Position numbers and translations under genes: made by a program. This document shows, piece by piece, positions 1 through 64,000 of a stretch of 64,000 nt of DNA (its first letter is position 1; the number at the start of each line of letters is the position of its first letter). The stretch is from the NCBI RefSeq assembly GCF_000521215.1, contig NZ_KI928932.1:119082-183081 (forward strand), in the 5' to 3' direction. The notes below the pieces were generated by a model. That model did not search any database. It was not told where the DNA came from and worked only from the letters and a program-made list of their open reading frames with translations. The stretch comes from Labrenzia sp. DG1229 (lineage in GTDB: Bacteria; Pseudomonadota; Alphaproteobacteria; Rhizobiales; Stappiaceae).

Positions 1-323
1 AGTACATTGTCGAGCGCGTCGAGGCGTTGTGTCCAGATGGATCGCAGATCCTGGAACCAGCGATCGATTTCACGAACCGGCCCCATGTCCGGTTCGATCA
101 GATGCTCACGCCACTCGGTTCGCCGGCGCACGAGGCCGGCGGCTTCCAGAACCTTGATATGCTTCGACACGGCATTCAGGCTGACGTCGAAATGCCTGGC
201 GAGATCCGTGACCCGTGTCGGGCCGTGCTGCACCAGAATGGTCAGCAATTCACGCCGGCGCGGATCACTCACCGCTTTCAGGATCGCGGTGAGCATCTGG
301 TCATCAGGCTTTCGTTCAACCAT
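1..323 (-). CDS. ArsR-family winged-helix transcriptional regulator (C-terminus outside window)
   Basis: The reverse strand gives an open frame from an ATG at 323 running off the window edge, 107 codons visible. It begins MVERKPDDQMLTAILKAVSD and contains the ArsR helix-turn-helix core (SDPRRRELLTILVQHG, then a recognition helix around SLNAVSKHIKVLEAAGLV, residues about 18-63). The wing continues with RRRTEWREHLIEPD. Family members of this size that lack metal-binding cysteines often repress an adjacent SRPBCC/START-domain gene. Such a partner would lie outside the window, so this is inference only. The start is supported by the ArsR-type N-terminus and by the repeat-rich promoter directly upstream. 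Confidence 0.85.
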   Translation of the reverse strand, partial: MVERKPDDQMLTAILKAVSDPRRRELLTILVQHGPTRVTDLARHFDVSLNAVSKHIKVLEAAGLVRRRTEWREHLIEPDMGPVREIDRWFQDLRSIWTQRLDALDNV

Positions 324-371
324 TTAGTTGAATTACCCCAAACAACAAATTTAGTCAACCGATTAGTTAAA
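324..371. promoter_or_regulatory. Candidate autoregulatory operator of the ArsR-type gene
   Basis: Three near-identical direct copies of TTAGTYRA lie directly upstream of the start: TTAGTTGAA at 324-332, TTAGTCAAC at 351-359 and TTAGTTAAA at 363-371. The last two overlap an imperfect 16-base palindrome at 355-370 (tcaaccgattagttaa). ArsR-type regulators bind short AT-rich dyads over their own promoters, so this is the expected place and kind of site. Binding is inferred. Confidence 0.45.
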
Positions 372-407
372 TGAATTTACCGGTCCTCAACTTGATGAAT
401 CATTCGC

Positions 408-779
408 TTAAACCCTGCCGACATCCTCGACATAGACCAGCGCCCTGCCCTGACAGATCCGTGTTCCATCCGACGTCCGGCAAACGGTTTCCAGGTCGAC
501 CAGGTGTTTTTCAGGCCGCAGACGTGTGACCCTCACCGAAGCGGTGAGTTCTTTGCCAACGGGTGCGGGTGCCAGAAATTCAAGACTTTGCTTCAGATAG
601 TTCGTCCCGCGCCCCGGTAACCTGACACCAAGAAGATATGAAAACAATCCGCCGATCAGTGGGCCGGGCACGGTTTTCGGAGCCTGCGCTGTCGCCCCTG
701 AAAGAATTGCGAATTCCAGCATGTCCTGGCCGGTATAGGTCCGCACGAGTTCCACTGTCTGTCCGATTTCCAGGGTCAT
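408..779 (-). CDS. MaoC-like hotdog protein lacking the hydratase motif
   Basis: A 123-residue single hotdog-fold protein of the MaoC/FAS1-hydratase type. The second half is typical (GPLIGGLFSYLLGVRLPG, then GTNYLKQSLEFLAPAPVG). The first half lacks the D-x4-H hydratase motif: where it would be, the sequence reads SGATAQAPKTVPGP. Its ATG overlaps the stop of the next MaoC gene by four bases (776-779), so the two are translationally coupled. It probably partners that protein as a non-catalytic subunit, or acts as a thioesterase or acyl-binding protein. It is the last gene of the TetR-headed acyl-CoA operon. Fold confident, activity unknown. Confidence 0.75.
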   Translation of the reverse strand: MTLEIGQTVELVRTYTGQDMLEFAILSGATAQAPKTVPGPLIGGLFSYLLGVRLPGRGTNYLKQSLEFLAPAPVGKELTASVRVTRLRPEKHLVDLETVCRTSDGTRICQGRALVYVEDVGRV

Positions 780-1162
780 GACTTGTCTCCAAGGTCACAG
801 GTGCCCGAAAGCGTGACGGCGCCGTCCCCGCTGCGCCTGATCTCGATCATGATCCGGCCAGGTTGATCCGGGCTCTCGGCAAACGAAAGCACCAGTTCTT
901 CGTCGGCATAGGATGGATTTGGAAACATGAGGGTCTGCAGATCATGCTTCCGTCCGGGATAAAGCGCCTCAAGGTGCCCGAACACCCGCGCATAGAGAAG
1001 CATCCCGTGCGAAACGGTTCGCCCGAACCTGGTACGGGCCGAAAACGCGGGGTCGACATGGATTGGGTTGTCGTCACCTGAAATCCTGGCAAAGGCATCG
1101 AAATCGGCCTGTCGCGGGGTCCATGTGAACTCGTTGCGCGTCAGAACATCGGCAAGGCTCAT
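776..1162 (-). CDS. MaoC-family (R)-specific enoyl-CoA hydratase
   Basis: 128 residues with the complete MaoC/hydratase motif RISGDDNPIHVDPAF (Asp30 and His35 form D-x4-H), followed by the VSHGML helix start. It would add water to an enoyl-CoA made by the upstream ligase pathway. A longer frame extends upstream, but the ATG at 1162 is preferred: it sits in an ATGA overlap with the CoA ligase stop (1159-1162) and gives MSLADVL, the normal short N-terminus. It also overlaps the following MaoC gene by four bases. The pair resembles heteromeric MaoC hydratases, in which only one subunit carries the active site. Confidence 0.8.
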   Translation of the reverse strand: MSLADVLTRNEFTWTPRQADFDAFARISGDDNPIHVDPAFSARTRFGRTVSHGMLLYARVFGHLEALYPGRKHDLQTLMFPNPSYADEELVLSFAESPDQPGRIMIEIRRSGDGAVTLSGTCDLGDKS

Positions 1163-2706
1163 GGGCAGGCATCCTCCGGCAGGGTTTGTGCTGAAATGCG
1201 ATCTTTGAGCATGGTCTTTTGGACTTTGCCCGCGGCCGTGCGTGGCAGATCCTCGACAACGGCAAAACTTTTCGGGATCTTGTAGGGTGCCAGGCGGTTC
1301 CGGCACCATCCGGGCAGATTTCCGATCTCAATGCGTTCCCCCGGACGCAGGATCAGGAAGGCAGTCCCGACCTCCCCCCATTTTTCGTCCGGAACGCCGA
1401 CAACGACTGCCTCGAGAATGGCGGGATGACCGACCAGAACCTTTTCCACCTCGGCTGGATAAACGTTCTCTCCACCCGAGATAAACATGTCCTTGATACG
1501 GTCGACGATGTAGTAGTACCCATCCTCGTCACGCCGGGCGACGTCTCCGGATTTGAGCCAGCCGTCAACTGTGAATGTTGCAGCAGTCGCCGCCTTGTTG
1601 TCCAGATAGCCTGGCGTGATGTTCGGTCCACGAAACTGGACTTCCCCTTCACCGGGTCCTTCGACGATCTCGCCCTCGGAATCAGCCAGCCGCACATCGG
1701 TCAGGATCTGTGGCTTTCCCACGGACCCGACCTTTTTCGCAGCATGTTCGGGATCCATCAGGAACACCGTTGGCCCTGTTTCAGTCATGCCCATGCCATT
1801 GCAGATGGTGACACCACGCTTCTGAAAATCGGCAAGCAGGTGTTTGGGCACCGGCGCACCACCACATCCCAGCGACCGGATCTTTGAAAAATCCGTCCTG
1901 TCGATTTTGGAAGACAGCGCCATTGCCTGATAGATGGCGGGAACACCGAAGAAACTTGAAACGCTGCCGGCGTCGATCAGATCAAGCACGATGTCCGGCT
2001 CGAACTTGCGCAGGATGATTGAACACCCCCCGTTCAGGAAGATCGGCAATGTCGGCAGGTTGATGCCTGCCGTGTGGAACAGCGGCAGGAAATTGATGCC
2101 CTTTTCGCCAATGCTCAAGCCCGTTGCCTGACAGTAGTTGATCATGTTGGCATAGGCCATGCCGGCGGTCTGGACGACAGCCTTGGGCACACCGGTCGTC
2201 CCCGAAGTGAAGAGCAGATACCACGGCGCGTCCGATCGAATCTTGCCGCATCCGATCGCCGCGGCGCTTGAGCCGGCCAGCAAGAGGTCGAGTGCGCTTT
2301 CCCCATTGCTTGCGCCGCCAATCGGCAGCAACGCGATACCGCATTTGTCGCTTAACTCCTGCGCATTCTCAGCAAAGTGCTCATCGGCAAACAGAAGCTT
2401 TATGCCGGCGGCGGAAAGGACTGGCTCAATCTCCGCGACCGGTTGGCGCCAGTTGAGAGGAACCAGCAGAACCCCGGTCTTTTGAGCGGCAAACAAAAGC
2501 ACAAAAAAATCCGGGTGATTGAGACAGAGCACACCAACACGATCGCCTTTCTGCAACCCCCTTGCCAGCAACAGATTGCCGAGCCGGCTGGCCCGGCTGT
2601 TGATTTCGCAGAATGTGAAGGCACGCCCACTCTCATGATCCACGAAGGCAATGGCACCGGGCGTCAGTTCTGCCCGTTTTGCGGCCATGTCGGTCAAAAA
2701 CTCCAT
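1159..2706 (-). CDS. AMP-forming acyl-CoA synthetase (class I adenylate-forming)
   Basis: 515 residues. Core motifs are intact: the phosphate loop LLFTSGTTGVPKAV around residues 160-175, GMTETGP near 310, the hinge region SGDVARRDEDGYYYIVDR, GGENVYPAEVE, and the C-terminal catalytic lysine in PRTAAGKVQK. It activates a carboxylic acid to its CoA thioester using ATP. I chose ATG 2706 (MEFLTDMAAKR) because GGGAG lies at ideal spacing upstream. A GTG at 2721 in frame is a weaker alternative. It lies 41 bases after the crotonase gene and overlaps the MaoC gene downstream. The substrate is unknown; the operon lacks an acyl-CoA dehydrogenase, so beta-oxidation must be completed elsewhere. Confidence 0.9.
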   Translation of the reverse strand: MEFLTDMAAKRAELTPGAIAFVDHESGRAFTFCEINSRASRLGNLLLARGLQKGDRVGVLCLNHPDFFVLLFAAQKTGVLLVPLNWRQPVAEIEPVLSAAGIKLLFADEHFAENAQELSDKCGIALLPIGGASNGESALDLLLAGSSAAAIGCGKIRSDAPWYLLFTSGTTGVPKAVVQTAGMAYANMINYCQATGLSIGEKGINFLPLFHTAGINLPTLPIFLNGGCSIILRKFEPDIVLDLIDAGSVSSFFGVPAIYQAMALSSKIDRTDFSKIRSLGCGGAPVPKHLLADFQKRGVTICNGMGMTETGPTVFLMDPEHAAKKVGSVGKPQILTDVRLADSEGEIVEGPGEGEVQFRGPNITPGYLDNKAATAATFTVDGWLKSGDVARRDEDGYYYIVDRIKDMFISGGENVYPAEVEKVLVGHPAILEAVVVGVPDEKWGEVGTAFLILRPGERIEIGNLPGWCRNRLAPYKIPKSFAVVEDLPRTAAGKVQKTMLKDRISAQTLPEDACP

Positions 2707-2747
2707 GTGTGCTCCCAACACCGGTGTTCATTGATTTTCCAGGTGTT

Positions 2748-3533
2748 TCACCCGCGTTTCCCGGCAAATTTCTCCATCCCGGTGATTGTCTCCGGCCTGG
2801 CGATCAGATCGAGAAAGCTCGCCTTTTCCTGATCCAGCCGATCACGAACTTCATCAAGACGGGATACGTTCCAGACATGTCGTCGGGTTGCCAGATGGGT
2901 CTGCAGGCAACCCCGCCCGATTGCGCCAACCCAACCCTTGATCGCTTGATCGAGTTGGGACGACGGGCACACGCAGGATGTCAGACCCAGAGCCAATGCC
3001 TCATTGGCGAAAACCCGCTTGTTCAGATACTGGATCTCCAGCGCCTTCGACGCCCCGACAAGGTTCGGCAAGAGGGCGGTCCAGCCACCATCCGGTCCGA
3101 AGCCGACCTCCGAATAATAGGGTTGCAGGAACGCTGTTTCGGACATTGCGTTCATGTCGGCTGCCAGAAGCAATCCGGTTGATCCGCCCGTCACGGGACC
3201 GTTCACCGCAGCCAGGACGGGCGCCGGGAAACTCAGAAGGTCAAGAATGACCGAATGCAGTGCACCTACCAGGAATTCAGAATAGTCAAGCAACTCCTGC
3301 TTCGAACCGGAATGCCGGAGGAATGCGGCAATATCGCCCCCGGTCGAAAAGCTTGCCCCACGCCCTGAAATCACAAGAGGGACAGGTGCACGCGACGCTG
3401 CCTCGGCAATTGCGTCCTGAAGATCGTACAACAAGTCGGGGACCAGCGCGTTGTGGCGCTCAGGCCTGTTCAGCCAGACCCAAAGGGCGCCGGCTCTTTC
3501 TTCTGTCTCGACAAGTCGTGGCCTGTCATTCAC
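2748..3533 (-). CDS. Enoyl-CoA hydratase/isomerase (crotonase) family protein
   Basis: 261 residues of the crotonase superfamily. The oxyanion-hole segments are present (GRGASFSTGGDIAAFLRH near residue 58, and NGPVTGGSTGLLLAADM near 115). In the active-site helix the sequence is VGFGPDGGWTALLP, with Asp where hydratases have the second catalytic Glu. This resembles PaaG/ECI-type isomerases more than classical hydratases. It starts at GTG 3533, overlapping the TetR stop (3530-3532) as GTGA, so regulator and enzyme are co-translated. Role: hydration or double-bond isomerisation of an acyl-CoA in the same pathway as the ligase and MaoC proteins. Confidence 0.85.
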   Translation of the reverse strand: MNDRPRLVETEERAGALWVWLNRPERHNALVPDLLYDLQDAIAEAASRAPVPLVISGRGASFSTGGDIAAFLRHSGSKQELLDYSEFLVGALHSVILDLLSFPAPVLAAVNGPVTGGSTGLLLAADMNAMSETAFLQPYYSEVGFGPDGGWTALLPNLVGASKALEIQYLNKRVFANEALALGLTSCVCPSSQLDQAIKGWVGAIGRGCLQTHLATRRHVWNVSRLDEVRDRLDQEKASFLDLIARPETITGMEKFAGKRG

Positions 3534-4156
3534 GGCTTGATCCCGTTTTCAATCAGGTCGTAGGCGCTGGCAACCAGTTCGGAAATTGGCGTATCGGAAT
3601 TGAAGACAACAAGCTGTTCACCAAGTGCTCTTGCGATCCCCATGAGCGCCCAGGCGCGCGTATCCGGGTCACCGATTGAAATCTGACCGGCGGCTTCGGC
3701 TTCCGTCAGGCCCGTCCGATACCCGTCTGCAAATGCACCGTAATACTCGCGGTAGGCATCGGGGTCTACGAACAAGGCTTCCTGAACGATCCGGTAGAGG
3801 TCGGGATGAGCCTTTACGAATTCCAGAAATGCCCGCAACCCGGCCTTTTCCGCTTCCAGCCTGTTCTCGATGCCCTGTGTGGCGTCGGAAATTGTGTGGC
3901 GGACAAGCCGGCCCATCTCCAGAACCAGTTCGGAAAAGACCTCTTCCTTGGTTTTGAAGTAGATGTAGAAAGTGCCTTGGGCGACCCCGGCCTCGCTGGT
4001 AATGTGACCGATGGAGGCATCGCTGTAGCCTTTCGCGCCGATGACACGCTCGGCGGCATCGAGAATCGCCTTTCTGGTCGCCTCTCCACGTGCGGTTTTC
4101 GGCTGATTGACCGGACTCTTTTGCGACGCGACTGTTTTTCCGACCGGCTTGTTCAC
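3530..4156 (-). CDS. TetR-family transcriptional regulator of the acyl-CoA/ABC regulon
   Basis: 208 residues. The N-terminal DNA-binding domain is typical: RKAILDAAERVIGAKGYSDA, then the helix-turn-helix ITSEAGVAQGTFYIYFKTKEE (about residues 28-72), followed by a variable ligand-binding domain. It is the first gene of the minus-strand operon and overlaps the crotonase start. A perfect dyad lies 21 bases upstream of its start (4177-4200), and a close copy overlaps the promoter of the ABC transporter operon near 20.27 kb. Autoregulation and control of the transporter are therefore likely. The inducer is probably an acyl-CoA or the imported acid (inference). Confidence 0.9.
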   Translation of the reverse strand: MNKPVGKTVASQKSPVNQPKTARGEATRKAILDAAERVIGAKGYSDASIGHITSEAGVAQGTFYIYFKTKEEVFSELVLEMGRLVRHTISDATQGIENRLEAEKAGLRAFLEFVKAHPDLYRIVQEALFVDPDAYREYYGAFADGYRTGLTEAEAAGQISIGDPDTRAWALMGIARALGEQLVVFNSDTPISELVASAYDLIENGIKP

Positions 4157-4176
4157 GTTCGCTCTCCAAATTCATG

Positions 4177-4200
4177 AAACATGAATCAGTATTCATGTTT
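4177..4200. promoter_or_regulatory. TetR operator, perfect 10-base dyad
   Basis: AAACATGAAT-CAGT-ATTCATGTTT: two perfectly complementary 10-base arms around CAGT, 21 bases upstream of the TetR start. A related 24-base site (21 of 24 identical) sits at 20260-20283 ahead of the branched-chain-type ABC operon, which makes this a credible regulon signature. Confidence 0.8.
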
Positions 4201-4337
4201 GGTTCGTGAAAGCAATAGCCTTCTTCAAGTGTTTGAAAACATTGCTTTCAGGAAAGCTGACCATTCGACCGCAATTGTTGATCGAGCCTGCAGCTCCTGG
4301 TCAACGGTTCTATGACGTTTGGACGCATCAACAGGAT

Positions 4338-4351
4338 TTGACCTTGATCAA
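4338..4351. promoter_or_regulatory. FNR/FnrL-type box upstream of hemA
   Basis: TTGACCTTGATCAA matches the FNR consensus TTGAT-N4-ATCAA with one mismatch, about 165 bases before the hemA start. In photosynthetic and other alphaproteobacteria hemA is a known target of FnrL under low oxygen. Binding here is inferred from the motif and its position. Confidence 0.55.
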
Positions 4352-4515
4352 GGCAATTAGTCTGATTATGCAGTTTTGAATAGTTTAAAGGTACCTGCTA
4401 GTCTGACGTCAGAGGAAACGGGACCTGAAGCACAAAACCGCCGTGACGCGATCTCAGGCGGGTTACCAGGAGAGGCGCTGGCCACGAGAAGCCGGCGAAT
4501 ATGAGGACCGGAATC

Positions 4516-5733
4516 ATGGATGTGAATGCGTATCTCGAAGAACGCCTGAGCAAACTTCATGACAATGGCAACTACCGGGTGTTTGCCGATCTCGAACGAC
4601 ACGCGGGTGACTTCCCTCGCGCATCCCGTTACCGCGAAGACGGATCCGTACAGGACGTGACTGTCTGGTGTTCCAACGATTATCTCGGGATGGGCCAGCA
4701 CGATAAAGTCGTCGGCGCGATGCAGGATGTCATCACCAAATGCGGTGCAGGCGCCGGTGGCACGCGCAACATTTCAGGAACCAACCACTATCACGTGCTT
4801 CTTGAGCGTGAACTTGCAGATCTCCACGCCAAGGAAGCTGCACTGATCTTCACATCCGGCTACGTTTCAAACTGGGCTGCTCTTGGAACGCTCGCATCCC
4901 AGGTTCCGGGCATGATCGTCTACTCGGACAGCCTGAACCACGCGTCCATGATCGAAGGCATCCGCCATTCCCGCTGTGAAAAGCGGGTCTTCAAGCATAA
5001 CGACTATGAAGATCTCGAGCGACTGATGGCAGCCGACGATCCGTCCGCCCCGAAGATGGTCGCCTTCGAAAGCGTCTATTCCATGGACGGCGATATCGCT
5101 CCGATCAGGGAAATCTGCGACGTCGCCGACAAGTTGGGTGCCCTGACCTATCTCGACGAGGTTCATGCGGTCGGCATGTACGGTCCGCGCGGCGGCGGTG
5201 TCGCCGAACGCGAAGGCCTGATGGACAGGCTGACCGTTATCGAAGGCACGCTCGGCAAGGCTTTCGGCGTCATGGGTGGCTACATCACCGGCAGCAGGAC
5301 CGTCGTCGATTTCGTCCGCTCCTTCGCCTCCGGCTTCATCTTCACCACGGCACTTCCGCCGGCACTTGCAGCAGGTGCGACCGAATCCATCAAGCATCTG
5401 AAGAACAGCCCGTTCGAGCGCAAGGCACACAAGGACCGGGTCGCTCAGGTTCGCGCGGCACTCGACAAGCGCGGCATTCCGCATATGGAAAACCCGAGCC
5501 ACATCGTCCCCGTGATGGTTGGCGACGCCAAGAAGTGCAAATGGATCTCCGACATCCTGCTGGAGACCTACGGCATTTACGTTCAGCCGATCAACTATCC
5601 GACTGTCCCGGTCGGCACGGAACGGCTGCGCTTCACGCCGACACCGCTGCACACGGCTGCGGATATCGAGCACCTTGCCGATTCGATCAATGATCTTTGG
5701 TCGCAATGCGCACTGGCGCGCGCAGTGGCCTGA
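4516..5733 (+). CDS. hemA: 5-aminolevulinate synthase
   Basis: 405 residues. It makes 5-aminolevulinate from glycine and succinyl-CoA, the first step of haem synthesis in alphaproteobacteria, using pyridoxal phosphate. It is a fold-type I aminotransferase: [12 protein letters not shown] near residue 50, [12 protein letters not shown] near 80, [12 protein letters not shown] near 215, and the Schiff-base lysine in [14 protein letters not shown] (Lys248). Full family length. The start at 4516 ([11 protein letters not shown]) follows GAGG at good spacing; the in-frame ATG at 4501 has a poorer site. It stands alone, with an FNR-type box upstream and a strong terminator downstream. Confidence 0.97.
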
Positions 5734-5768
5734 CACTCCCCTTCTCCTCCCGGAAGGTTCAACCTCAC

Positions 5769-5797
5769 CCCGCCCTTAACGGGCGGGTTTCTTTTTT
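5769..5797 (+). terminator. Rho-independent terminator of hemA
   Basis: The perfect 7-base GC stem cccgccc (5769-5775) / gggcggg (5781-5787) has a 5-base loop and is followed by tttcttttttc. It lies 36 bases after the hemA stop codon. Confidence 0.9.
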
Positions 5798-5928
5798 CGG
5801 CACGGTCTGAAAGAGAGGTTTTCGCACTGTCAGTGTCAATTCCGGTTCCACAGCCGATTCAATTCTTTTTCCTTTTCCTTCAGCAGCCCTAGCTACCTGC
5901 AGGTGTCTGGATTGTGGGGAACGGTATC

Positions 5929-6684
5929 ATGAGAATCGCAATTGCCTTCGTCGCCTGGTTCCTGATCTCGGTAAATCCGTCGGTTTCCGAAGAACTCGAC
6001 CTCGAACTCGTCCTGCTTGCCGATGCCACCGGATCGATTGATGAGGCCGAAATCCGGTTTCAGCGCGCCGGATATGCCGAAGCGATCACGGATCCCTCAG
6101 TTCTCAACGCAATCGCCAGCAACGCTTACGGCAAGATAGTCGTCACCTATGTCGAATGGGCCGACCAGATTTCGCAGGATATTGTCGTCGACTGGACGGT
6201 GATCGATGGCCCGGCCTCCGCGCAGGTATTCGCCGCCAAGCTGATGGAGGCGCCACGCCAGGCCTATGGACGCAATGCCATTGGTGCAGCGCTCCTGAAG
6301 GGCAAGGAACTTATCGACACCAATTCCTATCAGGGCCTGCGACGGGTTATCGATCTGTCCGCGGACAGCGCCAATAACTGGAATGGCCCGCCGATCCGCG
6401 GAGCCAGGGAAACAGTGGTTTCCTCCGGCATCGTCATAAACGGACTTGCGGTCCTGTGTCGGTACTGTTCCGGTCGGCCTGTGTCCTACGACCTGGAACA
6501 GAGATTTTACGATGAGATAATCGGTGGCCCCGCAGCGTTTGTCGTGACGGCAGACAGCGCCGAAACCTTCGCCGATGCCGTGCGCAAAAAGCTGATCCTC
6601 GAAATCGCGACCCGGCCACAAGACGCCGAGCGGATACTTCTGAAACTTGCCAGGGTGCAGCTGAAAAGGGCACCGCTTCGGTGA
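5929..6684 (+). CDS. DUF1194 domain protein, exported von Willebrand A-like
   Basis: 251 residues. A hydrophobic N-terminal segment (IAIAFVAWFLISVNPSVS) looks like a signal peptide. The mature part starts with a VWA-like strand and MIDAS-type motif LVLLADATGSIDEAE, followed by YVEWADQ and RVIDLSADSANN, which are hallmarks of DUF1194 proteins. Their function is not established. Two cysteines in LCRYCSGRP might form a disulfide in the periplasm. Start: ATG 5929 after GGGGA; a GTG at 5914 in frame is possible. It stands alone between hemA and the antiporter, and no partner gene is evident. Confidence 0.8.
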   Translation: MRIAIAFVAWFLISVNPSVSEELDLELVLLADATGSIDEAEIRFQRAGYAEAITDPSVLNAIASNAYGKIVVTYVEWADQISQDIVVDWTVIDGPASAQVFAAKLMEAPRQAYGRNAIGAALLKGKELIDTNSYQGLRRVIDLSADSANNWNGPPIRGARETVVSSGIVINGLAVLCRYCSGRPVSYDLEQRFYDEIIGGPAAFVVTADSAETFADAVRKKLILEIATRPQDAERILLKLARVQLKRAPLR

Positions 6685-6826
6685 AACACCAATCGATTGC
6701 GGTGATCACATTTTCCTCCTCCGGTAAATTCACAATTGCCACACGGGAGTGTCATCTGCTTATGATTTGAAAGTGCGTGAGGTGGCCCGCACTTATGGTG
6801 CCGTGGACTTCGGGAGAGAGAACGTA

Positions 6827-8080
6827 ATGGCCACCGGTCTATTGATGCTGGCGATGTTTACGGTCTGCTACACGCTGCTGGCAAAAAAACTGAACAACGG
6901 AATTCTGACGGCACCAATCCTCTTCATAGGCTTTGGTTATCTGATGGCGATGACTGGAATGATGCCGCTTGCGGAGGCAGAGCATCTCCTGCACATCGTC
7001 GCTGAACTTGCCCTGATCATTCTGCTGTTCCTGGATGCTGCCCAGATCAACCTGAAAGCGCTCAGGCAACGTCATCAGTGGCCTTTCAGAATGCTGCTGA
7101 TCGGCCTGCCGCTGGCCGTTCTTCTCGGAACGGCTGCAGCAGCGCCCTTCATGACCACCTATCCACTTATTGTCGCGGCACTCGCGGCGGCACTGCTCGC
7201 ACCGACGGATGCGGCTCTGGGACAGGCGGTCGTCTCCAACGAGGCCGTGCCGGAGCGGGTGCGGCGCGCACTTACGCTCGAAAGCGGACTTAATGACGGC
7301 CTTGCGCTGCCGGTAATCCTGCTCTTCGCGAGCCTGACCGCGGAAGTGATGCATCAGGATGCAACAAACTGGCTGCTGTTCGGAGCCAAGCAACTTGTCT
7401 TCGGACCACTCGTCGGTGGGGTCATGGGGACTGTCGGCGGCATACTTTTCCTCGCTGCAAAACGCCGCAAGATGACATCTGCGACAATCGAAGGCATCGG
7501 CGCCATTGCCATGGCGGGCGCAGCCTATCTTTCTGCCGGAATGGTAGATGGCAACGGCTTCATTTCAGCTTTTATCGCCGGTCTGTGTTTCGGCAATGTC
7601 ATCAAGGGTCAATGTGCCTTCATTTATGAATTCACCGAAAGCGAAGGGCAGATGCTGTCCTGGGGCGCATTTTTCCTGATCGGACTTGCAGTGTTGCCGG
7701 AAGCCCTCGCGCATCTCGACGCGTCCAGTCTGGCAATCATTCTGATCAGTCTTTTCGTGGTGCGCCCGCTTGCCGTCTGGATATCGTTGTCCGGAACCGA
7801 TGCCGCACCGCTCACGAAACTCTTTTTCGGCTGGTTCGGGCCACGGGGTCTTGCGACTGCCCTCTTTGCACTCCTGATCGTCGATCAGATAGATCACGAG
7901 ATCGGCGAATATCTATTGAACCTTGCTGTCAACGCTGTCTGGATCAGTGCCGTCCTGCACGGTGTCACGGCAGTTCCTTTCGCCAGATGGTACGGGGCCC
8001 GAATGTCGGATCAGGAGGGCGCAGCTGAAATGGCAGCGGTCCCGCCCATGCGACCGGAGGACCCTGCCGATCCAGCCTAG
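6827..8080 (+). CDS. Cation:proton antiporter (NhaP-like, CPA1 type)
   Basis: 417 residues, about twelve hydrophobic segments. The ESGLNDGLALP motif (after AALLAPTDAALG) is the conserved ND ion-binding signature of the CPA1/NhaP antiporters. It would exchange Na+ or K+ for H+ across the inner membrane. No C-terminal nucleotide-binding domain is present. ATG 6827 is chosen because GGGAGAGAG precedes it and the hydrophobic sequence starts straight after; the open frame extends to 6749 with a non-membrane-like leader. It lies 69 bases before the Rieske redox island on the same strand, so co-transcription is possible. The ion is not determinable from sequence. Confidence 0.85.
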   Translation: MATGLLMLAMFTVCYTLLAKKLNNGILTAPILFIGFGYLMAMTGMMPLAEAEHLLHIVAELALIILLFLDAAQINLKALRQRHQWPFRMLLIGLPLAVLLGTAAAAPFMTTYPLIVAALAAALLAPTDAALGQAVVSNEAVPERVRRALTLESGLNDGLALPVILLFASLTAEVMHQDATNWLLFGAKQLVFGPLVGGVMGTVGGILFLAAKRRKMTSATIEGIGAIAMAGAAYLSAGMVDGNGFISAFIAGLCFGNVIKGQCAFIYEFTESEGQMLSWGAFFLIGLAVLPEALAHLDASSLAIILISLFVVRPLAVWISLSGTDAAPLTKLFFGWFGPRGLATALFALLIVDQIDHEIGEYLLNLAVNAVWISAVLHGVTAVPFARWYGARMSDQEGAAEMAAVPPMRPEDPADPA

Positions 8081-8149
8081 ACCCATCGCAAATACAATGA
8101 ATCAGCCAGGGCTTCAGGACATGTCCGGAGCCGATAGCCGGGGGAAGAA

Positions 8150-9760
8150 ATGAAAAAACAAGTTGTTGCCACCTTGAGCGAATTGCCGGACCGGGATCCG
8201 CAATATGCACTGGTCGCCGATGTCGATCTCGTGATTGTCCGGTTCGACGACGAGATCTCGGTCTTCTACGGCCGGTGCCTGCACCGCGGCGCGCTGATGT
8301 CCGATGGCTATGTGCAGGGAGACAATCTGATCTGCGGCGTTCATTATTGGGACTACAAGGTCGACAGCGGGGTCTCGGAATACAACAATTCCGAAGCGCT
8401 TCCAAAGTTCCAGAGCTGGGTTGAAGGCAATGAAGTTCTTGTCGACGAAGACGAGATTGCCGCATGGGCACAGAAGAACCCGCAGCCGTTCCAGCGCGAT
8501 CAGTATCTCGGCCTTTATGCCGATACCAGTCATGGCACGGAAGAAGAACCGTATAATGGCCTGATCCAGCAATACGCTCGGGATGGACTGACCAAAACCG
8601 GCCATCACGGCCGGGTTGACGCCATGGGTGTGCCACGCAACCAGTTGCCCGACTGGGACGACATTCAGATCCTGACGGCCCAGCTGCAGCGTTTCCCCCT
8701 CCTGGACGAGGACCCGGTCGGCACCGATGTCGTGATCGGACCGAATGCGCAAAAGCCCCTTCGTCTGAAGATCCCGCTTTTCGTATCGGACATGAGCTAC
8801 GGCGCCCTGTCCGAGCCTGCCAAGGTCGCGCTCGCCCGTGGAGCGGAACTTGCAGGAACCGGTATCTGTTCAGGTGAAGGCGGCATGCTGCCTGAAGAAC
8901 AGGAAGCCAATTCCCGTTACTTCTACGAGCTGGCATCCGCGCGCTTTGGTTTTGACTGGGCCAAGCTCGACAATGTTCAGGCGTTCCACTTCAAGGGTGG
9001 TCAGGGTGCCAAGACGGGAACCGGCGGTCATCTGCCCGGCGCAAAGGTCAAGGGCAAGATCGCCGAGGTGCGTGGATTGAAGGAAGGTACAGACGCGATC
9101 TCGCCTCCGCGCTTTCCGGACTGGACGGAAAGTGCACAGATCAGGGAATTCGCTGATGAAGTGCGCACCCGAACCGGAGGTATTCCGATCGGCTACAAGC
9201 TGTCCGCCCAGCATATCGAAAAGGACATCGATGCGGCACTGGAAGTCGGCGTCGACTACATCATTCTGGATGGGCGCGGCGGCGGCACAGGCGCTGCACC
9301 GATCATCTTCCGGGACAACATCTCCGTCCCCACCATTCCTGCACTTGCCCGCGCCCGGCGTCACCTCGACAATCTCGGTCGAAATGACATCAGTCTGGTG
9401 ATAACCGGTGGACTGCGAAAACCGGCTGATTTTGTAAAGGCACTTGCACTGGGAGCAGACGCAGTTGCCATTTCCAATTCGGCCATGCAGGCCATCGGTT
9501 GTATCGCCATGCGTGCCTGTCACACCAACAACTGCCCGGTGGGTATCGCCACCCAGAAGCCACATCTGGTCAGCCGCCTGCAGATCGAAAAATCGGCACG
9601 CCAGCTTACCAATTTCTTCGAAGCCTCGGTTGAATTGATGCAGGTGATGGCCAGGGCCTGTGGCTATTCGCATCTGAACGAGTTCTGTCCGGATGATCTG
9701 ACAACCTGGAAGCGGGAAATGTCGGACTTGTCCGGCGTTGCCTATGGCGGCATTGCCTGA
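8150..9760 (+). CDS. Rieske [2Fe-2S] - glutamate synthase (FMN/3Fe-4S) domain fusion
   Basis: 536 residues. Residues about 1-105 form a Rieske domain with complete ligands Cys43-x-His45 and Cys62-x2-His65 (CLHRGA, CGVHYWDY). Residues about 190-520 are a glutamate-synthase central/FMN domain: VSDMSYGALSEPAK, the SGEGG loop, FKGGQGAKTGTGGHLPG, DGRGGGTGAAP, and the 3Fe-4S cysteines 451, 457 and 462 in CIAMRACHTNNCPVGIATQ. There is no glutaminase domain, so ammonia from glutamine is not its nitrogen source. It is probably a soluble flavoprotein that takes or gives electrons through the Rieske centre. RBS GGGGGAAGAA precedes the ATG. First gene of the island; substrate unknown. Confidence 0.9.
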   Translation: MKKQVVATLSELPDRDPQYALVADVDLVIVRFDDEISVFYGRCLHRGALMSDGYVQGDNLICGVHYWDYKVDSGVSEYNNSEALPKFQSWVEGNEVLVDEDEIAAWAQKNPQPFQRDQYLGLYADTSHGTEEEPYNGLIQQYARDGLTKTGHHGRVDAMGVPRNQLPDWDDIQILTAQLQRFPLLDEDPVGTDVVIGPNAQKPLRLKIPLFVSDMSYGALSEPAKVALARGAELAGTGICSGEGGMLPEEQEANSRYFYELASARFGFDWAKLDNVQAFHFKGGQGAKTGTGGHLPGAKVKGKIAEVRGLKEGTDAISPPRFPDWTESAQIREFADEVRTRTGGIPIGYKLSAQHIEKDIDAALEVGVDYIILDGRGGGTGAAPIIFRDNISVPTIPALARARRHLDNLGRNDISLVITGGLRKPADFVKALALGADAVAISNSAMQAIGCIAMRACHTNNCPVGIATQKPHLVSRLQIEKSARQLTNFFEASVELMQVMARACGYSHLNEFCPDDLTTWKREMSDLSGVAYGGIA

Positions 9761-9790
9761 CCTAACCGGGATGTTTTGAGGGAGAAAATC

Positions 9791-11767
9791 ATGAACGCTG
9801 AACCGCTTGACTGGATCAAGGTCGGACACATCGACGAATTGCCGGAAGGCCGTGTGAGAACCGTCACCGCACGCACTACCTCGATCTGCCTGTCTCATTT
9901 CGACGGGCAGTGGGCGGCCATGGACAACCATTGTCCACACCAGCGAGGTCCCCTCGGAGAAGGGTCGATTGAAAAGGGAAGCGACGGCAAGTGCTGGATC
10001 CGCTGTCCCTGGCACGGTTGGGATTTCGACCCGCTGACCGGTAAACCACCAGGCGGCCACGAAGACAGTGGCCAGGACCTTTATCCGCTCAAGATCGAGG
10101 ACGGCGAAATCTTCGTCGGTCTCGACGCCGAACCGGAGCACGAGCGCACGGTGACGGACGTCATGGCCGAGACCATGGTCAACTGGGGTGTGAAACGCGT
10201 CTTCGGCATGGTCGGTCACTCCAATCTCGGTCTGGCGGATGCCATCCGGTTGCAGGTCAACAAAGGCAATCTGGACTATATCGGCATCCGTCACGAAGGT
10301 GCTGCTGCCTTTGCAGCGTCTGCCTACGGCAAACTGACCGGCAAGCCTGCGGCCTGCCTGACCATCGCCGGCCCCGGTGCAACCAATCTCATGACGGGCC
10401 TTTGGGACGCAAAGGTCGACCGGGCGCCTGTTCTGGCGCTCACCGGTCAGGTACAGACCCAGGTCTTCGGCCCCGGAGCATTTCAGGATATCGATCTGAA
10501 ATCTGCCTTCGAAGCCGTCTCCCGCTTTTCCCAACCGGTGCTGAGCACATCACACCACGCGGAACTCATGTCGCTGGCGCTCAAGACGGCCATCGTTGAG
10601 CGCGATGTTGCCAACCTGATCTTTCCTGACGATGTCCAGACGAACCCGAGCAAAAAGGAAGCGGGGCATCCTGAAGGGCGCATGGGTGGAACAGAAGTTT
10701 CGCCTTCGGCAGGTGATCTCGCCAAGGCCGCCGAGTTGATAAACGGCGCAAAAAGACCAACGATCGTTCTCGGCTACGGCGCCAAGGACGTTCGTGAGAA
10801 AGTAATCGCACTGGCGGAGAAAATCGGTGCCCCGGTCATGACCACTTTCAAGGGCAAGGGTCTCATTCCGGACACGCATCCGCTTGCCGCCGGAGTGCTC
10901 GGGCGCTCTGGCACTCCCATCGCAAGCTGGTTCATGAACGAAGCGGATCTGATCATTTCGCTCGGATCGTCATTTGCGAATCATACCGGAATTGCACCGT
11001 ACAAGCCGATCATCCAGGTGGATTTCGAGCGCATGCAGCTCGGCAAGTTCCATCCTGTCACCTTGCCGGTCTGGGGGGAAATCGGCACATTCTGCGATGA
11101 AATAGCAACCAGTGTAGACAAGGCTGGCGATGCCGTCGATCAGGTGACCGAACTCGTCGAGAGATGGGCGATCTGGCGGGAAGAAAAGGAAACGAGACTA
11201 TCCGAAGACAGCGGACACGGCATACATTCCGCTGCCGTTTTCAAGGCCTTGACCGAGCTGTGCCCGGACGATGCCATCATCCCGGTCGACGTCGGCAACA
11301 ACACCTATTCCTTCGGCCGGTATTTCGAACCGCGCGGCCAGCGCATCTTGATGTCCGGTTACCTGGGCTCGATCGGTTTCAGCTTGCCGGCCGCTCTCGG
11401 GGCCTGGTGCGCGACCCGGGATTTTCCGGAATACAAGGGCCGAAAGGTGATCTCGATCTCGGGTGACGGCGGGTTTGGTCAATATGCGATGGAGTTTACG
11501 ACCGCGGTCAAATACGGCATGAACATAACGCATATTCTTCTCAACAATTCCGAACTCGGGAAAATCTCCAAGGAACAAAGGTCGGGTGAATGGCCAGTCT
11601 GGGAAACCAATCTCACCAATCCCTCCTTTGCAGCCTTTGCGCGTCTTTGCGGCGGCCATGGCCATCGGGTCACGGATGCAGCTGAGTTGAACGACGCAAT
11701 CAGGGCTGCAATTGCCCATGACGGCCCTTCCCTTGTGGAAATAGTAACGGACGCGGATTTAGTGTGA
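9791..11767 (+). CDS. Rieske [2Fe-2S] - thiamine diphosphate enzyme fusion (acetolactate synthase-like)
   Basis: 658 residues. Residues 1-115 are a Rieske/ferredoxin domain with Cys48-x-His50 and Cys72-x2-His75 (CPHQRG, CPWHGW). The rest is a full three-domain ThDP enzyme: the PYR domain with catalytic Glu169 in IRHEGAAAFAASAYG, a central domain (VLGYGAKDVREKV), and the ThDP/Mg site GDGGFGQYAMEF...LLNNSELGK. It resembles acetolactate synthase and pyruvate oxidase. An iron-sulfur domain fused to a ThDP decarboxylase suggests that electrons from oxidative decarboxylation pass to a partner. The ATG 9791 follows GAGGGAG; a TTG at 9776 is less likely. It lies 30 bases after the GltS fusion. Confidence 0.9.
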   Translation: MNAEPLDWIKVGHIDELPEGRVRTVTARTTSICLSHFDGQWAAMDNHCPHQRGPLGEGSIEKGSDGKCWIRCPWHGWDFDPLTGKPPGGHEDSGQDLYPLKIEDGEIFVGLDAEPEHERTVTDVMAETMVNWGVKRVFGMVGHSNLGLADAIRLQVNKGNLDYIGIRHEGAAAFAASAYGKLTGKPAACLTIAGPGATNLMTGLWDAKVDRAPVLALTGQVQTQVFGPGAFQDIDLKSAFEAVSRFSQPVLSTSHHAELMSLALKTAIVERDVANLIFPDDVQTNPSKKEAGHPEGRMGGTEVSPSAGDLAKAAELINGAKRPTIVLGYGAKDVREKVIALAEKIGAPVMTTFKGKGLIPDTHPLAAGVLGRSGTPIASWFMNEADLIISLGSSFANHTGIAPYKPIIQVDFERMQLGKFHPVTLPVWGEIGTFCDEIATSVDKAGDAVDQVTELVERWAIWREEKETRLSEDSGHGIHSAAVFKALTELCPDDAIIPVDVGNNTYSFGRYFEPRGQRILMSGYLGSIGFSLPAALGAWCATRDFPEYKGRKVISISGDGGFGQYAMEFTTAVKYGMNITHILLNNSELGKISKEQRSGEWPVWETNLTNPSFAAFARLCGGHGHRVTDAAELNDAIRAAIAHDGPSLVEIVTDADLV

Positions 11768-11843
11768 GGAATTAGGAGATAGTCTTGTCACCGCTGTCCC
11801 GGCAGGTAGCAGTGACAAGTCGAAATCTGAGGGAGAACGCATA

Positions 11844-12065
11844 TTGCAAACTGCAGAGTTTCTCATTGATCTGGGCCGCTATTACCTGATGGCCGGCGGT
11901 ATCGTTGCCGCGTTGTTCCTTGTCATCGGCATTGACCGCGTGGAGCCTTCTGCGCATGGTTCCTACGCCTTCCGTCCACTGTTGATACCGGGCATCTGCC
12001 TGATATGGCCGCTGGTGCTCTATCGCTGGTTCGTTCTTGAAAAACACGGCGAGGACCGGCGATGA
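11844..12065 (+). CDS. Small two-helix membrane protein of the Rieske island
   Basis: 73 residues starting at TTG 11844, preceded by GAGGGAG at good distance. Two hydrophobic helices (YYLMAGGIVAALFLVIGID and LLIPGICLIWPLVLYRW) are joined by a short polar loop. Its TGA overlaps the next ATG (12062-12065). No named family recognised. Size and location suggest a subunit that assembles or anchors the haem/Rieske membrane protein encoded just downstream. The coordinated overlaps of five genes in a row support real translation despite the rare start codon. Confidence 0.7.
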   Translation: MQTAEFLIDLGRYYLMAGGIVAALFLVIGIDRVEPSAHGSYAFRPLLIPGICLIWPLVLYRWFVLEKHGEDRR

Positions 12066-12235
12066 AACGCGCGCACCGCACAGCGCATGCCCGCATCTGG
12101 ACCGTTCTCGTGGTGTTGCTTCCGCTGGCCTTTTTCACTGTTCTTGCCCTGCGTCAATCTCCACCTGCCGACAGGCCGGCTGTCCTGATTGAAGCGCCTG
12201 CGGGTGGCACTAGCGGTACGGAGACCACTCAATGA
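12062..12235 (+). CDS. 57-residue single-helix membrane protein
   Basis: An ATG at 12062 inside the overlap with the previous stop opens a 57-codon frame ending TGA at 12233-12235, which itself overlaps the next ATG (12232). The protein is MKRAHRTAHARIWTVLVVLL followed by a Pro-containing hydrophobic stretch, then a polar Ala/Pro/Thr-rich tail. The basic N-terminus and one helix (about residues 13-31) suggest an inner-membrane protein with its tail outside. Four-base overlaps at both ends are the main evidence that it is a gene. Function unknown. Confidence 0.65.
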   Translation: MKRAHRTAHARIWTVLVVLLPLAFFTVLALRQSPPADRPAVLIEAPAGGTSGTETTQ

Positions 12236-13299
12236 GTGTGCAATACACACCGGTCATCTGGAACCGGAACAAGATCCTTTACGATGCCGTTCTGCTGATT
12301 GCCGTCGCACTTTACCTGTACATCTACATACGAGTTGCACCCGGATTTGAGGATGTGACCAAGCCCCTTGACGGTGCGATCCTGCGCATGCGCGCCTTCG
12401 GCAGCTGCGCCTTCCTGATGCTGACGGTCATCTTGTGCATCGGCCCGCTGGCACGCCTCGACAGAAGGTTCCTGCCGCTCCTCTACAACCGCCGGCACTT
12501 CGGCGTGATGACAGCCGGCATCGCGGCGGTTCATGCCAACTACGTGCTTGGCTGGTACTATGCCTTCTCGCCGACCGACTCGTATGTCGCGCTGCTCTCT
12601 TCAAACACGAGTTATGGACAGATCCTCGGGTTTCCGTTTGAAACGCTCGGGATCGCGGCCCTCCTGATCCTGTTCGTCCTGGCGGCAACAAGCCATGATT
12701 TCTGGCTGAGTTTCCTGGGCGCACCGATCTGGAAGGCGCTGCATATGTTCATCTATGCCGCCTATGCCTTTGTCGTGCTTCACGTCGCGCTCGGTGCGCT
12801 ACAGGGAACCGGCGACCCGATATTCACCAGTGTCGTTGCCGCAAGCGTTGTGCTGGTGTCCGCACTCCATTTCGCAACCGGGCGAATGGAGGCAAGGCGG
12901 GACCGCGGAGACGAGACCGCAAAAGCCTCTCTTCAGGAAAAAGGCTGGCTGGTCGCGGGAGAGATTGACGAAATCGACGTCGATTGCGCCAAGGTTGTGA
13001 CCCTCGCGGACGATGAACGGGTTGCCATTTTCAAATATGACGGCAAGCTGTCGGCGATCACCAATGCCTGTGCCCACCAGAACGGCCCCCTGGGTGAAGG
13101 CAAGGTGTTGTGGGGTTGCATTACCTGTCCCTGGCACGGTTACCAGTACAATCTGACGGACGGGCGCGCTCCCGCGCCCTTTACCGAAAAGATATCGACC
13201 TACAGGCTGCAACTGATCGGCTCGACCATCCTGCTCGATCCGAAGGCGTTGCCACCCGGCACGCATGTCGACCCGGTCGTTATTGGAGAAGCGGCATGA
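12232..13299 (+). CDS. Ferric-reductase-like haem membrane protein with C-terminal Rieske domain
   Basis: 355 residues. The N-terminal ~215 residues contain about six membrane helices of the ferric reductase/cytochrome b-like type. Candidate haem ligands are His89, His101, His171 and His184 (RRHFGVMTAGIAAVHANY, ALHMFIYAAYAFVVLH). The C-terminal domain (about 235-340) is a Rieske centre: Cys280-x-His282 and Cys299-x2-His302 (CAHQNGP, CPWHGY). No flavin or NAD domain is present, unlike true ferric reductases. The Rieske domain appears to replace that module, which suggests transmembrane electron transfer between haem and a soluble partner. ATGA overlaps on both sides. The direction of electron flow is unknown. 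Confidence 0.88.
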   Translation: MSVQYTPVIWNRNKILYDAVLLIAVALYLYIYIRVAPGFEDVTKPLDGAILRMRAFGSCAFLMLTVILCIGPLARLDRRFLPLLYNRRHFGVMTAGIAAVHANYVLGWYYAFSPTDSYVALLSSNTSYGQILGFPFETLGIAALLILFVLAATSHDFWLSFLGAPIWKALHMFIYAAYAFVVLHVALGALQGTGDPIFTSVVAASVVLVSALHFATGRMEARRDRGDETAKASLQEKGWLVAGEIDEIDVDCAKVVTLADDERVAIFKYDGKLSAITNACAHQNGPLGEGKVLWGCITCPWHGYQYNLTDGRAPAPFTEKISTYRLQLIGSTILLDPKALPPGTHVDPVVIGEAA

Positions 13300-14057
13300 G
13301 CTGGAAACAAACCAAGGACGCTCCGTTTTTTGTCGGTTATCTGAACGCGGTTCCCAAACAGCTGGTAACCTTTCTGCTGGTTTTTTCGGTCTGCTTTGCC
13401 GGTGGTCTCGGTATCGCCGCGCTGGCGCTTTCCTCGACACAGAATGATCCCGGCAACGGTGGCTTCCAGTGGGGCAACCGGTTTGAAAACATCGGGATCA
13501 TGGAGCTTCGCCCCTACCCCGTCTTGCGCGTGGCTGCGGATGCAGGCAATCCGGCCCGCACCTACATGCTTGCCGGACAGGGAAAACGCGGTGTCTTCAA
13601 CCAGGTGGAAAAGCACGAAAACGGCTTCGTCGCCATGCGCGGAGTGCCCGTCAAGCGCGGAGATCTAACAATGATCCAGGTCGGGCGGGTGGAAGCTGCG
13701 GAGAGTGAAGTCACCGGTTTCACACCTTCCGAGCCAATTCCACTTGGGCGCTGGAAACTGACTGGTGAGATCTGCGACGGCAAGTGCTACGCCGGTGCAA
13801 TGCGTCCTGGCCAGGGCCTTGCCCACAAGGCTTGTGCCGATCTGTGCCTTACCGGTGGCATTCCTCCGGTCTTTGTGTCGTCAGGGCCTGTCGAAAACCG
13901 CAATTTCTTCCTGATGGCGGACAAGGACGGCAATCTCCTCGGCGACGAAATCAAGCCGTTGCTCGCACTTTTTGTCGAGTTGGAAGGTGATGTCGAGCGG
14001 CTTGACGATCTGATGGTCTTCAAGGTCGATCTGGCAAAGGCGAGGGTATTGAGATGA
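13296..14057 (+). CDS. Membrane-anchored protein with C-x3-C-x15-C-x3-C motif
   Basis: 253 residues from ATG 13296, which overlaps the previous stop; an upstream in-frame extension lies wholly inside that gene and is dismissed. One N-terminal helix (residues about 21-46) is followed by a soluble, probably periplasmic domain. It carries CDGKC (160, 164), then HKACADLC (180, 184) and GGIPPVFV. The even cysteine spacing and adjacent histidine suggest a metal or cofactor site, or paired disulfides. I recognise the motif as recurring in uncharacterised proteins but can name no function. Stop overlaps the next gene by four bases. Confidence 0.8.
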   Translation: MSWKQTKDAPFFVGYLNAVPKQLVTFLLVFSVCFAGGLGIAALALSSTQNDPGNGGFQWGNRFENIGIMELRPYPVLRVAADAGNPARTYMLAGQGKRGVFNQVEKHENGFVAMRGVPVKRGDLTMIQVGRVEAAESEVTGFTPSEPIPLGRWKLTGEICDGKCYAGAMRPGQGLAHKACADLCLTGGIPPVFVSSGPVENRNFFLMADKDGNLLGDEIKPLLALFVELEGDVERLDDLMVFKVDLAKARVLR

Positions 14058-14305
14058 GTGAACCGACGCCTCCACCGGCCTGGCAGACCATACTGATTTC
14101 TCTGGTCCTGACCGGAGCACTTGTTGCCGTCGCCTATTATGTCTGGATTTATGCCAATATCGGCGTCCGCCAGTCGGACTATACAAAAGGTACGCTTTTG
14201 ACCGATTTGAGGTTCTTTGTCGGGTTACTCGCTGTATTTCTTGCCCTGACTGTTCTCGATCGGATCATCAATTTCGTGAAGTCAAAAATCAGCGGCGAAC
14301 ACTAG
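14054..14305 (+). CDS. Small two-helix membrane protein, last gene of the Rieske island
   Basis: 83 residues, ATGA overlap with the upstream gene. A Pro-rich N-terminus (SEPTPPPAWQ) is followed by two hydrophobic helices (ILISLVLTGALVAVAYYVWI and FFVGLLAVFLALTVLD) and a basic tail. No family recognised. Translational coupling suggests it is a subunit of the same membrane complex as the haem/Rieske protein and the four-cysteine protein. Confidence 0.75.
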   Translation: MSEPTPPPAWQTILISLVLTGALVAVAYYVWIYANIGVRQSDYTKGTLLTDLRFFVGLLAVFLALTVLDRIINFVKSKISGEH

Positions 14306-14395
14306 GCCCCTCGCGGGACAAGTTCGTCGCCGCACCGCTTGGCACGCGCTCGCGGTTACCGAGGTCCGACCGGAGGTCCCGGCAAGCTACCGGAC

Positions 14396-14423
14396 AAAAA
14401 AAGCAAGTTCCATCGTATGGTAC
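14396..14423 (-). terminator. Probable terminator of the minus-strand transporter operon
   Basis: Read on the minus strand, GTACCAT-ACG-ATGGAAC forms a 7-base stem with one mismatch and is followed by TTGC and seven T. It lies 23-50 bases past the hydrolase stop, between two convergent operons. Confidence 0.5.
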
Positions 14424-14445
14424 AGGCCCGTGTTGCCTTGCAGCG

Positions 14446-15240
14446 CTAGTCTGAAATCAGCTTCAGCAACATCTCATTGAACCTGCCCGGCTCTTCCATA
14501 TGGGGTGCATGGCCCGATCGCTCGAAAAGATGAAGGTGAAAGTCGGGCACATTCTCTTCATGCCATTGATGGACACCGGGTCCGTAGAGCTGGCTTCTGC
14601 GCCCGGCAGCAAGGTGAAAAGGCACCGGAAATTCTCCGAGCAGCTGCCTGAAATCCTGCGCCGTCAGCGACGCCCACATCGGACGAAGCAGAACCGGGTC
14701 GGCCTTCGCAATTTCGTTACGCGCAAATTCCCTTGAACCGGGTTTCGACGTCAGCCCTTCCGCAAACAATCGGCCAGCGATCCGTCCGGGCAGCTTGGGC
14801 CAGTCCGCGACGATTGCATTGCGGAAGACCTGGTTGAGATCGGCAGTCAGACCGTTGAGCGTCCCGTTCTGCCAGTCAGCTGTGTTCAGAACTTTCGGCG
14901 TCATGTCGATCGCGACGAGGGAAGACAGGCGATCTGCTCCGAAACGCTCGATCATCGCATAAGCGACGAGCGCTCCCATCGACCAGCCACAAACCACGGC
15001 ATCGAAGATCTCCCGTGTCACCAGTTCCGCGTAGAGAGCCTCGGCTGCCGCTTCAATCGTCAACGGAAGGCGGTTGCCTGTTTTTCCGTGCCCCGGCAAA
15101 TCGGGTACGAGGCAGCGCGCTTCTGAGTGAAGACAATCGATCTGGCCTTGAAAAAATTGCCCGGGACAGGACCAGCCATGAATGAGGACCAACGGCCGGC
15201 CGTTCCCCTTGTCCCGAATATGAAGTCCGACTTCGCTCAC
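14446..15240 (-). CDS. Alpha/beta hydrolase
   Basis: 264 residues. The alpha/beta hydrolase fold shows RPLVLIHGWS (oxyanion strand), the nucleophile elbow CGWSMGA (Ser87), and the catalytic His in RSGHAPHMEEP near the C-terminus. A BioH/MhpC-like carboxyl-ester hydrolase or thioesterase is the nearest general type. The start chosen is GTG 15240, whose GTGA overlaps the stop of the permease upstream; the longer open frame reaches into that gene. As the last gene of an ABC import operon it may release the acid from an imported ester, or cleave a ring-opened intermediate. Substrate unknown. Confidence 0.85.
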   Translation of the reverse strand: MSEVGLHIRDKGNGRPLVLIHGWSCPGQFFQGQIDCLHSEARCLVPDLPGHGKTGNRLPLTIEAAAEALYAELVTREIFDAVVCGWSMGALVAYAMIERFGADRLSSLVAIDMTPKVLNTADWQNGTLNGLTADLNQVFRNAIVADWPKLPGRIAGRLFAEGLTSKPGSREFARNEIAKADPVLLRPMWASLTAQDFRQLLGEFPVPFHLAAGRRSQLYGPGVHQWHEENVPDFHLHLFERSGHAPHMEEPGRFNEMLLKLISD

Positions 15241-16298
15241 GCACGCCCCGCACGCAATCTTCCGACGATCCCGCTCGGAAAGAAATACACAGAGAGAATA
15301 AAAAGGACACCCAGCCAGAGCAGCCACCGCTCCGGTGCAACCAGCGTGGATACCAGCGGGACCGCGCTTGTCGCCTCGGCGGCAACCCCCATCAGGTTCT
15401 GCAAATAGGTCTGCGCCAGGATGAACAGTGTTGCTCCGAGCACGGCTCCGTAAAGCGTGCCCATACCGCCAATCACGACCATCAGCAATATGTCGATCAT
15501 GATTTCCATTGATAGCGTCGTCGCCGGGCCAGTATAGCGCAGCCAGATGGCAAGCAGTGACCCTGCCAGTGCTGCCATCACGGCGGAAAGCACCGTTGCG
15601 GTCGTCCGGTACCAGACAACACGATAGCCGATAGCTTCCGCCCTGAAGGCATTATCGCGAACCGCCTTCAGCGTGCGCCCGAAAGGCGAATTGACGACCC
15701 TGAGCATAACCAGGAACAAGACGGCAGACGCGAAAAAAACGAGATAGTAAGCCACGAGCTTGCCGTTGATCCTGACGCCGAGAACCTTTTCATTTACGAG
15801 CTTGAAGGCTGGTGTCAGTTCGCGCGGGATCTTGTAGTTGAGGCCGTCCTCGCCGCCCGTCAGCCAGGACATCTGCGAAACGAAAACTGCAAATGCGCTC
15901 GCGACCGCCAGTGTGACCATCGCGAAGAAAATCGCCTTGACGCGCAGCGAGAACAACCCGATGGCAAGCGCGAAAAGAGCCGCGACCAGGGCACCTGCAA
16001 GTGTCCCCCAGATGAGGGAGCCGTAGTTCGGACCGGACGTGTTGAGCGCAAGCGCGGTGCCATACGCACCGATACCGAAGAACATTGTGTGGGCGAAGGA
16101 GACGATGCCTGAATAGCCGAGCAGTAGATCGTAGCTTGCCACCAGCACGATGAAGATGCAGATCCGGGCGGCGGTCTCAAGCGACTTGGTTCCCGGAAAG
16201 AGGAAGGGTGCGAAGGCAAGGGAGATCAGAACGATCAGCAGGAGAACGGTCAGAAGGCCACTGCGTGGCGTGTCCCCGGAAAGAAGTCTGGTGAGCAT
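15237..16298 (-). CDS. Branched-chain-type ABC transporter permease (LivM-like)
   Basis: 353 residues, about ten membrane helices. GYSGIVSFAHTMFFGIGAYG is the LivM signature helix and LKAVRDNAFRAEAIGY the cytoplasmic coupling loop that contacts the ATPases. It forms the inner-membrane channel with the LivH-like protein encoded nine bases upstream. RBS GAGGAAA precedes ATG 16298. The stop overlaps the hydrolase start. Regulation is likely by the TetR protein through the site at 20.27 kb. Confidence 0.92.
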   Translation of the reverse strand: MLTRLLSGDTPRSGLLTVLLLIVLISLAFAPFLFPGTKSLETAARICIFIVLVASYDLLLGYSGIVSFAHTMFFGIGAYGTALALNTSGPNYGSLIWGTLAGALVAALFALAIGLFSLRVKAIFFAMVTLAVASAFAVFVSQMSWLTGGEDGLNYKIPRELTPAFKLVNEKVLGVRINGKLVAYYLVFFASAVLFLVMLRVVNSPFGRTLKAVRDNAFRAEAIGYRVVWYRTTATVLSAVMAALAGSLLAIWLRYTGPATTLSMEIMIDILLMVVIGGMGTLYGAVLGATLFILAQTYLQNLMGVAAEATSAVPLVSTLVAPERWLLWLGVLFILSVYFFPSGIVGRLRAGRA

Positions 16299-16307
16299 GG
16301 CTTTTCC

Positions 16308-17336
16308 TCACTTCGCCTTGACGACCGGATAAATGCCTTGCGGCCGCCACATCAGGATCGCCACCATCAGCGCAATGGTTGATATCAGCGCGACCTTTGG
16401 AGCAAGAAAGGCGGTGTAATTGGCCAGCAGTCCGACCAGCAAGGCACCAATGAAGCAGCCCTCGACGGATCCGAGCCCGCCAATGATCACCACGATGAAA
16501 ACCAACACCATGATTTCGGAGCCCATATGCGCGGTGATCGTCTCCTGGTAAAGACCCCACATCACGCCACCGAGACCGGCAAGGGCCGAACCTGTCATGA
16601 AAACGATCAGAAACAGGCGCCGGATTCGGTAGCCGAGAGCTTCGACCATTTCACCGTTTTCAACCCCCGCCCTGACGAGCAGTCCCACCTTCGTGTTTTT
16701 CAGGATGTGTCGCATGGCCAGGAAAAGAGCGAGCCCGATCGCCACCGCCACAAGCCTGTACTTCTCGATGGCGGCTTCGCCAAGGACGATGGAACCCTGA
16801 AACGCTTCGGGACGGGACAGATGCAATTCGTCCGGCCCCCAGACCACATAGATCATCTGCTGGGCCACGATGAGACCACCCATGGTGACGAGGATCTGTT
16901 TCAGATGCTCGCCATAGACCGGCATGACGATGACGCGTTCGAATGCGTATCCGAGCAGCCCGGTGACAACCATTGCGGCAAGAATTGCGATGAGGACGGC
17001 AGCAAGGTTCAACATGACGCTCGGCGATGCGGTCCAGCCGGCAAGCCATGCCAGAACGGTGAACCCGACGAATGCACCGACCGCGACAAAGGCGCCATGG
17101 CCGAAATTGATCACATCCATCAACCCGAACACGACCGTCAGGCCGGATGCCATGATGAAGATCATCATGCCCATCGCGAGACCAGCCACTGTCAGCGTCA
17201 GCCAGCTCGCCGGATTGCCGATCGCCATCAATCCGAGCAGGGCCAGCATCGGCACCAGCAGGACAGGCAGCTTCTGGAAGAACTGCTCCCGGAGGGGCAC
17301 CTTTTCGATACGCGGTTTGATCGCCGTTTCACTCAT
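16308..17336 (-). CDS. Branched-chain-type ABC transporter permease (LivH-like)
   Basis: 342 residues with the LivH signature FGLMDVINFGHGAFVAVGAF near residue 70 and the coupling loop VRAGVENGEMVEALGYR. About eight to nine membrane helices. The N-terminus carries a long cytoplasmic leader (about 25 residues) before the first helix. It pairs with the LivM-like permease. ATGA overlap with the LivF-type ATPase stop (17333-17336). Confidence 0.92.
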   Translation of the reverse strand: MSETAIKPRIEKVPLREQFFQKLPVLLVPMLALLGLMAIGNPASWLTLTVAGLAMGMMIFIMASGLTVVFGLMDVINFGHGAFVAVGAFVGFTVLAWLAGWTASPSVMLNLAAVLIAILAAMVVTGLLGYAFERVIVMPVYGEHLKQILVTMGGLIVAQQMIYVVWGPDELHLSRPEAFQGSIVLGEAAIEKYRLVAVAIGLALFLAMRHILKNTKVGLLVRAGVENGEMVEALGYRIRRLFLIVFMTGSALAGLGGVMWGLYQETITAHMGSEIMVLVFIVVIIGGLGSVEGCFIGALLVGLLANYTAFLAPKVALISTIALMVAILMWRPQGIYPVVKAK

Positions 17337-18061
17337 TGGTGCGCCTCCAGGCTCAGCCCCATCAGTTTTTCCTGCATGGCGTCATCTTCCGTCAGCTCCC
17401 GCATGACGCCCGAATGAATAATGCGCCCGTCATCCATGACGGCGACGGTATCGCCGATGGTCGAGGCCATCGCAAAATTCTGTTCCACAAGCAAAATGGT
17501 CGTGTCGGTTTCCTTCAGCTCCCGCAACGCATCGGTCATGGCCTTGATGATCGCCGGCGCCAGTCCCTTGGTCGGTTCGTCGATCAGGATCAGGCGTCGC
17601 GGTTCGATGATGGCGCGGGCAACAGACAACATTTGCTTCTGTCCACCCGAGAGCGTTCCGGCTGACGCATTCCAGAATGTGCCTATGGGTGGAAACAGCG
17701 CCTTGATCCAGCCGAGGCGCTTTTGATCGATCGGCGCGTTCGCCGCTGCCAGCGTCATGTTCTCGGCGACCGTCAGGTCGGTGAAGACCCCCATGTCCTC
17801 CGGCACATAGGCAATGCCGCGCCTGGAAATGTCGGGAGTGTCCAGGCCTGTGATCAGGTGATCATCGAACCGTATTTCACCTTGCGATGCGTTCCACAGA
17901 CCCATGATCGTTCTGAGTGTCGTCGTCTTGCCGGCGCCATTGCGCCCCAGGAGAACAGTCACACCTCCCTCGGGCACCACCAGATCCACGCCCTGCAGGA
18001 TGTGATAAGGACCGATAAGCGTATGCACACCGGACACGGTCAGAAGGTTATCCGCCATCAT
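17333..18061 (-). CDS. Branched-chain-type ABC transporter ATPase (LivF-like)
   Basis: 242 residues. Walker A LLGRNGAGKTTTLRT, signature LSGGQKQMLSVARAI, Walker B RLILIDEPTKGLAP and the switch His region are present. Size and the VPEDMGVFTDLTVAENM segment fit LivF. It begins MMADNLL; either ATG is possible. It overlaps the LivG-like gene by four bases (18058-18061) and the LivH-like gene at its end. It powers import of the operon's substrate. Confidence 0.93.
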   Translation of the reverse strand: MMADNLLTVSGVHTLIGPYHILQGVDLVVPEGGVTVLLGRNGAGKTTTLRTIMGLWNASQGEIRFDDHLITGLDTPDISRRGIAYVPEDMGVFTDLTVAENMTLAAANAPIDQKRLGWIKALFPPIGTFWNASAGTLSGGQKQMLSVARAIIEPRRLILIDEPTKGLAPAIIKAMTDALRELKETDTTILLVEQNFAMASTIGDTVAVMDDGRIIHSGVMRELTEDDAMQEKLMGLSLEAHQ

Positions 18062-18828
18062 GCCGCCTCCGGAGCTTTGCCGAGATAAGCTTCCTGGACC
18101 ACCGGCAGCGCGATCACTTCAGCAGGGTCCCCGTCCGCAACCAGTTGTCCGTTGTGCAACACGATGATCCGATCCGCGAGCGACCGGATCACATCCATTT
18201 TGTGTTCGACAAGCAGAATGGTCCGGTCCATGTCCGCCTTCAGTTTTCTGACCAGTTCGAGAATGACCGGAACCTCGTCGACACTCATGCCGGCCGTTGG
18301 TTCGTCGAACATCAGGACCTGCGGCCCCAGTGCGATCAGAAGCGCGACTTCCAGTTTGCGCTGGTCTCCATGCGGCAACGCCGAAACAGCCTGGTCTGCC
18401 TGATCGACGAGCCGGACCTCGGCAAGAACGTGGTTCGCCCTTTCGAGCAGCTCGACATGACTTTCGGCGATCGAAAAAAGATCAAAACCCTTGCGTGCCC
18501 TGGACTGCACGACCAGGCGAACATTCTCGCGCACGCTCAAGGTGGGAAACAGGTTGGTCAGCTGAAAGGCGCGCCCGATACCGCGATCCGTCCGCTCCGG
18601 CACCGAGAGCCTGGTAATGTCTTCGCCATTCAGGGTAACGGCACCGTCCGTTGCCTTCAGCTGACCCGATATCAGATTGAAATAGGTTGTTTTTCCTGCT
18701 CCGTTCGGGCCGACAATAGCGGTAAGTGTGCCCCGGTCAAAGCTGCAGGACACATGGTCGACCGCAACGTGACCGCCGAAACGGATGGTCAGATCACTGG
18801 TTTCGAGAATTGGGCGTTCGTCAGCCAA
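18058..18828 (-). CDS. Branched-chain-type ABC transporter ATPase (LivG-like)
   Basis: About 256 residues. Walker A IVGPNGAGKTTYFNLISG, LivG-type insertion GIGRAFQLTNLFPTLSVREN, Walker B VLMFDEPTAGMS, H-loop LVEHKMDVI. The signature region reads SALPHGDQRKLEVA, the LivG variant. The start is uncertain: a TTG at 18828 (MADERPILETSD) with AGGAC upstream gives the usual LivG length, while the open frame reaches a TTG at 18909 with an atypical leader. It follows the binding-protein gene after a strong stem-loop. Confidence 0.9.
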   Translation of the reverse strand: MADERPILETSDLTIRFGGHVAVDHVSCSFDRGTLTAIVGPNGAGKTTYFNLISGQLKATDGAVTLNGEDITRLSVPERTDRGIGRAFQLTNLFPTLSVRENVRLVVQSRARKGFDLFSIAESHVELLERANHVLAEVRLVDQADQAVSALPHGDQRKLEVALLIALGPQVLMFDEPTAGMSVDEVPVILELVRKLKADMDRTILLVEHKMDVIRSLADRIIVLHNGQLVADGDPAEVIALPVVQEAYLGKAPEAA

Positions 18829-18922
18829 AGCCGGGCGTCCTGTTGTCTTGAGGAAATAGGGCAAGCAGACCCTGCCGGACGGCATATAGCCGGCCAGGCA
18901 ATCGTACAACTATTGGGGAAAA

Positions 18923-18953
18923 GGTGCGCGCGCTCCGTCACAGCGTGCGCACC
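18923..18953 (-). terminator. Intercistronic stem-loop after the binding-protein gene (attenuator-like)
   Basis: ggtgcgcgcgct (18923-18934) pairs with agcgtgcgcacc (18942-18953) over 12 positions with one mismatch. On the minus strand it is followed by TTTT, eight bases beyond the binding-protein stop. It probably lets only part of transcription pass into livG-like and later genes, or protects the upstream mRNA. Confidence 0.65.
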
Positions 18954-18960
18954 GGGCAGC

Positions 18961-20163
18961 TTACTGGTTGCGAACCGGTATGTTCATATCCTCGATCTTC
19001 AGCTCACGCACCAGTTCGGGAATACCCCACGCGACATCCGGATCAACCCTGATCTTGAAGTGATACATGGGCTGCAGCGCCTGGTGATCTTCGGCGCGGA
19101 ACATCATCTTGCCTTTCGGCGTTTCGAATTCCATACCTTCCATGGCCGAAATCAGGTCTTCCGTCTCGGTCGAACCGGCTTTGCGGATAGCGTCGACGAC
19201 CGCAATCCCTGCGGACATTCCCCCTGCAGTGAAGAAATCCGGCGGAGTGTCGAAACGCTTCTGGTGTTCTGAGACCAGCCAGTCATTCACCGGATTTTTC
19301 GGAATTTCGTAGTAATAATACGTTGCCCCTTCCATGCCCGGTAATTCTTTGTAGGCCTTCATGGCCGCCAGAATATTGCCGCCCGTTGCGATTTCGACAC
19401 CGAACCGGTCCGGTTCCATTGCCTGGATCTTGCTGATCGGATTTCCGCCGCCGGCCCAGATCACAAACAGGAACTTGCGGCCCGGTTCGTCTTTCAACGC
19501 ATCAAAGATGCGCTGTGCGTTCGCAGTAAAGTCCTTGGTGTCGGTCGGTGCATATTCTTCAAAGACAAGCTTTGCACCCGTCCCTTCCAGGGCTTCCCTG
19601 AAAGCCGCAACACCGTCCCGCCCGAAGGCATAGTCCTGCGCGAGCGTTGCGATTGAAACGCCTTCCTGGCCCAGTGCTACTGCGTTGGCGATCGCATCCT
19701 GAGAGGAGTTGCGTGACGTGCGGAAGATATAGCGATTCCAGTTTCCACCGGTTATGGAATCCGCAACGGCGGGCTCCACGATGAGCACCTTTTCATACTC
19801 CTCGGCCACGGGCAGCATGGCGAGAGCCACCCCGGAAGAGACCGGTCCGACAGCGATATCAACTTCGTCGTCGCCATAGGCTTCGGCAAGCGCCGCCTTG
19901 CCGATATCGGGTTTCAACTGTGTGTCCTTTTCGATAACCACGATCCTGCGGCCGTCGATTTCCATCGTGCCGTCGGTCGCATATTCAAGCCCCATCATCA
20001 GTCCCGTATGGGATTGTTTGGCATAGGCCTCGAACGGCCCCGTCTTGCCATACACATGCGCGATCTTGATGTCTTCAGCCAAGGCACCTGCGGCTCCGGC
20101 AGCCACAAGGCCGACACTCGCCACAATCAGCAGAGCCCAGCGGTAAACCCGTTTGGTCATCAT
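18961..20163 (-). CDS. Branched-chain-type ABC transporter substrate-binding protein
   Basis: 400 residues with a cleavable signal peptide (basic MTKRVYRW, hydrophobic core, AGALA-ED). The mature protein is a type 1 periplasmic binding protein of the amide/branched-chain amino acid class (KIAHVYGKTGPFEAYAKQ, DIAVGPVSSGVALAMLPVAEE, GRKFLFVIWAGGGNPISK). Relatives bind amino acids, urea, or aromatic and aliphatic acids. The shared TetR operator with a CoA ligase operon favours an organic acid here (inference). First gene of its operon; GGGAGGAG precedes the tandem ATGs (20163, 20160). Confidence 0.92.
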   Translation of the reverse strand: MMTKRVYRWALLIVASVGLVAAGAAGALAEDIKIAHVYGKTGPFEAYAKQSHTGLMMGLEYATDGTMEIDGRRIVVIEKDTQLKPDIGKAALAEAYGDDEVDIAVGPVSSGVALAMLPVAEEYEKVLIVEPAVADSITGGNWNRYIFRTSRNSSQDAIANAVALGQEGVSIATLAQDYAFGRDGVAAFREALEGTGAKLVFEEYAPTDTKDFTANAQRIFDALKDEPGRKFLFVIWAGGGNPISKIQAMEPDRFGVEIATGGNILAAMKAYKELPGMEGATYYYYEIPKNPVNDWLVSEHQKRFDTPPDFFTAGGMSAGIAVVDAIRKAGSTETEDLISAMEGMEFETPKGKMMFRAEDHQALQPMYHFKIRVDPDVAWGIPELVRELKIEDMNIPVRNQ

Positions 20164-20259
20164 ATCTCCTCCCAGTATGCAATCAGGCCGATGAGGGCCG
20201 TCAGGCTTCTTTGACGCCTGAAAAGCACATTTGCTCCACCCGATGCTGATCAGTATATG

Positions 20260-20283
20260 AAACCTGAATCAGTATTCATGTCA
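20260..20283. promoter_or_regulatory. Second TetR operator, overlapping the promoter of the ABC/hydrolase operon
   Basis: aaacctgaat-cagt-attcatgtca is identical to the TetR-gene operator at 4177-4200 in 21 of 24 positions. The two changed bases at the right end are part of a consensus -35 element, TTGACA, read on the minus strand (20279-20284). The dyad therefore occludes the promoter about 100 bases before the binding-protein gene. Confidence 0.72.
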
Positions 20284-20696
20284 AGACAGGGTACCGCACA
20301 AAGAACCGAGCGTGTCTCGTGAAAGGTGAGAGCTGGCGGGAGGGTGTCCAAACGCCTGCGGTGGTCGTTTGGGAAACCGTGACGACATGGAACCGCCGTA
20401 TTGAATCCTTCAAAAACCGACACTTTCACTTCACATGTTGATGCAGCAAACAGTCGTGTCGACAACCGTCATGTAGAAGTCGCATCAGGCAGTTGGGTTC
20501 GGTTCACCGCTACCCTGACGACACGCATTATCGTTGAATTACAACGCTGATTGAAACAAATTTATCGGATTGAACGGCAAGATCAAAATGATCAGGAAGT
20601 AAATTCTTCGGAGTTTCAGAAGAATCATATATTAATTATTATTGACATTTTTTGCGGTAGATTTCAGGAGACTGATGACTGGTCATGGAGCTTCCG
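20284..20696. other. Intergenic region between the ABC operon and the GGDEF-EAL gene
   Basis: About 410 bases with no convincing gene. The last third is AT-rich (atatattaattattattgacattttttgcgg around 20627-20657), likely the promoter zone of the downstream diguanylate cyclase gene, with a possible -35-like ttgaca at 20642-20647. A short reverse frame (20250-20465) has no coding character. Confidence 0.5.
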
Positions 20697-23042
20697 ATGA
20701 ATATACCATCCAGCGAAGAACCCGATGTTCTCTCGCGAATCCGCAAGTTCAATGCTTCCCTGGATGCACTTATTCGAATTTATACTAGTGGCAAATCTTC
20801 CAGTGCGGAGTTCGCTCGCATCGTTACAAAGGAAGCGTCCTCCCAGCTCAATGCGCAAAGGTGCAGCGCCTGGTCGTTGACCCCGGACAGCAAGGCAATT
20901 GATTGCGTCGCCCTCTATCTTGCGAACGAAGATACGCATGTCTCTGACCTCAAGCTTTCAGCCGATGACTTCCCCGGCTACTTCAAGGCATTCCTGGCCG
21001 AGCGGGTCATTGCGGCAAACGATGCGGAAACGGACCCTCGCACGTCGGAATTTGCGGCAACATATCTGCGAACCAACAATATCGTTTCGATGCTGGATGC
21101 CCAAATTCGGTCTGCAGCGGGTCCTCGGGGCGTGGTGTGTATTGAGACGGTGAATGTGCGGCGCACATGGTCACCGGATGAAATGGCATTTGCCGCCTCG
21201 ATTGCCGAACTGCTTGGCATTTCAATGGATCGGGAAGATCGCGGACGGGTGTTTGGACAGCTTGAGGATATCAATCAGCAGCTCTCGGACGCAGTCGAAA
21301 AGACACGGGTAGCAAACGAGCGATATGATCTTGCAATTGATGCTGCTTATGACGGGGTCTGGGATCTCGATTATGAAACGGGTCAGGTGTATTTCTCGGA
21401 CCAGAACTTCCAGTTGCTGGGTGAAAGCCATGAACATCCACCGACCGAGTTTGATTGGTGGCAGGATCGAGTGCATCCCGAAGATGTCGACGGCGTTCTG
21501 GATTACTATGAAAAGCTCGTCCAGGACGACAATCCGTATAACGTAACATATCGGATGCGGCACGAAGACGGGTCATGGCGATGGTGGCGGTCCCGTGGAA
21601 AAGTCGTTCGAAACGACACATGTGAACCCATCCGGATTGTTGGAACAAATTCAGACGTAACGGACCTGATAGAAACAAAAACCGAGCTCGAACAACGAAA
21701 TCGGGAACTTCTGATAGCCAAGCGGAATGTCGAACATGCCGCTCTGCACGACAGTTTGACCGGCTTGCCCAACCGCAGGTACATGGAACAGGTTTCAGCA
21801 GAAAACCTGCAGCAGAAATTGAGCAAAGATGGTGCCTCATCCTTTCTGCACATCGATCTCGATCACTTCAAAGACGTAAATGACATGCTCGGCCACGCTG
21901 CCGGAGACACGGTTTTGTGTCTGGTGGCGGACCTGTTGCGGGAACTGTCTGGGGAAGGCGATTTCATCGCAAGAATCGGCGGTGACGAGTTTGTTGCAAT
22001 TCTGCAGGACTTGCCTACGGCGGAAAGATCTATTGCATTCAGCGAGAAACTCATCACGCAGCTGTCGAAACCGGTTCTTGTCGAGCGCAGATCCGTCAGC
22101 ATTGGTGTCAGTATAGGCATAGCACTGTCGGAAGGACATGTGAACGACGCCTCGAACTTGCTGAGAAATGCTGATCACGCACTGTATCAGGCAAAACGCT
22201 CAGGGAAGAACACCTTCGCCATTTATAACGAAAAGATGCGGATTCAGGCTGCCCGCCTGCGTGCAACGAAAGAAGAGATTCAAAGCGCTCTGGAAGACGG
22301 TGTTTCTTTCATTCCATTTTTTCAGCCGCAATTTCTGGCTGGAAGCCTGGAACTCGCCGGAGCAGAGGCCCTGGTGCGATGGCAGCATCCGGGGAAAGGT
22401 ATCTTGCCGCCGGGCGAGTTCCTGCACATTGCCGAGGAAATGAATTGCGTCGCGGAAATCGACCGGCAGGTCCTTAGAAAATCACTTGCCATTGTGAGTG
22501 AATGGCGAGAAGCAGGACTTGTGTTACCGCGGCTTTCGGTAAATGTCTCATCCCAACGTCTGGCCGACCCAGGACTTCTGTTTTCGGTCGAGGGCTTTGA
22601 GGACCAGGTGTCCAGATTGTCCTTCGAGTTGGTGGAATCGACCTACCTCGACAACACGAGCGAACAGGTCAAACAAACCCTGAAGCAGCTGCAGGATCTT
22701 GGCGTTGAGATGGAGATCGACGACTTTGGCAGCGGTTACGCCTCCATAGCAAGTCTGGTGAATATTCGACCAAAGCGCCTGAAGATTGATCGCACGCTTG
22801 TCTCGAACGTTGATCGTGATGACGCGATGACCAGCCTGGTACAATCGATCGTCGATATTGCACGCGCTTTGGAAGTCGAGGTCATCGCGGAAGGCGCGGA
22901 AACGAATTCACAAATTGAAACCCTCACATCGATCGGATGTGACATCTTGCAGGGATACGGTTTGGCCCGGCCAATGTCGGCCGAGTTGTTCCTTGAAACT
23001 TATGGCACCCAGGAGGCCGCGTCTGTCGCGAGCCAGCGCTAG
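20697..23042 (+). CDS. GAF-PAS-GGDEF-EAL cyclic-di-GMP signalling protein
   Basis: 781 residues, cytoplasmic by sequence. An N-terminal GAF-like domain (about 15-185) is followed by a PAS domain of the PAS_3 type (about 215-330, ending in YRMRHEDGSWRWWRSRG). Next is a GGDEF domain with an intact active site ARIGGDEFVAIL (Gly428-Phe432), and then an EAL domain with GAEALVRWQHP (Glu557), SFELVEST, EIDDFGSGYAS, LKIDRTLV and VIAEGAET. Both catalytic sets look intact, so it may both make and degrade c-di-GMP. ATG 20697 is preferred because GGAG lies six bases upstream; ATG 20685 is in frame. It stands alone in its transcription unit. Confidence 0.95.
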   Translation: MNIPSSEEPDVLSRIRKFNASLDALIRIYTSGKSSSAEFARIVTKEASSQLNAQRCSAWSLTPDSKAIDCVALYLANEDTHVSDLKLSADDFPGYFKAFLAERVIAANDAETDPRTSEFAATYLRTNNIVSMLDAQIRSAAGPRGVVCIETVNVRRTWSPDEMAFAASIAELLGISMDREDRGRVFGQLEDINQQLSDAVEKTRVANERYDLAIDAAYDGVWDLDYETGQVYFSDQNFQLLGESHEHPPTEFDWWQDRVHPEDVDGVLDYYEKLVQDDNPYNVTYRMRHEDGSWRWWRSRGKVVRNDTCEPIRIVGTNSDVTDLIETKTELEQRNRELLIAKRNVEHAALHDSLTGLPNRRYMEQVSAENLQQKLSKDGASSFLHIDLDHFKDVNDMLGHAAGDTVLCLVADLLRELSGEGDFIARIGGDEFVAILQDLPTAERSIAFSEKLITQLSKPVLVERRSVSIGVSIGIALSEGHVNDASNLLRNADHALYQAKRSGKNTFAIYNEKMRIQAARLRATKEEIQSALEDGVSFIPFFQPQFLAGSLELAGAEALVRWQHPGKGILPPGEFLHIAEEMNCVAEIDRQVLRKSLAIVSEWREAGLVLPRLSVNVSSQRLADPGLLFSVEGFEDQVSRLSFELVESTYLDNTSEQVKQTLKQLQDLGVEMEIDDFGSGYASIASLVNIRPKRLKIDRTLVSNVDRDDAMTSLVQSIVDIARALEVEVIAEGAETNSQIETLTSIGCDILQGYGLARPMSAELFLETYGTQEAASVASQR

Positions 23043-23201
23043 ACGTCTTTCACTTGCCGGACGCTTGGGCCGTTTCATTCATTCAAGTGGACCGCTGGCA
23101 AGGGCCCAGAGCCAGGCAAAGAGTTCCCGAGCAGGTTTGCGGCTGCAGGGGCAACACAACAACAAGCCCTCGGACCAAGACATTCGCGCGTCGCCCGCAC
23201 A

Positions 23202-23223
23202 CCCCGGCGGTCAACCACCGGGG
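23202..23223. terminator. Stem-loop between convergent genes
   Basis: CCCCGGCGG-TCAA-CCACCGGGG: nine-base arms with one internal mismatch and a tetraloop, between the converging ends of the GGDEF-EAL gene and the sugar ABC ATPase gene. There is no T-run on either side, so it is a stem that could end or protect both transcripts. Confidence 0.4.
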
Positions 23224-23245
23224 TTGGGCGTCGGCAGGCAATCGA

Positions 23246-24307
23246 TCACCGCAGACGCTGTTCCGTTTCCGCGTCGAAAAACATTGCCGCGGAGGGTTCG
23301 AAGGTGATCTCGACCTTGCCATCCGAAACCGGCGCATCCTCTCCCTTGGTCTCGACGATGATCCGCTCGCCAGTCGGACAGATCAGGTAGGAGTAAGCGA
23401 CACCACCGAGCTGTTCGCACAGATCGACCGTTGCACCTTCCGTGCTTGCGGCAATCTTCAGTTGCTGCGCGCGCAGCCCGACGAGCACCTTCTTGCCCTT
23501 GCCTGGCAGGGCAACCGGCGTTTCCACCGAAATGCCGCCGAAAGCCGGCAATGTAACGGCACCGTCTTCGGCAATACCTTCGACAAAGTTCATGCTTGGT
23601 GAACCGATGAACCCCGCGACAAATTTGTTGTCCGGGTCGGAATAAAGCTTCATCGGTGAGCCGACCTGCTCGATCTTGCCGGCGCGCAGCACAACGATCT
23701 TGTCCGCCAGAGTCATTGCCTCGACCTGGTCATGTGTGACGTAGATCATGGTGGCGCCGATATCCTTGTGAAGCCGCGCGATTTCAACGCGCATGTCGAC
23801 ACGAAGTTCCGCATCAAGGTTCGACAACGGCTCGTCAAAGAGGAAGACTTCAGGCCCGCGCACGATTGCCCGGCCGATGGCAACACGCTGGCGCTGACCA
23901 CCCGACAACGCTTTCGGTTTGCGTTTCAGGTAGGGATCAAGTTTCAGAATCCGGCTGGCCTCTCCCACCTTCTCGGCGATTTCCGCCTTGGCGTGACCAT
24001 TCATCTTCAGTCCGAAACCCATATTCTCTTCCACGGACATATGCGGATAAAGCGCATATGTCTGGAACACCATTGCAACACCACGTTCGGAAGGATCAAG
24101 CCTTGTGACATCCCGTCCGCCGATCTGAATGTTCCCGGTGGTCGTTTCCTCAAGGCCTGCAATCATGCGCAGAAGCGTGGACTTGCCACAGCCGGAGGGA
24201 CCGACAAAGACACAGAACTCACCATGCTCGATCTGCAGATCCACCCCGTGAATTACCTGCAGATCGGCATATTTCTTGACAGCTTTGGTCAGCGTGACGC
24301 CAGACAT
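23246..24307 (-). CDS. Sugar ABC transporter ATPase (UgpC/MalK type)
   Basis: 353 residues. ATPase domain: Walker [19 protein letters not shown], signature [16 protein letters not shown], Walker [18 protein letters not shown]-loop [17 protein letters not shown]-terminal TOBE-type regulatory domain runs from about residue 240. It is divergent from the galactoside permease genes and follows the IclR gene on the minus strand (24 bases). It most likely energises the permeases at 26.6-28.4 kb, which have no ATPase of their own. MalK-type subunits are sometimes shared between transporters. Confidence 0.92.
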
Positions 24308-24331
24308 CTATTTTCTTCTCCCTAGGACTTT

Positions 24332-25120
24332 CTAAGCGGGAAACTGCCAATCCTCGACAGCCGCTGCGATTTCAGAAGCCGTCTTCAGAAGGACGGGACG
24401 CACTTCGACAAGTTCCTTCATCCCCTTGCGGGTTGTCGAAGTAGTGACAGAGAGCGCGCCGATAGGCCGCCCTTTTGACGACAGGACAGGTGCAGCGATG
24501 CAGATGATCCCGGGTTCGTGCTCCTCCCGGTCAAAGGCAACACCTTCTTTGCGTATTTTTTCAAGATCTGCCCGAAGCGCCGTTTCTGTTGCCAGTGTTT
24601 CGGGCGTGTACCGATAGAAGGACTGCTTTTTGATCGCCTCATCGAGTTCTGCGGGTTCCAGGAACGCCAGCTGCGCTTTGCCGACACCGGTACAATAGCC
24701 AGGACCGATCTTTCCGGCCTGGGAATACATGTCGATGGGATTGATCGCGTTGCGCTTGTCGACGTAGAGCACCTGCCCCCCGTCCAGTTGCGCCAGATGC
24801 ACGGTCTCACCGACGACCTCGGACAGTGCCCGCACAAATGGCCGCGCGATCGGTGCAATGGAACTCTGGCGCCAGGCGACATGCGCAAGTCGGACCAGAC
24901 GGATCCCGAGCGAATAGGTCTGCTGGCTTTCGTCATAGGCCAGCATGCCCTGGCTCACCAGCGTCTGCAGCAGACGGTAAAGCGTCGCCTTGGGATGCAC
25001 GCTGTCGGACAGGAGCTCGGTAAACCGGACAGGCCGACCCATCGCCGCAACCCTGTCGAGCACGTCGAGTGCTTTTCCGACAGTCCCGTCGCCGCTTGTC
25101 GGGCTCGCCTGTTTGTTCAT
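24332..25120 (-). CDS. IclR-family transcriptional regulator of the galactoside locus
   Basis: 262 residues. The N-terminal winged helix (GKALDVLDRVAAMGRPVRFTELL, PKATLYRLLQTLVSQGML, residues about 15-75) is followed by an IclR effector domain (GQVLYVDKRNAINPIDMYSQAG, GIICIAAPVLSSKGRPIGALS). ATG 25120 is chosen because GGAGGAAATC sits directly upstream. It is divergent from the binding-protein gene, with an IclR-type dyad between them at 25206-25222. It likely controls uptake and breakdown of galactosides and perhaps itself. Confidence 0.92.
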   Translation of the reverse strand: MNKQASPTSGDGTVGKALDVLDRVAAMGRPVRFTELLSDSVHPKATLYRLLQTLVSQGMLAYDESQQTYSLGIRLVRLAHVAWRQSSIAPIARPFVRALSEVVGETVHLAQLDGGQVLYVDKRNAINPIDMYSQAGKIGPGYCTGVGKAQLAFLEPAELDEAIKKQSFYRYTPETLATETALRADLEKIRKEGVAFDREEHEPGIICIAAPVLSSKGRPIGALSVTTSTTRKGMKELVEVRPVLLKTASEIAAAVEDWQFPA

Positions 25121-25205
25121 GATTTCCTCCATTGGCCCGTTTCTTTTCGCCGGACCTGTTGACAACTTAACCTGTTCCCCGCAAAGTATCAATATACAAA
25201 ACTAA

Positions 25206-25222
25206 GTTTCAAATAATGGAAC
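25206..25222. promoter_or_regulatory. IclR-type operator
   Basis: GTTTCA-AATAA-TGGAAC is a dyad with six-base arms (one mismatch) and a five-base AT spacer, the usual layout of IclR-family sites. It lies between the divergent iclR-type and binding-protein genes, 17 bases upstream of the latter. Confidence 0.55.
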
Positions 25223-25238
25223 CAAAAGGGAGGACACC

Positions 25239-26498
25239 ATGCGTTCCATGTTTAAAACGTCCGCTGCTGCTTTCGCCATTCTGGCAAGCACAATGGGCGC
25301 TGTATCTGCTGAAGGCCTGACTGGCGAACTCAAGATCTTTCTCGACACATCGAACCCGGCGCCGCGGGCAACGATGGAAAGGATGATCGAGCAGTTCCAG
25401 GCAAAGAACCCGGACCTGACAGTCGAAACGACTGTGATCGATCGGGAAGCCTATAAAACCCAGATCCGCAACTTCCTGACTGCCAACGCGCCGGACGTTG
25501 CCACCTGGTATGCTGCCAACCGCATGCGCCCCTATGTGGAAGCAGGTCTCTTCGAAGACGTTTCCGACCTCTGGGCCGAACCGGCAATTGCCGACAACCT
25601 GGCATCGACCAAGGGTGCGATGACCATTGACGGCAAGCAGTGGGGTGTTCCCTACACTTACTATCAATGGGGTGTTTACTACCGGAAGGACATCTTCGAC
25701 GAACTGGGTCTGAGCGAACCGACGACCTGGGAAGAAGAAAAGGCAAACTGTCAGAAAATCATTGATGCCGGCAAGAAATGCTACACGATCGGCACCAAGT
25801 TCCTCTGGACCGCCGGCGGATGGTTCGACTACCTGAACATGCGCACGAACGGGTTCGACTTCCATATGGACCTTCTCACAGGCAACGCTTCCTGGCAGTC
25901 CGACGAAGTTCGCAAGACATTCGCCAATTGGCGCGAACTCATCGACATGGGCGCATTCATCGACAACCACCAGACCTACAGCTGGCAGGAAGCTCTGCCG
26001 TTCATGGTCAAAGGCGATGCAGCCTCGTATCTGATGGGCAACTTTGCAGTTGCGCCTTTGCGCGATGCTGGACTGAGTGACGATCAGCTCGATTTCTACC
26101 AGTTCGTTGAAATCACGCCGGGCGTCGAAAAAGCCGAAGATGCGCCGACGGATACATTCCACATTCCGTCCAACGCCCAGAACAAGGAAGCGGCACGGGA
26201 GTTCCTGAGATTCGTCGCGTCGCCGGACGTTCAGACCGAAATCAACAACGGGAAAAATCTTGGTCAGCTGCCGGTCAACGCCCAGTCGTCCGTGGATGAC
26301 GACAAGTTCCTGGTAGAAGGCTTTGAAATGCTGTCGAGCAATTCCCCGGGTGGCGTCGCCCAGTTCTTCGACCGTGACGCGCCGGCGGAAATGGCAAAGG
26401 TTGCCATGGAAGGCCTGCAGGAATTCATGGTCAAGCCGGACAACCTCGACAAGATCCTGGCACGCCTGGATCGTGCCCGCGAGCGTATCTACAAGTAA
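25239..26498 (+). CDS. Carbohydrate ABC transporter substrate-binding protein (galactoside locus)
   Basis: 419 residues. Signal peptide (MRSMFKTSAAAFAILASTMG, cleavage near AVSA-EG), then a type 2 sugar-binding protein of the MalE/UgpB class (LKIFLDTSNPAPRATMERMI, GKQWGVPYTYYQWGVYYRKD, PDVATWY). It captures the sugar in the periplasm for the two permeases that follow. GGGAGG lies upstream of the ATG. Neighbouring alpha- and beta-galactosidases suggest oligosaccharides containing galactose as ligands. Confidence 0.92.
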   Translation: MRSMFKTSAAAFAILASTMGAVSAEGLTGELKIFLDTSNPAPRATMERMIEQFQAKNPDLTVETTVIDREAYKTQIRNFLTANAPDVATWYAANRMRPYVEAGLFEDVSDLWAEPAIADNLASTKGAMTIDGKQWGVPYTYYQWGVYYRKDIFDELGLSEPTTWEEEKANCQKIIDAGKKCYTIGTKFLWTAGGWFDYLNMRTNGFDFHMDLLTGNASWQSDEVRKTFANWRELIDMGAFIDNHQTYSWQEALPFMVKGDAASYLMGNFAVAPLRDAGLSDDQLDFYQFVEITPGVEKAEDAPTDTFHIPSNAQNKEAAREFLRFVASPDVQTEINNGKNLGQLPVNAQSSVDDDKFLVEGFEMLSSNSPGGVAQFFDRDAPAEMAKVAMEGLQEFMVKPDNLDKILARLDRARERIYK

Positions 26499-26517
26499 GT
26501 TCGCTTACGACAGAACC

Positions 26518-26547
26518 GGACAGGGTGCGCCTGCATCCTGTCCTTTT
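26518..26547 (+). terminator. Stem-loop plus T-run between binding-protein and permease genes
   Basis: ggacagggtgc (26518-26528) pairs with gcatcctgtcc (26533-26543) over 11 positions including one G-T pair, with loop gcct, and is followed by tttt. It starts 20 bases after the binding-protein stop. A partial terminator here would keep permease expression below that of the binding protein. Confidence 0.75.
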
Positions 26548-26583
26548 CAATAGGTCCCAGTAGCCAATCCTGAAGAGGCAAAC

Positions 26584-27501
26584 ATGACCCAAGCGTCCGT
26601 TGCCGAAAATCGCCAGAGTTCCTGGTGGCACCAGAATCAGCAACAGATCACACCCTGGCTGTTTCTGGCTCCAGGCATCCTGTTCTTCCTGTTTTACGTG
26701 ATTTTCCCGATCTTCCAGTCCTTCAATCTGTCTCTTTACGAATGGGATGGTCTCGGCAAGGCGGAATATGTCGGGCTCTACAACTACGAAGAACTCTATT
26801 GGGACGAGGCTTTCTACACGTCCTTGAAAAACAACGTTGTCTGGCTAGTCCTGTATCTGCTGGCCATTCCTGCCGGCCTGTTCATCGCGCTTTTCCTGAA
26901 CCAGACCGTTACAGGCATCAGACTGTATAAGTCGCTGTTTTTCTTTCCTTTCGTGATCTCCCAGGTCGTCGTTGGTCTGGTCTTCACCTGGTTTTATGAT
27001 CCAACTTTCGGCATTATCAACGTGCTGCTTGGTTCGGTCGGTCTTCCGCCAGTGAATGTTCTCGGTGACGAGAACTGGGTAACCGTCGGGATCATCGTGG
27101 CCGGTCTCTGGCCGCAAACCGCCTATTGCATGATCCTCTATCTCACTGGCCTCAATGCCGTCGATCCGGAGCAGATCGAAGCCGGGCGGCTTGATGGTGC
27201 CAAGAGCTGGAAGATGCTGTGGTACATCATCGTTCCACAACTGCGTCCTGCCACCTTCATTGCCTTCGTGGTTACCATTATCGGCGCCCTTCGGTCCTTT
27301 GACCTAATCTCCGTCATGACCAATGGCGGTCCGTTCGGCGCAAGCCGTGTCCTCAGCTTCTACATGTTCGAGGTTGCCCTCTCCGAATACGGTTTCCGCA
27401 TGGGCTATGGCGCGGCAATCGCCGTGGTGCTGTTCCTGATCATGCTGGCTTTCATCGCCTACTTCCTGTGGTCGATGTACAAAGAAGAAAGGGCGCGCTG
27501 A
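26584..27501 (+). CDS. Sugar ABC transporter permease (MalF/UgpA type)
   Basis: 305 residues, six membrane helices. The coupling loop is recognisable as LNAVDPEQIEAGRLDGAKSWKM...IIVPQLRP (the EAA motif of binding-protein-dependent permeases). It forms the channel heterodimer with the next gene product, one base apart at the gene boundary. A polar N-terminus (SSWWHQNQQQITPW) precedes helix one. Confidence 0.92.
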   Translation: MTQASVAENRQSSWWHQNQQQITPWLFLAPGILFFLFYVIFPIFQSFNLSLYEWDGLGKAEYVGLYNYEELYWDEAFYTSLKNNVVWLVLYLLAIPAGLFIALFLNQTVTGIRLYKSLFFFPFVISQVVVGLVFTWFYDPTFGIINVLLGSVGLPPVNVLGDENWVTVGIIVAGLWPQTAYCMILYLTGLNAVDPEQIEAGRLDGAKSWKMLWYIIVPQLRPATFIAFVVTIIGALRSFDLISVMTNGGPFGASRVLSFYMFEVALSEYGFRMGYGAAIAVVLFLIMLAFIAYFLWSMYKEERAR

Positions 27502-27502
27502 C

Positions 27503-28351
27503 ATGTTTCCGACACCGATCGAACGTACGCCCCGCTCCTGGCAAGTCACCTATCAGGCCTTTTTGCCGCTTGCGCTGATCCTTTGGCTGCTGCCTCTCAT
27601 CGCCGTTGCAATATTCTCCATCAAGCCCGATACGGATTTTGCGAATGCCAATTACTGGGGCTGGCCATCTGAATTCAAGGGTTTTACCAACTACTGGCTG
27701 GTGTTCACGGCATCTGACATGCCGAAATATCTGCTGAACTCGTTCAAGATCACAATCCCTACCGTGATTGGCGCAGTTGCCCTTTCCTGCATGACCGGCT
27801 TCGCTCTCGGCATCTACAAGTTCAAGGCCAACATCTGGATCTTCTTCATGTTTGTCGCCGGCAACTTCGTGCCGTTCCAGATCCTGATGGTTCCGGTCCG
27901 CGATCTCACGCTTCAGTTGGGCCTGTACAACACCATCACGGGGCTCGTGCTCTTCCACGTCGCTTTCCAGACCGGTTTCTGCACGCTGTTCATGCGCAAT
28001 TTCATCCGTGCTCTTCCTTTTGAGCTGATCGAGGCGGCTCGCGTCGAGGGAATTTCGGAATGGCGCATTTTCTGGTTTGTAGTCCTGCCGCTGATGAAAC
28101 CCGCAATCGCAGCTCTCGCCGTGCTGATGTTCACCTTCATCTGGAACGACTATTTCTGGGCAATTGTTCTGACACAAGGCGTTGAAAGCCAACCGGTCAC
28201 AGCCGGCATCACCTCATTCAACGCACAGTATCGCGCTGCCTATCATCTGATGAGCGCGGGTTCCATCGTTGCGGCCCTGCCACCGGTCGCGATGTTCTTT
28301 TTGATGCAGCGGCACTTTATTGCCGGCCTGACACTCGGGGCTGTCAAATGA
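27503..28351 (+). CDS. Sugar ABC transporter permease (MalG/UgpE type)
   Basis: 282 residues, six membrane helices with the EAA loop LPFELIEAARVEGISEWRIF and a C-terminus ending FIAGLTLGAVK, which is typical of MalG-like permeases. It begins one base after the stop of the partner permease. Its own stop is followed at once by a small stem-loop (28353-28369) ahead of the alpha-galactosidase gene. Confidence 0.92.
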   Translation: MFPTPIERTPRSWQVTYQAFLPLALILWLLPLIAVAIFSIKPDTDFANANYWGWPSEFKGFTNYWLVFTASDMPKYLLNSFKITIPTVIGAVALSCMTGFALGIYKFKANIWIFFMFVAGNFVPFQILMVPVRDLTLQLGLYNTITGLVLFHVAFQTGFCTLFMRNFIRALPFELIEAARVEGISEWRIFWFVVLPLMKPAIAALAVLMFTFIWNDYFWAIVLTQGVESQPVTAGITSFNAQYRAAYHLMSAGSIVAALPPVAMFFLMQRHFIAGLTLGAVK

Positions 28352-28352
28352 T

Positions 28353-28374
28353 CGGTCTGCTTCAGACCGGTCTG
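28353..28374. repeat. Intercistronic inverted repeat after the permease gene
   Basis: CGGTCTG-CTT-CAGACCG is a perfect seven-base hairpin, and its right arm forms a second palindrome CAGACCGGTCTG (28363-28374). It starts two bases after the permease stop and could adjust expression between transporter and glycosidase genes. Confidence 0.45.
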
Positions 28375-28405
28375 GATGCAAGTAAGAGTGTAGGGAGAAA
28401 CGGGA

Positions 28406-30484
28406 ATGCAGGCTAGGACCTGGCATCTTGGCGATGCTCATCAAAGCCTGGTACTTGCCAGCTTCGGGGACAGCTTGCCGGAAGCGGTTTATTGGGGGCC
28501 ACCGCTTCCGGAAAAGGAGTCGCTGCAATCGCTTGCAGCCGCATCGGCCACCGATGTGACCGGAGGCATGGTGGACAGCAACGCCCCTATCAGCCTCAGC
28601 CCGGAGGCATCCCGAACCTTCCCCGGGCAGGCCGGGCTGGCTGGCCGCGACGCCGAAGGCAATCCCCTGGCCCCGGATTTCCGGTTTGCCGGCGAAGCAT
28701 CAAACGATCATGGCCTGACACTTACCTATGAAGATACCGCACTCGATCTCAGCCTTGTATTCGATCTGAGGCTCACCCCGGAAAACTCGCTTCTGCGGAT
28801 GCAGACCCAACTGGAAAGCCAGGGCAGGATCACGGTCGACTGGCTCGCAGCGCCTGTGATGCCGGTTCCGGCACACACCGGCGAAACGATAGAATTTTCA
28901 GGTCGCTGGTGTGCGGAATTCCAAACCCGCCGCTTGCCTTTCGCCCCCGGCGCGCGCGTCAGGGACAATCGGACAGGCCGCTCTGATCATGCGCACTTCC
29001 CGGGCCTCATCGTATGTTCTGCTCAGACAAGCAACACGTCGGGCGAAGCCTACGCGTTTCATTACGCGTGGTCCGGCGGACACCGCATGGTCGCCGAAGA
29101 ACTTGCCGATGGGCGGCGGCAGGTTCAGTTCGGGCATGCATCCGCCAGCATGAAAGGGAACCACACCTTCCGCACGGCCCCGCTCTATGCAACCTATGCG
29201 GCTTCAGGCTTCAACGGCGCCGCGGTCCGTTTTCAAAGGCACGCCAGAAACCGGATCGTGTCCGGTGAAAAAACACCGCGACCCGTTCACTACAATTGCT
29301 GGGAAGCCGTCTATTTCGATCACGAGATCGAGGAACTGAAATCAATCGCTTCCAGGGCGGCGGACCTGGGAGCCGAGCGTTTTGTACTTGATGACGGCTG
29401 GTTCGGTCTTCGGGACGACGACACCTCCTCGCTTGGTGACTGGGGCATTGACCGCAGAAAGTATCCGGACGGGCTGGCTCCGCTTGTCGAACATGTCAAA
29501 GGCCTCGGCCTTGAATTCGGCATCTGGTTCGAGCCGGAAATGATCAACGAGGACAGTGAACTTTTCAGATCACGTCCGGAATGGGTCCTCGGCCCGTTGG
29601 GCCAGGTCAGGGGCCGCCAGCAACTCTGTCTCGACATGTCCCGTGACGATGTCCGCACCTATCTCTACAATTGTATTGCCGAAGTGCTTTCCACCAACGA
29701 TATCGGTTACATCAAGTGGGACCACAACAGGGTACTGCCGATCGTCGATGCCGCCCAGACCGAGGGCACTTACGCTCTCATCGATCGATTGCGCGCGGAC
29801 TTTCCACATGTCGAAATCGAAAGCTGTGCATCAGGCGGCGGACGGGTCGATTTTGGCATCCTGAAGCGAACTCAGAGGGTCTGGCTTTCAGATAGCAATG
29901 ACGCTCTGGAACGCCAGCGCATCCAGCATGACGCCGCCCTCTTTTTACCGGCCTCGGTTACCGGCTCGCATGTCGGACCGCGAAAATGTCACACGTCCGG
30001 CCGAACGCTCAATATGAAGTTTCGTGCCTGGACCGCTGCTCAGCGGCACATGGGTTTCGAAATGGACCCGCGCGAGCTTACAGACGAGGAAGCCGGCGTC
30101 CTGAAACACGTGACCGGGTGGTGGAAGGCAAACAGGGACTGGATGGTGCACGCCGACATATTGCGGCTCGACAGTCCTGACCCTGCCCTGATTGCGGAGC
30201 AGCAACTCGCCGAGGACAAAAGCCGGTTTGTTGTTTTTGCGGCCCTGTCGCGTCCGTCGAACCAGATTCTGCAGCCACCGCTTCGTCTGACCGGCCTGGA
30301 GGCCGGCGCACAATACAAGACAAAGTTGATCAATCGCGAAGACGCCGCAGACCTTTCCCGCGGCTCTCCGTTTCTGAAGGAAAATGATCTGGTTGCGAGC
30401 GGTCAGTACCTGATGTCCCACGGCCTCATATTGCCATGGTGCTTCCCGGAGACGATCTGGGTCCTGGAAGCACAACGGATCTGA
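28406..30484 (+). CDS. Alpha-galactosidase, glycoside hydrolase family 36
   Basis: 692 residues, full family length. An N-terminal beta-sandwich is followed by a (beta/alpha)8 barrel. GH36 signatures: FVLDDGWFGLRDDD, GIWFEPEMINEDSEL, the nucleophile Asp439 in YIKWDHNR, the substrate loop ESCASGGGRVDFG, and the acid/base Asp496 in SDSNDALERQR. No signal peptide is seen, so it acts in the cytoplasm on imported alpha-galactosides such as melibiose or raffinose-type sugars. GGGAG precedes the ATG. It lies in the IclR-controlled operon behind the ABC genes and ahead of the galactose-oxidation genes. Confidence 0.95.
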   Translation: MQARTWHLGDAHQSLVLASFGDSLPEAVYWGPPLPEKESLQSLAAASATDVTGGMVDSNAPISLSPEASRTFPGQAGLAGRDAEGNPLAPDFRFAGEASNDHGLTLTYEDTALDLSLVFDLRLTPENSLLRMQTQLESQGRITVDWLAAPVMPVPAHTGETIEFSGRWCAEFQTRRLPFAPGARVRDNRTGRSDHAHFPGLIVCSAQTSNTSGEAYAFHYAWSGGHRMVAEELADGRRQVQFGHASASMKGNHTFRTAPLYATYAASGFNGAAVRFQRHARNRIVSGEKTPRPVHYNCWEAVYFDHEIEELKSIASRAADLGAERFVLDDGWFGLRDDDTSSLGDWGIDRRKYPDGLAPLVEHVKGLGLEFGIWFEPEMINEDSELFRSRPEWVLGPLGQVRGRQQLCLDMSRDDVRTYLYNCIAEVLSTNDIGYIKWDHNRVLPIVDAAQTEGTYALIDRLRADFPHVEIESCASGGGRVDFGILKRTQRVWLSDSNDALERQRIQHDAALFLPASVTGSHVGPRKCHTSGRTLNMKFRAWTAAQRHMGFEMDPRELTDEEAGVLKHVTGWWKANRDWMVHADILRLDSPDPALIAEQQLAEDKSRFVVFAALSRPSNQILQPPLRLTGLEAGAQYKTKLINREDAADLSRGSPFLKENDLVASGQYLMSHGLILPWCFPETIWVLEAQRI

Positions 30485-30544
30485 ACAGAAAGAATTTTCA
30501 AGGCACTGAATCGAATGTGCCGGAAAACAAGAAGGGAGCGTCAC

Positions 30545-31309
30545 ATGCACGCGAATTATCCTGACCTGAAGGGCAGGTCGGTTTTCATCACCGGCGGTGG
30601 CTCGGGCATTGGCGCTGCTCTCAGCAGCGGTTTTCTGTCCCAGGGTGCAAGGGTCGCATTTGTACAGCGCTCGGACGCGACAGAATTCTGCGATGAAATG
30701 GAACGCCAGCACGGCAACCGGCCGCTTTATCTGCAATGCGACATAGCCAACATTGCCGAACTGAAGGGTGCAATGGACAAATCGGCTGAAGCGCACGGTG
30801 CAATCTCCGTTCTGGTCAACAACGCGGCCAACGACAAGCGTCACAAGACGGAAGAGGTGGATGAGGATTTCTGGGACTGGGCCCAGGCGATCAACCTCAA
30901 GGCCTACTTCTTCGCCTGCCAGCACGTCATTCAGGGGATGCGCGCTGCCGGTGGTGGGTCGATCGTCAACTTCACGTCTATTTCGTACATGATGGGCAAT
31001 GCCGGCTATGCGGCCTACACAACAGCCAATTCCGGCATCAACGGTATGACCCGAAGCCTTGCGCGCGAATTCGGGCCTGACAACATCCGGGTCAACGCGA
31101 TCGCACCCGGCTGGGTTCTCACACAACGGCAAAAGGACCTGTGGGTTACGCCGGAAGCCCTCGCAGCACATCTTGACCGCCAGTGTCTGAAGTTCGAGCT
31201 TTCACCGGAAGACATGGTGGATCCGGTCCTCTTCCTGGCGGCGAAAACCAGCAGAGGTATGACGGGACAGTCCCTGGTGGTGGACGGCGGAGTAGTGGTG
31301 ACGGGATGA
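30545..31309 (+). CDS. Short-chain dehydrogenase, probable sugar dehydrogenase, with altered YxxxK motif
   Basis: 254 residues. NAD-binding TGGGSGIGAAL (residues 16-26), NNAAN near 92, and Ser145 and Tyr158 at the expected spacing. The active-site motif reads YTTAN, with Asn162 where the catalytic Lys normally stands, confirmed in the DNA (tac aca aca gcc aat). By context it would oxidise D-galactose to the lactone, as SDR galactose dehydrogenases do, but the missing Lys makes activity uncertain. ATG 30545 follows GGGAG; the frame upstream lacks SDR similarity. Overlaps dgoK by four bases. Confidence 0.87.
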   Translation: MHANYPDLKGRSVFITGGGSGIGAALSSGFLSQGARVAFVQRSDATEFCDEMERQHGNRPLYLQCDIANIAELKGAMDKSAEAHGAISVLVNNAANDKRHKTEEVDEDFWDWAQAINLKAYFFACQHVIQGMRAAGGGSIVNFTSISYMMGNAGYAAYTTANSGINGMTRSLAREFGPDNIRVNAIAPGWVLTQRQKDLWVTPEALAAHLDRQCLKFELSPEDMVDPVLFLAAKTSRGMTGQSLVVDGGVVVTG

Positions 31310-32226
31310 GCCTTCAGGCAAAAGCGGACTGGATCGCTGTGGATTGGGGCACAACCAATCTGCGTATCTGGGCGCTGGATTCGAGCGGATGCGAAATGAT
31401 CCACCGTTCCTCCGACAAGGGCATGGGCGGGCTGGCCACAAACGAATTTGAATCCGCGCTTCTCGAGCTGATCGCAGACCTGCTCGAGCCGGACATCAGA
31501 ACGCCGGTGATCGTTTGCGGTATGGCCGGTTCGCGACAGGGCTGGGCGGAAGCACCTTACAAGACAACGCCCTGCACACCGCCTTCCCTGGAAGACGCGA
31601 CCGTTGTCCATGCAGCCGATGCCCGTCTTGACGTACGCATCCTTCCGGGAATCAAGCAGCTCGACCCGACAGATGTCATGCGGGGCGAGGAGACCCAGAT
31701 TTCCGGATTTCTTGCGGATAATCCGGGATATAGCGGAACGCTGTGTCTGCCCGGCACGCATACCAAATGGGTTGCGATCAGGGACGGTGTTGTCGAACAC
31801 TTCAGGACATTCATGACCGGCGAAATGTTCGCGCTCCTGTCCAGTCGATCGGTTCTTCGCCACAGTCTGTCCGCGCGTGAGATCGATCACGATACCTTCG
31901 AGCAAGCTGTTGCGGACGCCGCTGAAAATCCTCAGGCAATTGCGGCGAGCCTCTTTGGCATACGGGCTGCCGGTCTGATCGCCGGCCTGACAGGGGAAGC
32001 TGCGAGAGGGCGCTTATCCGGCTACCTGATCGGTGCGGAGCTCGCCGCCGTCAGGGATAGTTTTGACCTTGCCGCGATCACGCTCCTTGGCAGTGATCAA
32101 ATTTCCAAGGCGTATCAATCGGCGCTGGGTCGGCTCGGATACCGGGCGACACTCCTTAACGCGGAGACCATTACTCTGAACGGTCTCGTGCTTGCTTACT
32201 CTTCCTATTCCAAGGTTTCCTCATGA
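31306..32226 (+). CDS. dgoK: 2-dehydro-3-deoxygalactonokinase
   Basis: 306 residues. It phosphorylates 2-keto-3-deoxygalactonate with ATP. The N-terminus WIAVDWGTTNLRIWAL is the DgoK phosphate motif, followed by VIVCGMAGSRQGWAEAPY and LCLPGTHTKWVAI, both typical of the family. ATG 31306 lies in an ATGA overlap with the SDR gene; an in-frame extension upstream lies within that gene. The stop overlaps the aldolase start (32223-32226). Together with dgoA it marks the De Ley-Doudoroff route. Confidence 0.95.
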   Translation: MSLQAKADWIAVDWGTTNLRIWALDSSGCEMIHRSSDKGMGGLATNEFESALLELIADLLEPDIRTPVIVCGMAGSRQGWAEAPYKTTPCTPPSLEDATVVHAADARLDVRILPGIKQLDPTDVMRGEETQISGFLADNPGYSGTLCLPGTHTKWVAIRDGVVEHFRTFMTGEMFALLSSRSVLRHSLSAREIDHDTFEQAVADAAENPQAIAASLFGIRAAGLIAGLTGEAARGRLSGYLIGAELAAVRDSFDLAAITLLGSDQISKAYQSALGRLGYRATLLNAETITLNGLVLAYSSYSKVSS

Positions 32227-32837
32227 GCAGAAATCTGATCGCCATTCTACGAGGCCTGACACCCGCGGAAGCGCTCCCGGTCACCGAATGCCTTATTGAG
32301 GCAGGCATTACCTGGATCGAGGTGCCACTCAACTCCCCGGACGCCCTCACCAGTATTGACGCGATGGTCAGGGCCCATTCCGCCAACGCACGGATTGGAG
32401 CCGGAACCGTGTTGTCGCCAGAGCAGGTGCTACAGGTGAAAGCCGCAGGTGGCTCTCTGATCGTTTCGCCGGATTGCAATCCGGATGTTATCCTTGCGAC
32501 CAAGGCCGAAGACATGTTGTCATATCCGGGCGTCATGACACCGAGCGAAGCATTCACCGCACTCCGCAACGGCGCAGACGGGCTGAAGTTTTTCCCGGCC
32601 TCTCTCATTGGTCCCGACGGTCTCAAGGCAATGCTGGCTGTTCTGCCCAAAGGCACCGCCACCTATGCCGTCGGTGGCGCCGGACCGGACAATTTCGGTG
32701 ACTGGATCAAGGTCGGTACAACAGGCTTCGGCATTGGTACGGCTCTTTACAAGCCCGGGTTTTCAGTCGCGGAAATCAAGGAACGGGCCGAGAAAATAAT
32801 CAGCGCCTATGATGCGGCAATGGAAGCACACGGATAG
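32223..32837 (+). CDS. dgoA: 2-dehydro-3-deoxy-6-phosphogalactonate aldolase
   Basis: 204 residues of the KDPG/KDPGal class I aldolase family. Glu33 lies in WIEVPLNSPD, GAGTVLSPEQV near residue 60, SPDCNPDVI near 82, and the Schiff-base Lys122 in GLKFFPASLIGP. It splits KDPGal to pyruvate and glyceraldehyde 3-phosphate. Leading ATGA overlap with dgoK. Family length is normal. The RGLTPAEALP N-terminus and PLNSP favour DgoA over the KDPG aldolase Eda. Confidence 0.95.
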   Translation: MSRNLIAILRGLTPAEALPVTECLIEAGITWIEVPLNSPDALTSIDAMVRAHSANARIGAGTVLSPEQVLQVKAAGGSLIVSPDCNPDVILATKAEDMLSYPGVMTPSEAFTALRNGADGLKFFPASLIGPDGLKAMLAVLPKGTATYAVGGAGPDNFGDWIKVGTTGFGIGTALYKPGFSVAEIKERAEKIISAYDAAMEAHG

Positions 32838-32842
32838 GGTTC

Positions 32843-33682
32843 ATGAGCAACGTATTTGACGGGCGGCAATGCACGCTCGGTGAAGGACCGCTTTGGCATC
32901 CCGAACGCAGGCAACTCTACTGGTTCGACATCCTGAGCAGGCAATTGCTGACCCGGCAAAACGAGACTGAAACGTCGTGGCAATTCGACGAATATGTCTC
33001 GGCGGCCGGGTGGGTCAGTCGCACCGAAATTCTGATTGCTAGTGCAAGCAGGCTTTTCCTCTTTGATCTTGAAACCAAAGCCCGGACCAAGCTATGCGAC
33101 CTTGAGGCAGACAATCCGGTAACACGGTCCAACGATGGCCGCGCGGATCCCAAAGGCGGGTTCTGGATTGGCACGATGGGAATTGAAGCCGAACAGGGTG
33201 CGGGTGCCATTTACCGGTTTTTCAAGGGTGAATTGCGCAGGCTCTATAGCGGGATCACGATTTCCAACGCGATCTGCTTTTCTCCGGACGGGACGACAGC
33301 CTACTTCGCTGATACCGCGACACAGGCGATCCAGCAGGTTTCACTGGACGAAGACGGGTGGCCCGCCGGAACCCCGACCTTGTTCGCAGATCTTTCCGGG
33401 GACGGTTACAATCCCGACGGTGCAGTGGTTGATTGCGAAGGTCATCTCTGGAATGCGCAGTGGGGGGCAAACCGCATCGCAAGATATGCCCCGAACGGAA
33501 ACTTTGTCGAAGACATAACGGTCCAGGCCGCACAGGTCTCCTGCCCCGCCTTTGGCGGCACGGACCTTCAGACCCTGTTTGCAACGACAGCGGCCGAAGG
33601 CCTGGAAGGCATATGGGAAGGCAAGACATTCTTTGCCGAGACGACCGTCCGCGGACAGGCCGAACACCGCGTCATCCTCTAG
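32843..33682 (+). CDS. SMP-30/gluconolactonase family sugar lactonase
   Basis: 279 residues. The six-bladed propeller family is shown by TLGEGPLWHPERRQLYWFDI (metal-binding Glu), RSNDGRADPKGGFWIGTMG (the conserved Asn-Asp pair) and GDGYNPDGAVVDCEGHLWNA. Divalent-metal lactonase; here it probably opens D-galactono-1,4- or 1,5-lactone made by the dehydrogenase. Starts five bases after dgoA and ends eight bases before the beta-galactosidase gene. Confidence 0.93.
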   Translation: MSNVFDGRQCTLGEGPLWHPERRQLYWFDILSRQLLTRQNETETSWQFDEYVSAAGWVSRTEILIASASRLFLFDLETKARTKLCDLEADNPVTRSNDGRADPKGGFWIGTMGIEAEQGAGAIYRFFKGELRRLYSGITISNAICFSPDGTTAYFADTATQAIQQVSLDEDGWPAGTPTLFADLSGDGYNPDGAVVDCEGHLWNAQWGANRIARYAPNGNFVEDITVQAAQVSCPAFGGTDLQTLFATTAAEGLEGIWEGKTFFAETTVRGQAEHRVIL

Positions 33683-33690
33683 GAAGTCAC

Positions 33691-35592
33691 ATGAAGCGCA
33701 CGCTTGGAACCTGTTATTATCCGGAACACTGGCCGGAGGAAATGTGGGCCGCGGATGCGCGCCGCATGGCGGATGCCGGGCTGACCTGGGTTCGCATAGG
33801 TGAATTTGCCTGGTCGCGCCTGGAACCCTCCCCCGGCGATCTGCAGTTTGAATGGCTTGACCGTGCGATCGACGTACTCGGCCAGGCGGGGCTCAAGATC
33901 GTCCTGGGCACGCCAACTGCAACACCGCCAAGGTGGCTGGTGGCAAGACACCCCGGCATGCTTGCCGTTGATGCCGAGGGCCGTCCTCGCGGCTTCGGTT
34001 CGCGCCGTCACTATTGCTTCTCCCATGAAGGCTACCGGGAAGAATGCGACCGGATCGTCCAGCTTTTCTCGAAGCGATATGGCGGCAACACGCATGTTGC
34101 CGCCTGGCAGACCGACAATGAATACGGCTGCCATGACACGACGCTCTCCTATTCCGAAGCAGCTTGTGAGGCTTTCCGGGAGTGGCTTAAGGACAGGTAC
34201 GGGTCAATCGAAGCCCTCAACCGGGCATGGGGCAACGTCTTCTGGTCGATGGAGTATGGCTCGTTTGACGAAATCGACTTGCCAAACCTGACGGTGACGG
34301 AACCGAACCCATCCCACGCGCTCGCGTTTCGCCGGTTTTCCTCCGACCAGGTTGCAAGCTTCAACAGGCGCCAGACGGATATCATCCGCACCCATTCGGA
34401 TGCTCCGATCGGTCACAACTTCATGGGCCGGATTACTGAATTCGATCATTTCAAGGTTGGTGACGACCTCGATATCGCGACCTGGGACAGCTACCCGCTC
34501 GGCTTCCTGGAAGACCGGGTCGGCGCCGATGAAGCGCATCAGCGTGCTTTTGTCCGCCAGGGAGACCCGGATTTCCAGGCCTTCCATCACGACCTCTACC
34601 GGTCTGTCGGCAAGGGTCGGTGGTGGGTCATGGAACAGCAGCCTGGTCCCGTTAACTGGGCTCCCTACAACCCGGCACCACTGCCCGGCATGATGCGCCT
34701 GTGGGCGTGGGAAGCCTTCGCTCACGGAGCGGAGGCGGTCTGCTATTTCCGCTGGCGGCAGGCTCCGTTTGCCCAGGAACAGATGCATGCCGGAATGCTG
34801 CGTCCGGACAACGCCGACGCGCCTGCCTTGCTTGAAGCCAGACAGGTCGCGGAAGAACTACAGGATACGCCTGACGTTTTCATCGCGCAGTCCGAAATTG
34901 CCCTTATCTTCGATTTCGATGCAGATTTCGCCTGGGCGACCCAGCCGCATGGTGCCGGTCTCAACTATTTCCAGATCGTGTTCGACGCCTACAAGGCGTT
35001 GCGAAAACTGGGGCTTTCGGTCGATATCATCCGCGCTGAAACACGTGATTTCTCCGACTACAAAATCATTCTCGCCCCAGGCCTCATTTACATGCCGCAC
35101 GATCTGAAGAGCGCATTGTCGGAAGTGGATGCCCACGTTGTTCTTGGGCCGCGAACAGCCGCGCGCACCGCAGATATGGTGATACCCGTCCCCTTGCCGC
35201 CGGACATGCCCGGTCTCGATGTCACCGTCTCATGCGTTGAAAGCGTTCGTCCAGACATGCCGATGCCATTGTTAGGTGGCGGCAATTTCATCGGCTACCG
35301 GGAAGAACTCGAAGGATCAGCGGACATTGTTCTGGAGATGGAAACGGGTCAGCCGGCTGCAATGCGGTCAGGCAACCTGACCTATGTTGGCGGCGTGTGT
35401 GACGAAACCGCCTGGACACGCCTTTTCAAAAACCTCTGCGCCGATGCGGGACTACCGACCATGCCCCTGACTGGCGGCGTGCGCTGCCGCGAGGCGGGTG
35501 ATCTCAGGATCTGGACCAACTACGGTTCGGAACCTGCTGATACGCCGGCAGGCCGGATCGAGGCGGCCGGTGTGCTCTTTGAGGAACTATGA
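33691..35592 (+). CDS. Beta-galactosidase, glycoside hydrolase family 42
   Basis: 633 residues. N-terminus MKRTLGTCYYPEHWPEEMWA is classic GH42. The acid/base is Glu144 in QTDNEYG and the nucleophile Glu315 in VMEQQPGPVNW. A trimerisation/glutamine-amidotransferase-like middle domain follows (about 400-590) and a short C-terminal beta domain. Cytoplasmic, no signal peptide. It would release galactose from imported beta-galactosides for the same oxidation route. ATG 33691 follows AGGAAG; an upstream frame inside the lactonase gene is a shadow. Last gene of the operon. Confidence 0.95.
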   Translation: MKRTLGTCYYPEHWPEEMWAADARRMADAGLTWVRIGEFAWSRLEPSPGDLQFEWLDRAIDVLGQAGLKIVLGTPTATPPRWLVARHPGMLAVDAEGRPRGFGSRRHYCFSHEGYREECDRIVQLFSKRYGGNTHVAAWQTDNEYGCHDTTLSYSEAACEAFREWLKDRYGSIEALNRAWGNVFWSMEYGSFDEIDLPNLTVTEPNPSHALAFRRFSSDQVASFNRRQTDIIRTHSDAPIGHNFMGRITEFDHFKVGDDLDIATWDSYPLGFLEDRVGADEAHQRAFVRQGDPDFQAFHHDLYRSVGKGRWWVMEQQPGPVNWAPYNPAPLPGMMRLWAWEAFAHGAEAVCYFRWRQAPFAQEQMHAGMLRPDNADAPALLEARQVAEELQDTPDVFIAQSEIALIFDFDADFAWATQPHGAGLNYFQIVFDAYKALRKLGLSVDIIRAETRDFSDYKIILAPGLIYMPHDLKSALSEVDAHVVLGPRTAARTADMVIPVPLPPDMPGLDVTVSCVESVRPDMPMPLLGGGNFIGYREELEGSADIVLEMETGQPAAMRSGNLTYVGGVCDETAWTRLFKNLCADAGLPTMPLTGGVRCREAGDLRIWTNYGSEPADTPAGRIEAAGVLFEEL

Positions 35593-35622
35593 GAAGCGGC
35601 TCCATTTCAAGAGTACCGCTTC
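35593..35622. terminator. Weak stem-loop at the convergent end of the galactoside operon
   Basis: gaagcgg-ctc ... gag-ta-ccgcttc forms a 7+3-base stem right after the GH42 stop and before the DsbA-like stop on the other strand. No T-run, so termination is only possible. Confidence 0.35.
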
Positions 35623-35638
35623 CGTGTGAACCCGAGTT

Positions 35639-36310
35639 TCAAGCCACTTCGCCATCCATGAGTTGCCGGATGATCGCGGTGTAATTGTCGACACCCTGCG
35701 CGCCGGTGATAAGGTGGCGCCGTTCGAAAACAACCGCCGGAACACCCTGGATGCCGTTCTGCGTCCAGAAGGTTTCTTCCTGGCGAACTGCGTCTGCATA
35801 CCGGTTGTCTTCCAGAACATTGAGTGCTTCTGCCCGGTCAAGGCCGACACTTTCTGCAACATCCGCCAGCACCGTTTTGTCGTTCAAGTCTAGTCGCTTG
35901 GCAAAATAGGCTTCGAAAAGTGCCATCTTCAACGGATGTTCCTTGCCTTCATGCGCCGCCCAGTGCAGCAACTGATGCGCCTCGAACGTATTCACCATGC
36001 GCATGTCGTCCGTGAAGTTGAAATCAAAGCCGAGTTCTCTGCCGATTTCGGTCAGCCTGTCGCGCGCGCTCTGGGACTGCTCCTCCGTAGACCCGTATTT
36101 GCGCATGATATGTTCGCGCAGGTTTTCGCCATGGGCAGGCATTTCCGGATTGAGTTCGAACGGATGCCATTTGACTGCGGCCGTCACACCTGTTTGCTCG
36201 ATCGCCTTTTCCAGCTGTTTGAAGCCGACGATGCACCAGGGACAGACAACATCGGAGACAATATCGATCTGCAGGGCATCTTCCACGTCGAGGTCTGAAA
36301 TTTCGCTCAT
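35639..36310 (-). CDS. DsbA-family oxidoreductase (FrnE-like)
   Basis: 223 residues. Thioredoxin-fold with the redox pair Cys23-Pro-Trp-Cys26 in SDVVCPWCIVGFKQL and the cis-Pro loop GVPAVVFERRHLITGAQ. Cytoplasmic FrnE/2-hydroxychromene isomerase-like members lack a signal peptide, as here. Its task may be disulfide or glutathione chemistry. It lies 26 bases downstream of the Kef-type antiporter on the same strand, which fits a thiol/electrophile stress operon. Confidence 0.9.
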   Translation of the reverse strand: MSEISDLDVEDALQIDIVSDVVCPWCIVGFKQLEKAIEQTGVTAAVKWHPFELNPEMPAHGENLREHIMRKYGSTEEQSQSARDRLTEIGRELGFDFNFTDDMRMVNTFEAHQLLHWAAHEGKEHPLKMALFEAYFAKRLDLNDKTVLADVAESVGLDRAEALNVLEDNRYADAVRQEETFWTQNGIQGVPAVVFERRHLITGAQGVDNYTAIIRQLMDGEVA

Positions 36311-36336
36311 TGGGGATTCTTTCTTTTAGTGCACAG

Positions 36337-38238
36337 TCAAAGTGTGGCATCGCCCTTTGGCGGCGGGTTCCAGCCACGTTCGGTCCGTTCATGGCGATCG
36401 TCGCCTTGCTCGGCACGCATGATTTCGTAAAGCGTCTCGGAATGGGCACGCATGGCATCAATATAGGACTTGTCGACACCGCCATCGTTATAGTTTTCGC
36501 GTAATCCCTCCAGCATTTCACGATCGTGATTGCGGAAATTCTTCGCCCGGGTCCTCGCACGGAACGGGTGCGATCCAAGCTCGATCAACGCGCGGCGGCC
36601 AAGGGCCAGCGCTCCTTCGAAGAGTTCGCGCTCGGCACGGTGAGCCCCCGCCATTTCAAGTTCATAAACATGGTGGCGGTCTCTGGCCCGTGCAAGGATC
36701 CTGACCTTCGGATAGGTTTTGGCGACATGTTCGACCACCATGGTCTGCTTGTCCCGGTCATCGATCGCGGCGACGAACAGATCTGCTTCGCCGAGCCCGG
36801 CACCATGCAGAAGATCGGGCCGCGTTGCATCTCCGTAAAAGGTCCTCATGCCGATCCGGCCGAGGTTTTCAACCGTTTGCGGATCATGATCAAGGATGAC
36901 AACATCGTAGCCACTCGTCAGCAGCAGCCGGGAGACGATCTGACCGAAACGTCCCATACCGGCCACAACCACCCGTCCCCTGCTATCGATCACATCCGGC
37001 TCACGCTCGGATTTCGAGACCGCTCTCGGGGCAACCACTTTCTCATAGAATATGAAAAGTGCAGGTGTGAGCAGCATGGTGATGGCGACAACCAGTGTCA
37101 TCGTCTGCAGAAGGGTTTGCTCCAGGACACCGGCACCAGATGCGAATCCGAACAGCACGAATGCAAATTCGCCCGCCTGCGCCAGGCCAAGCGCAAACAG
37201 CCAGCGGTCCGCGCCCCTGAGCCTGAAAACCGTTCCAAGCGTGAACAGCAGTCCGAACTTTACCGCTATCAGGCCGATGGCCAGCCCGAAGATGGTTACG
37301 GGCGCGCCGAACAGCAGGTCGAAATCGATACCGGCACCAACCGTCAGGAAGAACAGGCCCAGAAGCAATCCCTTGAAGGGTTCGATGTCGCTTTCCAGTT
37401 CGTGGCGATAGTCGCTGTCGGACAGGACAACACCGGCCAGGAACGTGCCGAGCGCCGGTGACAGGCCGACAAAGTCCATCAGCAGGGCAATGCCGATCAC
37501 AAGCAGCAGAGCCGTCGCGGTAAAGATTTCGCGCAGATGCGCTTCAGCGATGAACCGGAACACGGGCCTGAGCAAATGACGGCCGGCAAAGATGATCGCG
37601 GCAATAACTGCCAGAATGATCAATGCCTGGGCCCAGCCGGGAAGCGCCGCCAGCGCTTCCCCGCCATGTGCGGCTGCGTCACCGTGTTGGTCGCCGGCAT
37701 GAGCCTCGGCTCCGCCGCTGTCTCCGTGAGCGCCTGCCAGGAGCGGCAGAATGGCCAGCATCGGAATGACGGCAATGTCCTGCGTCAGAAGAACCGAAAA
37801 CGAACTCTGGCCACCTTGTGTTTTCATCCAGCCTTTTTCATTCAGCGTCTGCAGCACGATTGCCGTCGAGGAAAGCGCCAGGATCATGCCGAGCGCAACG
37901 GCGCTTTGCCAGGTGAGTCCCGCAACAAGACCGATGCCGGCAAAGACAGCTGTTGTTCCCACAACCTGGAGACCGCCCAGACCGATCAACTGCTGCCGCA
38001 TTTTCCAGAGCATCGCCGGCTTAAGTTCCAGTCCGACGAGAAACAGCATCATGACCACACCGAACTCTGCAAAATGCTGCACTTCGGTGGTCTCGGACCC
38101 AACGACACCCAGCACCGGACCGATGACAACGCCGGCAATCAGGTATCCCAGAACGGATCCGAGCCCAAGCCTGTTAGCGACTGGAACGGCGATGACGGCC
38201 GCGCAAAGATAGACGAATGCATCGCTGAGCAACCCCAT
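36337..38238 (-). CDS. CPA2 cation:proton antiporter, Kef type, with TrkA-N domain
   Basis: 633 residues. An N-terminal antiporter domain of about 12 helices (GYLIAGVVIGPVLG, FLVGLELKPAMLW, DIAVIPMLAILPLL) is followed by a RCK/TrkA-N domain (VVVAGMGRFGQIVSRLL, residues about 422-540). This is the layout of KefB/KefC K+ efflux systems gated by glutathione adducts. An unusual His/Gly/Ala-rich insertion sits at residues about 170-193 (His171, 180, 185 and 191). The start overlaps the stop of the upstream flavodoxin-fold gene (TGATG), which is the usual KefF/KefG partner arrangement. Confidence 0.92.
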   Translation of the reverse strand: MGLLSDAFVYLCAAVIAVPVANRLGLGSVLGYLIAGVVIGPVLGVVGSETTEVQHFAEFGVVMMLFLVGLELKPAMLWKMRQQLIGLGGLQVVGTTAVFAGIGLVAGLTWQSAVALGMILALSSTAIVLQTLNEKGWMKTQGGQSSFSVLLTQDIAVIPMLAILPLLAGAHGDSGGAEAHAGDQHGDAAAHGGEALAALPGWAQALIILAVIAAIIFAGRHLLRPVFRFIAEAHLREIFTATALLLVIGIALLMDFVGLSPALGTFLAGVVLSDSDYRHELESDIEPFKGLLLGLFFLTVGAGIDFDLLFGAPVTIFGLAIGLIAVKFGLLFTLGTVFRLRGADRWLFALGLAQAGEFAFVLFGFASGAGVLEQTLLQTMTLVVAITMLLTPALFIFYEKVVAPRAVSKSEREPDVIDSRGRVVVAGMGRFGQIVSRLLLTSGYDVVILDHDPQTVENLGRIGMRTFYGDATRPDLLHGAGLGEADLFVAAIDDRDKQTMVVEHVAKTYPKVRILARARDRHHVYELEMAGAHRAERELFEGALALGRRALIELGSHPFRARTRAKNFRNHDREMLEGLRENYNDGGVDKSYIDAMRAHSETLYEIMRAEQGDDRHERTERGWNPPPKGDATL

Positions 38239-38855
38239 CAGCCGGCCTCCCCTTTCAAAATGAAGTCGTCGAGAACGTCGCCCAATAGCGTTGCCTTTGC
38301 CGCCCTTTGAAGATCGAACCGGTCTGCGACGAGAGCCTTGAGAAGGTCGTCATAGGCGTTTCGGTGCACATCAAGGCGATTGTCCTGAACCGCACGCCCT
38401 GCACCGAACATGACAAACGGTGCAAGATAACGCATGCCGCAGAGATCCGCTGTCTTTTCGAATGGTGCGAGCAGGCTTCTGAGATCCAGATGATTCATGC
38501 CGTCCGTTGAATAGGCATTCGGCTTTGCGCCTGTGGATATCGCATTCAGGAATGTCTTGCCGTCCAGGGCATGGCCATGAAGCCCGTAGGCAAAGCCGTG
38601 TTCGAGGACCAGGTCTTGCCACTCCTTCATGATCGCCGGTGCCGAGTACCAGTAGAGCGGATGCTGAAAGATGATGACGTCATGAGCGACCAGCCTGGAC
38701 TGTTCCCTGTCGACGTCGATATCGAAATCCGGATATTCCGCATAGAGGTCGACGGCCGTGACGCCCTGAACCGCCTGTGCAGTTTCAAACAGTGGATAAT
38801 TCACCTCTGACCTGTCCGGCCTTGGATGCGCGAAAAGAACCAGTACCTTGGCCAA
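38238..38855 (-). CDS. Flavodoxin-fold NAD(P)H oxidoreductase, Kef ancillary protein (KefF/KefG type)
   Basis: About 205 residues. KVLVLFAHPRPDRSEVNY is the FMN-binding start of the KefF/MdaB family, followed by FQHPLYWYSAPAIMKEWQD and GKTFLNAISTGAKPNAY. It activates the partner Kef channel and reduces quinones. TTG 38855 is preferred because a purine-rich GCGGGGG lies six bases upstream and the FMN strand begins directly after; the open frame reaches 38897 without family similarity. Translationally coupled to the antiporter gene. Confidence 0.88.
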   Translation of the reverse strand: MAKVLVLFAHPRPDRSEVNYPLFETAQAVQGVTAVDLYAEYPDFDIDVDREQSRLVAHDVIIFQHPLYWYSAPAIMKEWQDLVLEHGFAYGLHGHALDGKTFLNAISTGAKPNAYSTDGMNHLDLRSLLAPFEKTADLCGMRYLAPFVMFGAGRAVQDNRLDVHRNAYDDLLKALVADRFDLQRAAKATLLGDVLDDFILKGEAG

Positions 38856-39298
38856 GAAAACCCCCGCTCGTCCAGATGTCCCGGGCGGTTTCACCACCCG
38901 GTCTTGATGACAAACAAATTACCGCCCCATCGGGAGGCGGATCTCAAGGTCCGACTGGAAGAATGATCAGCAAGTCCTTCGATTGCCTGCTCATTCTTCC
39001 CGGCCCCGCGCCGCATCTCAAGAGGAGGATTGTGAACATTCAATCGATCCTGCCGGTCGCCTGAAATCCCTTCCGGCTTTTCCTGAGGTTACAGGAGCCG
39101 GCGACGCTCCGACAATCGTTTTGTCTTCCTCAAGCCGCCTGCAAGCATGCGGCAAGCACGACCGGGGTGCAAATGGATCCGTTCCGGGTTTGCCACCTGA
39201 ATGACGACCGGTTTTTCAATCACCTGTCGAGAACACAGGGCGGCCGGCCGCAATTTGAACGTCGGACCCTGGGACCGGAGCAAAACCCGCCCCGGATC
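38856..39298. other. Intergenic region without convincing gene
   Basis: About 440 bases between the Kef operon start and the end of the Gfo/Idh/MocA gene. It holds the Kef promoter zone and an imperfect stem (ccgggcggt/accacccgg, about 38882-38902). Short frames here (for example 38983-39204) show no recognisable protein. Confidence 0.5.
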
Positions 39299-40429
39299 TC
39301 ACAGGGTGCTGATCTGAACGCGGCTCCCGGTTTCGCCGGATTTCGCGATCGCGTGAATAACGGCCTCAAAGTGGAGCGCATCCTTGAAGGAAGGTATCGC
39401 CTGACGGTCTTCCACGATGGATCGAAGCAATTCGTGGACTTCGATCACCTTGAGGTCGTTGAAACCGAGCTGATGACCTGCCGCCGGCACGAATTGACCA
39501 TAGGGAGGATGCGCCGGGCCGCTCAGCAGGGTCTTGAACCCCTGCTCCGCAAGCGGACCCCGGTTCTGGTAGAGACGCAGCTCGTTCATCCGTTCCTGGT
39601 CGAAGGTGATCATGCCTTCCGTGCCATGAACTTCAAACCCGATGTAACTCTTGCGTCCCCAGGCACTGCGGGACGTCGAAACGACGCCGTGTACGCCATT
39701 TTCGAATGTCAGCAGTGCGGACGCGATATCCTCGTTTTCCACTTCGCGACGCTCACTGGATCCTTCTCCCACCGGCCGCGTCGCATGAACGGTTTTGGTT
39801 TCCGCGACGAGGCTTTCGATTGGGCCGACGAGAGCGGCTGCCAGGGAAATCAGGTGGCATCCCAGATCGCCGAGCGTTCCAAGTCCCGCATCAGCCTTGG
39901 TTGCCCGCCAGGTCCATGCAAGTTCGGGATCAGCCTGATAGTCCTCGTCCACCATGCCCCGGAAATGAACCACTCGGCCGATCGCGCCATCGGCGATCAG
40001 TTTGCGCGCATGGGCAATCGCGGGATTGTGAAGATAGTTATAGCCCACGATTGTCCTGGAGCCGGAGCCTTCGGCAACCGTCAGCAGTGCCTTTGCATCC
40101 TCCAGCGTGAGGGCCATGGGCTTTTCAAGGTGCACATGCTTGCCCGCAGCCAGGGCCGCCAGGGCCATTTCCTTGTGCACCTTGTTGGGCGTTGTGATGC
40201 AGACGATATCGACATCGGGATCTGCGACGAGATCTCGCCAGTCGGCAGTTCCCCTGGCAAATCCGAACTGGCGCGCGAAACCGTCGGCCTTGTCGGACGG
40301 CACGTCGCACAAAACCTCCAGACGAAGGTCCGGCACATCGCCGAAGACAGCCTTTACCGACCCATAGGCCAGCGCATGACACTTGCCCATGAATCCTGTG
40401 CCGACAAGTCCGACGCCAAGACTTTTCAT
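39299..40429 (-). CDS. Gfo/Idh/MocA oxidoreductase (inositol-type dehydrogenase)
   Basis: 376 residues. Rossmann motif GVGLVGTGFMGKCHALAY, the conserved EKPMALT (Lys of EKP), and the catalytic-domain motif GLGTLGDLGCHLISLA with a conserved Asp and His. It oxidises a cyclitol or sugar ring carbon with NAD(P). Location in the inositol locus suggests a scyllo-inositol or related dehydrogenase. It lies 170 bases after the iolG-like gene on the same strand, a loose fit for an operon. Confidence 0.88.
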   Translation of the reverse strand: MKSLGVGLVGTGFMGKCHALAYGSVKAVFGDVPDLRLEVLCDVPSDKADGFARQFGFARGTADWRDLVADPDVDIVCITTPNKVHKEMALAALAAGKHVHLEKPMALTLEDAKALLTVAEGSGSRTIVGYNYLHNPAIAHARKLIADGAIGRVVHFRGMVDEDYQADPELAWTWRATKADAGLGTLGDLGCHLISLAAALVGPIESLVAETKTVHATRPVGEGSSERREVENEDIASALLTFENGVHGVVSTSRSAWGRKSYIGFEVHGTEGMITFDQERMNELRLYQNRGPLAEQGFKTLLSGPAHPPYGQFVPAAGHQLGFNDLKVIEVHELLRSIVEDRQAIPSFKDALHFEAVIHAIAKSGETGSRVQISTL

Positions 40430-40599
40430 CGCATGATTCTCCCGTTTCTGCGACCAGTCTGACCCGATCGCCGTCGCCTTCGGCCAGAGGAAACGCGCAG
40501 CGCTTTCTCCGGACGATGACTGCTTGTTCCGATTGTTCAGGCCATCCGCCGGGACCGACCTGAGTGTCCGCCTCAGGATGAGGTCCGTATGCAGTTGAC

Positions 40600-41598
40600 C
40601 TAAACTTCATCCAGCCCGACCGACCGCCGTTCTGCGACCGACTTCAGGGCCGCTTCTGCCAGAGCCAGAGCCTTGAGGCCATCTTCGCCTGACGGATACG
40701 GAGCAACCTTGTTTTCAATGGAATTGACAAAAGCGGCGATTTCCGCCGCATAGGCTTCGGTATAGCGTGTCATGAAGAAATCGTGCAGCGGCGGCCTCGC
40801 GTAACCTTCAGCCGTAGCGACCTCGATGCCGACCGGACGCTGGTTTTCCGCGGCAACCGCTCCTTTTGATCCATGCACTTCGATACGCTGGTCGTAGCCA
40901 TACGTCGCCCGTCTGGAATTGGAAATTGAACACTGCTTGCCGGAGGCCGTCATCAGTACCACTGTCGCACTGTCATAATCACCCAGTTTTCCGATTTCCG
41001 GATCGACCAGGACGGACGCGGTCGCGTAGACCGTGGAGATCTCTTCGCCCAGCAGAAAACGGGCAATGTCGAAATCATGGATGGTCATGTCGCGGAAGAT
41101 GCCGCCGGAGGACTGGATATAGGTTGGCGGAGGCGCCCCCGGGTCGCGGGAAATGATCTGGACCATCTCGACGTCTCCGATACGGCCCTCGTCGATTGCC
41201 TCGCGCACGGCCCGGAAGTGCGGATCGAACCGGCGGTTGAAGCCGAGCATCAACACCGCACCACACTCCTCGACCGTCTTGAGGCAGGACTTCGTGCGTT
41301 CCAGAGACAGGTCGATCGGCTTTTCACAGAAGATCGCCTTACCCGCGCGCGCGAATTGCTCGATCAGGTCCGCATGCATGTTCGTCGGCGTGCAGATGAT
41401 GACCGCATCGACGTCGCCCGCCGCCGCTATCGCGTCTATCGTGCTCACACGGGCACCATGTTGTGCGGCAAGAGCATTGGCGGCTTCTTCAAAAGCATCG
41501 GCAACTGCCACCAGGTTGGCGCCATCCGTCGCACCGACAGCCTTTGCATGAACCTTTCCGATACGTCCGGCCCCAAGCAGGGCGACATTCACGGTCAT
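40600..41598 (-). CDS. iolG: myo-Inositol 2-dehydrogenase
   Basis: 332 residues. NVALLGAGRIGKVHAKAV (NAD-binding), CEKPIDLSLE, and the active-site helix FRDMTIHDFDIARFLLGEE with Asp and His are characteristic of IolG/IdhA. It converts myo-inositol to scyllo-inosose. ATG 41598 is chosen (MTVNVALLGAG) because AAGGAAA precedes it. It is divergent from the RpiR regulator, with an AGAA-N6-TTCC box between the two. Confidence 0.93.
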   Translation of the reverse strand: MTVNVALLGAGRIGKVHAKAVGATDGANLVAVADAFEEAANALAAQHGARVSTIDAIAAAGDVDAVIICTPTNMHADLIEQFARAGKAIFCEKPIDLSLERTKSCLKTVEECGAVLMLGFNRRFDPHFRAVREAIDEGRIGDVEMVQIISRDPGAPPPTYIQSSGGIFRDMTIHDFDIARFLLGEEISTVYATASVLVDPEIGKLGDYDSATVVLMTASGKQCSISNSRRATYGYDQRIEVHGSKGAVAAENQRPVGIEVATAEGYARPPLHDFFMTRYTEAYAAEIAAFVNSIENKVAPYPSGEDGLKALALAEAALKSVAERRSVGLDEV

Positions 41599-41657
41599 GA
41601 TGTTTCCTTTCAAGACTAAAGGGCACTGAATTGGCCCAAACGGCGGCTTGCCAATTT

Positions 41658-41671
41658 AGAATAAAAATTCC
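41658..41671. promoter_or_regulatory. IolR-type operator between iolG and its regulator
   Basis: AGAA-TAAAAA-TTCC matches the GGAA-N6-TTCC dyad described for IolR of Sinorhizobium meliloti with one mismatch. It lies in the 119-base divergent promoter region. A second copy with the same arms sits at 42610-42623. Confidence 0.6.
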
Positions 41672-41717
41672 AAAATCACTTTCCACGGAATGTGTCAAGT
41701 CGGAAAAGAACAATACA

Positions 41718-42575
41718 ATGAAAGATGCCAAGCAGGATACTGACGAATCTCGGTATGAGAACGGTTCAGCGCCCGACACGATAGATGCCTTTTTCAGTCG
41801 CCTTGGCAATACGGCCGATGATCTTCCGAAACGACTGAAACAGTTTGCGGATTTCATTGCAGCCAATCCCGACCGTGTTGCTGTTTCAACCGTAGCCGAA
41901 TTGGCCGAGGGGGCCGATGTCCAACCCTCAGCTGTCATGCGTTTTTGCCAGGAAATGGGGTTCACGGGCTTTTCCCAGATGCAAAAGCTTTTCCGATCCG
42001 GTTATTCCCGGAAATGGCCGGACTACGCGACGCGCCTCGACAAACTGCGCGAACACGGCGCCGAATCTCCCTCCGCGCTGCTTGCGGAATTCGTCGAGGT
42101 CGGACGGGCGTCTCTTGAAAACCTGATGACCACCGTCGAACCGCGGTCTCTTCAACAGGCAGTGGATGTTTTGGCCCGTGCGGAAACGATCCATATGATC
42201 GGCTTTCGCCGCGCGTTTCCTGTCACGTCCTACCTTGCATATGCCTTTGAGAAAATGGATGTCCCCGCGGTCCTTCACTCCGGGCTTGCAAATATCAACA
42301 TGGAGCATCTGATCAGACCCAATGACGCCGTGATTGCAGTGACGTTCGCCCCTTACACCCAGATGACACTCGACATCGTCGCAAGAGCTCGCGAAACCGG
42401 AGCGGATATCGTGGCGATCACCGACATGGTCACAAGTCCGCTTGCGCGCTTCAAGGCCATCCAGCTGCTCGTCTCCGATCTCGACGTCGGTGCGTTCCGT
42501 GCCTTGTCCGCAAGTCTCTCTCTTGCAATAACTTTGGCCGTCTCCGTGGGTGCGCAGCGCAACAGAATAAATTGA
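41718..42575 (+). CDS. RpiR/MurR-family regulator of inositol genes (IolR-type)
   Basis: 285 residues. The N-terminal helix-turn-helix domain (KQFADFIAANPDRVAVSTVA, QPSAVMRFCQEMGFTGFSQM, residues about 25-90) is followed by a SIS phosphosugar-binding domain (ETIHMIGFRRAFPVTSYLAYAF, ITDMVTSPLARF, about 135-260). This is the architecture of rhizobial IolR, which represses iol genes. ATG 41718 gives the normal length; an upstream in-frame start would run through the promoter and operator. The symbol iolR is likely but not proven. Confidence 0.9.
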   Translation: MKDAKQDTDESRYENGSAPDTIDAFFSRLGNTADDLPKRLKQFADFIAANPDRVAVSTVAELAEGADVQPSAVMRFCQEMGFTGFSQMQKLFRSGYSRKWPDYATRLDKLREHGAESPSALLAEFVEVGRASLENLMTTVEPRSLQQAVDVLARAETIHMIGFRRAFPVTSYLAYAFEKMDVPAVLHSGLANINMEHLIRPNDAVIAVTFAPYTQMTLDIVARARETGADIVAITDMVTSPLARFKAIQLLVSDLDVGAFRALSASLSLAITLAVSVGAQRNRIN

Positions 42576-42609
42576 TTTTGGAAAAAATGTGTTGCAATCA
42601 ACAAATTTT

Positions 42610-42623
42610 AGAATTTATATTCC
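42610..42623. promoter_or_regulatory. IolR-type operator upstream of the inositol ABC/iol operon
   Basis: AGAA-TTTATA-TTCC, about 90 bases before the sugar-binding-protein start, has arms identical to the box at 41658-41671. This places the importer and the iolCDEB genes under the neighbouring RpiR regulator. Confidence 0.6.
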
Positions 42624-42713
42624 ATTTGTGGTCGGGACCTCCCGATGCCACCTTTGATTTCTGAAATCGCGGACGGGAGACATGGTCCGCGGAAATTGTT
42701 CTGGGAGGAACGG

Positions 42714-43655
42714 ATGAAGAAGACATTGTTTGCGCTGGCTGCAGCAGCTGTTGCATTTACGGGTTTTTCGGCTCCGGCTGTTGCTGAAGGGGAGCGTTTT
42801 GTTCTTGTCAGCCATGCGCCGGACAGCGACAGCTGGTGGAACACGATCAAGAACGGTCTTGCGCTTGCTGGAGAGCAGGTTGGGGTCGAGGTTGAGTATC
42901 GCAATCCGCCGACGGGTGACATTGCCGACATGGCGCGCATCATCGAGCAGACGGCTGCGTCCAACCCTGACGGTATCATCACCACGCTTGCCGATCCCGA
43001 TGTTCTGAGCGGACCGATCCAGAATGCGGTTGCCAAGGGCATTCCTGTGATCATCATCAACTCCGGCACGCCCGAGCAGGCAGCCGAGGTTGGAGCGCTG
43101 ATGTATGTCGGCCAGCCGGAATATGATGCTGGTCTGGCGGCTGGACAGCGCGCCAAGCGGGATGGTGTTGGTTCGTTCCTGTGTGTGAACCACGTTGTGT
43201 CGAACCCGGTTGTCGGCGAGCGCTGCCGCGGCTTTGCGGACGGTCTTGGCGTTGATCTTGGCGACAGCATGATCGACAGCGGCCAGGATCCGGCCGAGAT
43301 CAAGAACAAGGTCAAGGCGTATCTGTCTGCCAATCCGGACGTGGACGCGATCCTGACCCTCGGCCCGACCTCCGCGGACCCGACCATCGGCGCTCTTCAG
43401 GACATCGGCAAGGCCGGCGAGATCTATTTCGGCACGTTCGACCTGGGCACAGAGATCGTCAAGGGCATCAAGGACGGCACCATACAGTGGGGCATTGACC
43501 AGCAGCCTTTCCTGCAGGCCTACCTGCCGGTGATCGTTCTTGCGAACTACCAGCGTTTTGGTGTTCTGCCGGGCAACAACATCAACTCCGGCCCGGGCTT
43601 CATCACCAAGGATGCCCTTGCCAAGGTTGAAGAGTTTGCCGGCGAGTATCGCTAG
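42714..43655 (+). CDS. Sugar ABC transporter substrate-binding protein (inositol/ribose class)
   Basis: 313 residues. Signal peptide MKKTLFALAAAAVAFTGFSA, cleavage near AVAEG; the mature part is a type 1 periplasmic sugar-binding protein of the RbsB/IbpA class (FVLVSHAPDSDSWWNTIKNG, GIPVIIINSG, LGPTSADPTIGALQDIG). It likely binds myo-inositol given the surrounding genes. ATG 42714 follows GGGAGGAA. Codon choice looks strongly biased, as expected of a highly expressed periplasmic protein (by eye, not computed). Confidence 0.92.
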   Translation: MKKTLFALAAAAVAFTGFSAPAVAEGERFVLVSHAPDSDSWWNTIKNGLALAGEQVGVEVEYRNPPTGDIADMARIIEQTAASNPDGIITTLADPDVLSGPIQNAVAKGIPVIIINSGTPEQAAEVGALMYVGQPEYDAGLAAGQRAKRDGVGSFLCVNHVVSNPVVGERCRGFADGLGVDLGDSMIDSGQDPAEIKNKVKAYLSANPDVDAILTLGPTSADPTIGALQDIGKAGEIYFGTFDLGTEIVKGIKDGTIQWGIDQQPFLQAYLPVIVLANYQRFGVLPGNNINSGPGFITKDALAKVEEFAGEYR

Positions 43656-43664
43656 GAGCGTCTT

Positions 43665-43712
43665 GTGACCGCCGCGCGGCGGTCACCTGGAGAGGCGGCG
43701 CGCTGCCTCTCC
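43665..43712 (+). repeat. Two tandem perfect stem-loops after the inositol-binding-protein gene
   Basis: Stem one is GTGACCGCC-GCGC-GGCGGTCAC (43665-43686, nine-base perfect arms). Stem two is GGAGAGGC...GCCTCTCC (43689-43712, eight-base perfect arms). They start nine bases after the stop codon, in the 230-base gap before the permease gene. No T-run follows, so 3' protection of the binding-protein mRNA is more likely than termination. The rest of the gap has no recognisable gene. Confidence 0.75.
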
Positions 43713-43885
43713 GTTCAGGGCACGGGCCCGAACCGGAACGACCGCGTTTGCAGGTCCGTTTCCTGGGACAGCACACAAGAGACCGGGCTGGCGCTGTCCC
43801 GCCTTGTCGACCAACCCAGGACATAAAGGTCTTGCGGCAGGGCCGCAGTGAAGCGGCCGGCCACACGGCACGCAGGAGGAAATCC

Positions 43886-45013
43886 ATGGCTGAGTCCCAA
43901 CCGACCGCCGCGCCTCAAAAGGATGAACGCGTCCGCGAGATGTCATCCTTGCGCAAGGCCCTGATCCGTCCCGAGCTGGGCGCGATCTGCGGCACAATAC
44001 TCGTTTTCGTGTTCTTTCTCAGTATTGCCAGCGACAGCGGCATGTTCGCGCCTGAAGGCATTTTCAACTGGGGCACGGTTTCCGCCCAGTTCGCCATCAT
44101 CGCCGTCGGCGCCTGTCTGTTGATGATCGCGGGCGAGTTCGACCTGTCCGTCGGATCGATGATCGGCTTTTCCGGCATCATCATTGCCCTGATGAGCGTC
44201 CAGTGGGGCTTTCCCACCTGGTTTTCCATTCTGGTCGCCTTTGCCCTGGCGCTGGCCATCGGCGCCCTCAACGGCTATCTGGTGGTCAAGACCGGCCTGC
44301 CCTCCTTCATCGTCACCCTGGCCTTTTTGTACATCCTGCGCGGTCTGACGATCTTCATTGCCATTGCCACCACCCGCAAGACCATCATCGGCGGCGTCAA
44401 GGATGCGGCCGAGGGTGATCCGATCGCCTGGCTCTTCGGCGGCAAGGTCTTCAACTGGCTGTTCGTCTGGCTGGCAGATCTGGGCGTGGTCGGCAAGTTC
44501 GTTGCCGGTCCCAAGGCCGGACAGCCGGTGGTCGAGGGCATTCCGATGCTGATGATCTGGGCCCTGATCCTGATCATCTTCGGTCATTTCCTGTTGACCC
44601 GCACCAAGTTCGGCAACTGGATCTTCGCCTCTGGCGGCGATGCCCAGGCGGCCCGCTATGTCGGTGTGCCGGTCAACCGGGTCAAGATCTCGATGTTCAT
44701 GTTCACCGCCTTCTGCGCCACCATCTTCGCCACCTGCCAGGTGATGGAGTTCGGCTCTGCGGCGGCCGACCGCGGTCTGCTCAAGGAATTCGAGGCCATC
44801 ATCTCCGTCGTCATCGGAGGGGCACTGCTGACCGGCGGCTACGGCTCGGTCATCGGTGCCGCGCTCGGCGCCCTCATCTTCGGCGTCGTCCAGCAGGGTC
44901 TGTTCTTTGCCGGCGTCGAGAGCTCGCTCTTCCGCGTCTTCCTCGGCGTGATCCTGCTGCTCGCGGTGATCCTCAACACCTATATCCGCCGCATGATCAC
45001 GGGAGAACGTTGA
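43886..45013 (+). CDS. Sugar ABC transporter permease (RbsC/inositol class)
   Basis: 375 residues, about ten membrane helices. The conserved [19 protein letters not shown] (the D-LSVG motif of RbsC-type permeases) and [19 protein letters not shown] are present. ATG 43886 is chosen because AGGAGGAAATCC precedes it; the open frame extends upstream through the stem-loop region and does not look coding. The C-terminus meets the ATPase gene one base apart. Confidence 0.92.
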
Positions 45014-45014
45014 C

Positions 45015-45794
45015 ATGAGCGATGCACTGATCGAACTCGTCGACATCCAGAAGCACTTCGGCCCGGTCATCGCCCTCAACGGGGTCACCGTGTCGGTCAA
45101 GGCCGGAGAGTGCCACTGCCTTCTGGGCGACAACGGCGCGGGCAAGTCGACCTTCATCAAGACCATGTCCGGTGTCCACAAGCCGACCCATGGCAAGATC
45201 CGGATCGAAGGCAGGGAAGTAAACTTCGAAAGCCCCCGCGATGCCATGAACGCCGGCATCGCCACGGTCTACCAGGACCTGGCGATGATCCCGCTGATGT
45301 CGGTCACACGCAACTTCTGGATGGGACGCGAGCCGGAAAAGCGCATCGGCCCGCTCAAGTTCTTCGACTTCACCAGGGCCAACCAGGTCACCATGAGCGA
45401 AATGGCCAAGATGGGCATTCATCTGCGCTCGCCAGACCAGGCCGTCGGCACCCTGTCGGGCGGCGAACGACAGACCGTCGCCATCTCAAGGGCGGTCTAT
45501 TTCGGCGCAAAGGTCCTCATCCTCGACGAGCCGACCTCCGCCCTCGGCGTCAGACAGACATCAAACGTGCTCGCAACCATCGACAAGGTCCGAAAAAAGG
45601 GCATCGGCGTTGTCTTCATAACTCACAACGTGCGACACGCAATGGCCGTCGGTGACCGATTTACGGTCCTCAACCGAGGAAAAACCCTCGGAACAGCAGA
45701 ACGCGGAAACATACAGGCCGAGGAACTCCAGGAACTCATGGCTGGTGGACAGGAACTCGCTCAACTCGAGGGATCGCTCGGCGGAACTGTCTGA
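45015..45794 (+). CDS. Sugar ABC transporter ATPase, single-domain (inositol/fructose class)
   Basis: 259 residues. Walker [19 protein letters not shown], signature [16 protein letters not shown], Walker [13 protein letters not shown]. It is one ATPase module, as in FrcA-like proteins, rather than the duplicated RbsA type, so it must act as a homodimer. Its first codon follows the permease stop by one base. It ends 27 bases before iolC. Confidence 0.92.
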
Positions 45795-45821
45795 ACGGAT
45801 AAAAACTGACGGGATAAAGTC

Positions 45822-47768
45822 GTGACCAAACTCGATGTCATCACCATCGGCCGCTCCTCGGTCGATCTCTATGGGGCACAGGCCGGCGGCCGCTTGGAGG
45901 ATATGGCATCCTTCAACAAGTATATCGGCGGTTCGCCCACCAACATGGCGACCGGGACGGCACGTCTCGGCCTGAAATCGGGACTGATTACCCGGGTTGG
46001 CGATGAACACATGGGGCGCTTTATCCGCGAAGAACTGGAGCGGCACGGCGTGGAAACACGTGGTGTCGTTACCGACAGGGAGCGTCTGACAGCCCTGGTT
46101 CTGCTCGGCATTCGGGACCAGGAACAGTTTCCGCTCATTTTCTATCGCGAGAACTGCGCCGACATGGCCCTGTGCGAAGATGATATCGATCCGCAGTTCA
46201 TTGCCTCTGCAAAAGCCGTCGTGGCAACGGGAACCCATCTGAGTCATCCGCAAACCGAAGCGGCGGTTACGAAAGCCCTGACACTCGCCCGCGATGGTGG
46301 TGGCCGGACAGCGCTCGACATCGACTATCGGCCCAATCTGTGGGGACTTTCCGGGCATGGTGACGGTGAGAACCGTTTCATTGCGTCCGCCAAGGTCACT
46401 GAGAAACTGCAAGGAACATTGCACCTCTTCGACCTGATCGTCGGCACGGAGGAGGAATTCCACATTGCCGGTGGTACGACCGACACTGTTCAGGCCCTCC
46501 GGAACGTGCGCAAGGTGTCCGGGGCAACACTTGTCTGCAAACGCGGCCCCATGGGAGCCACCGCATTCGAGGGCGAAATCCCCGATAGTCTCGATGATGG
46601 TATTTCCGGTCCCGGTTTCCCCATTGAAGTCTTCAATGTCCTGGGCGCTGGCGACGGCTTCATGTCAGGCCTTCTGAGAGGCTGGATAAAAGGTGAGGAC
46701 TGGGTCACCAGCCTGACCTACGCCAATGCCTGTGGCGCCTTTGCGGTCTCCCGACACGGCTGCACGCCGGCATATCCGAGTTGGGAAGAACTCCAGTTTT
46801 TCCTGAAACGCGGCGTAAAGACGAAAGCGCTGCGCAAGGACCCGGAACTGGATCAGATCCACTGGTCGACCAACCGGCAATTTTCCCATGGGGGTGACTG
46901 GTCGACAATGCGCGTGTTTGCCTTCGATCACCGTATCCAGATCGAACAGATGGCGGATGAGGCAGGCGTCACCCATGAGCACATCGGATTTTTCAAGAAC
47001 CTGTGTCTGGACGCGGCACTCAAGGTTGCAGACGACCGGACAGGCTACGGCATCCTTTGCGACAGCCGTCACGGCCGAGACGCGCTTTACCGGGCCGCCG
47101 GAACCGGGTTGTGGATCGGTCACCCGGTGGAATGGCCGGCATCGCGGCCACTCACCCTGGAACCCGAAATCGGTCCGGATTTCGGCGGCCTGGCGGAATG
47201 GCCCACCGAACACGTGGTGAAAGTGCTGTGTTTCTATCACCCGGACGATTCCGAAGAGATGAGAACCGAACAGGAAGATATCCTGAAGCGACTGTTCGCT
47301 TCCTGTCGGCGCAACCGCCTCGAGTTGCTGCTGGAAGTGATCCCGTCAAAGGTCGGCGCAATCGACCATGACACGACTGCGACAATCATCCGGCGCATGT
47401 ACGAGATCGGCATCTATCCCGACTGGTGGAAACTCGAACCCATGACCTCAAAAGAGGCGTGGTCGAAGGCCTGCGCAGCGATCACCGACAACGATCCCCA
47501 CACACGGGGCATTGTTGTTCTTGGTCTCGATGCACCTGAAGATCAGCTGGCGGCAAGCTTTGCCCAAGCTGCTCAGTTCCAACTCGTGAAGGGGTTCGCG
47601 GTTGGCCGCACGATCTTTGCCGATGCTGCCCGCAAATGGCTTGCGAACGGGATGACAAATGAAGAAGCTGTCGCGGATATGAGCAGTCGCTATGAACGGC
47701 TTTGCCACATCTGGGACGAAGCACGCAGCAAAGCGCGGCTGAACGAACCTCGAGGAATTAACGAATGA
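45822..47768 (+). CDS. iolC: 5-Dehydro-2-deoxygluconokinase fused to a DUF2090 aldolase-like domain
   Basis: 648 residues starting at GTG 45822. Residues 1 to about 320 are a PfkB kinase (IGGSPTNMATGTARLGLKSG, the GAGD site in VLGAGDGFMSGLLRG). Residues about 340-640 are the DUF2090 domain (MRVFAFDHRIQIEQMADEAG, LLLEVIPSK), a class I aldolase-like barrel. Such fusions are annotated as kinase plus 5-dehydro-2-deoxyphosphogluconate aldolase, which would replace a separate IolJ (none is seen here). Overlaps iolD by four bases. Confidence 0.93.
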   Translation: MTKLDVITIGRSSVDLYGAQAGGRLEDMASFNKYIGGSPTNMATGTARLGLKSGLITRVGDEHMGRFIREELERHGVETRGVVTDRERLTALVLLGIRDQEQFPLIFYRENCADMALCEDDIDPQFIASAKAVVATGTHLSHPQTEAAVTKALTLARDGGGRTALDIDYRPNLWGLSGHGDGENRFIASAKVTEKLQGTLHLFDLIVGTEEEFHIAGGTTDTVQALRNVRKVSGATLVCKRGPMGATAFEGEIPDSLDDGISGPGFPIEVFNVLGAGDGFMSGLLRGWIKGEDWVTSLTYANACGAFAVSRHGCTPAYPSWEELQFFLKRGVKTKALRKDPELDQIHWSTNRQFSHGGDWSTMRVFAFDHRIQIEQMADEAGVTHEHIGFFKNLCLDAALKVADDRTGYGILCDSRHGRDALYRAAGTGLWIGHPVEWPASRPLTLEPEIGPDFGGLAEWPTEHVVKVLCFYHPDDSEEMRTEQEDILKRLFASCRRNRLELLLEVIPSKVGAIDHDTTATIIRRMYEIGIYPDWWKLEPMTSKEAWSKACAAITDNDPHTRGIVVLGLDAPEDQLAASFAQAAQFQLVKGFAVGRTIFADAARKWLANGMTNEEAVADMSSRYERLCHIWDEARSKARLNEPRGINE

Positions 47769-49606
47769 GCACGATCCGCCTCACCGCCGCACAGGCGATG
47801 GTCCGTTACCTGGCGGCGCAGATGACTGAGGACGGCAACCGTTTCATTGACGGCGTCTGGGCCATTTTCGGCCACGGCAATGTCGCTGGCCTTGGAGAGG
47901 CGCTTGAACAGGCGGGCAATGCGCTGCCCACCTGGCGCGGTCAGAACGAGCAGACAATGGCTCATACGGCGATCGCCTATGCCAAGGCCAACAAGCGGAC
48001 CCGCGCAATGGCCGTCACGTCCTCCATCGGCCCGGGAGCGACCAACCTTGTCACCGCAGCAGCTCTCGCCCATGTCAATCGACTTCCCCTGCTCCTGATT
48101 CCCGGTGACGTCTTTGCAAACCGCGCTCCGGACCCGGTTCTGCAACAGGTGGAGGACTTTGACGACGGTACGGTGTCGGCGAATGACTGTTTCCGTCCCG
48201 TGTCGCGTTACTTCGACAGGATCAGTCGACCTGAACACCTGCTGACGGCCTTGCCGCGCGCGTTTCAGGTCATGACCGATCCTGCCAATTGCGGACCGGT
48301 CACACTTGCATTCTGTCAGGACACCCAGGCCGAGGCATTCGACTACCCGGAGAGCTTCTTCGAGCCGAAGGTCTGGCGCATTCGGCGCCCGGAGCCTGAC
48401 AGCCGTGATATCGACGACGTCGCAGCGATGATCAAGGCTGCGGACAATCCGGTCCTGATATGCGGTGGCGGTGTTGTCTATTCGCAGGCAGAAGAGACGC
48501 TCGCGGATTTCGCAACCCGGCACGGCATTCCGGTCCTGGAGACCCAGGCCGGCAAATCCGCTCTTGCCCAGTCCCATCCGATGAACTTCGGCGCCGCCGG
48601 TGTCGATGGCGCCAAGTGCGCCAACAAGCTGGCCGAGGTTGCCGATCTAGTCATCGGTATCGGTACGCGCTTTCAGGATTTCACCACCGGATCCTGGGCC
48701 TTGTTCAAGAACTCCGGCCGCAAACTGGTATCCATCAACGTAAAGGGCTATGACGCCGGCAAGCATGGAGCTACCGGCGTTGTTGGAGATGCCAAGGCCG
48801 CGCTTGAGAAGATCTCCAGTGCGCTCGGAGATTACACCAGCGGAGCCTTCGACCCGCAATCCCGTCTCGACTGGCTCGCAAGGGTCGATGCCCATTGCAG
48901 CGCCCGCGCAAATGTCCCGGAAGACTATCTTCCACTTGATGCGGAAGTCATCGGTGCTGTCCAGCGCTCCGCAACGCACAAGACCATCGCCATGTGCGCC
49001 GCCGGCACCATGCCGGGAGCGCTCAAGCTGCTGTGGCAGGCGACGCAGGGCGGTTACCACATGGAGTATGGTTACTCCTGCATGGGATATGAGATTGCCG
49101 GAGCCCTGGGTATCAAACTGGCGCAGCCGGACCGGGATGTTGTCTGTTTTGTCGGAGACGGCTCCTACATGATGGCCAATTCCGAACTCGCCACTGCGGT
49201 CATGCGCCGGGTCCCTTTTACGGTCGTTCTTACCGACAACCGGGGTTATGGCTGCATAAACCGGCTTCAAATGGGCACCGGTGGAGAGCAGTTCAACAAT
49301 CTTTATCAGAACTGCAATGTCGAAGTTCAGCCGGATATCGACTTTGTCGCCCATGCTGCTTCCATGGGTGCGCACGCCGTCAAGGCACGGGACATTGCGG
49401 ATCTGGAAGCCCAGATTCTGGCCTCCCGTGACCGGGGGATCCCGACCGTCATCGTTATCGACACCGATCCGATGCATGGCCCGGGTGAAGCCGGTGGTGG
49501 CCACTGGTGGGATGTTGCAATTCCCGAGGTCTCTTCCCGCGAGGCGGTCAGGACCGCGCGCGAAGGTTATGTGGCGGCGCTGAAGCATCAGCGCGCCGCG
49601 GATTAA
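47765..49606 (+). CDS. iolD: 3D-(3,5/4)-Trihydroxycyclohexane-1,2-dione hydrolase
   Basis: 613 residues. A thiamine diphosphate enzyme that opens the cyclohexanedione ring in inositol catabolism. Catalytic Glu in TWRGQNEQTMAHTAIAYAK; family features VWAIFGHGNVAGLGEALEQ near the N-terminus and the ThDP motif VGDGSYMMANSELATAV with VVLTDNRGYGCINRLQ. The length is right for IolD. ATGA overlap with iolC; 20 bases before iolE. Confidence 0.95.
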   Translation: MSTIRLTAAQAMVRYLAAQMTEDGNRFIDGVWAIFGHGNVAGLGEALEQAGNALPTWRGQNEQTMAHTAIAYAKANKRTRAMAVTSSIGPGATNLVTAAALAHVNRLPLLLIPGDVFANRAPDPVLQQVEDFDDGTVSANDCFRPVSRYFDRISRPEHLLTALPRAFQVMTDPANCGPVTLAFCQDTQAEAFDYPESFFEPKVWRIRRPEPDSRDIDDVAAMIKAADNPVLICGGGVVYSQAEETLADFATRHGIPVLETQAGKSALAQSHPMNFGAAGVDGAKCANKLAEVADLVIGIGTRFQDFTTGSWALFKNSGRKLVSINVKGYDAGKHGATGVVGDAKAALEKISSALGDYTSGAFDPQSRLDWLARVDAHCSARANVPEDYLPLDAEVIGAVQRSATHKTIAMCAAGTMPGALKLLWQATQGGYHMEYGYSCMGYEIAGALGIKLAQPDRDVVCFVGDGSYMMANSELATAVMRRVPFTVVLTDNRGYGCINRLQMGTGGEQFNNLYQNCNVEVQPDIDFVAHAASMGAHAVKARDIADLEAQILASRDRGIPTVIVIDTDPMHGPGEAGGGHWWDVAIPEVSSREAVRTAREGYVAALKHQRAAD

Positions 49607-49626
49607 TTTTCTTCAGGACAAAACGC

Positions 49627-50522
49627 ATGATCCAATACGGCACCAACCCGATCGCCTGGGCAAATGACGACGACCAGAGCCTCGGCGCACACATCCCGAC
49701 CGAACAGATACTTGCCGAGGCTTCTGAAATCGGTTTCGATGGCATCGAAAACGGTCACCGCTGGCCCGATGACAAGGAGGAGCTGAAACAGCTTCTCGGC
49801 AATCATGGCCTGAAATTCGTGTCCGGCTGGTATTCCCTTAACCTCCTTACCCAGTCGGTCGAGGACGAAAAGAAAGCGATCCAGCCGCATCTGGACAAGT
49901 TGAAGCACAATGGCTGCAGGGTTTGCATTGCGTGTGAGACCTCCAACACCATCCAGGCCGCTGAGGTCGATATCTCCACGAGCCCGGTCCTCAGCGAAAC
50001 CGGGATGAAGGTCTTTGGCGCCAAGATGGAGGAATTGGCTGAATTTTGCGCAGGCCAGGGCATCGATCTCGTCTATCACCACCACATGGGCACCGTCGTC
50101 GAGACTCCCGACGAAATCGACGCCTTCATGGCGGCAACCGGCCCGGCAAAAAATTGCTGTTCGACGCCGGCCATTGTTACTTCGGCAGCATGGGTGAAGA
50201 TCCCGCATTGATCCTGGAAAAGTACATTGACAGGGTCAGGCATTTTCACGCCAAGAATGTTCGCCCGAGCGTCATGAAGGACATCCGAAGTAAAGGTAAG
50301 TCCTTCATGGACGGAGTTCGTGCCGGAGTTTTCACGGTGCCGGGAGACAAAGAAGGCGGCATCGATTTCACGCCTCTCCTGAAAATCCTGAAAGACGCTG
50401 GCTACGCGGGCTGGATCGTGATTGAAGCCGAACAGGATCCGGTTGCCCGCAATCCATTCCATTACCAGAACCTCGGTCTGAAAACGCTCAAGACCGCAGC
50501 ACGGGAGGTAGACCTGACATGA
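49627..50522 (+). pseudogene. iolE: Inosose dehydratase with a -1 frameshift in an A6 run
   Basis: An IolE xylose-isomerase-like TIM barrel split across two frames. From ATG 49627 (MIQYGTNPIAWANDDDQSLG) the reading is good until the A6 run at 50148-50153, where frame one continues to a stop near 50211. The other frame resumes exactly with LLFDAGHCYFGSM and runs to TGA 50522. One extra A, or a -1 slip at A AAA AAT, would join them as GPAKKLLFDAGH without loss, giving about 298 residues, the family length. It could be a homopolymer sequencing error, a recent mutation, or recoding. iolB overlaps the end by ATGA, so the gene is embedded in a working operon. Confidence 0.9.
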
Positions 50523-51340
50523 GTGAACTTCTGCGCAAGCCAGCCGGAAACGGAGGCAAGGTTCACGACATCACGATCGAAAACGCCAAAGGCCCCAAGT
50601 CGTCCGACTGGGGATATGTCGGTTTCGGTCTGTATCGGCTGAAAGCCGGCGAAAACGTTGGCGAACGAACCGGTGATCTGGAAGTGATCCTGGTCATGGT
50701 GGAAGGCAAGGCATCCATTTCCGCCGGTGGAAAGGACCTCGGCGAACAGGGCGAACGCATGAACGTGTTCGAACAATTGCCGCCGCACAGTGTCTATGTT
50801 CCAAGCGGCACCGATTGGTCGGCAACAGCCACGACCGATTGCACCATTGGCGTCTGTACAGCTCCGGGAAAAGGTGGCCACGAGGCACGGGTTCTGCCGG
50901 TTCCCGAAAAGGTCACGCGCGGCAAGGGTGCAAACACCCGTTACATCTTCCCGATCGCAATGGAAGAGACAGATGTCGCCGACAGTCTCCTGGTCACCGA
51001 AGTCTTCACGCCGTCCGGCAACTGGTCGTCCTATCCACCGCACCGGCATGACGAAGACAACTATCCGGACATGACCTATCTGGAGGAAACCTACTATCAC
51101 CGGCTCAATCCGGATCAGGGCTATGGACACCAGCGCGTCTTTACCGAAGACGGTTCCCTGGATGAGACGATCTCAATGAACAGTCACGACGTCGTTCTCG
51201 TTCCCAAAGGACACCACCCCTGCGGCGCACCCTACGGATACGAGATGTACTATCTCAACGTCATGGCAGGACCAATGCGCAAGTGGCGCTTCAAGAATCA
51301 CCCGGACCACGACTGGATTGCGCAAAGAGACGCGGGCTGA
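50519..51340 (+). CDS. iolB: 5-Deoxy-glucuronate isomerase
   Basis: 273 residues, a bicupin. The conserved GNWSSYPPHRHDEDNYPDMTYLEETYYHR region carries metal-binding His and Glu residues (PPHRHDED then EETYYHR), and LVPKGHHPCGAPYGY lies near the C-terminus. It converts 5-deoxy-glucuronate to 2-deoxy-5-keto-gluconate. ATGA overlap with iolE. Last gene of the iol operon; iolA/mmsA is not in this window. Confidence 0.95.
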   Translation: MSELLRKPAGNGGKVHDITIENAKGPKSSDWGYVGFGLYRLKAGENVGERTGDLEVILVMVEGKASISAGGKDLGEQGERMNVFEQLPPHSVYVPSGTDWSATATTDCTIGVCTAPGKGGHEARVLPVPEKVTRGKGANTRYIFPIAMEETDVADSLLVTEVFTPSGNWSSYPPHRHDEDNYPDMTYLEETYYHRLNPDQGYGHQRVFTEDGSLDETISMNSHDVVLVPKGHHPCGAPYGYEMYYLNVMAGPMRKWRFKNHPDHDWIAQRDAG

Positions 51341-51366
51341 AAGCGCTCCACCGAGAACTCAGTACT

Positions 51367-51387
51367 GTCCCGGACTTGATCCGGGAC
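51367..51387. repeat. REP-like palindrome
   Basis: GTCCCGGA-CTTGA-TCCGGGAC is a perfect eight-base hairpin between the convergent ends of iolB and kdgK. The core CCCGGACTTGATCCGGG is a repeated extragenic palindrome that I recall from many alphaproteobacterial genomes. Only one copy is seen in this window. It may stabilise or end transcripts from both sides. Confidence 0.6.
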
Positions 51388-51468
51388 CGCCTGAAAACAA
51401 GGTGATTGGCAGCCAGGATCAAGCCCTGGGCATTGCGTTCGAACGGCAGTCATTTCAGGTGGCTGAAG

Positions 51469-52377
51469 CTAAGCCGCTTCGAAACAATCCACCAGCGCAC
51501 CGCGATGCTGGATGACTGTTCCGGCAAGCCGTGCCCCGGCGTCGACACTTGCCCCGACATTGCCACTGGTCAGATATTCGGCAAGGAAAGCCGCATTGAA
51601 ACTGTCGCCCGCCGCGGTGGTGTCGACAATGTCCAAAACGGGTTTGGGCTGGAAAGCCTGCCTGTCTTCCCTTGAGGCGCAGACAACTTCCTCGGGACCA
51701 TTCTTGACTACGACCATGCCGGCACCTGCCGCCAGATACCGGTCTGCACTCACGTCGGCAGTTGTATCCCCGAAATGCGCAAGTTCATCTTCAAAAGACG
51801 GCATGACCAGGTCGCACAAGCCGGCGGCCTTCGTCACGCAGGCGCGCATGATGTCTGCACTCTCCCACAGACGTGGCCTGAGATTGGGATCAAAAGCCGT
51901 CTTTGCACCGGCCAGCCGCGCTTCCTTCAGGGCGGCAAAGAAGGTTTCCCGGTCCTCCTCCGGCATGATCGCCAGTGTGATCCCGCTGAAATAGATCAGG
52001 TCGACCCCGCCGATGGCAGAGCGAAGATGATTGCCGTCGGCAGCAAGGCAACGCGCAGCGGACTGGGTGCGCCAATAGGCAAAGCTGCGTTCCCCCTCTT
52101 TCAGCTGTATCATGTAGAGGCCGACCGTCCTGTCATCCAGTCTGCGAACCCGGTCGACATCGATGCCGGACTGTTTGAGAAAACCAAGCATCTGCTCGGA
52201 CACCTGATCCTGGCCGACCGCGGTGAGGTAGCCGACATTCCAACTGTCCGGAAGGCACTTGCGCGTGTACCACGCGGTGTTCAAGGTGTCCCCGGCAAAC
52301 CCCATCGAAAAGGTGCCATTGCCGGTTGGAGCCATCTCAACCATACACTCGCCGACGGCCAGAAACGTTTTAGACAC
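51469..52377 (-). CDS. kdgK: 2-Dehydro-3-deoxygluconokinase (PfkB family)
   Basis: 302 residues. PfkB sugar kinase: FLAVGECMVEMAPTG, GFAGDTLNTAWYTRK, and the catalytic DTTAAGDSFNAAFLAEYL near residue 250. KdgK phosphorylates 2-keto-3-deoxygluconate. GTG 52377 is chosen because GGGGAGGAACTT lies immediately upstream; an ATG at 52401 would place the start before that site. It follows the Ugp-type transporter with a 220-base gap that holds its own palindrome, so it may have a separate promoter. Confidence 0.88.
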   Translation of the reverse strand: MSKTFLAVGECMVEMAPTGNGTFSMGFAGDTLNTAWYTRKCLPDSWNVGYLTAVGQDQVSEQMLGFLKQSGIDVDRVRRLDDRTVGLYMIQLKEGERSFAYWRTQSAARCLAADGNHLRSAIGGVDLIYFSGITLAIMPEEDRETFFAALKEARLAGAKTAFDPNLRPRLWESADIMRACVTKAAGLCDLVMPSFEDELAHFGDTTADVSADRYLAAGAGMVVVKNGPEEVVCASREDRQAFQPKPVLDIVDTTAAGDSFNAAFLAEYLTSGNVGASVDAGARLAGTVIQHRGALVDCFEAA

Positions 52378-52435
52378 AAGTTCCTCCCCAGGAATCACCA
52401 CGGTGCTACGGGCACGTAAATCGCTGTTTTCCGCG

Positions 52436-52453
52436 ATTTAAATCCATTTAAAT
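52436..52453. promoter_or_regulatory. Tandem ATTTAAAT palindrome upstream of kdgK
   Basis: ATTTAAAT-CC-ATTTAAAT: two copies of a perfect eight-base palindrome separated by two bases, forming together an 18-base dyad, about 60 bases before the kdgK start. Likely a promoter element or operator; the protein is unknown. Confidence 0.45.
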
Positions 52454-52597
52454 TCGGCTTAAGTTAATATCACGAATGCTGAACGCGTCAATCGCCTTTC
52501 CCATCAGACTTTAGACAGGTCCGGTGATTGACGCGCTTTTGAAATCACTTTCAGGGGTAAGGTGCCGGAAATTGGCTTCACGTCGGGACGAGCGGTG

Positions 52598-53419
52598 TCA
52601 CTTGATTCCGGCGCGCATGAAGCTTTGAACAAACTGGCGCTGGAACAACAGGAAGGCAATCAGCAACGGCCCCGATGTCATCAGGGTGGCCGCGTTGATC
52701 ACGGACCATTCGATGCCACTGTCGATCGCCGAGAAAATACTGAGACCGACGGTCACGGGCCGCGTTTCGACTGAATTGGTCACGATCAGTGGCCATAGGA
52801 AATTGTTCCAATGGTGGCTGACAGACACCAAGCCATAGGCAAGATAAGTCGGCTTGGCGAGCGGAATATAGACTTTCCAGAGGACACCGAGGAAGGACGC
52901 TCCTTCTATGCGAGCGGCCTCGTCCAGTTCCTTGGGAATTGTCATGAACGTCTGACGCAACAGAAAGATGCCGAAGCCGGAAGCGATATACGGCAAGGCG
53001 ATCGCAGGGATGGTATCGACCAGATTGAGAAGCCTCATGGTCTTGTAGTTCTCGACCATCAGGATGTCGGGCATCACCAGAAGCTGAAGCAGCACAAGGG
53101 CGAACAGGATATTGCGACCGGGAAACTCGAACCGTGCAAACGCAAAGGCGGCCAACGTGCACAGAAAAAACTGCCCGGCAAGGATCATCGTCACCAGAAT
53201 GAAGGTGTTCAGGAAATAGCGGGCAAAGGGGGCCGCATTCCAGGCCTTGGAGAAATTCTCCAGCGTCAGGGGTGCGAACAATTCAAACCGCGCCTCGTAG
53301 GCAGCGGGATGGAAGGCAGTCCAGACAGCATAGGCAAGCGGCAGCACCCAGATAAGCGCCAGTGCCCAGGCGGCACATGTGTTGAGAAGACGATCGAACA
53401 TCTCCGAGGTGCCGGTCAT
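52598..53419 (-). CDS. Carbohydrate ABC transporter permease (UgpE/MalG type)
   Basis: 273 residues, six helices. EAA loop IPKELDEAARIEGASFLGVLW and the C-terminus FVQSFMRAGIK. It partners with the preceding permease, with which it overlaps (53416-53419, ATGA). The transporter's substrate is not clear; KdgK downstream hints at a sugar acid, while the Ugp resemblance alone would suggest glycerol 3-phosphate. Confidence 0.9.
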   Translation of the reverse strand: MTGTSEMFDRLLNTCAAWALALIWVLPLAYAVWTAFHPAAYEARFELFAPLTLENFSKAWNAAPFARYFLNTFILVTMILAGQFFLCTLAAFAFARFEFPGRNILFALVLLQLLVMPDILMVENYKTMRLLNLVDTIPAIALPYIASGFGIFLLRQTFMTIPKELDEAARIEGASFLGVLWKVYIPLAKPTYLAYGLVSVSHHWNNFLWPLIVTNSVETRPVTVGLSIFSAIDSGIEWSVINAATLMTSGPLLIAFLLFQRQFVQSFMRAGIK

Positions 53420-54312
53420 TTGTAGTGCACCTTCCTGTCGAAGAAGAAGAACTGGCCGATGGCCAGCAGAGACAGAAGCGCAAGCAGCGCAACCGTCAGC
53501 GTGGCTCCATAAGCTGTTTCCCAGAAGCGGAATGCCACTTCGTAAATGTAAAACAGCAGGAGCGCCGAAGCGTTGTCCGGCCCGCCGTCCGTCAGGATGA
53601 AGATGTGATCAACCAGTCGGAAGGAGTTGATTACCGCGTTTACGCAGACAAACAGGGTCGTTGGCATCAACAGCGGAAACGTTATGCGCCAGAAGATCGT
53701 CCAGCGCCCGGCCCCTTCTATCTGCGCCGCTTCCTTGAGCGAGACCGGGATCGCCTGAAGCGCCGCCAGGTAGAAGATCATGAAGAACCCGGCTTCCTTC
53801 CAGACGGTCACCACGATGATGGCATTGAGGGCAGTGTCGGGATTGCCAAGATAGTTGCTTGCGGGCCAACCGAAAAGAAATCCGGTGATCTGGTCGAACA
53901 GTCCGAAGCCGGGCGTATAAAAAAACAGCCAGATATTGGCAACGGCAATCAACGGCAGGACTGTGGGAGTGAAATAGGCCATGCGCACAAAGCCGCGCCC
54001 CATCAGTTTCTCGTTGACCCACAAAGCCATCACGATGGCCAATCCGACGGAAGCCGGAATTGTACCGATCGCGAACCAGAGATTGTTCCAGAGTACTTTC
54101 CAGAAGACGGGATCGTTGACCATGCGGTCGTAATTTTCGAGGCCGATGAACTTCGCCGACCTGCGGCCGCGTGGCGTCGAAAAGAAGCTGTTGATCAGCG
54201 TCGTGATTGCCGGAATGTGGGTGAAGGCGAACAGGAACACCAATGCCGGCAAGAGCAACAGCCATCCGTGGATCCAGTCCCGCTTCAATTTGAGTGCCCG
54301 CATCTTCATCAC
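53416..54312 (-). CDS. Carbohydrate ABC transporter permease (UgpA/MalF type)
   Basis: 298 residues with six helices; the EAA loop is IPVSLKEAAQIEGAGRWTIF and a FTPTVLPLIAVANIWLFFY helix is visible. Several close ATGs (54312, 54309, 54303) are possible starts. It lies 121 bases after the binding-protein gene; that gap contains only a weak dyad (GGCAT...ATGCC). Confidence 0.9.
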   Translation of the reverse strand: MMKMRALKLKRDWIHGWLLLLPALVFLFAFTHIPAITTLINSFFSTPRGRRSAKFIGLENYDRMVNDPVFWKVLWNNLWFAIGTIPASVGLAIVMALWVNEKLMGRGFVRMAYFTPTVLPLIAVANIWLFFYTPGFGLFDQITGFLFGWPASNYLGNPDTALNAIIVVTVWKEAGFFMIFYLAALQAIPVSLKEAAQIEGAGRWTIFWRITFPLLMPTTLFVCVNAVINSFRLVDHIFILTDGGPDNASALLLFYIYEVAFRFWETAYGATLTVALLALLSLLAIGQFFFFDRKVHYK

Positions 54313-54433
54313 ATTTCAAAAATTCTTGACATACGCCCTGGTCCGCCTTCGCGTGTCACCGACCCCGGCAAATCCTGATTGAAAGAAGGAACAGGGCACC
54401 GGCATGAGTGCTGATGCCCCGATCCATGACAAT

Positions 54434-55717
54434 TCAGCGATACTCGGCGAGGATCTTGTCAGCCTGCTCCTGGGCTTCTTTCAATGCGGTCGCAGGGTCT
54501 TTCTTACCGGTGATCGCGGAAGCCAGGGCATCGTTGAAGAGACCCGTGACACGCTGGTTCTGGTAAGTCGACAGTTCGGCCTTGGCGAACTCAAGCTGAT
54601 CCCGGGCAACCAGAGCCGGTGCGAATTCGGCCGTGTAGGCTTTCATCGTTTCGGTATCCCAGGTTTCCGCGCGCGGCGCGACATAACCGGTCGCAATGGT
54701 CCACTTCGCGGCCTGTTCCGGAGCGGTGATCCACTTGACGAATTCAACAGCCGCCTTCGACTGTTCATCGGATGCACCCTTGAACAGGTAGAAATTGCCA
54801 CCGCCTGTCGGTGCCCCGCGGGTCTCCTTCGCGGGCAGCATGGCTACACCGAAGTCGAATGGCGCGTTGCTGCGCACATTGGTCAAGTTACCGGTCGAAG
54901 TCCACATCATGGCCGTCTGACCTTCAAAGAAGGCCTTCGGAGTTGCCCCCCATTCGATGATGCCCGGCGCCATCACTTCATTTTTCGTGCTCAGGTCGAC
55001 AAGGAACTGCAGAGCCTCGACAACTTTCGGGTCATCGAAATTGGTCTTGTTGCCGTCTGCATTGGCGAGGATCGCCCCGTTTTCGATGGCAAGACCCTGG
55101 AACAGCCAGTAGGGGAAACCGGAAGACGGAATACGCACGCCCCACTGCGTGACATTTCCACTTGCATCCCTCTTGGTCAGTTTCTTGCCGAAATCAACCA
55201 TCTCGTCCCAGGTTTCAGGCGCGACATCCGGATCAAGTCCGGCTTCCTTGAAAGCTTCCTTGTTCCAGTAGAGCACCGGCGTCGAGCGCTGGAACGGAAT
55301 GCCATAGGTCTTGCCACCGGTCTGGCTGTTTTCCATGAAGGCAGGATAAAAACCTTCAACCCACTTCTTGTCTTCATCGGTGGTGAGATAGTCGTCGAAA
55401 GGAATGATCAGGTCTTCGTCGATCAGGGTGAACATGTCGACGGACAGGATGACCGAAAGCTGCGGGGGATTGCCACCGCGCGATGCGGTGATCGCCTTGG
55501 CCACGGTATCCTGGTAGGAACCGGCGTAGACAGCATCGATGTTCACACCCGGATTCTGAGCGATATATCCGTTCGTCAGTTCCTGGATGGTTTCGGCGGC
55601 CTTACCGCCAACAGCGACCGGGAAATAAAATTGCAGATCAACAGCCTGAGCGGACGCCCAGGTGCTGAAGGAAAGAGCCGTTGCAGCAACGGCTTTCAGG
55701 AAAGTTGACTTCAACAT
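54434..55717 (-). CDS. ABC transporter substrate-binding protein (UgpB-like)
   Basis: 427 residues. Signal peptide MLKSTFLKAVAATALSFSTW, cleavage near AQA-VD. Mature UgpB-class protein: LQFYFPVAVGGKAAETIQEL, YGIPFQRSTPVLYWNKEAF, TWDEMVDFGKKLTK and ALFPSG-like C-terminal replacement GYVAPRAETW. It is the third gene of the DeoR-headed operon. The ligand is unproven. Confidence 0.9.
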   Translation of the reverse strand: MLKSTFLKAVAATALSFSTWASAQAVDLQFYFPVAVGGKAAETIQELTNGYIAQNPGVNIDAVYAGSYQDTVAKAITASRGGNPPQLSVILSVDMFTLIDEDLIIPFDDYLTTDEDKKWVEGFYPAFMENSQTGGKTYGIPFQRSTPVLYWNKEAFKEAGLDPDVAPETWDEMVDFGKKLTKRDASGNVTQWGVRIPSSGFPYWLFQGLAIENGAILANADGNKTNFDDPKVVEALQFLVDLSTKNEVMAPGIIEWGATPKAFFEGQTAMMWTSTGNLTNVRSNAPFDFGVAMLPAKETRGAPTGGGNFYLFKGASDEQSKAAVEFVKWITAPEQAAKWTIATGYVAPRAETWDTETMKAYTAEFAPALVARDQLEFAKAELSTYQNQRVTGLFNDALASAITGKKDPATALKEAQEQADKILAEYR

Positions 55718-55784
55718 CTGTTTACTTCCTAAGGTTTGAACATCCGCAACAAGGCGGCTGGTCTACGCGGGCGCGCGCAGTCGG

Positions 55785-56858
55785 TCAGGAACGCAACAGC
55801 GTTCCGAATTCTGAAACGAGATCGTCCCGGCGTCGACCGGTGTCGGCGTCAAAGACGTGAAGCGCGTCGGGCTCGAAACCCAATTCGATGGATTGACCCG
55901 GTGTCACCCGGCGCGTTGTGGGCAACCGCACCTGAAACGAGGTTTCAGCAACGACACAATCTGCGAGAATATCGGCGCCTAGATACTCGACGGCTCTGAC
56001 GGATGCTGAAACGGGACCGCTGTCCTGAAGGTGCATGGCTTCCGGACGAACACCGAGCTGGAAATCCGGCGCGGTGCAGAGTTTTTTGAATGCGTTTGCC
56101 GGAAAGAGGTTCATTGGCGGAGTTCCGATAAACCGGGCCGCAAACGGGCTGGCCGGCTTTTCGTAGAGCTCCCGGGGCGCCGCCGCCTGTTCCAGCCGGC
56201 CCTTGTTCATGAGAACGACCTGATCGGCCATGGTGATCGCTTCGACCTGATCGTGAGTGACGTAGACCATGGTGAAGCCCAGCTGCTGCTGAAGGGACCT
56301 GATTTCGAGTCGCATTTCATGCCGGAGCTTGGCGTCGAGATTCGAAAGCGGTTCATCCATGAGGCAGATCGGTTTTTCGCCGATAATCGCCCGGCCGAGT
56401 GCAACACGCTGTTGCTGCCCGCCCGAGAGCTGCCCCGGCTTGCGCTCGAGCAATTGCGACAGGCCGAGAAGGTCTGCAACCTTTTTCAGCCGCGTGTCAC
56501 GCTCGGTGCGGTTCATGCGCCGGACCTTCAGGCCGAAAATAATGTTTTCCGCAACGCTCAAATGCGGAAACAGCGCATAGGACTGGAAAACCATGGACAG
56601 GTCGCGCTTGGAGGACGGCCTGCCGGTAACGTCATTTCCGCCAATCAGGATCTGCCCGCCGCTCACACTCTCAAGACCGGCGATCATTCGCAGGGTGGTA
56701 GATTTTCCACACCCGGAAGGACCAAGCAACGCCGTGAACGATCCGGCCGGGATCTCGATTGACAGCGCATCGACTGCAATCGTTTCACCCCAGACGCGGG
56801 AAACGTTTTCAAGGCCGATCGGCTTGCCGGAACTTGATAGTCGCTCGGTCACCATCAC
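55785..56858 (-). CDS. ABC transporter ATPase (UgpC/MalK type)
   Basis: 357 residues. Walker [19 protein letters not shown], signature LSGGQQQRVALGRAII, Walker [18 protein letters not shown]-loop [16 protein letters not shown]-terminal TOBE-like domain from about 240 (LGVRPEAMHLQ). Unlike most such operons it precedes the binding-protein gene. Its start overlaps the DeoR stop by four bases (56855-56858). Confidence 0.92.
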   Translation of the reverse strand: MMVTERLSSSGKPIGLENVSRVWGETIAVDALSIEIPAGSFTALLGPSGCGKSTTLRMIAGLESVSGGQILIGGNDVTGRPSSKRDLSMVFQSYALFPHLSVAENIIFGLKVRRMNRTERDTRLKKVADLLGLSQLLERKPGQLSGGQQQRVALGRAIIGEKPICLMDEPLSNLDAKLRHEMRLEIRSLQQQLGFTMVYVTHDQVEAITMADQVVLMNKGRLEQAAAPRELYEKPASPFAARFIGTPPMNLFPANAFKKLCTAPDFQLGVRPEAMHLQDSGPVSASVRAVEYLGADILADCVVAETSFQVRLPTTRRVTPGQSIELGFEPDALHVFDADTGRRRDDLVSEFGTLLRS

Positions 56859-57643
56859 AAGCCACTCCCTTCACCCGCAACGATAAATTCGGTCGCTTCG
56901 CCTTCGAGGCTTGCCAAGAATTCCCCGGGCACGGGTCCGTCGGTAAAAATTGCGTCAACATCTTTGAGCTGCCCGCCGCGAACATGTGCACCACGGCCGA
57001 ATTTGCTGTGATCCAGAACAAGGAAGGACTTTCGGCAGTTTGCCAGGATCGACTGTCTGGCGGCGACTTCGTCCTCATGAAAGTCCAGCAGAGTTCCGTC
57101 TTCATCGACGCCTGCCACACCGAATATACCGACATCGACCTTGTAGTTGGAGAAAAACGCCTGCGCCGCAGACCCAAGGATATCCCTGTCACCGTGACGC
57201 AGACGGCCGCCGGCGATGGTTACCTGAAAGGATGGATTGCTCGAGGCCGTGAAGGCGACATTCAGATTGTTCGTGAATATCGCAAGTTTTTCATGACCGG
57301 TCAGTGCCTGCATGACGATCTCCGGTGTCGTACCAATCGAAAATGCAAGCGACTGATTGTTCTCGATCCTTCCGGCAACCTTCTCTGCAATCAACTGTTT
57401 TTCAGGATGATTCAGTATCTGTCGCGTAGAGTAGTGAATATTGGAGGCCGGAGCCGGAGGCTCGACACCGCCGTGTGTCCGACGCAACACTCCAAGTTCA
57501 CACAATCCGTTGACGTCCCTCCGGATGGTCTGGGTCGTCACTTCGAAACGGTCGGCAAGCTCTTCGACCGACGCAAAGCCCGCTTTCTGCACGAGATCTG
57601 CGATTTCCGCCTGACGTTTTGAAATGTCAACTTGCCCAAGCAT
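56855..57643 (-). CDS. DeoR-family transcriptional regulator
   Basis: 262 residues. N-terminal winged helix DISKRQAEIADLVQKAGFAS, VEELADRFEVTTQTIRRDVN, then the DeoR sensor domain (LVLDHSKFGRGAHVRG with the conserved K of the phosphosugar site, KDVDAIFTDG). ATG 57643 gives the normal length and is preceded by AAGG; the frame upstream crosses the operator. It is first in the transporter operon and probably represses it, relieved by a phosphorylated sugar. Confidence 0.9.
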   Translation of the reverse strand: MLGQVDISKRQAEIADLVQKAGFASVEELADRFEVTTQTIRRDVNGLCELGVLRRTHGGVEPPAPASNIHYSTRQILNHPEKQLIAEKVAGRIENNQSLAFSIGTTPEIVMQALTGHEKLAIFTNNLNVAFTASSNPSFQVTIAGGRLRHGDRDILGSAAQAFFSNYKVDVGIFGVAGVDEDGTLLDFHEDEVAARQSILANCRKSFLVLDHSKFGRGAHVRGGQLKDVDAIFTDGPVPGEFLASLEGEATEFIVAGEGSGL

Positions 57644-57749
57644 ATGCCTTCGACCCGATATCTGCTGACCGCCACGACTGGAATAGAGAGCGGATGAACT
57701 GCAAGCACTTCGCGTTGACTCGAAAACAATCAACCTCGAAGCGCGATAA

Positions 57750-57793
57750 ATCATTTTCATATGAACATTATTCGACGTTCATATGAAAATGAT
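57750..57793. promoter_or_regulatory. DeoR-locus operator, inverted repeat with 17-base arms
   Basis: The left arm atcattttcatatgaac (57750-57766) and right arm gttcatatgaaaatgat (57777-57793) are perfectly complementary around a 10-base spacer. Each arm contains its own TTCATATGAA palindrome, so two dimers could bind one helical stretch apart. It lies 107 bases before the DeoR start and is the best operator candidate for that operon. Confidence 0.7.
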
Positions 57794-58299
57794 ATGACAT
57801 TTTTGACGTCTCGCGAACCGTCAGTCTGAAATTTTAATGAAAACGGAACCGTTGCAGGGACTTAAAACAGAGTCTGCAAGGGTGGTTGAAGGAGTTTACG
57901 GGAAAAGACTGGTCGGCAAATGTTGAAACAATGAATTTCAGCTTCTTTTGCCGTCATCTGCCAACCGATGATTTCCGGCATTTCCACATGGCGACCGAAA
58001 ATGATCTTTGTCGCCCGGACTTGTGCCGAAAGCGAAGATTGGCGCCATGCCTGCTCGGGTACTCACAGGCTCCGCGCTGCACACAGTTTGCCTTGTTCCC
58101 GTCCTTGAGGTCCTCGACAAAATGGGATGCCCCTGGTTACACACCGGGGAACGGCTGGCAGGCCACCGTTCAAGCCGGCCAGCGGTTGTTTGCAAAGACC
58201 GGATACCCGAACAAATCTATCCCTCCGGGAGAGAGGGATAAATGCGAAGGTTCTTCAGTGCTTGCAATCGGTTCGCTCCAGCCTGTCGGCTCGCCGCCT
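57794..58299. other. Intergenic region, no convincing gene
   Basis: About 500 bases between the DeoR promoter and the end of aglK. A plus-strand frame (57886-58440) runs antisense into aglK and has no recognisable domain or ribosome site. Some imperfect GC-rich stems occur near 58148-58185 and could end aglK transcription, but none has a T-run. Confidence 0.5.
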
Positions 58300-59391
58300 T
58301 CACCGATACAACAAGGATCGCCCGTCCCCGTCGAAAAGGTGCAGTTTTTCCGGCACCGAGTTCAGTCGGATATTTGTGCCTTTGGCGACGCGGTGAATTC
58401 CCGGAAGCTTGGCGACCAGACCAGGTTCGCCGTTTTGTGACCTGAAGTAGAGAACCGTGGTCTCGCCCAGCGCTTCCACCATGTCTACGTGTGCGGAAAC
58501 GAGGTAGTCGTCGCTCTCCGTAACTGTGAGGTCTTCGGGTCGAACGCCGAGCTTGAATGTGCCGCCCACATCACCGTCGACCGATGCAATGGGGACATCC
58601 GCATGCCCACCGTCGGCCATTTTCACAGATGTGGTGTCACCGGTTGCCGTCACCTTCGCTTCGATCAGGTTCATCGCCGGTGACCCGATGAACTGGGCGA
58701 CGAAGGTGTTTGCCGGCCGTTCATAAAGATCCAGTGGCGCACCGAATTGCTCGACATTGCCTCCATGCAGCACCACGATCCGGCTCGCGAGTGTCATCGC
58801 TTCCACCTGGTCATGAGTGACGTAGACCATCGTGCTTTCCGGCATGCTCTCCTTGAGTTGCGCGATTTCGATCCGGGTTGCGACCCGCAGGGCGGCATCC
58901 AGGTTGGAAAGCGGTTCGTCAAACAGAAACACCTTCGGATCCCGTACGATGGATCGACCGATGGCAACCCGCTGACGCTGCCCGCCGGAGAGAGCCTTCG
59001 GCAGGCGGTCGAGATATTCGGTCAACTGAAGCGTTTCTGCCGCATTCTTGACCGCCTCGTCGATCTCCTCCTTGGACTTGCGCGCGAGTTTCAGCGCAAA
59101 GGCCATGTTGTCGTAGACGGTCATATGCGGATAGAGCGCATAGGACTGGAACACCATGGCGATGCCGCGTTGCGCCGGCGGTACGTCGTTGACCACGACA
59201 TCATCGATTTCAAGCGTACCACCGGTGATCTTTTCAAGTCCGGCAATCATGCGGAGCAACGTCGACTTGCCGCAGCCCGACGGGCCGACAAATACAATCA
59301 GTTCGCCCTGTTCGATTTCCAGGTTGATGTCACGCAGAACTTCGATTTCACCGTAGGACTTGCAGACGTCTTTCAAGGACAAGGAGGTCAT
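58300..59391 (-). CDS. aglK: Alpha-glucoside ABC transporter ATPase
   Basis: 363 residues, MalK type. Walker [19 protein letters not shown], signature [16 protein letters not shown], Walker [18 protein letters not shown]-loop [19 protein letters not shown] domain after about residue 240. Last gene of the agl-like operon, 33 bases after aglG. In S. meliloti the alpha-glucosidase gene aglA lies between aglG and aglK; here it is absent. Confidence 0.92.
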   Translation of the reverse strand: MTSLSLKDVCKSYGEIEVLRDINLEIEQGELIVFVGPSGCGKSTLLRMIAGLEKITGGTLEIDDVVVNDVPPAQRGIAMVFQSYALYPHMTVYDNMAFALKLARKSKEEIDEAVKNAAETLQLTEYLDRLPKALSGGQRQRVAIGRSIVRDPKVFLFDEPLSNLDAALRVATRIEIAQLKESMPESTMVYVTHDQVEAMTLASRIVVLHGGNVEQFGAPLDLYERPANTFVAQFIGSPAMNLIEAKVTATGDTTSVKMADGGHADVPIASVDGDVGGTFKLGVRPEDLTVTESDDYLVSAHVDMVEALGETTVLYFRSQNGEPGLVAKLPGIHRVAKGTNIRLNSVPEKLHLFDGDGRSLLYR

Positions 59392-59424
59392 GTCGGCTGC
59401 TCTCCAAAAGGTTTCTTGTTCATG

Positions 59425-60576
59425 TTATTTCACCGATCCGGCTAGCAGGCCGCGGACCAGATACCGTTGCATTGCAAAGAACACGGCAAGCGGAACGGCT
59501 ATCGAAACGAAGGCGGCGGTTGCCAGGATTTCCCAGTTGCCGCCGCGCGTACCGAGCAGCTCAACGATCTGGTTGGTCATGACGGTTGTCGAACCCGTCG
59601 CATCGATCAGGAACACCTTGGCCACCAGGAGATCGTTCCATGTCCACAGGAACTGGAAGATCGCGAATGACGCCAGGGCCGGGAAACTGAGAGGCAGGAT
59701 GATCCGGGTGAAGATCTGGAAATCGGTCGCGCCGTCCACCTTGGCATTTTCAATGATATCCCGGGGCAGTCCAACCATGTAGTTCCTGAGAAGATAGACC
59801 GCGAGCGGCATGCCGAAGGCCGTATGGGCAAGCCAAACCCCCAGATACCCTTTCCCGATACCAATTCCCAAATGCAGCCTCAGGAGAGGTATTAGTGCAA
59901 GCTGGAGCGGTACGACCAGAAACCCGACCACGGCCGCAATCAGCAAGGCTCGACCGGGAAATTCCATCCAGGCAAGCGCGTAGGCAGCAAACGCGGCAAC
60001 AACGATCGGAATGATGGTTGCTGGGATCGTCACCGTCAGCGTGTTGAAGAAGGCCTTGGCCATGTTGTCCTGGCCGGATCCGGAAAACAGGATCGTGGTA
60101 TAGTTGCCAAGCGTGAATTCAGGCGGCACGGTTGCGGTGATGAAGATCCGTTGGCCCCGCCCGGAAAGTTGCTTGTCATTGCCGCGCCAGACATAACTGC
60201 CGTCAGCCTGAAGGGTCACGCTTTCACCATCCTTCATCTCCGCGGTTTCACCGGGTTGATAGGCGGAGACATTGCGGGAAGACACCCCCCAGGAGCGGAT
60301 GTCCCGAGGGTCACCCTCGAAAATATTCCCCTTGACGACGAACATGTCGCCGTCTGCCACCCGATTGTCGTCCGGATCGGCAGCCCGATAGACTTCGTTC
60401 TGTTCCGCAGGAAACAGCGAGGCCCACCAGCCGGAACTCGAAATCTGGTCAGCGGTCCGGAATGACGATACGAACAGGCCGATCGTCGGAAACAACCAGA
60501 GCAGCACAAGCAGGGCGACCGAGATATGGACTGCCCATGTCAAAGCGGATTTTTTGCCGGCAATGCTGGCCATCAC
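59425..60576 (-). CDS. aglG: Alpha-glucoside ABC transporter permease
   Basis: 383 residues, longer than usual MalG-type permeases. The extra length is a periplasmic insertion of about 100 residues after the first helix (roughly 50-155, including FIEGDPRD-like and GDGYVWRGNDK-like polar segments), a known AglG trait. EAA loop LPRDIIENAKVDGATDFQIF; C-terminus YLVRGLLAGSVK. Starts inside the aglF stop (60573-60576). Confidence 0.9.
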   Translation of the reverse strand: MMASIAGKKSALTWAVHISVALLVLLWLFPTIGLFVSSFRTADQISSSGWWASLFPAEQNEVYRAADPDDNRVADGDMFVVKGNIFEGDPRDIRSWGVSSRNVSAYQPGETAEMKDGESVTLQADGSYVWRGNDKQLSGRGQRIFITATVPPEFTLGNYTTILFSGSGQDNMAKAFFNTLTVTIPATIIPIVVAAFAAYALAWMEFPGRALLIAAVVGFLVVPLQLALIPLLRLHLGIGIGKGYLGVWLAHTAFGMPLAVYLLRNYMVGLPRDIIENAKVDGATDFQIFTRIILPLSFPALASFAIFQFLWTWNDLLVAKVFLIDATGSTTVMTNQIVELLGTRGGNWEILATAAFVSIAVPLAVFFAMQRYLVRGLLAGSVK

Positions 60577-61814
60577 TTCATCTCCTTCCGGGCGTTGTAG
60601 ACGTTCCAGACGAGGATTGGCGTCACAAGCAGCATGATGACGATCGCGCTCGCCGAACCGATGCCCCAGTCATTTGCGCGAAACAGCTTGTCGTACATGT
60701 AGTTGGCCAGAACCTGCGTTTCCCACTGGCCATTGGTCATCGCGAACACGATATCGAAGACTTTCAGAACAGTCAGCGTGATCGTGGTCCAGACGACGAC
60801 AATGGTTCCCATGATCTGCGGAACCTTGATCTTGAAGAAAATCTGAAAGGGGTTCGCTCCATCGATGATGGCTGCCTCGACTGTCTCCTCCGGAATGCCC
60901 CGCAAGGCTGCGGACAGGATCACCATCGCAAAACCGGTCTGGATCCAGATCAGGACAACCATCAGGAAAAAGTTGTTCCAAAGCGGAATCGTCAGCCACG
61001 TCTGTGCTTCGCCATAAGGCAAGCCTCCGATCCAGAGCCCAAGCAAGGAGCTTATGGACACCCATATCAGCCAGAGGGCACCGCCGGCGACAAGCAGGCG
61101 CAGCGGAAGCAGCCAAACGGACTTGTCTTCACCCTTGGCGATGATCCCGCGCACGAAAGACCATGCAACCGAAGCGACAATGACGACAAACCCGATAAGC
61201 AGGATTGACGGCAGCACCTGCAGCATCAGGATGGATCCGATGCCACCATCGAGTTTCAACCAGATCGCGTTCAGGATACCGATCTGGTTCTGTTCCTCGG
61301 GACGCGTGTCGTAGATCAGTTTGAAAATGACCGATGCGCCGACGAAGGAAATGGCCATCGGCATGAAAATGAGGGATTTGGCAAGGTTTCCCCATCTGAT
61401 ACGGTCGGTCAACTGCGCAACGAGCAGACCGAATGCGGTCGAAATGGCGGGGACGACAATCAGCCAGAGCATGTTGTTCTGGACCGCTTCCCAGAATTTC
61501 GGCTCATCCATCATCTGGCGATAGTTTGCCAGTCCGACAAAGGCTCCACCCTGGTCCCTGTCGGTGAACGACAGCCTAAGCGTTTCAAAAACCGGATAGG
61601 CTAGATACACAACCAGCGCGAACAATGCCGGAAACAGGAACAGCCAGGGGCGGATCATGTTCGCACGATTGATGTTTCGTCCGGCATTCGGGCCGGATGC
61701 CGGAAAGAGCACCTTGTCGAGGAACAGGTTCGACAAAAAGAAGTATCCGAGGCAGCCGCCGACACCAATTACAATTACCGTCAGCCCGTAGAGCGCCGAG
61801 TTGTTCGAAAACAT
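60573..61814 (-). CDS. aglF: Alpha-glucoside ABC transporter permease
   Basis: 413 residues. Long N-terminal part with two helices before the classical six (GLTVIVIGVGGCLGYFFLSN), a polar TM-flanked insertion, and the EAA loop IPEETVEAAIIDGANPFQIF. ATG 61814 (MFSNNSALYG) is chosen; the frame upstream runs into the intercistronic palindrome. Overlaps aglG by four bases. It lies 141 bases after aglE. Confidence 0.9.
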   Translation of the reverse strand: MFSNNSALYGLTVIVIGVGGCLGYFFLSNLFLDKVLFPASGPNAGRNINRANMIRPWLFLFPALFALVVYLAYPVFETLRLSFTDRDQGGAFVGLANYRQMMDEPKFWEAVQNNMLWLIVVPAISTAFGLLVAQLTDRIRWGNLAKSLIFMPMAISFVGASVIFKLIYDTRPEEQNQIGILNAIWLKLDGGIGSILMLQVLPSILLIGFVVIVASVAWSFVRGIIAKGEDKSVWLLPLRLLVAGGALWLIWVSISSLLGLWIGGLPYGEAQTWLTIPLWNNFFLMVVLIWIQTGFAMVILSAALRGIPEETVEAAIIDGANPFQIFFKIKVPQIMGTIVVVWTTITLTVLKVFDIVFAMTNGQWETQVLANYMYDKLFRANDWGIGSASAIVIMLLVTPILVWNVYNARKEMK

Positions 61815-61915
61815 GGCCGTTCCATCCCTTTGGTCAGTGCAGTTCCTTCCCGGAATTTCCGGGCAGAACCTGTCTTGGGGAAAAAGGAGCGTAAAGTGCG
61901 CTTTCGTATCAAACG

Positions 61916-61951
61916 ACAACGGCCGGTCCTCGCGCGAGGACCGGCCGTTGT
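61916..61951. repeat. Perfect 36-base palindrome between aglE and aglF
   Basis: acaacggccggtcctcgc followed directly by its exact complement gives 18-base perfect arms and no spacer; as RNA it would fold with a small loop. It begins four bases after the aglE stop (minus strand) and lacks a T-run. It probably protects aglE mRNA or lowers read-through into aglFGK. Confidence 0.8.
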
Positions 61952-61955
61952 TACA

Positions 61956-63323
61956 TCACTTGAGAGCGTCCCAGCTGTTCTGGATTTCTCCGGCGACAGC
62001 ACCAGCGTCCTTGCCGCCAGTGTAGTCGACCATTCCGGTCCAGAAAGTGCCTGCACCAACACCGCCCGGCATAAGATCGGAACCGTCGAAGCGAAACGTC
62101 GTTGCGTTGACCAGGATCTCGCCCTGTCCGCGCAGCGTGTCGTTCAGATAGGCCTCTGGATTGACGCCCTTGTGAGGTGTCAGGAAGCCGGTCTGCGCCA
62201 TCATGATTTCATGCGCGAGCGGAAGCTGGAAGAATTTCATCACTTCCGTGGTTGCGTCGGACGGTTCGGTGATGGCCATCAATGTGCCGCCGCCCAGAAC
62301 CGGATTGCCGAGGTCTTTTTCCGCGTAGGACGGGAAATAGAAGAAGTCGACATCCGCCCCGAATTCGACCCCGTCTGGGAAAAACGCCGGAACGAAGGAG
62401 GCCTGACGGTGCAGATAGCACTGCGGCGGAGACGAGAACAGGCCCTTTGGACTGTCACGGAAGTCGGTCGAGGCCACCGCATCGGCACCTCCGGCAACCT
62501 TGTCGTCGTCGCGGGCGAACCAGCCGAATTCCTCAATTGCAGCCACGACGCGCTCGTCGTCGAACGGGATTTCGTTGGTGACCCATTGATCATAGACGTC
62601 TGCAGGCTGCGTACGCAGCATCATGTCTTCCACCCAGTCGGTGGCCGGCCAGCCGGTTGCAGCGCCCGATCCGAGCCCGATGCACCACGGTGTTTCACCA
62701 TCGGCGACAATCTGCTCCGTCAGCGCCTTGAGGTCTTCCATCGATTCGGGAACTTCGTAACCGGCGTCTTCAAAATTTTCCGGCACGTACCAGACGAGGC
62801 TCTTGACGTTGACATTGTAGAAGAAACCGAAGAGCTGATCATTGCCGTCGGCATCCTTGTAGGTGCCGAGGTTCACCCAGCTGTCACCTGCCCCGTAATT
62901 GTCCGCAACCCAGTTGCCCATGCCTTCAGGAAGAGGTTTCAACAGGCCCCGGGACGCCATGTCCGAGGCAAGACCTGGCTGCGGGAAAACCGCAATATTC
63001 GGGGCAGCTCCGGCTTCAGCATCGATCACGATCTGCTGTTCAAAGGAATCCGAGCCGGTGTATATGACCTCGGCTCCTGTCGCCTCGGAGAAATAGGCGA
63101 GCACATTGCGAAAGTACCCGTCTTCAGGCTGCAGCCAGGGACCGGCAATCGTGACGGTCTGCCCTTTCAGATCCGGAGCGCTTTCAGCCCAGTTGTTGTA
63201 ACTGTCCCAGTCATAGGGTCCTTCGCCCGGCGCAAATTTCAGGTCAGCTGCAAGGGAACCGCTTGCGCCGATTGAAACGCCCAGCGCCAAGCCTGCCGCG
63301 CAGGCCATCAAACGTGTTTTCAT
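61956..63323 (-). CDS. aglE: Alpha-glucoside ABC transporter substrate-binding protein
   Basis: 455 residues. Signal peptide MKTRLMACAAGLALGVSIGA, cleavage near SLA-AD. Mature AglE-type sugar-binding protein: YNNWAESAPDLKGQTVTIAG, PWLQPEDGYFRNVLAYFSEA, GSGAATGWPATDWVEDMML. It binds sucrose, maltose or trehalose-like alpha-glucosides in the Agl system of rhizobia. ATG 63323 follows GGGAGGACTGAC; the frame upstream lies in the operator region. Confidence 0.93.
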   Translation of the reverse strand: MKTRLMACAAGLALGVSIGASGSLAADLKFAPGEGPYDWDSYNNWAESAPDLKGQTVTIAGPWLQPEDGYFRNVLAYFSEATGAEVIYTGSDSFEQQIVIDAEAGAAPNIAVFPQPGLASDMASRGLLKPLPEGMGNWVADNYGAGDSWVNLGTYKDADGNDQLFGFFYNVNVKSLVWYVPENFEDAGYEVPESMEDLKALTEQIVADGETPWCIGLGSGAATGWPATDWVEDMMLRTQPADVYDQWVTNEIPFDDERVVAAIEEFGWFARDDDKVAGGADAVASTDFRDSPKGLFSSPPQCYLHRQASFVPAFFPDGVEFGADVDFFYFPSYAEKDLGNPVLGGGTLMAITEPSDATTEVMKFFQLPLAHEIMMAQTGFLTPHKGVNPEAYLNDTLRGQGEILVNATTFRFDGSDLMPGGVGAGTFWTGMVDYTGGKDAGAVAGEIQNSWDALK

Positions 63324-63439
63324 GTCAGTCCTCCCAGATTGTCCCTTTACCGGGACACTCCATTTAAAGTGGCATACCTCACCCACCGGTATCAACACCG
63401 AAGCCTCTTCCCCCGGCAGCAAACTCACCGGTATCCGGC

Positions 63440-63457
63440 ATCCAAACCGCTTTGGAT
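63440..63457. promoter_or_regulatory. LacI-type operator upstream of aglE
   Basis: ATCCAAA-CCGC-TTTGGAT: perfect seven-base arms with a central CG, the form recognised by LacI-family proteins. It lies about 115 bases before aglE in the divergent region shared with the LacI-type gene. Confidence 0.65.
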
Positions 63458-63552
63458 TTAACTCTAAACATGTCGCCACACTTCGGTCTTGTCAAGCGAA
63501 CAACTCGCGAATTAATGTTGCATTTCAATAACAGCTTGTTTGGAGGTCGCTT

Positions 63553-63566
63553 TCAAAGCGTTTTGG
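63553..63566. promoter_or_regulatory. Second LacI-type half-matching operator, next to the regulator gene
   Basis: TCAAAGCGTTTTGG resembles the perfect dyad at 63440-63457 and lies six bases before the regulator start, suggesting autoregulation. Confidence 0.4.
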
Positions 63567-63571
63567 GTATC

Positions 63572-64000
63572 ATGAGCAAGGGTGTGAATCTCAGGGAACT
63601 GTCAAATCGACTGAAGCTTTCGCAGACGACCGTCAGCCGTGCTCTGAACGGCTATCCGGAAGTCAGCGCGGAGACCCGCAAACGCGTCGCGGAAATGGCC
63701 GAAGAGCTCGGCTACGCCCCCAACAGCCAGGCAAGGCGGCTGGCAACCGGGCGTTCGATGGCGATCGGTCACGTCATTCCCAGGTCGATCCACGAAATGA
63801 TGAATCCGATCTTTCTGGAATTCATTGCCGGTGCAGGTGAAACCTACTCAAAACACGGTTACGACATGATCATTTCCGTTGTGGAGGATGATCACGAAGA
63901 AGATGCCTACCGGCAAATCGCCACTCGCAAGAAAGCCGACGGTGTGATTGTTCACGGCCCTGCGGCCGATGAACACCGTCACAAACTCTTGAAGGAAATC
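63572..64000 (+). CDS. aglR: LacI-family regulator of the agl operon (C-terminus outside window)
   Basis: 143 codons visible from ATG 63572 to the window edge. N-terminus GVNLRELSNRLKLSQTTVSR with ALNGYPEVSAETRKRV is the LacI helix-turn-helix and hinge helix, followed by GHVIPRSIHEMMNPIFLEF, the start of the periplasmic-binding-like sensor domain. Divergent from aglE, as aglR is in S. meliloti. Family assignment is certain; the symbol rests on position. Confidence 0.88.
   Translation, partial: MSKGVNLRELSNRLKLSQTTVSRALNGYPEVSAETRKRVAEMAEELGYAPNSQARRLATGRSMAIGHVIPRSIHEMMNPIFLEFIAGAGETYSKHGYDMIISVVEDDHEEDAYRQIATRKKADGVIVHGPAADEHRHKLLKEI

Follow-up and report, generated by a model that had tools for sequence, protein, structure and literature searches.

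Transmembrane haem reductases are usually regarded as flavin-fed, and the known glutamate synthase (GltS) enzymes carry out reductive chemistry. The accessible parts of two studies describe outward electron transfer by MsrQ and further proteins of the ferric reductase domain superfamily (PMC3591440, PMC5676040). The accessible part of the first, a superfamily study, also gives an arginine in place of the first haem histidine as the YedZ/STEAP signature and notes a ferric-reductase-domain architecture that bears a Rieske domain (PMC3591440). The CDGSH-Glu_synthase architecture is already in print as well, in the portion of the source available to us (PMC5859297).

Here we describe a locus that joins relatives of these proteins. 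It lies in the 7.6-Mb genome of a marine bacterium, within a window of 64,000 nucleotides (the whole stretch of DNA that was analyzed), and its B protein is 98% identical to that of a Roseibium album record, the nearest named match. The genes KH and A to G all run in the same direction (+) from position 6749 to 14305, as follows.

6749–8080, + strand: KH, a cation/proton antiporter of the Na_H_Exchanger family, the upstream partner (Pfam PF00999, E 2e-35)
8150–9760, + strand: A, an N-terminal Rieske domain and a GltS-type FMN domain that keeps the [3Fe-4S] cysteines of GltS, without a glutaminase domain (Pfam; solved-sequence search; alignment)
9791–11767, + strand: B, an N-terminal Rieske domain and a ThDP enzyme of pyruvate-oxidase type (Pfam; NCBIfam; solved-sequence search)
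11844–12065, + strand: C, a small membrane protein, first half of CD (ORF; comparison with fused CD)
12062–12235, + strand: D, a small membrane protein matching the second half of CD (overlapping C by ATGA; comparison with fused CD)
12232–13299, + strand: E, a six-helix MsrQ/STEAP-type haem domain with a C-terminal Rieske domain (Pfam; structure model; conserved histidines)
13296–14057, + strand: F, one membrane anchor and a probably periplasmic part modeled as two OB-like folds (alignment; model)
14054–14305, + strand: G, a small membrane protein occupying the position of a 95-aa protein of relatives (ORF; position)

The locus encodes a real redox system of two modules, assembled from familiar domain families and undescribed as far as the literature searched extends. 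A sequence-only reading of this DNA had placed seven ORFs where we find A to G and had held that no described system joins GltS-like, ThDP and ferric-reductase-like partners. In the accessible full-text literature that was searched, we found no description of the gene set and no assignment of it to a pathway. The same reading was right that the last five genes are joined by ATGA overlaps (C/D at 12062, D/E at 12232, E/F at 13296 and F/G at 14054) and that three proteins each carry a complete Rieske site, namely A, B and E at 8150–13299 (Pfam PF00355; C-x-H ... C-x2-H motifs). The Rieske partner domains are also those that it named: Glu_synthase in A, three TPP_enzyme domains in B and Ferric_reduct in E, all above Pfam gathering scores. 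It had called the three Rieske domains independent, but they are not equally so: that of A has 19–20% identity to B or E, and those of B and E are 37% identical to each other (E 3e-18). Its single seven-gene unit did not stand; instead, we find two modules that join repeatedly, with KH also belonging in front. The KH antiporter gene belongs to the unit because A follows it in 13 of the 15 Roseibium-group loci described below; KH was present at 37 of 80 named B loci, many of them on short contigs. The ORF for B opens at TTG 9776, and reading of the sequence gave ATG 9791, behind GGGAG, as the best start. A scan for promoters and terminators yielded matches at chance level, and a PHROGs search yielded nothing useful.

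The FMN domain of A matched Pfam PF01645 at E 2e-92, and the nearest solved sequence to A was the GltS large chain. Like the large subunit of glutamate synthase, A has in this domain the three cysteines known as [3Fe-4S] ligands of GltS, and the alignment showed that these are kept in haloarchaeal and other homologues. Unlike that subunit, A carries an N-terminal Rieske domain, has no N-terminal glutaminase domain (no Pfam match up to E 1) and is changed, in the alignment with GltS, over a stretch near the GltS substrate site. We rejected glutamate synthase as the function of A, given the missing glutaminase domain and the changed stretch. A Vibrio homologue of A has CDGSH motifs in place of the Rieske domain in the alignment, and this replacement on an A-type FMN domain speaks for the N-terminal cluster acting as a relay. 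CDGSH-Glu_synthase fusions such as this one share with A the FMN domain and an N-terminal [2Fe-2S] unit, as far as the accessible part of the published description goes (PMC5859297); they differ from A in cluster type, and neither B nor E lies beside the Vibrio gene in the one region read.

Judged by sequence, B is closest to the pyruvate oxidases, that is, to oxidative decarboxylases. Its best profile was NCBIfam PRK08611, at 397.7 bits and under the cut-off of 742; the score against PRK09124 was 316 bits, under the cut-off of 792, and a haloarchaeal B protein and the mycobacterial one likewise fell under the pyruvate oxidase cut-offs. The nearest solved sequence to B was E. coli PoxB (3eya). 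B resembles PoxB and the pyruvate oxidases in its best profile, its best solved relative, its ThDP domains, and an HEG glutamate and FQ-(D/E) stretch. It differs from them in scoring under the family cut-off, in having no C-terminal tail past the ThDP fold and in its N-terminal Rieske domain. The ThDP domains of B carry the catalytic Glu and the GDG/N motif, and the haloarchaeal sequences read SDG.

For E, the features are those of the ferric reductase domain superfamily: a match to Ferric_reduct PF01794 (42 bits, against a cut-off of 28) and, from the model and the alignment, six helices with haem histidines in TM3 and TM5. The structure model (mean pLDDT 77) aligned with STEAP1 at Z 17.8 (rmsd 3.9, 198 aligned), and its tail aligned with BphA3, the Rieske ferredoxin of a dioxygenase, at Z 16.3 (rmsd 1.6, 104 aligned). 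H101, H171 and H184 were invariant in 20 of 20 sequences; arginines stand at 87–88, 13–14 residues before H101, the TM3 histidine, and H89 is also invariant, giving an H89-x11-H101 spacing. Both ends of E are predicted to lie on the cytosol side together with the Rieske domain, the ends being put there by positive-inside loop charges. The haem-type membrane domain seen in E by the sequence-only reading is thus predicted to be transmembrane, with a cytosol-side Rieske domain. E shares with MsrQ/YedZ and STEAP1 the modeled six-helix fold, the haem-type histidine positions and the arginine pair before the TM3 histidine; unlike them, it ends in a predicted cytosolic Rieske domain and has the extra invariant H89. 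Its score against the MsrQ profile NF003831 was 37 bits, under the cut-off of 130, and Pfam revealed no MsrP or flavin reductase among the operon genes. We also rejected an NADPH oxidase, since Pfam indicated that the flavin domain is missing and since Arg 87–88 and H89-x11-H101 stand where the NOX spacing would be.

F is indeed the membrane-anchored four-cysteine protein that had been proposed, with one anchor and, across 24 sequences, four invariant cysteines and one invariant histidine (C160, C164, H177, C180 and C184). One helix is followed by a probably periplasmic part, modeled as two OB-like folds. VIA-align matched the model to OB folds with a Z of 8.5 at most (80 aligned, rmsd 2.9), which is near the level common for unrelated models, and we therefore call F OB-like only. 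Foldseek returned no match to the model at E <= 0.001, and a sequence search of the PDB returned no convincing relative, with one match at E 0.8.

A two-module electron-transfer system, in which electrons from cytosolic A and B would pass via Rieske centers to the haem of E and then to the membrane or periplasm, is a reading that we consider evenly balanced between right and wrong. Module 1 would be cytosolic and comprise A, as a GltS-type FMN/[3Fe-4S] oxidoreductase, and B, as a ThDP oxidoreductase of pyruvate-oxidase type, both equipped with a Rieske [2Fe-2S] relay of their own; the membrane would house module 2 (CD, E, F and G). B may oxidize a 2-oxo acid such as pyruvate, and the substrate-reduced ThDP center of B and FMN center of A would each hand electrons to their own Rieske cluster and from there to that of E. 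E would thus receive electrons on its predicted cytosolic Rieske domain, at the site where a flavin serves MsrQ, STEAP and NOX. Flow from the haem of E would be toward the outer face, and either F, with its anchored four-Cys one-His site, or the quinone pool could be the acceptor. Under redox or ionic stress, the system might dispose of electrons released by decarboxylation or amine oxidation, which we offer as a lead only. If true, the wiring would be new, in that a thiamin enzyme and a flavoprotein of GltS type would feed a haem reductase through Rieske centers. The membrane-linked electron chain of the sequence-only reading is partly supported by the domains, the co-conservation and the predicted topology of E, but the genes are not one unit and B is dispensable in three relatives.

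Electrons might instead run inward, from a quinol or periplasmic donor to the haem of E, through the Rieske domains and on to A and B working reductively, for example in reductive amination. Reductive chemistry in the known GltS enzymes and the ability of a Rieske center to work both ways would suit such a flow, but B is closest to oxidative decarboxylases, and A differs in GltS residues near the substrate site. MsrQ and the ferric-reductase-domain proteins also move electrons outward in the accessible parts of the studies concerned (PMC3591440, PMC5676040), and we regard the inward direction as quite unlikely.

To describe conservation of the gene set, we used 80 named B loci, the best 80 of the 532 found; some lie on short contigs, where absences are weak evidence. 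Fifteen of these named loci, from records titled Roseibium, Labrenzia, Stappia or unnamed, make up the Roseibium group. C-D-E-F was present at the B locus in 40 of the 80 (the 15 Roseibium-group loci and 25 more), and the 40 linked loci showed seven gene orders, with KH and G ignored; seven B-linked loci had no A at the locus. On a single FastTree tree of B, from which L083 (a B fragment of <1000 bits) was left out and in which 14 E-less loci of <12 kb were scored as unknown, the fewest linkage changes were nine, and the well-supported branches alone force seven for the linked label. Of the 23 B genomes whose B locus has no module, full-length F was encoded elsewhere in 13, seven of which are Tateyamaria. 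The expected co-conservation in gene order is supported: the set is linked at 40 of the 80 B loci, and its content is conserved where the genes are not adjacent. The sequence-only reading had allowed that the genes might prove to be mostly apart in relatives, and this for the most part failed to refute it, as they co-occur also without adjacency. That they are neighbors by chance, as their separation in some relatives might hint, is scarcely credible in view of the repeated relinking and the co-occurrence without linkage, and the locus and genome surveys led us to reject it.

In the genome surveys, F served as the marker of the membrane module and was counted at full length (14 of 18 in a sample of 289 genomes and 13 of 14 in the 23 B genomes), and a match to A counted as Rieske-A only if it started by residue 6 (8 of 37). 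Of the 289 alphaproteobacterial genomes, eight carried Rieske-A, 13 carried B and 14 carried full-length F. Seven of the eight Rieske-A genomes also carried B, and the same seven carried F. Each pair was thus shared by seven genomes, with Fisher values, which ignore phylogeny and are descriptive, of 4e-10 for A with B, 9e-10 for A with F and 2e-7 for B with F. A, B and F were not neighbors in four of these seven genomes, lying 20–47 kb apart in G474 and G594 and on different contigs in G574 and G669. Six of the 13 B genomes were without A and F, and seven of the 14 F genomes were without A and B; none of the six B genomes without A had F. Within these surveys, completeness was 67% for G528, which has A without B, and 90% for G001, which has B without A. 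Across 45 genomes of the genus, 28 had all three genes, 12 had none, three had A and F, one (90% complete) had B and F, and one had F alone. A survey of 349 genomes of the phylum found F in seven and B in five, and all five B genomes had F.

B is not indispensable, since three species of the genus lack it and keep A-C-D-E-F-G. Their locus reads KH-A-C-D-E-F-G, although the profile did not show KH in one of them (L262); the upstream neighbors in the B-less L260 and L261 are the same as in the window. Each B-less genome carries elsewhere an unfused PoxB-like ThDP enzyme that matches B at E ~1e-82 and scores 559–564 bits against PRK08611 (under the cut-off of 742). The best non-B ThDP enzymes in two B-bearing genomes matched B at E 6e-52 and 1e-51. 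Because the unfused enzyme of the B-less species is closer to B than the best in the B-bearing genomes, this comparison of three with two genomes suggests that B does PoxB-like work. Such naturally B-less operons, together with the PoxB-like enzyme of these close relatives, offer a way to test what each part does. A further unfused ThDP gene lies 2–3 kb from C on three Rhizobium plasmids and in G474 and G594; these genes form one family (46–73% identity) and accompany 5 of the 26 module copies unlinked to B that were examined. In one B-less species, we also recognized by eye an MsrP-like ORF next to the PoxB-like gene.

The two modules, A-B (often with the antiporter) and C-D-E-F, also live apart. 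B with its Rieske domain occurs on four haloarchaeal plasmids (57–60% identity) and on one Mycobacteroides plasmid (52% identity), and three of the four B-bearing haloarchaeal plasmids carry Rieske-A. Occurrence of the A-B pair both in Alphaproteobacteria and on haloarchaeal plasmids points to a function that is wide. In Halorarius, B and A lie within 8 kb together with an antiporter and an ion channel, and this stretch contains neither E nor F. Rhizobium plasmids, among other places, carry the membrane module in the absence of A-B. A DUF5996 gene was found at 19 of the 40 B loci without the membrane module, 12 of these 19 having an ECF sigma/anti-sigma pair, and at none of the 40 with it. Full-length F was present elsewhere in 11 of the 12 B genomes without a DUF5996 neighbor (seven of them Tateyamaria), compared with 2 of 11 with one. 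We rejected mutual exclusion of DUF5996 and the membrane module, since G474 and G594 carry both and the pattern is a tendency only, and we rejected confinement of ECF sigma genes to DUF5996 loci, since L126, where the whole set is present, has one. Several A-B loci without the membrane module encode K248, a small membrane protein without a Pfam match. By eye, K248 looks channel-like.

It is possible, though unlikely, that A-B and the antiporter, with DUF5996 and K248 in many relatives, form a separate cytosolic system for stress or ion homeostasis and that C-D-E-F-G shares its regulation and no electrons. The DUF5996 and ECF-pair counts, the Halorarius stretch, where B and A accompany antiporter and ion-channel genes but E and F are missing, and the seven of 14 genomes with F and without A and B would all fit two such systems. 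Less easily accommodated are the presence of F in all seven A+B genomes of the class sample, four of them without adjacency, the seven gene orders and the A-C-D-E-F-G operons without B. Electron transfer between the modules may take a more specific form: a Rieske-wired transmembrane system in which interchangeable cytosolic oxidoreductases, based on flavin or thiamin, would dock by their Rieske domains on E, the Rieske domain of E would stand in for the customary flavin dehydrogenase, oxidation of carbon compounds or amines would thereby drive electron export, the antiporter would balance ions and the A-B half would be common to bacteria and haloarchaea. This fuller version is tentative, and we put it somewhat short of an even prospect.

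On one of the three Rhizobium plasmids, the genes that follow the module encode an ECF sigma factor, a pair of NrsF-like anti-sigma factors (102–108 bits, under the cut-off of 300) and a protein annotated as chlorite dismutase family; the two other plasmids read have no sigma or NrsF genes adjoining the module. SigF/NrsF belong to hypochlorite defense in perchlorate reducers, according to the accessible part of the source (PMC4623255). The membrane module might accordingly feed periplasmic repair in defense against reactive chlorine or other oxidants, as MsrPQ does. ECF sigma/anti-sigma genes at 12 of the 80 loci and the MsrP-like ORF mentioned above would agree with such a role, but two of the three plasmids do not repeat the arrangement, and a regulator of this kind (ECF sigma/NrsF type) is absent from the genes annotated at 4501–14305 of the window; we think oxidant defense rather improbable.

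The remaining proteins offered fewer points of comparison, with Pfam giving nothing on C, D or F and nothing above cut-off on G. G and the 95-aa protein of relatives gave only 63% in hhalign and no BLASTP match. Outside the Roseibium group, all 25 B-linked loci encode C and D as one fused protein of 116–131 aa; the two are separate in all 15 Roseibium-group loci and again on the Rhizobium plasmids and in some other copies. Short relatives of F, consisting of the four-Cys part alone, were present in 4 of the 289 alphaproteobacterial genomes, and a short F relative in L180 lies near an ORF that we took by eye for SCO1-like.

Ahead of the Na_H_Exchanger-family antiporter gene that directly precedes A (the Rieske and GltS-type FMN protein), the window carries the following:

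4501-6684, 5-aminolevulinate synthase and DUF1194 protein, upstream of the antiporter gene

Homologues of 5-aminolevulinate synthase and the DUF1194 protein were found at the same place in several Roseibium-group loci. That a gene of haem supply, 5-aminolevulinate synthase, adjoins the haem operon may be a coincidence.

In four genomes of the class sample (289 alphaproteobacterial genomes), the match to A covers its FMN part only, at 68-71%. A Vibrio fortis plasmid protein (L145, 6689-8239) has the FMN domain of A, with CDGSH-type motifs replacing the Rieske domain.

One locus for B, the Rieske and pyruvate-oxidase-like ThDP enzyme, was binned as Nitrosomonas (L076) and groups with alphaproteobacterial sequences; it is possibly a misbinned contig. 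Other ThDP enzymes were also observed. A second, distant ThDP-enzyme ORF lies at about 47846-49468 of the window and matches B at 27%. Two near-identical Sphingomonadaceae loci (L080 and L081) each contain an unfused ThDP ORF at 1-1654, approximately 4.6 kb 5' of A and 6.3 kb 5' of B. In one B-lacking species of the genus (L265, 5088-8396), the PoxB-like gene adjoins an ORF that by eye resembles MsrP.

On a Rhizobium plasmid (L141, 8897-15385), the genes for C and D (small membrane proteins), E (haem membrane domain and Rieske) and F (anchored four-Cys protein) have an SDR gene immediately 5'; on their 3' side lie genes for an ECF sigma factor, for two NrsF-like proteins and for a member of the chlorite dismutase family. 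In L263, C is likewise preceded by an ORF judged SDR-like by eye. A short, probably secreted protein in L180 (8592-9059) bears just the F-type four-Cys part, and a nearby ORF looks SCO1-like by eye.
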